Positions 1 to 27,942 of a stretch of DNA of 27,942 nt are shown here, in pieces (the first letter of the stretch is position 1; each line of letters starts with the position of its first letter). The notes below the pieces were generated by a model that was given only the letters and a program-made list of their open reading frames with translations, searched no databases and was not told the origin of the DNA. This stretch comes from a virus: positions 1 to 27,942 of IMG/VR virus record IMGVR_UViG_3300020195_000136; one strand, 5' to 3'. A program made the position numbers and the translations under genes.

Positions 1-9
1 CCATCCGCA

Positions 10-1773
10 ATGGACGCCCTGCTCGCACTCCTCACCGCCATCCTCGGCGAAGATCACGCCCTCGTCGTCGCCCTGTCCGACGCCGAGCCGACCACCGATG
101 TCGTCTACGACGGCGCCACCGAAGACGAACTGGCCTCCATCGCCGCGTTCGGCAACGTCGACGACGACACCATCGACCAGGTCATGTCGGCGCTCCGCGA
201 CGCAGCCAAGGACGACAGTGTCGACACTGACACGATCACCCAGGCTGCCGACGCTTACAGGGGCCTGTCGTACATCCAGGATGTGCGCGCTGAGGCTGCT
301 GAGCTGGAAGCTGCGGCCCGTGAGGAAGCCCTCGCAGCGTTCGACACCGACGACGACGACACCTCGGACGATGCGGACGCCGACGACGTGCCCGCCGACA
401 GCGCCGCCGAGACGGCCCCCGAACCGGAGACTGTGACGGCATCCCGTCCCCGCATCGGGAACGTCGCCCCCCGAGTCCCCAAGCCGATCGCCCCGATCCC
501 CGCCACCGTCGAACAGATCGCCGCGTCGGCCGACAAGATCGCCCTCCGACTCGTCGACGGCATCGGCGGCCAGTTCGCCCGAGGCCAGGAAGCCGACCTC
601 GACACGCTCGTCCAAGCGCTGCCCTCCAAGTACGCCCAGTTCGGCGGGAAGCCGTCCGGGTACGAGCAGCACACCGTCGCCTCCGCTTCGTGGATCGACC
701 GGTACCCCGCCGAGCAGCGCCTCGGCCGCGACGCCGGAACGAACGACGCTGTCATCCAGGCGGCCGTCGGGAACCTGTCGACGATCGGCGCCGCTGACGG
801 TGCGCTCACCGCTGCGATCTGCGCTCCGCCCGAACCGGTGTACGACATCCCCACCCTCGGCACCGAGGAACGACCGGTCAAGGATTTCTTGCCGTCGTTC
901 GGCGCGACTCGTGGCGGGATCGTCTACCGGCGTGGCCTGTCCCTCACCGGGGCTGGCACGATCGGAGCGAACTCGTCGGGTGTCACCGCCAACTGGGTCG
1001 ACGGCGACGCCAACAAGTTCGTGCTGGCGGTCGCCTGCCCGTCCACCGTCACCACCTCCGTCGAAGCGTTCGTCGCACGCGCCGAAGTGTCGAACATGCA
1101 AGGCCAGTTCGACCCGGAGTCCGTCGCCGCCGCTCTCCGCCTGCAGATGGTCCTCTGGGCACGGGGCGCCGAGACCAGCCTCCTCGACACGATCGACGCG
1201 AACTCGTCGCCGATCGGCGCCGACAACTCGACGGTCATCGGGTTCGGACGGCTGCTCCTCCAAAGGTTCAACATCCTCGCCACCACCCTCCGCTCCCGTC
1301 AGCGGATGGCGAAGGACGCCACCCTCGACCTGATGCTCCCCTCCTGGGTCATCAACGCCTACCAGGACGACATCTCGTGGGAGTCGCCCGGCGACGGCCT
1401 CGAAACTCAGGAGCAGGCCGCAGCCGACCTCGAACGGCGTCTCGCCGCCCGAAACATCCGAGTCGGCTGGTTCCTCGATCAGCAGCTCATGCAGACGCAG
1501 GCCGCTTCGGTGCCGGCTCTCGCCGGTTACCCGCAGCAGGTCACCGGCTACATGTTCGAGCCGGGCGCCCACCTGTTCCTCGATGGCGGCGAACTCAACC
1601 TCGGCATCGTCCGCGACTCGACCCTGAACAACACCAACGAATACCAGACGTTCATGGAGACGTTCGAGGCGGTCGCCTACCGGGGCGTCGAGTCGTGGTC
1701 GTTGGAGATCAACGTGTGCCCGTCGGGTTCCACGTCGGCTCCGACGGCGATCTCCTGCGCCGAAGCCTCCTGA
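10..1773 (+). CDS. Major capsid protein with acidic N-terminal region
   Basis: Predicted 587-aa protein, probably the major capsid protein that builds the phage head. Residues about 1-150 are rich in Asp, Glu and Ala, with an Asp run near residues 113-126, and look helical and scaffold-like. Residues from about 160 to the end are a mixed alpha/beta region of the size expected for an HK97-fold capsid protein. The acidic region could act like the HK97 delta domain, a scaffold fused to the capsid protein; this is inference, and no cleavage site was identified. The reading frame is open to the window edge (three sense codons precede the ATG at 10), so the true start may lie upstream. It heads a run of structural genes ending in a recognisable head-to-tail adaptor, which supports the role. 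A capsid maturation protease fusion is an alternative for the N-terminal part. Confidence 0.72.
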   Translation: MDALLALLTAILGEDHALVVALSDAEPTTDVVYDGATEDELASIAAFGNVDDDTIDQVMSALRDAAKDDSVDTDTITQAADAYRGLSYIQDVRAEAAELEAAAREEALAAFDTDDDDTSDDADADDVPADSAAETAPEPETVTASRPRIGNVAPRVPKPIAPIPATVEQIAASADKIALRLVDGIGGQFARGQEADLDTLVQALPSKYAQFGGKPSGYEQHTVASASWIDRYPAEQRLGRDAGTNDAVIQAAVGNLSTIGAADGALTAAICAPPEPVYDIPTLGTEERPVKDFLPSFGATRGGIVYRRGLSLTGAGTIGANSSGVTANWVDGDANKFVLAVACPSTVTTSVEAFVARAEVSNMQGQFDPESVAAALRLQMVLWARGAETSLLDTIDANSSPIGADNSTVIGFGRLLLQRFNILATTLRSRQRMAKDATLDLMLPSWVINAYQDDISWESPGDGLETQEQAAADLERRLAARNIRVGWFLDQQLMQTQAASVPALAGYPQQVTGYMFEPGAHLFLDGGELNLGIVRDSTLNNTNEYQTFMETFEAVAYRGVESWSLEINVCPSGSTSAPTAISCAEAS

Positions 1774-1785
1774 GGGGTCTAGCAG

Positions 1786-2754
1786 ATGCCCCTGTACGCC
1801 AACGTTGCGCCGCCGCCGCGGCGGGCACCCGACAACGGGCTGCTCGTCGTGGCGCAACGTCTCGGTCTCCTCGAAGGGATGTTGGCTGCGTCGGACGGCG
1901 ACGCGCCGACAGTGACACCGGACATGCCGTCCGGTGTCGTCCCCGACAATGCCACCGGAGGCAACGTCCGACAGTGGCACGAGGTCGGCGGCGTCAACTT
2001 TTTGCCCGACCCGTGTTTGGGCGGCGGGACGTACGATCCGTGCGACCCGGACGCTGCCCCTCTCGTCGACGCCTCCGCTTACCCGGCCGGTGTCGAAGTG
2101 GCAGGGTTCCCGATCAAGGTGGGAGTGTCGTGCACGGCCGTCGACCCGTACACACGTGACGAAAGTCGCCGTGCCGCCGTTTCCACGTTGAACGTGGCCC
2201 AACATCGGATCGCCGCCGACGAATTTTGGAACGGCACCCAAACGCAAGAGGCCGGCTGGCCGAACCCGTATCTCGCCGACGCCGCAACCCCGATCGTCGG
2301 GTCGAACCTGTCGACGTGTGGCGCTCTCGCCCGACTCGAGGAGGCGCTGGCCGGCAACGCCGTCGGCGCGGGTCCCACCTTCTACTGTGGCGGCGCCCAA
2401 GGTCTCATCCACGCCTCGCCGGCGTTGGCGACCGCATGGTCGAAGGACTATCTGGTGCACCGAGAGGGCGGGCTGCTCGTCACCGCGTTGGGGACGGTCG
2501 TCGTCTCCGGGCCCGGTTACAACGGTGTCGGCCCGAACGGGGTGACCCCTGCTGTCGGGTCGTCGTACGCGTACGCCTCCGGCATGGTGTCGGTCCGTCT
2601 TTCCGACACGCAACTGTTCGACCGTGCAACGTCGATCGACAAGGCGGGCAACGTCTACGAACAGTGGGCGGAACGCGCCGCGAACATCGCACTCGACAAC
2701 TGCTGTGTGGTAGCCGTCGAAGTCGACATGACCGAATGCGGCGCCGCCGTATGA
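1786..2754 (+). CDS. Virion structural protein, probable head component
   Basis: 322-aa protein in the head gene cluster, starting 12 nt after the capsid gene with a GA-rich stretch (aggggt) about 10 nt upstream of the ATG. The N-terminal third is Pro/Gly-rich. The middle (about residues 125-235) has a helix rich in Arg and Ala, a segment with WNGT and AGWPNPYLAD, then a segment reading HASPAL and VHREGGLL. This pattern recalls a conserved structural protein found next to the capsid gene in many actinophages, so a capsid-associated or connector role is likely. Cysteines are unusually frequent for a phage structural protein. There is no signal peptide or membrane segment. I recognise the family type but not a precise function. 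Confidence 0.6.
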   Translation: MPLYANVAPPPRRAPDNGLLVVAQRLGLLEGMLAASDGDAPTVTPDMPSGVVPDNATGGNVRQWHEVGGVNFLPDPCLGGGTYDPCDPDAAPLVDASAYPAGVEVAGFPIKVGVSCTAVDPYTRDESRRAAVSTLNVAQHRIAADEFWNGTQTQEAGWPNPYLADAATPIVGSNLSTCGALARLEEALAGNAVGAGPTFYCGGAQGLIHASPALATAWSKDYLVHREGGLLVTALGTVVVSGPGYNGVGPNGVTPAVGSSYAYASGMVSVRLSDTQLFDRATSIDKAGNVYEQWAERAANIALDNCCVVAVEVDMTECGAAV

Positions 2755-2776
2755 CCCTGACCCAAGGAGCCTGACC

Positions 2777-3418
2777 GTGCCCACCTGCCTCGCGTCGTAC
2801 AACGTGTGCGCGATCCGTCTGACACGTCTGTTCGAGGACGGCGAACCCGACTTCGGGAACGACGCCTACTCGGTCCACGTGCCCATCTCGATCGCGGAAA
2901 CTCCGAACACCTACGAGGTCCCGGCGATCCAGCAGGCCAACGGCTGCGGCGAACTGTGCGTCGACGTGCCCGCCATCACCACCAACACCGGTTACGCCCT
3001 CGTCGTCACCCTGTGCGACAACGACTTCGAGCTGTTCGCCGCTCTGTCGGGCGGGTCGACGATCTCGACTGGCGGGAACGTCATCGGTTACGCCGAGCCG
3101 GCTGCCGGGGTGATCCCGTCGCCGTTCTGTGTGGAGACGTGGCAGCAGACCCGGTCGGGCGACAACGTCGGCACGATCTCCGGGGTCCAGCAGTACAAGG
3201 TGCGGGTGTGGCCGTATGTCGTGTTTCAGCGTGAGGGTGTCACCCAGGAAAACGCGACGACTCCGCAGGTGTGGAACGGGACGACCGGCGCAAACGACCA
3301 GATCGGCGCGACTGGCCCGTACGGCGACTGGCCCGGCCCGGTCAACGGCATCGGCGCCGAGTGGTACTCGTCGACTCTGCCCGCCCCGTTCTGCGGGATG
3401 ATCGCTCTGGCGAGCTGA
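2777..3418 (+). CDS. Virion structural protein, possibly major tail protein
   Basis: 213-aa protein beginning at GTG, preceded by a good ribosome-binding site (AAGGAG at 2764-2769, 7 nt before the start). The segment around residues 52-100, with NGCGELC, a beta-rich stretch, then a Cys-Asp-Asn-Asp motif followed by LFAALSGG, resembles tail-tube-like structural proteins of actinophages, where a small Cys-bearing beta sandwich is followed by a hydrophobic L-TGG type motif. The C-terminal part (WYSSTLPAPFCGM) is also reminiscent of such proteins. A major tail protein is therefore plausible. Against this, it sits before the head-tail adaptor and far from the tail terminator and chaperones, so a head decoration protein is the main alternative. 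Confidence 0.5.
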   Translation: MPTCLASYNVCAIRLTRLFEDGEPDFGNDAYSVHVPISIAETPNTYEVPAIQQANGCGELCVDVPAITTNTGYALVVTLCDNDFELFAALSGGSTISTGGNVIGYAEPAAGVIPSPFCVETWQQTRSGDNVGTISGVQQYKVRVWPYVVFQREGVTQENATTPQVWNGTTGANDQIGATGPYGDWPGPVNGIGAEWYSSTLPAPFCGMIALAS

Positions 3419-3422
3419 GCCC

Positions 3423-4322
3423 GTGGGAGTCTCGGCGCCTTGCGCCTCGTGGGCGTTCGTCGCCGACGTGTTGTCGGACCGTTGCGGCGACGACGTGTGC
3501 GGCGACAGTGCCCTGTCGGACCCGTACGTGTTACAGCAGTCGCTCGACGACGCCTCGTACCTGTTGAACGCGTGGACCGCCTACCAGTTCCAGGGCGGCC
3601 AGGACGGCTGCGCAGGTGTCGTCCGGCCGTGCGCCTCGTACGGCCCGGCGCGCAGCGTCCCCGAGTGGACACCGCACGCTGGCGGCTACGCATGGGGAAT
3701 GTGGCCCACCGGCTACGGCAACACCGTTTCGACTGGGGTGCTCGACACCAACGGGTTCTGCTGCTACGGGAACAGTCAGCCGTTGGCTCGCCGTGGGTGC
3801 GGCTGCGGCGGCCCGTCACAAGTCGCCCTCGGCGCCTACCCGGTCACCGCAGTGACCGAAGTGCGAGTGGACGGCAACGTCGTCCCATCCGACGAGTACC
3901 GCGTCGACGACCACCGATGGCTGGTACGTCTCCCACCGCCAGGCACGACCGGCCGCCCACACTGGCCGAACTGTCAGCAACTCCAACTTCCTCCCACCGA
4001 ACCCCGCACATTCCAAGTGTCGTTTTCGTATGGCGGCATCGTCCCCGAGGCGGGGGTGCGTGCCGCCATCGCGCTCGGGTGCGCGATCAACGCCGAGCGG
4101 TGCGGCGGTCCGTGTGTCCTCCCTCAGAACACGTCTCAGGTCAACAAGGACGGCGTGTCGATCACGTTGGTCCGCCCAACCGAAGACGTGCTCGACAACA
4201 TGCCGTTCGCGGTGAGGTCGTTCGTGAACGCGGTGAACCCTTCGGGGTTGCGTCGTCGGCCACGGGTGATGACCCCGGACCTGCCACGCGAGGTTGTGCG
4301 CACCACTTGGACCGCACCGTAA
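3423..4322 (+). CDS. Head-to-tail adaptor protein
   Basis: 299-aa Cys-rich protein closely matching the pattern of actinophage head-to-tail adaptors (gp6/gp15-like connectors that join the portal to the tail). Visible landmarks: an N-terminal helix with ASYLLNAWTAYQFQG; a VRPCASYG segment; a GCGCGGPSQ motif followed by VTAVTEVRVDG and SDEYRVDDHRWLVR; a WPNCQQLQLPPTEPRTF segment; a helix containing GVRAAIALGCAINAER; and the ending NAVNPSGLRRRPRVMTPDLP. All these occur in the same order in the family. The start is GTG at 3423, four nt after the preceding stop, with no strong ribosome-binding site. It is the last gene before the promoter at 4332 and the glycosylation block, so the normal neck/tail gene order is interrupted here. 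Confidence 0.8.
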   Translation: MGVSAPCASWAFVADVLSDRCGDDVCGDSALSDPYVLQQSLDDASYLLNAWTAYQFQGGQDGCAGVVRPCASYGPARSVPEWTPHAGGYAWGMWPTGYGNTVSTGVLDTNGFCCYGNSQPLARRGCGCGGPSQVALGAYPVTAVTEVRVDGNVVPSDEYRVDDHRWLVRLPPPGTTGRPHWPNCQQLQLPPTEPRTFQVSFSYGGIVPEAGVRAAIALGCAINAERCGGPCVLPQNTSQVNKDGVSITLVRPTEDVLDNMPFAVRSFVNAVNPSGLRRRPRVMTPDLPREVVRTTWTAP

Positions 4323-4331
4323 CCCGGTAGG

Positions 4332-4349
4332 TGCTACGGTAAACGTATG
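4332..4349 (+). promoter_or_regulatory. Leaderless-type promoter upstream of methyltransferase
   Basis: Extended -10 motif TGC-TACGGT (TACGGT at 4335-4340) followed after 6 nt by ATG (4347). That spacing puts the transcription start on or next to the ATG. No recognisable -35 is seen. It is one of eight near-identical motifs in gene gaps in the window. Confidence 0.6.
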
Positions 4350-4361
4350 GTTGTGTTGTGA
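4347..4361 (+). CDS. Four-codon leader mini-ORF (MVVL)
   Basis: ATG at 4347, at the predicted transcription start, opens a four-codon frame (M-V-V-L-stop). Its TGA at 4359-4361 overlaps the ATG at 4361 of the methyltransferase (TGATG). The arrangement suggests that a ribosome loads at the 5' end of a leaderless mRNA, terminates at once and restarts on the methyltransferase. It is too short to encode a function of its own. Alternatively, the methyltransferase simply starts at GTG 4358 and the mini-ORF is incidental. Confidence 0.35.
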   Translation: MVVL

Positions 4362-5077
4362 TGGGCGCCGACATTGTCGACTCGACGATGCTCCAAGGTT
4401 CCCAGCCGATCCGGTTGCCGCGCAGCCGACACGACCGCCCCGAACGCGAACATTGGGAGTACGCACGCCTCGACTCGATGCGCCGCAACCTCAACCCCGG
4501 CGACGTGATCTACGACATCGGCGCCGAAATGGGTGACATGTCCACCCTGTACGGACTGTGGGGATGCCAGGTGGTGCTCGCCGAGCCGAACCCGGCGAGC
4601 TGGCCGTGGGCGCGTGCCACATGGGAAGCCAACGATCTTGGCCGTCCGTGGTGCTGGTGGGGGTTCGTGTCCGACAAATGCACCGACGGGCCCGACGGCA
4701 CCGGACTGTCGGACGGATGGCCGCCACCCGCCAACAACCGATGCGAACCTGAACACGGGTTCGTCACCGAACACGAACGGGGCGCCGAGTGGCCGTCGGT
4801 CACCATCGACGCTCTCGCCGACATGGTCGGCCCGCCCGACGCGATCACGGTCGACACCGAATCGTACGAACTTGAGGCGATGGTAGGCGCCGGGCGGGTC
4901 CTCGCCGATCATCGGCCGTTGGTGTGGCTGTCGGTGCATCCGCCGTTCCTCGCCGATCGTGGCCTGTCCGACGTGATGGTGCATGGCACGATGGCCGACG
5001 CCGGATATGTGGGCACCTTCCTGGCGTCCGACCACGAGGAACATTGGTTGTTTCGGCCCACCGAAACTGTGCTGTGA
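4361..5077 (+). CDS. FkbM-family SAM-dependent methyltransferase
   Basis: 238-aa class I methyltransferase. Residues about 47-60 carry the SAM-binding motif I (VIYDIGAEMGDMS, a variant of D-x-G-x-N-x-G), followed near residue 76 by EPNP, the acidic end of strand beta-2. Around residues 146-180 VTIDALADMVGPPDAITVDTESYELEAM matches the FkbM signature in which the strand Ile-x-x-Asp is followed by EG/S-Y-E, and the VWLSVHP strand follows. FkbM enzymes O-methylate sugars or related hydroxyl groups; a glycan made by the neighbouring transferases is the natural substrate. The start could be ATG 4361 or the adjacent GTG 4358; 4361 overlaps the mini-ORF stop. The central insertion (about residues 100-140) is Trp/Pro/Gly-rich. 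It overlaps the next gene by GTGA. Confidence 0.82.
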   Translation: MGADIVDSTMLQGSQPIRLPRSRHDRPEREHWEYARLDSMRRNLNPGDVIYDIGAEMGDMSTLYGLWGCQVVLAEPNPASWPWARATWEANDLGRPWCWWGFVSDKCTDGPDGTGLSDGWPPPANNRCEPEHGFVTEHERGAEWPSVTIDALADMVGPPDAITVDTESYELEAMVGAGRVLADHRPLVWLSVHPPFLADRGLSDVMVHGTMADAGYVGTFLASDHEEHWLFRPTETVL

Positions 5078-5973
5078 TCCCGGCTGTCTGGTATTCGCTG
5101 TTCGGCGATGTTGACGGCCGTTCGCAGTGGGACGGCGGCCGGGGCGTCGTCGGCGACCTTGTCTCCGCCCGTTGCGGGCCGATCCCCGACCTGGTGCAGA
5201 TGGACAACACAGACCAACGGTTCGCCGCCCGCAACGACCGGACTGTGGTGCTGCTTCCTGGTCAGCACCACGCCGACGCCCGGTCCGTCGAGTGGCTGTG
5301 CGAGGACTTGGCACGCTCCGAGCGGGTGGTGCTCATCGTCCACGGCGACGAGGCCAGCCTTTTCCCGTGGCAGCAAGTCGAACATCCCGATTTGACGTTG
5401 TGGGTGATGACGCCCCGCCGGTCGGTGCACGGGTCGTGCCCCGACGGGACACGGTTCATAGGCGAAGGCGCCGGGCCTCCCGTCGCTTTACCGGCCGGCG
5501 TCAAAGATGTTGACGTGGCGTTCCTCGGCCAATCGACCCACGTCCGCCGCCAAGAGCTGGTGGCTGTGCTGGCACAGATGGACCCGCAGCGAACAGTGTG
5601 CGAACCGACCCCCGGTTTTCTGTTGGGGCGTCCACGGTCCGGGTACATGGCGCAGATGGGCCGGGCGAAGGTGGCGCCGTGCCCCGCCGGCGTGGAAAGC
5701 GTCGACTCGTTCCGCTTGTATGAGGCGATTGGGGCTGGGTGTGTGCCGGTGGTCGAGCGACACGATCGGCGCGGCGTCGACGAGGGCATGTGGGATCTGT
5801 GTTATCCGGGTGGGGTGCCGTTTCCGGTGGTGTCGGATTGGGGCGAGCTGCCGGGGTTGTTGCCGAACCTGTTGGCGGGTCATGCCGAGTTGTCGGCCGA
5901 GTGCCGTGAGTGGTGGTCTGGTCGTCGGCGGGCGATGGCCGCCGATCTCACCGCCGACCTAACCCGCCCCTAG
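5074..5973 (+). CDS. Exostosin-like / GT-B glycosyltransferase
   Basis: 299-aa protein starting at GTG 5074, which overlaps the methyltransferase stop as GTGA. The frame is open further upstream but inside the methyltransferase gene, so the coupled start is preferred. The C-terminal half contains a short-form nucleotide-sugar donor site, ESVDSFRLYEAIGAGCVPVV near residue 207, the hallmark of exostosin-type and related GT-B enzymes (DS-x-R-x-x-E-A-x-x-x-G-C-x-P-V). A strand VDVAFLGQ near residue 147 fits the start of the second Rossmann domain. It would transfer a sugar from a nucleotide donor to an unknown acceptor in the host cytoplasm. Codon third positions shift from C-rich to G/T-rich after about 5690. 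No membrane segment is visible. Confidence 0.68.
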   Translation: MIPAVWYSLFGDVDGRSQWDGGRGVVGDLVSARCGPIPDLVQMDNTDQRFAARNDRTVVLLPGQHHADARSVEWLCEDLARSERVVLIVHGDEASLFPWQQVEHPDLTLWVMTPRRSVHGSCPDGTRFIGEGAGPPVALPAGVKDVDVAFLGQSTHVRRQELVAVLAQMDPQRTVCEPTPGFLLGRPRSGYMAQMGRAKVAPCPAGVESVDSFRLYEAIGAGCVPVVERHDRRGVDEGMWDLCYPGGVPFPVVSDWGELPGLLPNLLAGHAELSAECREWWSGRRRAMAADLTADLTRP

Positions 5974-5977
5974 TAGG

Positions 5978-5996
5978 TGCTACGGTACGCCGTATG
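5978..5996 (+). promoter_or_regulatory. Leaderless-type promoter upstream of membrane protein
   Basis: TGC-TACGGT (TACGGT 5981-5986) lies just after the preceding stop codon and is followed after 7 nt by ATG (5994). The larger motif taggtgctacggta is shared exactly with the sites at 4332 and 9101. Confidence 0.62.
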
Positions 5997-6362
5997 GCTC
6001 TCCGAGAACCAACAGACGCCGCCGAGATCGTGCGCCTCATCGCATCGGGGCACGCCACGTTCGACGACAAGATGCGGGCCGTCCGGTTCGTGACGGCCCG
6101 AGTCGTCCTCGTCGCGCTCGTCGCGGTGCCCGTGCTCTTCGTGCTGACGGGGTCGCCTCTGGCGGCCGTGGCTTGCGCTGCGTGTGCGCTGCTCTGCGCA
6201 CCGGGTCTTGTGGCTGCGGTGTGGATCTCCGTTGGCGGGCACCGTGAGGCGCGCAGGTACAACGATCTCCCACTGTGGCTGCTCAACCAAGCCTTCGCCT
6301 TGTTGATCCTGTCCTTGATCATCCTTCCGCTGTGGGCAATGTCGAACGCGTGGAGCCTGTGA
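5994..6362 (+). CDS. Small membrane protein, three predicted membrane segments
   Basis: 122-aa protein. The ATG at 5994 is chosen because it sits 7 nt after the TACGGT box, consistent with a leaderless mRNA; the longer frame upstream overlaps the previous gene. After a charged N-terminus (residues 1-32) there are hydrophobic segments at about 34-52 (VVLVALVAVPVLFVL), 55-77 (LAAVACAACALLCAPGLVAAVW) and 93-117 (LLNQAFALLILSLIILPLW). Its stop overlaps the start of the next glycosyltransferase (GTGA). Possible roles are a membrane anchor or lipid-linked sugar partner for the glycosylation genes, or a superinfection-exclusion protein. No family was recognised; both roles are guesses from context. 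Confidence 0.7.
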   Translation: MALREPTDAAEIVRLIASGHATFDDKMRAVRFVTARVVLVALVAVPVLFVLTGSPLAAVACAACALLCAPGLVAAVWISVGGHREARRYNDLPLWLLNQAFALLILSLIILPLWAMSNAWSL

Positions 6363-7135
6363 CTCCCGACGACGACATCACTGTGCTCGTCACCGTCTCC
6401 CCGATCCCGTCGCATCCGACCACCACCATCATCGACGACTGCCTGAACACGGTCCGCGCCCGGCTCCCACACGCCCGCATCATCATCTGCGCCGACGGAA
6501 CCCGCCCCGACCTCGAACACCGAACCGTCGCCTACCAACAGCACCTCGACACGGTAGGCGGCTACGACCACGTCGAACTGGTCCGCTGGGCCGAGTGGCA
6601 ACACCAGGCTCGCATGGTCCGCCACGCACTCGACAACCTTGTCACCACTCCACTGGTCCTGTTCATGGAGCACGACACGACGTTGCAGGACACGATCGGG
6701 TTCGACGCGCTGGTCAACGTCGTGCACTCCGGCGAAGCGAAATGTGTTCGCTTCCACCACGAATCGCAGGTTCTCGCCGAACACGAATGGTTGAACGTTC
6801 GCGGCGGCCAAGTCGAGTGGGTGCAAGGCGTCCCACTGATCGCAACCGCCCAGTTCTCGGGCCGCCCCCACCTGGCCGACACCGACTGGTATCGGCGGCT
6901 GCTCGGCCCCGACTTCTTTAACCCCGAGTCGCGTACGTTCGTCGAGGACGTGGCACACGGCGCGATCCTCACGGCGTACAAGGACCATGGGCGCGCAGGA
7001 TGGGACCAGCATCGGCTGTTCATATACGCCGAACCCGACGCCGCCGGGTCGATCCAACGGTCCAACACGGTCGACGGCCGACAAGACGACCCGAAAGCCG
7101 ACTGCGACATCCTCCCGCTCGAGCCGGCGCCGTGA
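6359..7135 (+). CDS. GT-A-like glycosyltransferase
   Basis: 258-aa protein beginning at GTG 6359, overlapping the membrane protein stop as GTGA. The N-terminus (DDDITVLVTVSPIPSHP) is a strand-loop typical of GT-A folds, followed by a helix (IDDCLNTVRARLPHARI) and the strand IIICADGTRP. Near residue 102 LVLFMEHDTTL is the likely metal/nucleotide-sugar site, in the position where GT-2 enzymes have D-x-D (here E-H-D). Later segments (WVQGVPLIATAQFSGRPHLADTDWYRRLL) would bind the acceptor. It probably transfers a sugar in the host cytoplasm as part of the glycan block. Family 2-like is the best description; the exact family is uncertain. It ends in a GTGA overlap with the next gene. Confidence 0.65.
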   Translation: MTPDDDITVLVTVSPIPSHPTTTIIDDCLNTVRARLPHARIIICADGTRPDLEHRTVAYQQHLDTVGGYDHVELVRWAEWQHQARMVRHALDNLVTTPLVLFMEHDTTLQDTIGFDALVNVVHSGEAKCVRFHHESQVLAEHEWLNVRGGQVEWVQGVPLIATAQFSGRPHLADTDWYRRLLGPDFFNPESRTFVEDVAHGAILTAYKDHGRAGWDQHRLFIYAEPDAAGSIQRSNTVDGRQDDPKADCDILPLEPAP

Positions 7136-8082
7136 ACGTCGTCTACGTCGGGAACGTCGGACCGGCCGCCCACGCCACCTACACCACCGAAAACCATGTC
7201 GCCAAATCGTTGGCCGCGTTGGGTCACACCGTTATTCCGGTGATGGAAGGCGCCGACTGCGGCATCGAGGTACGCCGCCAGCTGCGGGCACAGTCGGTCG
7301 ACCTTGTCCTCTACACGCGCACCGACGGTCTTCGCTGGGACCACGGCGACGCCATCGACTGTTGGGACATCTGTCGTGGCCGTGGCATCCCCACGGCGTC
7401 TCTGCACCTCGACGCGTTCTTTGGACTCGACCGGCGGGGCGTCAAAGTCGATGTCGGGAACGCCTTGTTCGCTGTTGACTATGTGTTCACCGCCGACGGC
7501 GACCACCAAACCGATTTCGCTGACCGTGGCATCAACCATCATTGGCTGCCACCTGGGGTGCTGTTCGAGGAGTGCGGGCCGGGCACCCCCCAAGCGCAGT
7601 GGGCCGCCGATGTGGCCTGGGTTGGCTCGTCCCGCGGATATCACCGCGAGTGGCCCCGCCGCCCACAACTAGTAGCAGCGTTGGAACAGTCGTACGCCGG
7701 TCGGCTGACGCGTGCCGGCGACGGGGTAACAGTCCGAGAGTGGCAACTAAACGATCTGTACGCGTCGACGAAAGTGTCGGCGGGCGATTCGCTGGCCCCG
7801 AAACGCGAAGCGAGCCGCTACTGGTCGGATCGTGTCCCCGAAGCGGCGGGACGCGGGTCGGTGCTCGTCCACCCGACGATCGACGCAGCCGTCGACCTGT
7901 TCGGAGATTCGGTGGTGTGGTGCGGATGGGATATCGGCGACCAGCTCGCGGCGATCGACGACGTGTTGACGTGGACGCCAACGAAACGGGCCGCGCACAT
8001 CGCCGCCGCTGTCGCCCACGTGCAAGCGGAGCACACGTACCGGAACCGGTGCAGGACGATGCTCCACACGATCGGCCTGTAA
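7132..8082 (+). CDS. GT-B-like (CgeB/group 1 type) glycosyltransferase
   Basis: 316-aa protein with GTG start at 7132 overlapping the preceding stop (GTGA). The N-terminal Rossmann domain is clear: NVVYVGNVGP strand-loop, helix with ENHVAKSLAALGH, then strands VDLVLYTRTD, IPTASLHLDA and VDYVFTADGD, followed by a helix and WLPPGV. This order matches CgeB-like and other GT-B transferases. The second domain starts near residue 160 (ADVAWVGSS) and contains ASTKVSAGDSLAP and a region ending RGSVLVHP, where donor-binding residues are expected. Function is inferred to be sugar transfer to a glycan acceptor. The canonical E-x7-E motif is not obvious, so the donor cannot be named. Confidence 0.62.
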   Translation: MNVVYVGNVGPAAHATYTTENHVAKSLAALGHTVIPVMEGADCGIEVRRQLRAQSVDLVLYTRTDGLRWDHGDAIDCWDICRGRGIPTASLHLDAFFGLDRRGVKVDVGNALFAVDYVFTADGDHQTDFADRGINHHWLPPGVLFEECGPGTPQAQWAADVAWVGSSRGYHREWPRRPQLVAALEQSYAGRLTRAGDGVTVREWQLNDLYASTKVSAGDSLAPKREASRYWSDRVPEAAGRGSVLVHPTIDAAVDLFGDSVVWCGWDIGDQLAAIDDVLTWTPTKRAAHIAAAVAHVQAEHTYRNRCRTMLHTIGL

Positions 8083-9099
8083 ATGTTGGGTGTGTTGTGC
8101 CGCGTCGACTCGTCGGGTCTCGCCGTCCAAACACAGTTGATGGTCGACCTGCTGAACCCTGACGTTGTCGTGTTCGTCGATATGGGGTCGGCGAACCGGG
8201 GACCCGTCCACCGGCTGAACCATCCGAACAGTATGTGGGCGCCCGGCCAGAACTCGGCGCTGACAGGGCAGACGGTCGCCCGGTTCTTACGTGATTGCGA
8301 CACGGTGTGGACAGCCGAGTCGGTGTATTGGACTTCGTTGCCTCGCCGTCTGCGCCGCACCCGCATATGTGTGACCGCGAACCCGGAGCTGTGGCGGCCG
8401 TCGGGCGAAGCGAACGTCGACGCAGTGTTCCCGACGGTGTGGCACGCCGACGGTCCGGTTGTGCCGCATCCGTTCCCGGCAGGGCGGCCCAACTTTGATC
8501 GGGTCGCCGCCGGGAACCTGGCCCGGCAAGGTCCGGCTCGTAGGGTGCTGCATGTCGCGGCGCCGGCCATGCTGGACCGCAACGGCACCGACCCTTTGTT
8601 GGCGGCGCTCAGGTTGTATCGGGGGCCGCCGTTTACGTTGGTGGTGGCCGGGGCAGGGCTACCGTCCACGTTCGACGTGCCCCGCCGTGTGGGGGATGTG
8701 ACGGTGGAACGGTTGGCGCCGGTCGTTGACCATGCCGACATGTATGTGGACGCCGATCTGTATGTGGGTCCGCGTCGGTATGCGGGGTTGCATCTCCCGG
8801 CCGGTGAGGCGGCGGCGGCGGGAGTGCCGGTGCTCATGTCGGCTGTCAGCCCGCAGAACAGTTGGGGTGGGGTGGACGCTTCGATCGTGTGTGGCCGCGG
8901 CGAGTTCCATGCGATGCGCGGGGGCCGGTTTCGGGTGGCCGTCCCGGACCCGGCGTCGATCGCTGCACGGTTGGCTGCGTACACGTCTGATGATGGGTCG
9001 TGTCGTGAGGGGTGGCAGCGTGCGGCGTCGTTGTGGGCGTTCCGTGGCGGCTGGGACCATGTGGCGCCGTCGTGGAACCACTGGCTACGCCGACCGTAG
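8083..9099 (+). CDS. GT4-like GT-B glycosyltransferase
   Basis: 338-aa protein whose ATG directly abuts the TAA of the previous gene. The N-terminal domain has a short Rossmann pattern (DVVVFVDMG, CDTVWTAESVYW, TRICVTANPELW). The second domain begins near residue 155 with RVLHVAAPAMLDRNGTDPLLAAL, a G-R-x-x-x-x-K-G type position, followed by FTLVVAGAG. Near residue 235 RYAGLHLPAGEAAAAGVPVLM matches the donor-binding E-x7-E motif region of family 4 transferases (G-x-x-x-x-E-A-x-A-x-G-x-P-V). It would act on a sugar acceptor with its neighbours. From about 8600 to the end codon third positions are strongly G/T-rich, unlike the beginning of the gene. Confidence 0.7.
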   Translation: MLGVLCRVDSSGLAVQTQLMVDLLNPDVVVFVDMGSANRGPVHRLNHPNSMWAPGQNSALTGQTVARFLRDCDTVWTAESVYWTSLPRRLRRTRICVTANPELWRPSGEANVDAVFPTVWHADGPVVPHPFPAGRPNFDRVAAGNLARQGPARRVLHVAAPAMLDRNGTDPLLAALRLYRGPPFTLVVAGAGLPSTFDVPRRVGDVTVERLAPVVDHADMYVDADLYVGPRRYAGLHLPAGEAAAAGVPVLMSAVSPQNSWGGVDASIVCGRGEFHAMRGGRFRVAVPDPASIAARLAAYTSDDGSCREGWQRAASLWAFRGGWDHVAPSWNHWLRRP

Positions 9100-9100
9100 G

Positions 9101-9119
9101 TGCTACGGTAGGCGGTATG
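9101..9119 (+). promoter_or_regulatory. Leaderless-type promoter upstream of pentapeptide-repeat gene
   Basis: TGC-TACGGT (TACGGT 9104-9109) immediately after the preceding stop codon, with ATG 7 nt further (9117). ACCGTA at 9093-9098 and TACGGT form a perfect 6-bp inverted repeat across the box, which may be incidental because CCGTAG is also the stop context. Confidence 0.62.
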
Positions 9120-9713
9120 TCAACGACGAGTGTTTCTGGTCCGTCCGCCGACGAGCTTGCCCAGGTGGCGTTGCGGTCCATTCCTGCGCTGCTCGACAAG
9201 CACGGCTGGTGCCAGGGCTTCGACCATGACGAGGAGGGCGCGGCGTGTTTGCGTGGCGCCATCGTGGACGTAACCCCGGCCGGTGAGGTGCGGGCGTACG
9301 TGTGGGACCGCCTGACCTGCCAGGTCGGCAACATCGTGGACTGGAACGACACGACTGGCCGCACCGTCGACGAGGTGCAGGCGGCATGTGTCGCCGCCGC
9401 AGCCGACCTCCGCCCACGTGCCGACCTGCGCCACGCCGACCTTGGGGACGCCTACCTGGCAGGCGTCGACCTGCGGGGCGTCGACCTTGGGGACGCCTAC
9501 CTGGCAGGCGTCGACCTGCGGGGCGCCAACCTGGCAGGCGTCGACCTCCGAGGCGCCAACCTCGTGGACGCCGACCTGTGGGGCGCCGAACTGGCAGGCG
9601 TCGACCTGCGGGGCGCCAACCTGGCGGGCGTTGTTGGGCTGACCGCCGCCCAGCTCGCCGCCGCTCTCAACGTCGACAAGGCGCACAACGTGCCCACGTT
9701 CGCCGCCGTCTGA
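9117..9713 (+). CDS. Pentapeptide-repeat protein with N-terminal DUF6197-like domain
   Basis: 198-aa protein. ATG 9117 is chosen because it follows the TACGGT box by 7 nt. Residues about 10-95 (ALLDKHGWCQG, CLRGAIVDV, then IVDWNDTTGRTVDEVQAAC) resemble a small domain common in actinobacteria and their phages, DUF6197-like. Residues about 100-170 are pentapeptide repeats of the form A(D/N)L-x-x, alternating ADLRH, VDLRG, ANLAG, with some GDAYL units. Such repeats fold as a right-handed beta-helix; some mimic DNA and bind gyrase, but many have no known function. The DNA holds a recent tandem duplication. The final segment (residues 172-198) caps the helix. Its TGA overlaps the next ATG (TGATG). 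Confidence 0.75.
   Translation: MSTTSVSGPSADELAQVALRSIPALLDKHGWCQGFDHDEEGAACLRGAIVDVTPAGEVRAYVWDRLTCQVGNIVDWNDTTGRTVDEVQAACVAAAADLRPRADLRHADLGDAYLAGVDLRGVDLGDAYLAGVDLRGANLAGVDLRGANLVDADLWGAELAGVDLRGANLAGVVGLTAAQLAAALNVDKAHNVPTFAAV
9437..9525 (+). repeat. 44-nt tandem duplication inside pentapeptide repeats
   Basis: Bases 9437-9480 are repeated without mismatch at 9482-9525, a 45-nt period equal to three pentapeptides. Shorter copies of ctggcaggcgtcgacct recur downstream to about 9610. The exact identity suggests recent expansion by slippage. Confidence 0.85.
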
Positions 9714-9886
9714 TGGCACCGCCACCGCCAGCACGCCCGATGCGCCCCCAACGCATCGAAGCGCTCCGAGCCGCCGCCAAAGTCCACGAAGGCCGCGTGT
9801 CAAGCAGCCCGACCGAAGCAACACACGAACGCGCCGCCGTCCTCGCGACCGCCGCAACGTTCGAAGCATGGCTCACCGAACAGTGA
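9713..9886 (+). CDS. Small hypothetical protein (57 aa)
   Basis: ATG at 9713 overlaps the TGA of the pentapeptide-repeat gene (TGATG), and its own TGA overlaps the GTG of the next gene (GTGA). The 57-aa product begins with a Pro/Arg-rich tail and continues as one amphipathic helix rich in Ala, Glu and Arg (RIEALRAAAKVHEGR, then ERAAVLATAATFEAWL). No family was recognised. Reality is supported by the overlaps on both sides, which are the rule in this genome, and by codon use with C/G at third positions. Confidence 0.6.
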   Translation: MAPPPPARPMRPQRIEALRAAAKVHEGRVSSSPTEATHERAAVLATAATFEAWLTEQ

Positions 9887-10668
9887 CCGACACCTACGGC
9901 GCCGAATACAAGCAGCGTGTCCTCCACGACGGCCGTGTCGACCCGGAAACAGTGCGGGCGCATCTCGCTCTCCTCCACGAGTCGGGGGTGCCGTTGACAC
10001 GTGTCGCCGAACTGGCAGGCGTCGATTACTCCGGGTTGCATCGGCTCTACAGCCGTGGCGTGTCCCGCATCACGAGACGTGTCGCCCACGCTGTTCTCGC
10101 TGTGGGACCCGACGACGCCATCGACACCGGACGGGTGCCGTTCGCCCGGCTCGAAGCGGCCACCCGACGTTTAGAGGCAAAGGGGTGGACTCGACACCAG
10201 ATCGCGGTGGCTGTCGGATGGCGGCATTTCCCGTCGGTTTCGCAGCGCGGGGCGAAGCGTGTCACTTTGCGCACATTGAGACTGGTCACGTCTCTCGAGA
10301 GCCAGCCGGCGAAAGCGTACGGCCGCACAGTCGTCGACAGGACCGAAGCGGACGCCCAACGCGAACGCGACATGCAACGCAAACGCACATGGCGTGAGGA
10401 GACTGGTGTGGCCCGAATCGTCGCAGCACCCGAACCGGGACGGTGGCGTCGACGATCGGCGTGCCGGGACCGTGACCTGACATGGCTGTTCTTCTCGACA
10501 AAGATGTGGGATGTGCGCCGAGCGAAAACGATTTGCGAAAGTTGCCCGGTGCGGGCCGAGTGTTTGGAGTGGGTGCTCGCCCAACGAACCGTCGACGATT
10601 TCTACGGCACCTGCGCCGGGACCTCCGAACCGGAACGTGTCGAGCTGCGCAAACGGCGGACAGCATGA
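9883..10668 (+). CDS. HTH-WhiB fusion transcription regulator
   Basis: 261-aa protein. GTG 9883 gives a GTGA overlap with the upstream stop; an ATG 15 nt earlier is the alternative. Residues about 20-140 hold DNA-binding helices (SGVPLTRVAELAGVDYSGLHRL is a helix-turn-helix; a second similar unit with GWTRHQIAVAVGW follows). Residues about 186-255 form a WhiB domain: four cysteines at about 194, 218, 221 and 227 (C-x23-C-x2-C-x5-C) that would hold a 4Fe-4S cluster, then a turn where the usual G-V-W-G-G is G-T-C-A-G, and a basic C-terminus (ELRKRR). WhiB proteins bind the host sigma factor and act as redox-sensitive regulators. Phage WhiB proteins are usually short, so the N-terminal HTH extension is unusual. 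Confidence 0.75.
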   Translation: MTDTYGAEYKQRVLHDGRVDPETVRAHLALLHESGVPLTRVAELAGVDYSGLHRLYSRGVSRITRRVAHAVLAVGPDDAIDTGRVPFARLEAATRRLEAKGWTRHQIAVAVGWRHFPSVSQRGAKRVTLRTLRLVTSLESQPAKAYGRTVVDRTEADAQRERDMQRKRTWREETGVARIVAAPEPGRWRRRSACRDRDLTWLFFSTKMWDVRRAKTICESCPVRAECLEWVLAQRTVDDFYGTCAGTSEPERVELRKRRTA

Positions 10669-10805
10669 TCGAACGGGAATGCGAGGCGTGTGGCGCCTAC
10701 TGCACAGGCGACGTATGCGAATGCGATTGGGACACATGCCCCGACGTGTTCGCCACCATTAAGGACGGTGAACATGAACATGGCGAAGGTGAAGGGGTCA
10801 GCTAG
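10665..10805 (+). CDS. Small acidic Cys-rich protein (46 aa)
   Basis: ATG 10665 overlaps the stop of the WhiB fusion gene (ATGA). The 46-aa product has five cysteines in its first 25 residues (C-x2-C-x3-C-x5-C-x-C, then one more at residue 25) followed by an acidic His/Glu tail. The spacing suggests metal binding. It overlaps the next small gene by about 30 nt in another frame. No family was recognised. Confidence 0.5.
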   Translation: MIERECEACGAYCTGDVCECDWDTCPDVFATIKDGEHEHGEGEGVS

Positions 10806-11004
10806 CCATGTGTGGGCCGAGTGCCCGTGCGGCAAAATCGTTCAGCGGGCCACGTTCAGACTTGGCACGACACCCGACACACGATGCCAAGAATGCATGC
10901 CGCCCCGAGGAACGGACCGGTGCGGCGAACAGGTCCGCAGCCCGGCGTGGCGTGGCACCCGACGATGTGTGCTGACCCGCCGCCACAAAGGACGATGCGA
11001 ATGA
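10774..11004 (+). CDS. Small zinc-ribbon-like protein (76 aa)
   Basis: 76-aa basic protein. ATG 10774 is chosen for AAGGA at 10761-10765, 8 nt upstream. Cysteines come in pairs: C-P-C near residue 17, C-Q-E-C near residue 38, then single ones near residues 50, 65 and at the end. The first two pairs, about 20 residues apart, look like a zinc ribbon. Its stop overlaps the start of the next gene (ATGA). No specific function can be given; small zinc proteins of this type are common phage accessory genes. Confidence 0.55.
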   Translation: MNMAKVKGSASHVWAECPCGKIVQRATFRLGTTPDTRCQECMPPRGTDRCGEQVRSPAWRGTRRCVLTRRHKGRCE

Positions 11005-11936
11005 TCGACCTGGTGGCCACCGAACCGCATTACGCCGCCCATCTGCTCCCCGTCGCCGAAGCGTTGGGTTCCGACCTGGGAACGTTCCATCTGCCCGGAC
11101 CGAAAGTCGCGGCCCTGGTCGACTATCCGAACCGGTCGACGAACATCCCCGACCGGCACACCGCCCGTCCGTTGCTCGCCGCCGACTATGGGACCATCCA
11201 ACAGCATCGGTATCGGCCGGTGGTTCTGGCTGAGCACGGCGCAGGCCAGCAGTACCGGTCGCCGAACCCCGCCTATGCGGGCGGTCTGAACCGTGACCAT
11301 GTGGCCCTGTTCTTGTGTCCGAACGAACACGTCGCCGCCGCGAATCGGCGCACATATCCGGGGACGCCGAGTGTCACTGTCGGTGTTCCGTTGCTCGACG
11401 CCCACGCGTATCGGGTGCGGACAGGGTCGACGGTCGTGTTGACGTGGCATTGGGATAACACGATGTGGCCTGAGTCTCGGAGCGCGTTCGACCATTACAA
11501 GGGCGGGCTGGGGGATGTGGTGGGCGAGTTGAGGGCTGATGGGTGGACGGTGTTGGGGCATGCCCATCCGCGTGCGTGGGCCAAGCCTCCTAGTGTGGGC
11601 GGATGGTATGAGGCGTGGGGGGTGGAGCCTGTGTTCGAGTTTGGTGAGGTGTTGCGTCGGGCTGATGTGTTGGTGTGCGATCAGTCGTCTGCCGCGTTTT
11701 TGTCGGCTGCTGTGGGGGTGCGGCAGGTGGTGCTGGACGCCCCGTGGTATGCGGGCGGGTATGCGGCTGGTTTGTTTCCCCGGTTTTCGGTGCCGTTGGG
11801 TGTGCGGGTGTCTGGTCCGGGTGGGGTGCGGGATGCTGTTGGTGGGGCGTGGTGTCCGGATGTGTCTGAGGTGGTGCCGTGGGTGGGTGGGTGTGGTGGC
11901 CGTGCAGCTGCCGCGATTCGGGCGGTGTTCGCGTGA
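11001..11936 (+). CDS. CDP-glycerol glycerophosphotransferase-like GT-B protein
   Basis: 311-aa protein starting at ATG 11001 (ATGA overlap). Around residue 225 RRADVLVCDQSSAAFLSAAVGVRQVVLDAPW matches the polyol-phosphate transferase signature (A-D-x-x-x-x-D-x-S-S-x-x-x-E-x-x-x-x-x-x-P-x-x-x), except that Glu is replaced by Leu-Ser. Earlier, RPVVLAEHGAGQ near residue 73 matches the Q/H-G-x-G phosphate-site loop, and VVLTWHWDN near residue 150 the start of the second domain. In bacteria these enzymes (TagB/TagF type) extend wall teichoic acid, a surface glycopolymer. It may modify a surface or virion glycan. The second half of the gene, from about 11430, is strongly G/T-rich. Polyol transfer versus sugar transfer cannot be decided from motifs. 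Confidence 0.62.
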   Translation: MIDLVATEPHYAAHLLPVAEALGSDLGTFHLPGPKVAALVDYPNRSTNIPDRHTARPLLAADYGTIQQHRYRPVVLAEHGAGQQYRSPNPAYAGGLNRDHVALFLCPNEHVAAANRRTYPGTPSVTVGVPLLDAHAYRVRTGSTVVLTWHWDNTMWPESRSAFDHYKGGLGDVVGELRADGWTVLGHAHPRAWAKPPSVGGWYEAWGVEPVFEFGEVLRRADVLVCDQSSAAFLSAAVGVRQVVLDAPWYAGGYAAGLFPRFSVPLGVRVSGPGGVRDAVGGAWCPDVSEVVPWVGGCGGRAAAAIRAVFA

Positions 11937-12205
11937 GACGCAAACCCCGCTACCAGCGCGGAACACGCGAACGCGACCGCCGCAAAGCCAACCCCGAACA
12001 TCCACTATCCGCCTACGACACAGGCACCGCCCACTGCCCCACCACCAAACGCCAATACGTCACCAAAGCCAAGGCACGCGACACACTCGGCAAAATGGCC
12101 CGCAAAAACGGGACAGGCATGGGAGGCCAAAACCGGCTCAACGTCTACAAATGTGCGGAGTGCGGCTGGTTCCACATCGGGCACCGTCCGACTCCCAGAC
12201 CGTAA
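11933..12205 (+). CDS. Small basic zinc-finger-like protein (90 aa)
   Basis: GTG 11933 overlaps the stop of the previous gene (GTGA). The 90-aa product is strongly basic at the N-terminus (RRKPRYQRGTRERDRRKANP). It has CPTTKRQYVTKAKARDTL and, about 45 residues later, YKCAECGWFHIGH, a C-x2-C-G-W-x-H motif found in small phage proteins thought to bind nucleic acid. The single early Cys plus C-x2-C and His could bind zinc. It is the last gene of the inserted block before the tail genes. Confidence 0.6.
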   Translation: MRRKPRYQRGTRERDRRKANPEHPLSAYDTGTAHCPTTKRQYVTKAKARDTLGKMARKNGTGMGGQNRLNVYKCAECGWFHIGHRPTPRP

Positions 12206-12218
12206 CGTCGTAGCCGAG

Positions 12219-12227
12219 TGCTACGGT
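12219..12227 (+). promoter_or_regulatory. TGC-TACGGT promoter-like motif before hairpin
   Basis: TACGGT at 12222-12227 preceded by TGC. Unlike the other copies, no ATG or GTG lies 6-8 nt downstream (a TTG frame of 19 codons is possible from 12233). Transcription would start near 12234 and run at once into the hairpin at 12247-12285. Confidence 0.5.
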
Positions 12228-12246
12228 CAGTGTTGCCCCAGCACCC

Positions 12247-12285
12247 CTCGTGCCCCGTCCGCTCCCCAGCCGGACGGGGCACGAG
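12247..12285 (+). terminator. Perfect 15-bp hairpin between gene blocks
   Basis: CTCGTGCCCCGTCCG (12247-12261) pairs perfectly with 12271-12285 around a 9-nt loop. There is no T-run after it, so it is not a classic intrinsic terminator, but GC-rich hairpins without a U-tail are proposed to terminate in actinobacteria. It could end the glycosylation transcript, attenuate the 12222 promoter, or be the body of a small RNA of about 50 nt. Confidence 0.5.
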
Positions 12286-12289
12286 CGCG

Positions 12290-12304
12290 TAACCTGACGG
12301 TGTG
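12290..12304 (+). promoter_or_regulatory. Possible leaderless -10 (TAACCT) before tail completion gene
   Basis: TAACCT (12290-12295) fits TANNNT and lies 6 nt before GTG 12302, the same spacing as the TACGGT sites. There is no Shine-Dalgarno sequence for this gene. The motif is weak on its own. Confidence 0.35.
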
Positions 12305-12700
12305 GCCGACGTGTCCCAACTGATCGCCCAGCTCGAAGCCTCCGCCGCCGACGCGTTCGTGTCGGCGCAAGACGCACTCATCGACGTGCTCGTCGCGGCG
12401 GCGCCCCGCAAAACGGGGGTCCTCCAAGAATCGTTTCGTGCGACAATCGGCAGCGGAGGGACGATCATCACGGGAACGGTCGTCAACAACGCCGACTACG
12501 CGTCGTATGTTGACGAGGGCACCCCACCCCACGAAATCGAAGGCAACCCGCTCCTCGCGTTCGAAGCGTTCGGGATGACCGTCATCGTCAGGTCGGTGCA
12601 GCATCCCGGAACGGACCCGGACCCGTTCTGGACGGACAACATGACCGACGCCCAATGGAGTCTGCTGCTTCAAGAAGCCTTCGACGCGTCAACGTTCTAA
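12302..12700 (+). CDS. Tail completion protein (HK97 gp10-like)
   Basis: 132-aa protein starting at GTG 12302. The segment ALIDVLVAAAPRKTGVLQESFRATI followed by VVNNADYASYVDEGTPPHEI is the family signature of HK97 gp10-like tail completion/neck proteins: a helix ending in APxxTGxLxxS, then an A-x-Y-A-x-Y-V-x-x-G-T-x-x-H motif. Such proteins sit at the head-tail junction and are needed to join or finish the tail. Length is typical. This gene resumes the structural order broken at 4322 and is followed by the tail terminator, which supports the call. Confidence 0.82.
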   Translation: MADVSQLIAQLEASAADAFVSAQDALIDVLVAAAPRKTGVLQESFRATIGSGGTIITGTVVNNADYASYVDEGTPPHEIEGNPLLAFEAFGMTVIVRSVQHPGTDPDPFWTDNMTDAQWSLLLQEAFDASTF

Positions 12701-12715
12701 CCGGCGGAACCTGCA

Positions 12716-12735
12716 TGCTACGGTAGGCGGCTGTG
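12716..12735 (+). promoter_or_regulatory. Leaderless-type promoter upstream of tail terminator
   Basis: TGC-TACGGT (TACGGT 12719-12724) in the short gap after the tail completion gene; GTG 12733 follows after 8 nt. The downstream context, ggtaggcgg, matches the site at 9101. Confidence 0.55.
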
Positions 12736-13257
12736 ACCACGTTCGTAGGCGACCTCGCCGAGTCTCTGTTGGCGTCGTCGGTGGCTGTTCTCGGCGGCGA
12801 CGCCCCGACCCGCCGTGTCGTGTCGTGGACAGACGAGTCGGTCACCGCCGCCGACTGTGAGCAAATAATGGTGTCGCTTGGCCGTCTCGCCCGATCGAAC
12901 TTGACGGCGGGCCGCGGGTCGTCGGTGCCATCCCAACCTCGGGCGCAGCCGTCGCTGCCGGTCGCCGTGTTCCGCGTCCGACTCGATCTGGTCTGCTGGC
13001 CGACCCTCACCGCCGAAGGCAACGACCCGACAGCGGCAACGGTCACCGCCGCCGCCTACGAAGCGCTGACCAAAGCGGGGACTCTCTGGTTGGGGATCTC
13101 CGAACAGGCGACGTCGGGTGCCCTGTTCGCCGACGTAGCCGACCTGGGCGAAGGGTGCCCACGTGCCGAGGTCACCCAATGGACCTCGACGCCGCCGCAG
13201 GGCCGCACCATCTCATCCGTGTTCGACGTGTCCGCCACGATCGTCCGACTGCCCTAA
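12733..13257 (+). CDS. Probable tail terminator protein
   Basis: 174-aa protein in the position always held by the tail terminator (after the gp10-like gene and before the tail chaperones). GTG start 8 nt after a TACGGT box. The N-terminal helix (FVGDLAESLLASSVAVL) and a central beta region (LPVAVFRVRLDLVCWPT, then ATVTAAAYEALTKAGTLW) and late strands (GRTISSVFDVSATIVRL) fit the small alpha/beta fold of terminators such as lambda gpU, which cap the tail tube. The assignment is mainly by position and size. Confidence 0.6.
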   Translation: MTTFVGDLAESLLASSVAVLGGDAPTRRVVSWTDESVTAADCEQIMVSLGRLARSNLTAGRGSSVPSQPRAQPSLPVAVFRVRLDLVCWPTLTAEGNDPTAATVTAAAYEALTKAGTLWLGISEQATSGALFADVADLGEGCPRAEVTQWTSTPPQGRTISSVFDVSATIVRLP

Positions 13258-13266
13258 GGGACCCGC

Positions 13267-13866
13267 ATGCCAGCAGAAGAAACCGAGTCGAGCATCGTCG
13301 ATTACAGGCCCGACGGGACCGTCCGCGTCATGCTGTCGGGGAAGGCCGTCAAGTTGCGTCGGCCGACCGTCGGCGACGTGTGGCGATTCCAGGAAGGGCT
13401 GACCGACACGTTCGACGAGTGGCAAGACCTCCAAGACTGCCACCGTGACACGGTCCGCGAGGCTGCCGCTGCTGTCGGTGTCGACATGGACCCCGACCCG
13501 CTGGTCGACGCTGTCGGAAAGGTGCTCGGCGGTTGGGCGGTCCTCGCCGCCGAAATGGGCGACGAGCAGGCCGACGAACGCTCCGCGCTGCTCGGCGGTT
13601 GGGTCGCCGAAATCGCCGACAGCGACCCGCAAGAGGGAGACCCGCCACCGAAAGAGTGGCGTAAGACGCTACGCGAGCTGAACCGGGCGAACAACCGGCA
13701 GGCAATGGGCCTCTGGTTCGGGTTGAACCGTCAGGTGTTCGACGCTCTGTCGACGACGACTCTCCCCGACGACGACGAAGAGCTCGACCCGGCGTTGGGG
13801 TCTCAGTCGTTGGTGGTGGCGTTGCTCCGCCATTGGCAGACGGTCCCTTTGCCCTCTGGTCGCTGA
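13267..13866 (+). CDS. Tail assembly chaperone, short form (G-like)
   Basis: 199-aa product of the unshifted frame. AAGGGA lies 5-6 nt before ATG 13267, and the stop of the previous gene is within CCCTAAGGG. N-terminal part: short beta strands (VRVMLSGKAVKLRRPTVGDVWRFQ), then acidic helices. The segment with ALLGGWVAEIADSD and a charged tail are as in actinophage chaperones. These proteins bind the tape measure protein during tail assembly and are absent from the virion. The gene ends in frame 10 codons after the midpoint of a slippery site, making it the short member of a frameshifted pair. Confidence 0.78.
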   Translation: MPAEETESSIVDYRPDGTVRVMLSGKAVKLRRPTVGDVWRFQEGLTDTFDEWQDLQDCHRDTVREAAAAVGVDMDPDPLVDAVGKVLGGWAVLAAEMGDEQADERSALLGGWVAEIADSDPQEGDPPPKEWRKTLRELNRANNRQAMGLWFGLNRQVFDALSTTTLPDDDEELDPALGSQSLVVALLRHWQTVPLPSGR

Positions 13867-14189
13867 CCTCCGATGGTGGGGGGCCGAGCGACCGGCCGTG
13901 GTTGCCGAAGCCGTTGGATCTGTTCGATCCGGTGTTCCGGGCGATGGGCATGTTGGGCTGGTCTGCGGGCGAGGTGATGGTGATGGATGTGTGGATGGTG
14001 GCGTCGTGGCTCGGGTTGGGCCACGACGGCACCAAACACGATCCGGTGATCCGCGGGCAGCGGGGGTTGGTGTTGCCGAAAGACGCCGGCGACCCGCAAG
14101 CCGACCCGCAAGCCGCCGCCGATCATGTCAACTCGTTGTCGGGCGACGATCGCCGCGCCGCGTACAGGCAGGCGGCAGACCAGACGTGA
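13267..14189 (+). CDS. Tail assembly chaperone, -1 frameshifted long form (GT-like)
   Basis: Fusion product made when ribosomes slip back one base at the heptamer C-CCT-TTG (13845-13851). It consists of residues 1-195 of the short form followed by 112 residues from the -1 frame (starting ALWSLTSDGG), 307 aa in all. The downstream frame has its own ATG at 13833, but that lies before the slip site and has no ribosome-binding site. The C-terminal part contains PLDLFDPVFRAMGMLGWSAGEVMVMDVWMVASWLGLG, a hydrophobic helical region. In lambda, the G and GT proteins are made in this way and the ratio matters for tail assembly; the position before the tape measure gene is the same here. Confidence 0.75.
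13845..13895 (+). other. Programmed -1 frameshift signal: slippery site plus stem-loop
   Basis: Slippery heptamer C CCT TTG (13845-13851) is in the correct phase of the upstream frame (X-XXY-YYZ). A stem follows: 13856-13864 (CTGGTCGCT) with 13887-13895 (AGCGACCGG), nine pairs including one G-U, starting 4-6 nt after the heptamer. The loop can form a further inner stem (ACCTCC against GGTGGGGG). Confidence 0.75.
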
Positions 14190-14200
14190 CCGGGGGCCCG

Positions 14201-14209
14201 TGGTACGTT
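14201..14209 (+). promoter_or_regulatory. TGG-TACGTT promoter-like motif before structured leader
   Basis: TACGTT (14204-14209) preceded by TGG is a TGN-TANNNT extended -10 box, one base different from TACGGT. No start codon follows at leaderless spacing, so a transcript would carry a leader of about 160 nt to the tape measure gene. Confidence 0.4.
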
Positions 14210-14214
14210 TCGGG

Positions 14215-14305
14215 GGTCGGCCCACGCCCGCCGACCAGGGGAGCACGGCTCCTCTGTTCCACCCGGCCGGGGCCGGTCCGTGGTCCCTTCGGACCGTGCC
14301 CCGGC
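14215..14305 (+). other. Highly structured leader before tape measure gene
   Basis: The 186-nt gap 14190-14375 holds three successive hairpins: 14215-14220 with 14231-14236 (GGTCGG/CCGACC); 14237-14244 with 14248-14255 (8 bp, one G-U, 3-nt loop); and 14266-14280 with 14290-14305 (15 bp with one bulged T, 9-nt loop). The last could act as a terminator or attenuator. No coding region longer than a few codons is convincing in the gap. Confidence 0.5.
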
Positions 14306-14335
14306 TGCGGTCCCGGTCACAGCCCGTCGAGGGCG

Positions 14336-14374
14336 TATGCTCGGACTGTGACCTGCGCCCGGATGAGCTGCTGA
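14336..14374 (+). promoter_or_regulatory. Possible leaderless -10 and 8-codon mini-ORF before tape measure
   Basis: TATGCT (14336-14341) fits TANNNT and lies 6 nt before GTG 14348. That GTG opens an 8-codon frame (MTCARMSC) whose TGA (14372-14374) ends one base before the GTG of the tape measure gene. This is similar to the mini-ORF at 4347 and could allow restart on the large gene. Weak on its own. Confidence 0.3.
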
Positions 14375-14375
14375 C

Positions 14376-17174
14376 GTGGCGACTCTCCAAGCCGATCTGG
14401 TCCTCGATCTGTCGCAGGCACAATCCGAAATCGAGCAGTTGGCGTCGGATATTGATGCGGCCACTCAGAACGTTGAGGTGACTGTTGATGTTGCGGCGGC
14501 TACCGATCAGGTTCAGGCTGACATCGAGTCGTTGGAGGCGTCGCCGATCGACGTGGATGTCGCCGCGAACGTCGACGAAGCCCAAGCCGAAATCGACGGG
14601 TTGGAAGCCGAACCGGTCGAGATTCCTGTGGAGGTGCCCGGGCTCGCTGACGCCGAGCAGGAACTGGGAGGGCTAGAGGACTCGTTGACCGGTGTTCAGG
14701 GGGCGCTCGCCGGGTTGGGGGGACTCGCAGCAGGCGGGGTGCTCGGCTCGGTCATCTCGGAGTTCGGTGAAGCGGAACGGGTTGGGGCTATCGCCGGTCA
14801 GGTGTTCTCGAACGTCGGCGCCGAGGTGGGCGTCACCGCCGAAGGTGTGCAGGCACTGGCGTTGTCAGTGCAGGAATATTCGGGGTTCTCGGATGAGGCG
14901 GTCACTCAGGCGGCGCAGGTCGTCGCGTCGTTCCAGAACATCACCAACTCGGCCGACGGGACGACCTCAACGTTCAATGACACTGTTCGGATATCCGCCG
15001 ATCTTGCTGTCGCGATGGGCCAAGAAATCCCCGGCGCCGCCCGACTGTTGGGCCGTGCGTTGGCGGACCCCGAACGGGCGGCCGACCGTCTGCGGCGTGC
15101 CGGGATCGTCCTCAACGACCAGCAGCAGGCGTCGATCGCGTCGTTCGTCGCCCTTGGCGACACAGCATCAGCGCAAGGTGTCATCTTGGACGCTGTCGAA
15201 GCAAAATATGGGGGTGTCGCCGAGGCGGCAGGCGGGACGCTCACAGGTGGCGTGGACCGTGCCCGCGAAGCGTTCGGGAACATCATCGAAGTGATAGGTG
15301 GTAGCGGCGCGTCGTTCCTCGAACCGCTCATCGCAGGTGTCGCCTCGCTCGCCGAAGGATTCACGGCGCTTGATCCTGGCGTCCAGGCGGCGATCGGTGG
15401 CCTTGTCGCTTTGACGTTGGCTGGGGCGACTGCTGCCGGGTCGGCGGTCGCGTTGAAGGCCGCCGTCGGGTCGGAGCTGGTGGCGTCGTTGAAGGCTGCG
15501 GCGGTCGAGTTGCGGGCGTTGGCTGCGTCGTCGCAACTGTTCGCCTTGGCGTCGAACCCGGTGGTTGCTGTCGTAGCGTTCGCGGCGATCGGTGCTGGCA
15601 TCCTCATAGCTTCGGGCCAAGCCGACGAGTTGAAGGCGTCGCTTGTCGGGTTGGGTGGTTCGCTGTCGACGTTGTCGAAGCCGGTCATCCCGGCGTTGGT
15701 GGCTGCGTTCGACGGGTTGAACGTGGCGCTCGCCGCGTCGACAGGTGCCGCTGACGCGGTGGCGTCGTTGACCGACGAACTTGCCGGCATTGTGGAGGTT
15801 GTGCCTGGGATCGAAGACGGGTCAGGTGTGGTGCAAGGGTTCTTCGAGCTTGCCACCAAGGCTGCGTTGGCGAGCATCCCAGGGTTGGGTAGCGCCCTTC
15901 AACTGTTGGACGCGGTCGGCGACCTGACCGGTTTAGGCAACGACCCGGCCAAGGGGATCAGCGACATTGCTGACGCGTCGCTGAAACTGGACCCCGAAGT
16001 GATTGCCGCTGAGGACGCTGCGTTGGCTGCGCTCGCCGCGACGTTGCCGACCGTCGCTTCCGGGTTCGACGATTTGCAAAACGCTGACCCTGCGGCGCTC
16101 GACGAGTTCTTCGGCACTGTCAACGCTGCGTCTGACCCGGCTGTCCTCTCCTCGAATCTGCAAGCACAAGCGGACGCGCTCAACGCGTTCAGCGCGAACT
16201 TGTCGATCGTCGCCGACCAAGGACCGGCCGACCTCGCCGCGAACTTGCAGGCGCTCGGCCCGGAAGCGGCGACACTGACCGCCGAGATCGCTGCGGCGTT
16301 GGAATCGGGGGACCTGACCGAAGCGGCACGACTGTCCGGCGCGATCTCCAACTTGGAGGACGCAAAAAACCGGTTCACCGGGTTGGGTTCCGAGGCCGGT
16401 CAAGGGTTCTCCGATTCGGCTCAGGCGACCATCGACACGGGCGGCCAGGCGATCGCTGCTGCGTCGGACGCCGTGGGCAGCAACGCCGCTGCGGGTCTCG
16501 CCGCCGGGTTCGGTGTGGCAGCCACACTGTTGGGCGCGGCGATGGGGTTGGCTACTGCGCAGGTTGCTGTGTCCGGTGTGACTGTCGCGGCGACGGCGGG
16601 CACAGTGGGCCGCAACGCTGGCAACGCACTCTCCCAAGGGTTTCTCCAAACAGCTCCGGGGCTCGTCTCTGTTGCCATGTCGGTTGTGTCGATCCGTATC
16701 AGCTCGGCGTCGTTTGGGGTTGCGTCGTCGGCGCGCAGCGCTGGCCGTGGGATCGGCTCGGCGCTCGGAGCGGGAATCAAGGCGGGGATCGACGAGTCGG
16801 TCGGGAACATCGCCCAGGCAGCCCGAGACGCTGTGAACGCTGCGGAAGCAGCAGCGAAAGCCGCACAGGACATCCGGTCCCCGTCTCGTGTGTGGATGGA
16901 GATGGGCGAGAACATGGGCGCCGGTCTGGCTATCGGGTTGAGCCGGTCGTCCGCTCAGGTGATCGCCGCTGCGGAAGCTGTGACGTTCTCGGCGGCGAAC
17001 GTCGCGAGCGTGTCGACGATGGGCGGCGGCACCAACCTGGGTGGTGTTGTCGTGAACCAGACGATCAACGGCGACCCCGGCGATTGGCGGGCCACGAAAC
17101 GCGCTGCTCGAGACGGCATCGTCGACGGGATCGCCAAGTCCAGGTCCGCTATCAACTTCGACGTGGGACGCTGA
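14376..17174 (+). CDS. Tail tape measure protein
   Basis: 932-aa protein starting at GTG 14376, the longest Ala/Gly-rich helical protein in the tail cluster. Residues 1-95 contain three repeats of an amphipathic pattern (E-I-x-x-L-x-x-x-I/P with V-x-V-x-V strands), then hydrophobic segments near 105-125, 325-420 (AAIGGLVALTLAGATAAGSAVALKA...) and 700-740. The segment GTLTGGVDRAREAFGNIIEVIGG near residue 290 is a typical tape-measure motif. The C-terminal part has AAKAAQDIRSPSRVWMEMGENMGAGLAIGL, shared by many tape measure proteins. It sets tail length, at about 1.5 angstrom per residue in known phages, so roughly 140 nm, and is threaded through the tube. No peptidase or lysozyme domain is seen. 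Confidence 0.92.
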   Translation: MATLQADLVLDLSQAQSEIEQLASDIDAATQNVEVTVDVAAATDQVQADIESLEASPIDVDVAANVDEAQAEIDGLEAEPVEIPVEVPGLADAEQELGGLEDSLTGVQGALAGLGGLAAGGVLGSVISEFGEAERVGAIAGQVFSNVGAEVGVTAEGVQALALSVQEYSGFSDEAVTQAAQVVASFQNITNSADGTTSTFNDTVRISADLAVAMGQEIPGAARLLGRALADPERAADRLRRAGIVLNDQQQASIASFVALGDTASAQGVILDAVEAKYGGVAEAAGGTLTGGVDRAREAFGNIIEVIGGSGASFLEPLIAGVASLAEGFTALDPGVQAAIGGLVALTLAGATAAGSAVALKAAVGSELVASLKAAAVELRALAASSQLFALASNPVVAVVAFAAIGAGILIASGQADELKASLVGLGGSLSTLSKPVIPALVAAFDGLNVALAASTGAADAVASLTDELAGIVEVVPGIEDGSGVVQGFFELATKAALASIPGLGSALQLLDAVGDLTGLGNDPAKGISDIADASLKLDPEVIAAEDAALAALAATLPTVASGFDDLQNADPAALDEFFGTVNAASDPAVLSSNLQAQADALNAFSANLSIVADQGPADLAANLQALGPEAATLTAEIAAALESGDLTEAARLSGAISNLEDAKNRFTGLGSEAGQGFSDSAQATIDTGGQAIAAASDAVGSNAAAGLAAGFGVAATLLGAAMGLATAQVAVSGVTVAATAGTVGRNAGNALSQGFLQTAPGLVSVAMSVVSIRISSASFGVASSARSAGRGIGSALGAGIKAGIDESVGNIAQAARDAVNAAEAAAKAAQDIRSPSRVWMEMGENMGAGLAIGLSRSSAQVIAAAEAVTFSAANVASVSTMGGGTNLGGVVVNQTINGDPGDWRATKRAARDGIVDGIAKSRSAINFDVGR

Positions 17175-17180
17175 CTGACA

Positions 17181-20100
17181 ATGGCTGCACAGTGGAACCC
17201 GAACCAGTCCGGCACGATCGGCCTCGAATGGTTCCCGACGCAGGTGGGCGGCACAGCACTGACGCCTGGCCGTGGGGTGGGGATAACGGTCCCGTCGACG
17301 GCCACCGAAACGATCGAAAACGTGTACGTCGGGTTCGACAGCATCGCGACGGCGGGCCTGTTCTGTTTGGACGTGTTCACCGCCGGCAACGAAATCCCGG
17401 CGGCTGTGACAACGGAAACGTTCGTCCCGAACTCCGATCTGGTCAACACGGCGTCTCTGTGGCAGAACCCGGTTCCGAACGCCGTCAACCTGTTTGCGTA
17501 CATCGACAACGGGTCGGTGTCGGCGTCGTCGTACATCACCTATGCGGGGTCGTATACGGCGTCGGGGACGTACGCGGCAGGGTTCGGGACGGTGGCGTGG
17601 CCTGCGAACCGTCGGGTGTTGTCGATCACGTTCAGTTTTGTGGGGTCGGTGGCCTCGTCGACTCCGGGCCGTTTGCAGGTCATTTACCGTGCCGGTGGTG
17701 TGTCGTATCCGATGGGGACGGTGACGCTCACCGATTCCGACAACCTGTTCCAGTTTGTGCTGGGGGAGCTGAATCCGGCTACGTCGAGGCCGTGGACTGA
17801 GGCGGAGGTGGAGGCGTTTGACACGTCGGCGGGGTTCGGGTGGCAGGCCCTGTCGGGGAAGACAACTCAGATGCGTATTTTTGATGCGTCGATGGCGGTG
17901 GCGTGGGTGCCCGAGAACCGGTTGGCGGTCGGCGTCGAAAACTTGGGGACGTTCGCTGCGGCCGACGGTCCGGTTTGGGAGACGTTCGATTTGACGGCCC
18001 CGAACACGGGTGTCGCGAACTGGGCGAAGGCGGCGAGCGTCGACTATCTGTTCGTGGTGCGGCCGTTGGCGCCGGGGTCGGTGTCGGGTGGGGCGGCCGG
18101 GCAGGGCAGTGTGCGGACGTTTGATTCGGGGTTGGCGTTGCCGACGGGGTCGGTGGGGTATCGGCCGTTGTTGGCGCCGACGGGTGCGGTGGTGTCGCCT
18201 GGTGCGGTTGAGACGTTTGGGATGTCGTTGGCGTTGGACGTGAACGCGTCGGCAACAGACTCGGCCGACGGCCAGCCGTACATTCAGGCAATCGGAGTAG
18301 CCGGGGGGCCACAGCTCGTCAACGGTGCCGCCGCCGGAACGTACACGTTGATGCGTGCCGCGCTGGTCGCCGAAGACGGCCAGACGGCCGACGACGACAT
18401 CAGTTGGAGCATCGTCGGCCCCGGTCCCGGCACCATCGATTCGGGTGTCGTCACCTTCGCCGAGGTGCTGGCAGGCGTCCCGCTGGCGCGCACCGTTGAC
18501 CCCGTCTTTCTCGCAGCGTTCGCCGGCCAGGGATATCTGGTCGACATAACGATCAACGCCACGTTGGCGGCTGCCACCACATACCAGGTTGTGTGGGGGG
18601 CGTCGGACTCTGTGGCCGCCTTCACCCTTACCACCAGGGACGCCTTCACCGCCGACCGTGGCAACCCTGCCACCTACGGCGGCACGACCCTGAACTACGA
18701 CGCGGAAGCCCCCGACGACCAGCCGGTCACCCTTTCCACGGTCCCCGACCAGCCCACCTCGTTCTCGTTCTCGTACGACTGGTACGACACCGACAACCAA
18801 GGCTGCAACCCCGAACAGATCCCCTACTGGACGCTCGAATGGGAACCCACCACCCTCGGCGCAACGTTCAGCTACTACCAGATCGACCGGCAAATCGACG
18901 GCGGCGCATGGGAAACGATCGGCCACATCACCACCGAAGCCGCCGTCCAATACCAGGACAAAGAGGCGCCGTTCTGCCGGCCCGTCACCTACCGCATCCG
19001 AGTGGTCCGAGCAGGCGACCTCATCCCGTCCGTCTGGACGACCACCATCGACCAGACGCTCCCCACCCCCGACTGCGTCTACTACCTCTCGTCGAACCTT
19101 CTCGACGTGCAACTGGCGTACAACGCCGGGGACCGCACCGTCTGGCAGTTCCCGTCGTCGGACGAAGTCCAGATTGCTCCGAGAGCGGGCGGCGACTACC
19201 AGCAGGCGCTTGTCCACTCCGAGTGGCGCGGCGACGTGTTCGACTTGGATCTGACAGTGTGGGCGCCCGCCAACCGTGCGGCCACACCAGGTCCCGGCGA
19301 GGACCGGTGGACGTTCGACCCGCTCATCGCTCTGACCCGAGCGGCTGTCCCGTACATCTGTGTGCGCGACCGCACCGGCCGCCGCTGGTACGCGAACGTC
19401 AACGTCGAGGAGGGAACGGCGAACAACGAAGGGGTTGTCCCTGTTGATGTGGCGTCCGCGGTGGTCGCCGAGATCACTGCTACGCCTGCGGTGGTCGACG
19501 TGTCCGTCGACTCTGACGTGCTCCTCCTCGATCTGTTCAACCGGGCGAACACGGCCAACATTGACGGGTCGCTCCCGAACGTCGGTCCCGCGTGGGACAC
19601 CCTCAACTTTACGGGCGGCACCATCGGCATTTTGGCCGGTCGGGCGTACACGTCGGTCGCCGACGCCGCCGCGAACTTGGCGTTCGCAACCGGGTTGGCG
19701 TTGGCCGACGGATGGTTGGAGACGACGTACACGTACGACCCGCTGTCTGTCGGCGCGGAGACGGTTGGGCCGCTGGTCTGGCGGCTGAACACGGCGACGT
19801 TCGACGGCTACCAGGTGCTCGTCGGCAACGACGCAGGCGTCAACAGGCTCAAGGTGGTCCGCCTCGACGGTGGCGTCCCGGCCGTCTACTACGACGAGCC
19901 GGTCCCGTTCGTGGCCGGGCAAACCGTCCGGTTCCGCGTCGACTATTTGGGGTCATACGCACGGGTCACTCTTGACGGGGTGACTCTTGTCGAGATCATC
20001 GACGACGCGTTCAACACGAACACGACTGTCGGGTTCGCGTTGAACGCCGCCGCCAACTTCTTGGGCAGCATCGAAGCGGGCGGCTGGCCGGACGGCACAA

Positions 20101-20891
20101 CGATCCTCGACGTGGAAACGGCGGCGGCTGTCTGGTTCGACGCCCGCAACGTCGACAACGGATGGGTGGCCGCCGACGGCTGGCCGAACTTGGGCACTCT
20201 CGGCGCCGCCCAGAACGCTGCCACCGCGGTAGGCGGCGGCAACAACCTCACTCCGACGTTCGTGAAGGCTGGCGACACGGCCAACGGTGCCACCGGCCCA
20301 GGGTTCAACGCCACCGACCTAGCCCCGATCGGGTCCGCGGCCCGCAGCTTCACGGTCCCATACCATCTAGTGCAGACGATCCCCGAGTTTTCGGGTGGCC
20401 GTACCGTCACCTTCTACGGCACCCCCACCGTCGTCGACCCCGTCGGCAACAAGTGGGGGTGGACATACGACCTCAACGATCTTCCCACCTCAGAAAACGG
20501 GTGGGTTGTTGAGAATGTGCCGGTGGACGGGCCGCCGACCGGGCCGGTCATCACCGCCGCCGCGTCGCCGGGCCCAACGTTCGTCGGGGCGTCGTACAAC
20601 AACATGATCTACGGGCCGCAAGTGTGGACGTTCGTCGCCGACCGGGCCGGGCAAACGTGGCAGACGTGGCGGAACGGGTCGCTTCTCCACACCACCGACA
20701 TGTCAGCGTTGGGCGATTCTGACTCGGCGGCCGCGATGCTGCTCGGCCGGAACTATCTGTTCAAAGCGGTCCAGATTCATGAGACGGCGCTGACCGGCGC
20801 CGAAGTGGTGGCGTTGCACGAGTCGCTGCTTTCGGGTCCCGAGTTCCCGGTACCGGAACCGTCGTACACGCCCACCCTGTTCGATGGGTGA
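17181..20891 (+). CDS. Minor tail protein with C-terminal concanavalin-like domains
   Basis: 1236-aa tail tip/fibre protein. ATG 17181 is six bases past the tape measure stop. Residues 1-190 are a beta-rich domain (WNPNQSGTIGLEWFPTQ at the start); 200-510 another beta-rich region; about 515-630 a fibronectin-type unit (FSYDWYDTDN, WTLEWEP, YRIRVVRAGD); 785-975 a concanavalin-like sandwich (FNRANTANIDGSLPNVGPAW, FDGYQVLVGND, VRFRVDYLGSYARVTLDGV); and 976-1220 a second, LamG-like one (AAVWFDARN, WTFVADRAGQTWQTWRNG, ending LFKAVQIHETALTGAEVVALHE). Such domains bind carbohydrates, so receptor recognition is likely. Third-position base use flips from G/T-rich (about 17520-18240) to C-rich after about 18250, suggesting a mosaic gene. 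Confidence 0.8.
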   Translation: MAAQWNPNQSGTIGLEWFPTQVGGTALTPGRGVGITVPSTATETIENVYVGFDSIATAGLFCLDVFTAGNEIPAAVTTETFVPNSDLVNTASLWQNPVPNAVNLFAYIDNGSVSASSYITYAGSYTASGTYAAGFGTVAWPANRRVLSITFSFVGSVASSTPGRLQVIYRAGGVSYPMGTVTLTDSDNLFQFVLGELNPATSRPWTEAEVEAFDTSAGFGWQALSGKTTQMRIFDASMAVAWVPENRLAVGVENLGTFAAADGPVWETFDLTAPNTGVANWAKAASVDYLFVVRPLAPGSVSGGAAGQGSVRTFDSGLALPTGSVGYRPLLAPTGAVVSPGAVETFGMSLALDVNASATDSADGQPYIQAIGVAGGPQLVNGAAAGTYTLMRAALVAEDGQTADDDISWSIVGPGPGTIDSGVVTFAEVLAGVPLARTVDPVFLAAFAGQGYLVDITINATLAAATTYQVVWGASDSVAAFTLTTRDAFTADRGNPATYGGTTLNYDAEAPDDQPVTLSTVPDQPTSFSFSYDWYDTDNQGCNPEQIPYWTLEWEPTTLGATFSYYQIDRQIDGGAWETIGHITTEAAVQYQDKEAPFCRPVTYRIRVVRAGDLIPSVWTTTIDQTLPTPDCVYYLSSNLLDVQLAYNAGDRTVWQFPSSDEVQIAPRAGGDYQQALVHSEWRGDVFDLDLTVWAPANRAATPGPGEDRWTFDPLIALTRAAVPYICVRDRTGRRWYANVNVEEGTANNEGVVPVDVASAVVAEITATPAVVDVSVDSDVLLLDLFNRANTANIDGSLPNVGPAWDTLNFTGGTIGILAGRAYTSVADAAANLAFATGLALADGWLETTYTYDPLSVGAETVGPLVWRLNTATFDGYQVLVGNDAGVNRLKVVRLDGGVPAVYYDEPVPFVAGQTVRFRVDYLGSYARVTLDGVTLVEIIDDAFNTNTTVGFALNAAANFLGSIEAGGWPDGTTILDVETAAAVWFDARNVDNGWVAADGWPNLGTLGAAQNAATAVGGGNNLTPTFVKAGDTANGATGPGFNATDLAPIGSAARSFTVPYHLVQTIPEFSGGRTVTFYGTPTVVDPVGNKWGWTYDLNDLPTSENGWVVENVPVDGPPTGPVITAAASPGPTFVGASYNNMIYGPQVWTFVADRAGQTWQTWRNGSLLHTTDMSALGDSDSAAAMLLGRNYLFKAVQIHETALTGAEVVALHESLLSGPEFPVPEPSYTPTLFDG

Positions 20892-21903
20892 CCCGCAGAC
20901 GTTCGCTGCTGTCCGCTGGGATGTCCTCGACGGCGACAACCAGACGGTTGGCACTGTTGTCCCCGCCGACTCGGGGACGTTCTCGTCGAAAGAGGGTGTC
21001 CGCCAGGTGCGGGGGATGCGACTGTTTCCCGGTTCGGGGTTCGACCCGTACGCCTCCCGTCTCCGTCCGACGTGGGTGGAGGGCGGCGTCGACACACCGT
21101 TGGGGATCTTCGTCGCTGTCGCCGGGAACGACGAATGGGTCCGCTATCAGAACCCGTCGGGGCCGACAGTCGGCTACGTCGAAACGTGGGATCTCCAAGA
21201 TTTGACTGCACGGCTCGACGTGCCGCTCCTCGCGTCTGTCGGGCTGGCGCAAGGTGCGACGGTTTCCGATCTGATCGTCGAGCTGCTCGAGGCGGCAGGC
21301 ATCGTCGATCATGAGGTGACGTTCTTTCCGGTCGGGGTTGTCGAACCGGCGACGTGGGAACAGGGCCGAGACACGACGTTGGGAGCGGTCGCCGATCTGG
21401 TTGACACGGTCGGCGGACGGTTCTTTTTCGACGCTGACGGTGTCGCAATCGCGGAGGCGACCCCGGCACCCGGCGACCTGTCCGTCGACCGTGTGTACGA
21501 CACGGACGGCACGATCTTGGAGGCGCCCGTGTACGGCCGCGACCCGTTCGCGGCGAACCGGTGGGAACGGGTCGGCGGCACCGACGTGGCCCCGATCGTC
21601 GGCACCTACGACCTGCCCGCCGACGCGGCGAACTCGTACGCGAACCGTGGGTTCGTGGTGTTGGATCGCCGCGACACCGTTGCGACCGACTCGGCGACCG
21701 CTACCGCTGCCGCTCAGGCTGCCGCCGTCGACGCTGTCGGGTCGGCTGACACCGTCGACTTTTCGACGGTTGTCGAACCGGCGACGGGGGCGTGGGAATG
21801 CGTGTCGGTGGACGGGGTGCTGTACGTCGAGTCGTCGTGGGCATACGATTTGCGGGGCGACAGTCAGCAAACCCACACAGCGGGCCGGGTGTTCGTGCCG
21901 TGA
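20884..21903 (+). CDS. Minor tail protein (baseplate hub-like)
   Basis: 339-aa protein overlapping the end of the previous gene by 8 nt. The start ATG 20884 is followed by QTFAAVRWDVLDGDNQTVG. A central part with WVRYQNPSGPTVGYVETWDLQDLTARLD and GATVSDLIVELLEAAGI, then TLGAVADLVDTVGGRFFFDADGV, resembles actinophage minor tail proteins related to hub/tail-tip proteins, which carry a domain predicting a beta-rich ring. Residues from about 220 end in AAAQAAAVDAVG and a final beta segment. It would form the tail tip below the tube. Exact family unproven. Confidence 0.68.
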   Translation: MGDPQTFAAVRWDVLDGDNQTVGTVVPADSGTFSSKEGVRQVRGMRLFPGSGFDPYASRLRPTWVEGGVDTPLGIFVAVAGNDEWVRYQNPSGPTVGYVETWDLQDLTARLDVPLLASVGLAQGATVSDLIVELLEAAGIVDHEVTFFPVGVVEPATWEQGRDTTLGAVADLVDTVGGRFFFDADGVAIAEATPAPGDLSVDRVYDTDGTILEAPVYGRDPFAANRWERVGGTDVAPIVGTYDLPADAANSYANRGFVVLDRRDTVATDSATATAAAQAAAVDAVGSADTVDFSTVVEPATGAWECVSVDGVLYVESSWAYDLRGDSQQTHTAGRVFVP

Positions 21904-22541
21904 ACCGTGACAGCGTGTCGACGTTGACAGCCGCCATTTTGCGTCGGGTGCAGTCGTCGGGGATGATCCCCACCATCCGGACCGGTGAAACGGTGCTGTC
22001 GGGCACCACGCCCACTGTGCAACTGGCGGGCGACCCGTCGACCCGTCAGGCGCAAGCGTTGGGCGACCCTGCCGCGGTCGGCGAAACAGTGTGGGTGATG
22101 GTGTGGCGGAGCACAGCGCTCGTGTTGGGCCGGGCGGGCGGCACACGCCTCTACGGATACGCGACGGCGACCGCCAACCAAACCGGTATCACCACACAGA
22201 CAGCGCTCACCGATCTGACCGTCGACGTGGTCGTCACGCAACCCAACCGGGTGTTGCACATCGTCGGCCAGGTACAGGCGCTGGCAACAACGTCGGCCGA
22301 CATTGTGATCGGGTCGGTGCAACAGGACGGCGTCGACGTGGGCCGGTACGGCCGGTTCCGCGCCGCCGCCGACAGCGACTCGCAGCTCCTGTCGGGGTAT
22401 GCGCGGGTGGAAGGATTGGACCCTGGCGGGTACACGTTCCGGCTGACGTTGCAGCGGACGGGTGGCGGGACGGTCACAGCGTCGAACGCGACGACGCCGG
22501 GACTGATCGACGTGGTCGACGCAGGTCCGGTCGTGGTGTGA
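21900..22541 (+). CDS. Minor tail protein / tail-tip fibre protein
   Basis: 213-aa protein; GTG 21900 overlaps the preceding stop (GTGA). N-terminal part (SVSTLTAAILRRVQSSGMIPTIRTGETVLSG, then VGETVWVMVWRSTALVLGRAGG) is a small beta-rich attachment unit common in actinophage tail proteins. The C-terminal half (ALTDLTVDVVVTQPNRVLHIVGQV... DIVIGSVQQDGVDVGRYGRF... GYTFRLTLQRTGGGTVTASN) is a beta sandwich often at the end of such proteins. It probably caps the tail tip. Last structural gene before the membrane-protein pair. Confidence 0.62.
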   Translation: MNRDSVSTLTAAILRRVQSSGMIPTIRTGETVLSGTTPTVQLAGDPSTRQAQALGDPAAVGETVWVMVWRSTALVLGRAGGTRLYGYATATANQTGITTQTALTDLTVDVVVTQPNRVLHIVGQVQALATTSADIVIGSVQQDGVDVGRYGRFRAAADSDSQLLSGYARVEGLDPGGYTFRLTLQRTGGGTVTASNATTPGLIDVVDAGPVVV

Positions 22542-22551
22542 TCTTCTCGGT

Positions 22552-22567
22552 TACCGTGGCCCGCATG
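22552..22567 (+). promoter_or_regulatory. Leaderless-type promoter (TACCGT) before membrane protein
   Basis: TACCGT (22552-22557) fits TANNNT and is 7 nt before ATG 22565, the spacing of the TACGGT sites. No TGN element and no Shine-Dalgarno sequence. Confidence 0.45.
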
Positions 22568-22948
22568 GCTGACATGCCGTCGTCTCGGCTGGTGCTCCGA
22601 GGGTGGCCGCTCACCCTCGCCGCGTTCTACGCCATGTTCGCGTGGGGCGGCCCGCCACTGTTCCTGTTCGGCGTCGACACGGCGTGGGCGGCGCAGGCCC
22701 TGTTCGCCGTCGGGGCGTTGGCCGCGGCGGCCACCGCTGCTGTGCCGACACGGCAGGTTCGCACCGCCGCTCTCGGGCTGGTTCTCGCGCCGGTCCTGTT
22801 CCGTGCCGTGACCCTCGCTCTCGGTGAGGCGCCGTCCGCCACCGGGGTGGGCGGCCCCGTCGCCACAGGCGCCTACGTGACAATCTTCGCTGCGATCGCG
22901 TGCATCCATCTGCTGACCGTCCCGCTGGTGGAAGACCGGGACAGGTGA
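22565..22948 (+). CDS. Small membrane protein, possible holin
   Basis: 127-aa protein. The ATG at 22565 is chosen because it is 7 nt after TACCGT; longer frames overlap the tail gene. It has predicted membrane segments at about residues 14-36 (PLTLAAFYAMFAWGGPPLFLFGV), 41-60 (AAQALFAVGALAAAATAAV), 66-84 (TAALGLVLAPVLFRAVTLAL) and 97-120 (VATGAYVTIFAAIACIHLLTVPL). Four segments, a charged end and its place directly after the tail genes and before a one-segment coiled-coil protein are compatible with a holin, but this is not proved. Overlaps the next gene (GTGA). Confidence 0.65.
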   Translation: MADMPSSRLVLRGWPLTLAAFYAMFAWGGPPLFLFGVDTAWAAQALFAVGALAAAATAAVPTRQVRTAALGLVLAPVLFRAVTLALGEAPSATGVGGPVATGAYVTIFAAIACIHLLTVPLVEDRDR

Positions 22949-23256
22949 CCCCCGACGAGGTGCAGCAGGCCGTCCAAGGTGTCCTCGCCATCGGCACCAC
23001 GATGGGCGGCGTCTGGTTCGTCCTGCGCATGGTCATCGGCTTTCAGCGCGACTTCTCGGACCGGTACACGTCGCGGATCGCCGACCAGGATGTTCGCATC
23101 GCCGCCCTCGAGGCGAAGGTGGAGCGGGCCGAGGCGAAGGCCGATGCGGCTGAGCGGGCTGTCCGCGAGTGCGAAGCCCGAGAGCATCTGCTGGTCGGCC
23201 GTCTCGCCGAGGCGGGCGTCTGGCGGCCCGGCCCCGACGTGCCCGACGCCGACTAG
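22945..23256 (+). CDS. Single-span membrane protein with coiled coil
   Basis: 103-aa protein, GTG 22945 overlapping the previous stop. Residues about 12-32 (VLAIGTTMGGVWFVLRMVIGF) form one membrane segment; residues about 40-85 are a heptad-like coiled coil rich in Ala, Glu and Arg (IAALEAKVERAEAKADAAERAVREC). This shape is like accessory holins or spanin-type proteins. Its TAG shares the CTAG at 23253-23256 with the stop of the convergent minus-strand gene. Function unproven. Confidence 0.68.
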   Translation: MTPDEVQQAVQGVLAIGTTMGGVWFVLRMVIGFQRDFSDRYTSRIADQDVRIAALEAKVERAEAKADAAERAVRECEAREHLLVGRLAEAGVWRPGPDVPDAD

Positions 23257-23267
23257 GTGAGTCGGCG
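23247..23267. terminator. Bidirectional hairpin at convergent stop codons
   Basis: CGCCGACT (23247-23254) and AGTCGGCG (23260-23267) form a perfect 8-bp stem around a 5-nt loop that includes both convergent stop codons. It is symmetric, so it could end transcripts from both strands. No T-run. Confidence 0.45.
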
Positions 23268-23483
23268 GAACACTGTCGACCGCGACAGCCCCGTCACCGA
23301 GGCCGCCAGCTCGGCGCCGCCACCGGCGTCGACCCACTCTCGGAGCAGGTCGGCTTGCACTGCTCGGGCGGCCCGCTCCGCTTCGACCGCCGCTTCCCAT
23401 GTTGCGAGCCACTCGTCCTGGTCGGCGACGCGAGAACGCCCCGCCGAGATGGCGGGACGCTCCTGGCCTGCCGTGTCGGTCAC
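23253..23483 (-). CDS. Small HTH DNA-binding protein (76 aa)
   Basis: Minus-strand gene, GTG start at 23483 overlapping the stop of its upstream neighbour (GTGA). Acidic-basic N-terminus, then a helix (WLATWEAAVEAERAARAVQADLLREWVDAG) and a C-terminal helix-turn-helix (GGAELAASVTGLSRSTVFRRLT), the pattern of resolvase-type or small repressor HTH domains. With its position behind a promoter containing an inverted repeat, it may be a regulator of that promoter or of the adjacent early promoter. Repressor, anti-repressor or excisionase cannot be told apart from the sequence. Confidence 0.62.
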   Translation of the reverse strand: MTDTAGQERPAISAGRSRVADQDEWLATWEAAVEAERAARAVQADLLREWVDAGGGAELAASVTGLSRSTVFRRLT

Positions 23484-23704
23484 GGCCGCCCGTCGCCCTC
23501 GACGTAGACGCAAGTGGCGCCGAGCCAGCCGAACTGGCCTGCGTAGATCACATCGCCATCGTCGTCGATGAGGATGATTCCGCCCTGGGCGTCGGCGGCG
23601 TCCGACGCTGCGATCTGCTCGGCGGTGGCTTCCCCGATGACCTCGCCGGTGTCGACGTGCAGCAGGTTGCGGGTGGTGTTGGTGTCGTGCTCGGTGTTCG
23701 TCAT
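23480..23704 (-). CDS. Small hypothetical acidic protein (74 aa)
   Basis: Minus-strand gene reading MTNTEHDTNTTRNLLHVDTG and then GEVIGEATAEQIAASDAADA, IILIDDDGDVIYAGQFGW and CVYVEGDGR at the end. ATG 23704 is preferred because it lies at the predicted transcription start (GACTCT box 6 nt before). A TTG 36 nt upstream is an alternative. The pattern GEVIxEAT...ASDAA...I-D-x-x-x-x-CYVE type resembles a small family of orphan proteins seen in actinobacterial plasmids and phages, with unknown function. Confidence 0.6.
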   Translation of the reverse strand: MTNTEHDTNTTRNLLHVDTGEVIGEATAEQIAASDAADAQGGIILIDDDGDVIYAGQFGWLGATCVYVEGDGRP

Positions 23705-23740
23705 GTAGATAGAGTCGCACATCTGACACTCGTGTGTCAA
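23702..23740 (-). promoter_or_regulatory. Minus-strand promoter with operator-like inverted repeat
   Basis: On the minus strand TTGACA (23740-23735) is a consensus -35, and GACTCT 18 nt later is a -10-like box one base from TANNNT, 6 nt before ATG 23704. The inverted repeat TGACAC-tcgt-GTGTCA (23724-23739) overlaps the -35 and spacer, where a repressor could bind. Confidence 0.5.
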
Positions 23741-23793
23741 GGGTGAGACTCGGGAATCTGGCTAGCTGCGTCGGCAACCGATCTCACATTGAC

Positions 23794-23827
23794 CCCTACC
23801 CAACCCCGTACGTACGTGCTACGGTCG
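23794..23827 (+). repeat. 34-nt promoter repeat, copy 1
   Basis: Identical to 26739-26772. It includes the 10-bp palindrome CGTACGTACG and TGC-TACGGT (TACGGT at 23820-23825). TTGACC (23789-23794) precedes it, 25 nt from the -10, too far for normal -35 spacing. GTG 23832 follows after 6 nt. Confidence 0.75.
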
Positions 23828-23870
23828 GCGTGTGGTTCGCATGGGGCGAACCGAACGAAGGGACCCAAGC

Positions 23871-24161
23871 ATGGACGAGAACACACGCGACGAAGCCACC
23901 AACGCCCTCGCCGCAGCGATGGACAGCCGGTCCGACATCGACACCGGCATCGCCGAGTACGCCGACGCTGTCGTCGCCGCGCTGCTGGCAGGCAAGATCC
24001 CCGGCTTCCTGGCCTCGGGTCCTGTCGTCGCCGTGTGCGACGAGCTGGACGCACACGGACGGATGGTCGCCGACGGCGACGACATGTGGCACAAGGGTTA
24101 CACGGCGGCGGCGTGGTCGTGGGCCAACCGGCTCCGCGCGGCGATCGAGACGGCGGCGTGA
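23871..24161 (+). CDS. Hypothetical protein (96 aa)
   Basis: First gene of the early plus-strand block. ATG 23871 is chosen for AAGGGA (23858-23863), 7 nt upstream; a leaderless GTG at 23832 in the same frame would add 13 basic residues. Helical acidic protein: TRDEATNALAAAMDSRSDIDTGIAEYADAVVAALLAG, a hydrophobic IPGFLASGPVVAVCDEL, then MWHKGYTAAAWSWANRLRAAIETAA. No family recognised. Its stop overlaps the HTH gene start. Confidence 0.6.
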   Translation: MDENTRDEATNALAAAMDSRSDIDTGIAEYADAVVAALLAGKIPGFLASGPVVAVCDELDAHGRMVADGDDMWHKGYTAAAWSWANRLRAAIETAA

Positions 24162-24385
24162 ACCTGCCTCTCGCACCCGTCGAAGAACTGTTGGCGGCTC
24201 GGTGTGGTCGCCGGGCCACCACCGACGAAGTGGCCGAGGCGTGCTCGTGTTCGGCCCGGTCGATCATCCGCCGGCGAACGGCCGGGGTGACTGTGTGGGA
24301 AGCGGACCGGATCGCTGTGTCGTGGGGGATGCACCCGGTCAACGTGTGGGGCCAGGCGTGGGTCGACGCGCTGGTCGCAGCATGA
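24158..24385 (+). CDS. HTH-containing protein (75 aa)
   Basis: GTG 24158 (GTGA overlap). The segment TTDEVAEACSCSARSIIRRRTAGVTVWEADRIAVSWG reads as a helix-turn-helix with a following helix, typical of small phage DNA-binding proteins. Two cysteines near residues 16 and 29. Probable regulator or replication accessory; no closer assignment. Confidence 0.55.
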   Translation: MNLPLAPVEELLAARCGRRATTDEVAEACSCSARSIIRRRTAGVTVWEADRIAVSWGMHPVNVWGQAWVDALVAA

Positions 24386-24612
24386 ACGCCACCGTCACCG
24401 AAGTGGTGTTGCCCGACGGGCGGACGGTCGTGGCCGGACAGTGGTTCCGTATCGTCGGTGAGCGTGGCGTCTACCGGGCGCACGAGCCGTCGGGGTGCGG
24501 TCTGTGGGCGTACGGCGGCGACCGGCATCCGCTTGGGCGGCGCCAGTGGCGGTGCGTGGCACTCAACCGGGTAGGCACGTTCGTTCGGGCAGAGAAGGGG
24601 TGCCGCTCGTGA
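24382..24612 (+). CDS. Hypothetical protein (76 aa)
   Basis: ATG 24382 with ATGA overlap. Beta-rich small protein: VTEVVLPDGRTVVAGQWFRIVGERGVYRAHEP then GLWAYGGDRHPLGRRQWRCVALNRVGTFVRA. The pattern resembles a small SH3-like barrel. No function known. Basic C-terminus. Confidence 0.55.
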   Translation: MNATVTEVVLPDGRTVVAGQWFRIVGERGVYRAHEPSGCGLWAYGGDRHPLGRRQWRCVALNRVGTFVRAEKGCRS

Positions 24613-24959
24613 GCTGGGACGCCCGTCTCACCGACGACCGTGGGCACGTGGACGGCGACTGGAACTACACCCACAACTGCAACCCGATGTGCGACGCCGT
24701 GCTCGGCAAGCAGGTGGCGGCCACCGCCACCCCGTTTTGGGGCGGGCATTCCTGGTGGGCGCTCCTCGACGGCCTCGACGGCAAGTCTGGTCAGGCGCTG
24801 CTCGCCTCGATGGTGGAGTCGCTCGAAGCAGACCCTGAACGCTTTGAAGCCATGAACCCCAAGAACGGCTGGGGCTCCTACGTTGAGCTGGTGGGCGTGC
24901 TGCGAGAGATGCGCGACGCCGTCCCCGACTGGCCTACCACGTGGACATGCAGCGGATGA
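24609..24959 (+). CDS. Conserved phage-type hypothetical protein (116 aa)
   Basis: GTG 24609 (GTGA overlap). Segments WNYTHNCNPM, FWGGHSWWALLDGLDGKSGQALLASMVESLEADPERFEAM and NGWGSYVELVGVLREMRDA recall a family seen in many phages, with a Trp-Asn-x-T-H-N start, of unknown function. The family likeness is by eye only. Stop overlaps the next ATG. Confidence 0.58.
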   Translation: MSWDARLTDDRGHVDGDWNYTHNCNPMCDAVLGKQVAATATPFWGGHSWWALLDGLDGKSGQALLASMVESLEADPERFEAMNPKNGWGSYVELVGVLREMRDAVPDWPTTWTCSG

Positions 24960-25411
24960 GCGAGCAGGCGTTCTTTCCGCCCGCCGATCTCGGCGAATCG
25001 TACGACGAGATGGGCGCCGACGAACTCGCCGACCTTCTCCGACTTGTCCGCTCAACCCGTCAGGCGTGGGGACAGCTCGAAGCGGTCCTCGAATCCGAGC
25101 TGGGCCGGAAAGTGCCAGCCGGGCAACACGTCACCGACGCCGGTAAGCCGTACCAGGTGCGGAAGGGTGCCACCTCATACGAGTGGGACTCGGCCGATCT
25201 GTGGCGGGCGATCGTGGCACGCGCCGCCGACGAACGCATCGTCGACGCTGAGACCGGCGAATACGAACGGGAAGGCGAGGCGGTCGCCCGTGTCCTCCGC
25301 TCGTGTTTGGGGGCCACACCGAACTGGACGACGACAGGTATCAGAGCGTTGGGGTTGGACCCGTCGGACTATCGGACGGCGAGGGGCGGCCGTACGTCGG
25401 TGCAGCTCTGA
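24956..25411 (+). CDS. Hypothetical protein (151 aa)
   Basis: ATG 24956 is in ATGA overlap with the previous stop; an ATG 15 nt earlier is possible. Helical protein: AEDELADLLRLVRSTRQAWGQLEAVLESEL-like region, then GKPYQVRKGATSYEWDSADLWRAIVARAADERIVDAETGEYE, and a helix AVARVLRSCLGATPNW ending in GLDPSDYRTARGGRTSVQL. The type is common near recombination genes in actinophages; function unknown. Confidence 0.55.
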   Translation: MSEQAFFPPADLGESYDEMGADELADLLRLVRSTRQAWGQLEAVLESELGRKVPAGQHVTDAGKPYQVRKGATSYEWDSADLWRAIVARAADERIVDAETGEYEREGEAVARVLRSCLGATPNWTTTGIRALGLDPSDYRTARGGRTSVQL

Positions 25412-25434
25412 CTGTCACACTCTTACCGTACGAT
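25408..25434 (+). promoter_or_regulatory. Promoter with normal leader before 25463 gene
   Basis: CTGACT (25408-25413) and TACGAT (25429-25434) are 15 nt apart, a short but possible -35/-10 pair. A transcription start near 25441 leaves about 20 nt carrying AAAGGGA before ATG 25463. TACCGT at 25424 overlaps the box but would be only 3 nt from ATG 25433, so it is not preferred. Confidence 0.35.
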
Positions 25435-25462
25435 GTACGCACACATTGAAAGGGACAACATG

Positions 25463-25615
25463 ATGGACGATATGGACGCCGACACGTTCGGCCAGCTGGT
25501 CGAGGACCGGGGCCGCGACGTGCAGGACCGGTTCGCCGACCTTGCCGACGACGGCTACGACTACGCCGACGATGTGGCTTACGAGGGCACCGAGCATCCC
25601 GAGGTGGACCAGTGA
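25463..25615 (+). CDS. Small acidic hypothetical protein (50 aa)
   Basis: ATG 25463, 7 nt after AAAGGGA; ATG 25460 is the alternative. Very acidic (MDDMDADTFGQLVEDRGRD, then DDGYDYADDVAYEGTEHPEVD). Charge and size recall DNA-mimic inhibitors, but this is only a resemblance in charge. Its stop overlaps the annealing-protein gene (GTGA). Confidence 0.5.
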   Translation: MDDMDADTFGQLVEDRGRDVQDRFADLADDGYDYADDVAYEGTEHPEVDQ

Positions 25616-26286
25616 GCGACACCCCCACCGCTGCTGCGTTGGCTGCGCTGCGTGCCCCGTTCGAGGCGCATCAGATCGGGTCGTTGCCCCGTGGCGGAAC
25701 CCAACTCGACTTCGTGGGGCATGCGGCGGTCACGGACCGGCTGCTCCAAGTCGACCCGGAGTGGACGTGGGAGCCGTACGCGACGACCGAGCACGGCGCC
25801 CCGCTCGTGTTGCACGACGGCAAGCGGCGCACCCTGTGGATCAGGTTGACGGTGTGCGGGGTGACTCGGCCCGGTGTCGGCATCGTCGTCGGCGACAAGG
25901 ACGAGGTCGAGAAGGAGCTGATCTCCGACGGTATCCGCAACGCTGCGATGCGGTTCGGGGTCGCCCTGGACCTGTGGCACAAGGGCGGCAGTCTGAACGG
26001 CGACGGCCCCGAGGTGGGTCCGTCCGGCCAGGAGACGAGCGCAGAGCCGGACTGGGCGGCTCTCGGATGGAAGGACCGTGGCGACCACGACGCTACGAAG
26101 GCGGCGGTGAAGGGCGACGCCGGCAATTTGTCGGCCGAGTCGAAGGACGTGTTGCGGGGGTGGGCGTCGGAGACGGGGACGGTGCGTGCGGTGATGTCCG
26201 CTGACGATGTGGCCGAGTGGGATCGGCAGGTGTCGGCGCTCGCTGCAGGAGATCGACCCAACCCAACCACCGAGGAGACAGCATGA
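25612..26286 (+). CDS. Rad52/ERF-like single-strand DNA annealing protein
   Basis: 224-aa protein with GTG start (GTGA overlap). LDFVGHAAVTDRLLQVDPEWTWEPYATTEHG is the N-terminal part of the Sak/ERF-type fold (Y-x-x-x-x-V-x-x-R-L-D-x-V/x-W-x-W), and, further on, LWIRLTVCGVTRPGVGIVVGDKDEVEKELISDGIRNAAMRFGVALDLW is the signature in which a G-x-x-x-D-A-x-x-x-A-A-x-x-F-G-x-x-x-x-L helix follows strands. Such proteins promote annealing in phage recombination. The C-terminus (from about residue 140) is acidic and likely binds a partner such as SSB. No exonuclease gene is visible near it in this window. Confidence 0.68.
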   Translation: MSDTPTAAALAALRAPFEAHQIGSLPRGGTQLDFVGHAAVTDRLLQVDPEWTWEPYATTEHGAPLVLHDGKRRTLWIRLTVCGVTRPGVGIVVGDKDEVEKELISDGIRNAAMRFGVALDLWHKGGSLNGDGPEVGPSGQETSAEPDWAALGWKDRGDHDATKAAVKGDAGNLSAESKDVLRGWASETGTVRAVMSADDVAEWDRQVSALAAGDRPNPTTEETA

Positions 26287-26738
26287 GCCAAGCCGAAGCC
26301 GAAGCCACTGTCCGCAAGATGGAGGGGTACGGCGCCACCATCTACGCCCCCGTCATCGCCCCCGTCATCGCGTGGTGGCGGGAGCACATGCAGCCTGCCG
26401 TGCCGCCAGTCCCCTACGGGTGCGAACTGGTGGAGGTAGACGGTGTGCCCGTGTTCCGGAAGCCCGACGACGACGACTACGGGTGGCTCGGGCGCGACGG
26501 GGGCCTCTGGCTGGTCGGGCATGTACCGCTCCTCACCACGACCTATGCATTCGGTGGGCGGCGGTACATCGTCCGCCAGTCCGTTCCGTCGGACGTGGAC
26601 CGGCTCGCTCAAGCGCTCGCCGCCGTGGTCGGGCAGTCGTGGGAGCGCCTATCCAATTCCAACCAGACGTACTACAGAGTGAAGGCCCAGCGGCACTACG
26701 ACCACGGTGTGCGCTGCCCCGAGATCGCCGAAGATTGA
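26283..26738 (+). CDS. Hypothetical protein (151 aa)
   Basis: ATG 26283 (ATGA overlap). N-terminal helix with EAEATVRKMEGYGATIYAPVIAPVIAWWREHMQP, weakly hydrophobic, then beta-rich VPYGCELVEVDGVPVFRKPDDDDYGWLGRDGGLWLVGHVPLLTTTYAFGGRRYIVRQ and a helical C-terminus. No family recognised. The next gene has its own promoter. Confidence 0.55.
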   Translation: MSQAEAEATVRKMEGYGATIYAPVIAPVIAWWREHMQPAVPPVPYGCELVEVDGVPVFRKPDDDDYGWLGRDGGLWLVGHVPLLTTTYAFGGRRYIVRQSVPSDVDRLAQALAAVVGQSWERLSNSNQTYYRVKAQRHYDHGVRCPEIAED

Positions 26739-26772
26739 CCCTACCCAACCCCGTACGTACGTGCTACGGTCG
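26739..26772 (+). repeat. 34-nt promoter repeat, copy 2
   Basis: Second identical copy of 23794-23827, with CGTACGTACG and TGC-TACGGT (TACGGT 26765-26770). ATG 26777 follows after 6 nt, fitting a leaderless start. TTGACC (26735-26740) overlaps its left end, 24 nt from the -10. Confidence 0.75.
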
Positions 26773-26776
26773 AGGC

Positions 26777-27064
26777 ATGATGGACAACGACTACGAAACG
26801 CAAGCCCGGACCCGCAAAGTCGACCGGCTCGCTGCGTGGATCGTCGCCACCATGACCGCCCAACGGGACCTGTCGCCCGTCGACGCGTACGACGCAGCCG
26901 TCCGATTCTGCGACAACGCCAACGCCGCAGCGTGGGAGATGGCAGCGAAAGAAGCGGGCGTCCACGTCCCCTCCGAGCAGACAGTCGGTGTGTTGCGAGC
27001 CCGGCTGGCGGTCATGCGAGACGAGTTGGCGAAGCCCGACGACCTGTTCGCCGGTTTGCCGTGA
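26777..27064 (+). CDS. Hypothetical helical protein (95 aa)
   Basis: ATG 26777, 6 nt after a TACGGT box, with a second ATG directly following. Helical: QARTRKVDRLAAWIVATMTAQRDLSPVDAYDAAVRFCDNANAAAWEMAAKEAGVHVPSEQTVGVLRARLAVMRDEL. No family recognised. Shares its promoter type with the gene at 23871, so both may be expressed together. GTGA overlap with the next gene. Confidence 0.6.
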   Translation: MMDNDYETQARTRKVDRLAAWIVATMTAQRDLSPVDAYDAAVRFCDNANAAAWEMAAKEAGVHVPSEQTVGVLRARLAVMRDELAKPDDLFAGLP

Positions 27065-27261
27065 ACTTCTGTCCACGTTGCGGGATCAAAGTGGTGGCCG
27101 TGTACGAGGTGCGGCGCATGGTGCCCACACGCGTCGAGTTTGGGTGTAACCGGTCGGGGCCGTGGGAGCATGTAGTTGATCGGCCGTGGCCGCGAGGCGA
27201 GGCGGTTGTGCAGCCATGCGGGTGTGCGTTGCCGTTGGTTGTGGTGCGACAGCTCGCCTAA
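27061..27261 (+). CDS. Small zinc-ribbon protein (66 aa)
   Basis: GTG 27061 (GTGA overlap). N-terminal C-P-R-C (residues 4-7) and later cysteines at about 32 and 53/55 (QPCGCALPL) suggest a zinc ribbon. Otherwise beta-rich. Function unknown. Stop at 27261 precedes the promoter at 27283. Confidence 0.55.
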   Translation: MNFCPRCGIKVVAVYEVRRMVPTRVEFGCNRSGPWEHVVDRPWPRGEAVVQPCGCALPLVVVRQLA

Positions 27262-27282
27262 AACGTCCGTGGCTGTGTGGCG

Positions 27283-27301
27283 TGGTACGGTAACGGCTGT
27301 G
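27283..27301 (+). promoter_or_regulatory. Leaderless-type promoter upstream of double-HTH gene
   Basis: TGG-TACGGT (TACGGT 27286-27291), followed after 7 nt by GTG 27299. No Shine-Dalgarno sequence is present. Confidence 0.58.
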
Positions 27302-27775
27302 ACCGCCGACCTCACCGCCGACCTGCTGGTAGGCGTCGCCGATGTCGCTGAGATCATCGGCCGACCGAAACGGACGCTCGGCGAGTGGCGTGGCCGCGGC
27401 CGACAACGCATCCTTCCCGACTCGGAGATCATCGCCGACAAGCGCGGCACCCTCATCTGGCGTGCGTCGCATGTCCTCGGAGTTCTCGCCTACTTCGGCC
27501 AGTACGACGGTCCGATCCCCGCCCAGATGCGGCTACCGGATTTGGTGTCGCTCGGCTACATCGAGGAGTTGACGGGGGCGGAACGGCGAACGGTCCACGA
27601 TTGGACTCGGACTGTCGTCAAGAACGGCAAGTTGATCCGAGAGCAGACGTTGCCTGATCCGTTTGTTCGCGTGTCGGGTTGTCCGTTGTGGGAACGGTCG
27701 ACGATTTGCACGTGGGCCGCCCAACGCTACGTGGGCCGCCCGGTTGCGACGCCTCAACGCCTAGCCCGACCGTGA
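27299..27775 (+). CDS. Double helix-turn-helix DNA-binding protein
   Basis: 158-aa protein starting at GTG 27299 at leaderless spacing. It contains two similar units: residues about 10-65 (VGVADVAEIIGRPKRTLGEWRGRGR, then GTLIWRASHVLGVLA) and about 82-140 (VSLGYIEELTGAERRTVHDWTRTV, then CPLWERSTICTWA). Each starts with a MerR/excisionase-like helix-turn-helix and ends in W-x-R/S-x-x-V/I. An internal duplication is likely. It could bind a direct repeat as a regulator or excisionase. Confidence 0.62.
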   Translation: MTADLTADLLVGVADVAEIIGRPKRTLGEWRGRGRQRILPDSEIIADKRGTLIWRASHVLGVLAYFGQYDGPIPAQMRLPDLVSLGYIEELTGAERRTVHDWTRTVVKNGKLIREQTLPDPFVRVSGCPLWERSTICTWAAQRYVGRPVATPQRLARP

Positions 27776-27794
27776 CCAACCCCAGGAGCACCCC

Positions 27795-27942
27795 ATGAAG
27801 ATCGTCTTCTCCCGCATCGCCGGCGCCTTGTCGGACCTGCGCGATTTCGCCAGCCGTGAGCCGGCGCTGGTCCGCTACCTGCTGGGTCTGGTGGTGACGG
27901 TGGCTGCCCGCTACGGGCTGGCATTGGACGCCGAGGTGGTGT
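27795..27942 (+). CDS. Membrane protein, 3' end outside window
   Basis: Partial: at least 49 residues, running off the window edge. ATG 27795 follows AGGAG (27784-27788) by 6-7 nt. After a short basic helix (MKIVFSRIAGALSDLRDFASREPALVRY) comes a hydrophobic stretch LLGLVVTVAARYGLALDAEVV, the pattern of small actinophage membrane proteins sometimes annotated as holins. Too little is visible to decide. Confidence 0.55.
   Translation, partial: MKIVFSRIAGALSDLRDFASREPALVRYLLGLVVTVAARYGLALDAEVV

Follow-up and report, generated by a model that had tools for sequence, protein, structure and literature searches.

The window analysed here, a 27,942-nucleotide stretch from an uncultured bacterial virus (IMG/VR record IMGVR_UViG_3300020195_000136), carries a block of about 7.9 kb of sugar-transferring enzyme genes among its head and tail genes. 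All features lie on the + strand, between the head-tail adaptor and the tail completion gene, and the block genes are arranged in three tightly coupled operons, each headed by an exact copy of a 15-bp promoter-like motif, GTAGGTGCTACGGTA:

3423-4322 (+), head-tail adaptor gene, the left border and not part of the cassette
4327-4341 (+), promoter-like motif heading operon 1; the ATG of a 4-codon leader (MVVL) lies 5 nt downstream and overlaps the FkbM ATG
4361-5077 (+), FkbM-family SAM methyltransferase (alternative start GTG 4358)
5074-5973 (+), Exo, an exostosin-like GT47 glycosyltransferase, with a 4-nt overlap with FkbM
5973-5987 (+), promoter-like motif heading operon 2
5994-6362 (+), 122-aa membrane protein of unknown function, with about three hydrophobic helices
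6359-7135 (+), GTA, a glycosyltransferase of predicted GT-A fold with conserved DG and ExD motifs
7132-8082 (+), CgeB-like GT-B glycosyltransferase
8083-9099 (+), GT4-like glycosyltransferase
9096-9110 (+), promoter-like motif heading operon 3
9117-9713 (+), DUF6197 plus pentapeptide-repeat protein
about 9868-10668 (+), HTH plus WhiB-like regulator (start possibly 9883)
10665-11004 (+), two small Cys-rich ORFs coupled to WhiB and CDPg by 4-nt overlaps
11001-11936 (+), CDPg, a CDP-glycerol-phosphotransferase-like GT-B protein (teichoic-acid polymerase superfamily)
11933-12205 (+), 90-aa putative zinc-ribbon protein
12302-12700 (+), tail completion/HK97-gp10-like gene, the right border

A previous sequence-only reading had described a glycan-building block at this place, composed of an FkbM methyltransferase, four glycosyltransferase-like proteins, a CDP-glycerol phosphotransferase-like protein and a membrane protein with their own promoters, and this description was confirmed. 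It omitted, however, the pentapeptide/DUF6197 protein, the WhiB-like regulator, small ORFs at 9713, 10665 and 10780, and the 90-aa protein, so that about 1.9 kb of the 7.9 kb (9117-11004) is not glycan-related. The presence of promoters is supported at the sequence level: the motif occurs exactly at 4327, 5973 and 9096, each copy 5-6 nt before an ATG, with two further copies with 2 mismatches elsewhere, giving 5 sites against 0.24 expected and 0 of 100 shuffles. The borders were also confirmed, the adaptor matching phrog_783 (E 5e-32) and the tail completion gene matching phrog_5 and PF04883 (HK97-gp10_like). In relatives without the block these two genes nearly touch: in DSL-LC01 the adaptor ends at 19116 and the next gene starts at 19120, while in Mimi they overlap.

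Profile searches, structure prediction and conservation analysis placed the genes in transferase families with conserved catalytic motifs. The methyltransferase scored 24.3 bits against PF05050, over the curated cut-off of 22.7 bits, and matched phrog_8156, while its family profile hit the FkbM structure 2py6 (E 4e-11). Exo exceeded the cut-off for RXYLT1_C (PF24785), which 27 of 29 family members match; Exostosin_GT47 was recovered in 20 of 29 members, although below cut-off in the window copy, and the profile hit chlorovirus AO75L (6e-6) and human EXT1 (0.0012). GTA gave no usable Pfam match, but its AlphaFold2 model (pLDDT 93.6) adopts a GT-A fold, related by Foldseek to B4GALNT1, ppGalNAcT and TarP, and residues D46, E104, D106 and E196 are invariant. 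The CgeB-like protein matched PF13524 (40.7 bits) and phrog_28745 (E 2e-31) and contains an invariant YWSDR...GR block, whereas the GT4-like protein exceeded the cut-off for PF13692 and was related by profile to GT4 structures. The window copy of CDPg had no Pfam match, but 6 of 9 aligned members hit PF04464 (best 1e-10), HG, HxHP and DxxS are invariant, and the profile matched Cps3D and TarL. Among the remaining proteins, the pentapeptide-repeat protein matched PF00805 and PF19698, the regulator matched PF02467 (48.7 bits) and phrog_472, and the 90-aa protein matched phrog_3424, of unknown function. The membrane protein, recognised by hydropathy, had no family match.

The transferases are not random cargo, as they recur as a syntenic cassette, CgeB-FkbM-Exo-GTA-GT4(-CDPg), in 97 non-redundant loci at about 25-45% identity. 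Exo and GTA are adjacent in 86 loci and fused in 50, and the genes lie on the same strand in 96, while CDPg is present in only 14. Pairwise distance matrices of the genes are correlated (r 0.28-0.59, 0 of 1000 permutations). In contrast, the pentapeptide-repeat protein, the WhiB-like regulator and the membrane protein have no relative in the other cassette loci, and the pentapeptide and WhiB genes are regarded as lineage-specific passengers; the sequence-only term cargo thus understates the transferases. Full-length GTA is essentially virus-restricted, being encoded by at least 582 viral stretches, against 7 in 84,980 cellular genomes, at least four of which are phage regions. No match for Exo, GTA or GT4 was obtained by tblastn in 50,697 sequenced phages using the window's proteins, nor for the GTA, Exo or Exo-GTA of other cassettes, and GTA gave no match in 72,556 plasmids. 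Single-protein scans of viral contigs with Exo, CDPg and the adaptor also found nothing, probably because the relatives are too divergent.

The cassette lies in or beside head, tail or packaging genes at different points in unrelated phages. A packaging, head or tail gene is located within 4 kb in 51 of 97 loci and within 10 kb in 23 of 35 marker-bearing contigs, nearly all on the same strand, although in three long contigs the nearest head or portal marker is on the other strand. The neighbours include terminase, portal, major head, adaptor and tail completion genes. Five cassettes carry a homologue of mycobacteriophage Che8 gp110 (39-51% identity, E to 3e-59), directly after GT4 in two and within 460 nt in two more, and a reciprocal scan with that protein found CgeB beside it in both loci returned, one of them the query's own contig. 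The protein gp110 is reported to be essential for capsid glycosylation (PMC12363180).

Taken together, the block is best explained as a phage-specific glycan-building cassette expressed with the late genes, a reading to which we assign a probability of about 0.7. Soluble enzymes in the host cytoplasm would use host nucleotide-sugars to build a multi-sugar glycan sugar by sugar, methylate it (FkbM) and perhaps add a polyol-phosphate (CDPg), directly on a virion protein (capsid, head decoration or tail tube) before or during assembly. The Exo-GTA fusion found in many relatives suggests successive or alternating addition of two sugars. Late expression, the protein acceptor, the identity and order of the sugars, methylation of a sugar, and a shielding or surface-binding role are inferred, no glycan or acceptor having been observed. 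The sequence-only reading had proposed a complex, possibly methylated glycan, leaving open virion decoration and change of the host polymer; the former is favoured by the late-module location, by the linkage to the gp110 homologue in five relatives, by the absence of a bactoprenol-linked transferase or flippase among the block proteins, and by the profile and fold match of Exo to chlorovirus A075L, assigned to the capsid-protein glycan of PBCV-1, which is also methylated by viral enzymes (PMC9614988). The window itself, however, lacks the gp110-like gene.

Remodelling of a host surface polymer (teichoic acid, arabinogalactan or glycolipid), to mask the receptor and exclude superinfection or to help progeny release, is the strongest alternative, though unlikely. 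It draws on the affiliation of CDPg to the teichoic-acid-polymerase superfamily, on the membrane protein coupled to GTA, and on the resemblance of GTA in fold to the wall-teichoic-acid transferases TarP/TarS. On the other hand, no lipid-carrier transferase or flippase, including the GtrA flippase and the bactoprenol glycosyltransferase GtrB of serotype-conversion cassettes, was found among ten block proteins in Pfam, CDPg is in only 14 of the 97 cassettes and the membrane protein has no relative in the other loci, and the cassette tracks virion genes across unrelated phages.

Glycosylation of phage DNA bases (hypermodified cytosine or thymine) against restriction is less probable still. Virus-encoded glycosyltransferases that hypermodify DNA are reported (Pyle 2024, cited in PMC12619734), and some relatives adjoin DNA methyltransferase/ParB genes, but the enzyme set resembles extended protein or polysaccharide glycan synthesis and is linked to the Che8 capsid transferase. 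No Tet_JBP dioxygenase was seen in the window or found in 50 cassette contigs, the latter being weak evidence since the control was silent. A patchwork of unrelated moron genes acquired separately, suggested by the passengers, the small ORFs and the membrane protein without relatives in other cassettes and by the rearranged gene order of the window (FkbM-Exo-GTA-CgeB-GT4-CDPg), is strongly disfavoured for the transferases, since the six genes recur together in order in dozens of diverse phages, with fusions and correlated divergence.

Virion glycosylation is already known, notably in mycobacteriophages (Che8 gp108-110, Corndog gp38; Freeman 2023, as cited in PMC12363180, PMC12619734 and PMC11256854), where phage-encoded transferases, including a methyltransferase domain, modify capsid and tail proteins. 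Che8 has three GT-family genes near its right genome end, none of which is Exo, GTA, CgeB, GT4 or CDPg by profile, whereas the window has six transferases inside the structural module. In chlorovirus PBCV-1, which infects eukaryotic algae, virus-encoded and predicted soluble transferases and sugar methyltransferases (A064R, A061L, A075L) build a methylated N-glycan on the major capsid protein, but the genes are dispersed, without cassette synteny; A075L is among the closest solved structures to Exo. Streptomyces phage Dryad-type loci (gp34-36) combine a CgeB-like GT and an FkbM-domain methyltransferase downstream of tail/lysis genes, without Exo, GTA or GT4. Virus Rctr41k encodes a CDPg homologue (gp32, 31%) beside the capsid gene, the rest of the cassette not being found in the 38.9 of 41.3 kb of that record examined.

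The human exostosins EXT1/EXT2 and EXTL3, involved in heparan sulfate synthesis, present a GT47 domain followed by a GT-A domain in one chain, and the top Foldseek matches of the phage fusion are EXT1-EXT2 and EXTL3 (E 9e-12, over 600 columns). The resemblance is taken as one of architecture only; global superposition is poor (rmsd about 20, so that domain orientation differs), no membrane anchor was seen, and the window encodes the two as separate genes. The phage GT-A domain did not hit GT64 in Pfam in 27 members, and VIA-align listed no GT64 enzyme for it, which excludes nothing. Both the cassette and its exostosin-like two-domain enzyme appear undescribed in the literature that could be searched. 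It is conceivable, though doubtful, that this phage-specific GT47 + GT-A enzyme is the core of a widespread virion-glycan pathway building a repeating, glycosaminoglycan-like or polyol-phosphate-capped chain on phage particles, in hundreds of uncultured phages and essentially missed by phage isolation collections.

Virion glycosylation seems to have been shown for only a few phages, chiefly mycobacteriophages, and a conserved multi-enzyme cassette in the structural region of many uncultured phages would make it a common phage trait, with a sequence signature to find it and a compact bacterial system for exostosin-like chemistry. Tractable carriers include a prophage-like region in the isolate Nocardia sp. 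CDC159 (locus L125) and three IMG/VR records (L093, L103 and L072) whose identifiers suggest isolate genomes.

The window has a GC content of 67% and contains no tRNA, and all genes of the block are read on the + strand. The left flank carries the major head (phrog_777), phrog_779, major tail (phrog_792), and head-tail adaptor (phrog_783) genes, while the right flank carries the tail completion gene (phrog_5), a probable tail terminator, recognised by position and synteny, and the tape measure. The 143 database relatives of the MCP are nearly all actinobacteriophages, and the block also holds a WhiB gene, so the host is probably an actinobacterium. In relatives lacking the block, the adaptor and the next tail gene are joined within 3 nt (DSL-LC01) or overlap (Mimi).

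The block is organised in three tightly coupled units, with most junctions overlapping by 4 nt. The first comprises the FkbM-family methyltransferase and the exostosin-like glycosyltransferase (Exo); the second a membrane protein, the predicted GT-A-fold glycosyltransferase (GTA), and the CgeB-like and GT4-like glycosyltransferases; the third a pentapeptide-repeat protein, a small ORF, the WhiB-like protein, two further small ORFs, the CDP-glycerol-phosphotransferase-like protein (CDPg), and a 90-aa protein. Each unit is preceded by an exact copy of the promoter-like motif GTAGGTGCTACGGTA, located 5-6 nt before an ATG, and near copies occur at the same spacing before two frames elsewhere in the window. 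The sites and the associated features are as follows:

4327, exact copy of the motif, preceding the FkbM-Exo unit
4347-4361, four-codon leader ORF (MVVL) whose stop overlaps the FkbM start
5973, exact copy of the motif, preceding the unit from the membrane protein to GT4
9096, exact copy of the motif, preceding the unit from the pentapeptide-repeat protein to the 90-aa protein
9117-9713, + strand, DUF6197 fused to pentapeptide repeats
9868-10668, + strand, protein with an N-terminal HTH and a C-terminal WhiB domain, coupled to small Cys-rich ORFs and CDPg
23812, copy of the motif with 2 mismatches, preceding the frame starting at 23832
26757, copy of the motif with 2 mismatches, preceding the frame starting at 26777

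If TACGGT is taken as the -10 element, transcription would start at the ATG, which suggests leaderless mRNAs and makes these 15-bp sites likely leaderless phage promoters. The block therefore uses a promoter-like signal that also occurs elsewhere in this phage. The HTH-WhiB protein, lying inside the structural region, might control late genes.

Pfam and PHROGs searches placed FkbM, Exo, CgeB, and GT4 in their respective families. GTA had no usable family match, but its predicted structure (pLDDT 93.6) is a GT-A fold nearest to B4GALNT1, polypeptide GalNAc-transferases, and TarP, with D46, E104, D106, and E196 being invariant. CDPg is linked to the PF04464 superfamily through 6 of 9 relatives and bears invariant HG, HxHP, and DxxS motifs, with Cps3D and TarL as the nearest solved sequences. 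The best solved relatives of the Exo profile are chlorovirus AO75L and then human EXT1.

The CgeB relatives identified in IMG/VR turned out to carry the other genes too. After loci found through GTA were added and redundancy was removed, 97 loci remained (loci are indicated hereafter by L followed by a number), with CgeB in 85, FkbM in 62, Exo in 90, GTA in 86, GT4 in 79, and CDPg in 14. The counts of CgeB and GTA are biased by the way the loci were found, whereas the co-occurrence of the others is not. Exo and GTA are adjacent in 86 loci and fused in 50, all hits lie on one strand in 96, and CgeB-FkbM-Exo-GTA-GT4 is the commonest order, occurring in 38 loci and in 6 more with CDPg. Distance matrices correlate between all gene pairs. 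A second form of the cassette was observed in L015-L018, L024, L028-L033, and L036, with CgeB extended at its N-terminus (about 620 aa), unfused Exo and GTA, and FkbM, where present, located after GTA. Other sugar genes recur beside the cassette, including further GT-like families in 54 loci and a nucleotide-sugar epimerase in 13. The pentapeptide-repeat protein, the WhiB-like protein, and the membrane protein of the window have no relatives in these loci.

The fused Exo-GTA protein, modelled from locus L003 (pLDDT 91), has human EXT1-EXT2 and EXTL3 as top whole-chain Foldseek matches (E 9e-12). VIA-align fitted its first domain to AO75L (Z 15.6) and its second to B4GALNT1 (Z 17). The domain order is exostosin-like, although membership in GT64 is not shown and domain orientation is not shared (rmsd about 20).

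Full-length GTA is essentially virus-restricted. Of the seven cellular genomes in which GTA was found, L125 (Nocardia sp. CDC159) and L126 (Acidimicrobiia) have it beside phage head genes, and L128 and L129 beside terminase or portal families. Full-length GTA was found in 1 of 399 genomes of the Nocardia order and in 1 of 198 of the Acidimicrobiia class, each time the phage-bearing genome itself. Nonetheless, no Exo, GTA, or GT4 was found among 50,697 phage records, while CgeB occurs in nine Streptomyces phages and CDPg in Rctr41k, beside its capsid gene. L125 is a prophage-like region carrying the cassette in an isolate, and L093, L103, and L072 have IMG/VR identifiers that suggest isolate genomes, making these loci tractable material.

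With regard to genomic location, the commonest family matches among immediate neighbours of the cassette include terminase, portal, major head, adaptor, and tail completion. One of eight recurring packaging, head, or tail families lies within 4 kb in 51 of 97 loci, which is a lower bound, because L093 and L103 lie beside proteins that look like terminase and portal of families not counted. Of 35 long contigs with a detected TerL, portal, or MCP, 23 have it within 10 kb, nearly all on the same strand. The insertion point moves, being after the adaptor in the window and L022, after the MCP in L126 and L025, and before the MCP in L007.

A link to a tested enzyme was also found. Che8 gp110, reported as essential for capsid glycosylation (PMC12363180), has homologues of 39-51% identity in L093, L125, L127, L106, and L063, and in L093 and L125 the homologue directly follows GT4. 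A scan started from that protein returned the contig of L093 itself and a further locus, L133, both with CgeB beside it. The window lacks this gene.

Taken together, the soluble transferases, the sugar-type methyltransferase, the lack of a lipid-carrier enzyme or flippase among the block proteins, the late position, and the Che8 link favour stepwise glycosylation of virion proteins in the cytoplasm, as in mycobacteriophages and chloroviruses (PMC9614988), although the target and the sugars are inferred. Modification of a host polymer is the main rival explanation because of CDPg and the membrane protein, but CDPg is optional and the membrane protein is peculiar to the window. DNA glycosylation is possible, but it has no positive support beyond neighbouring DNA methyltransferases in some relatives, such as one phage group (L051, L062, L128, and similar loci) in which the cassette is followed by ParB-like/DNA methyltransferase genes and terminase.
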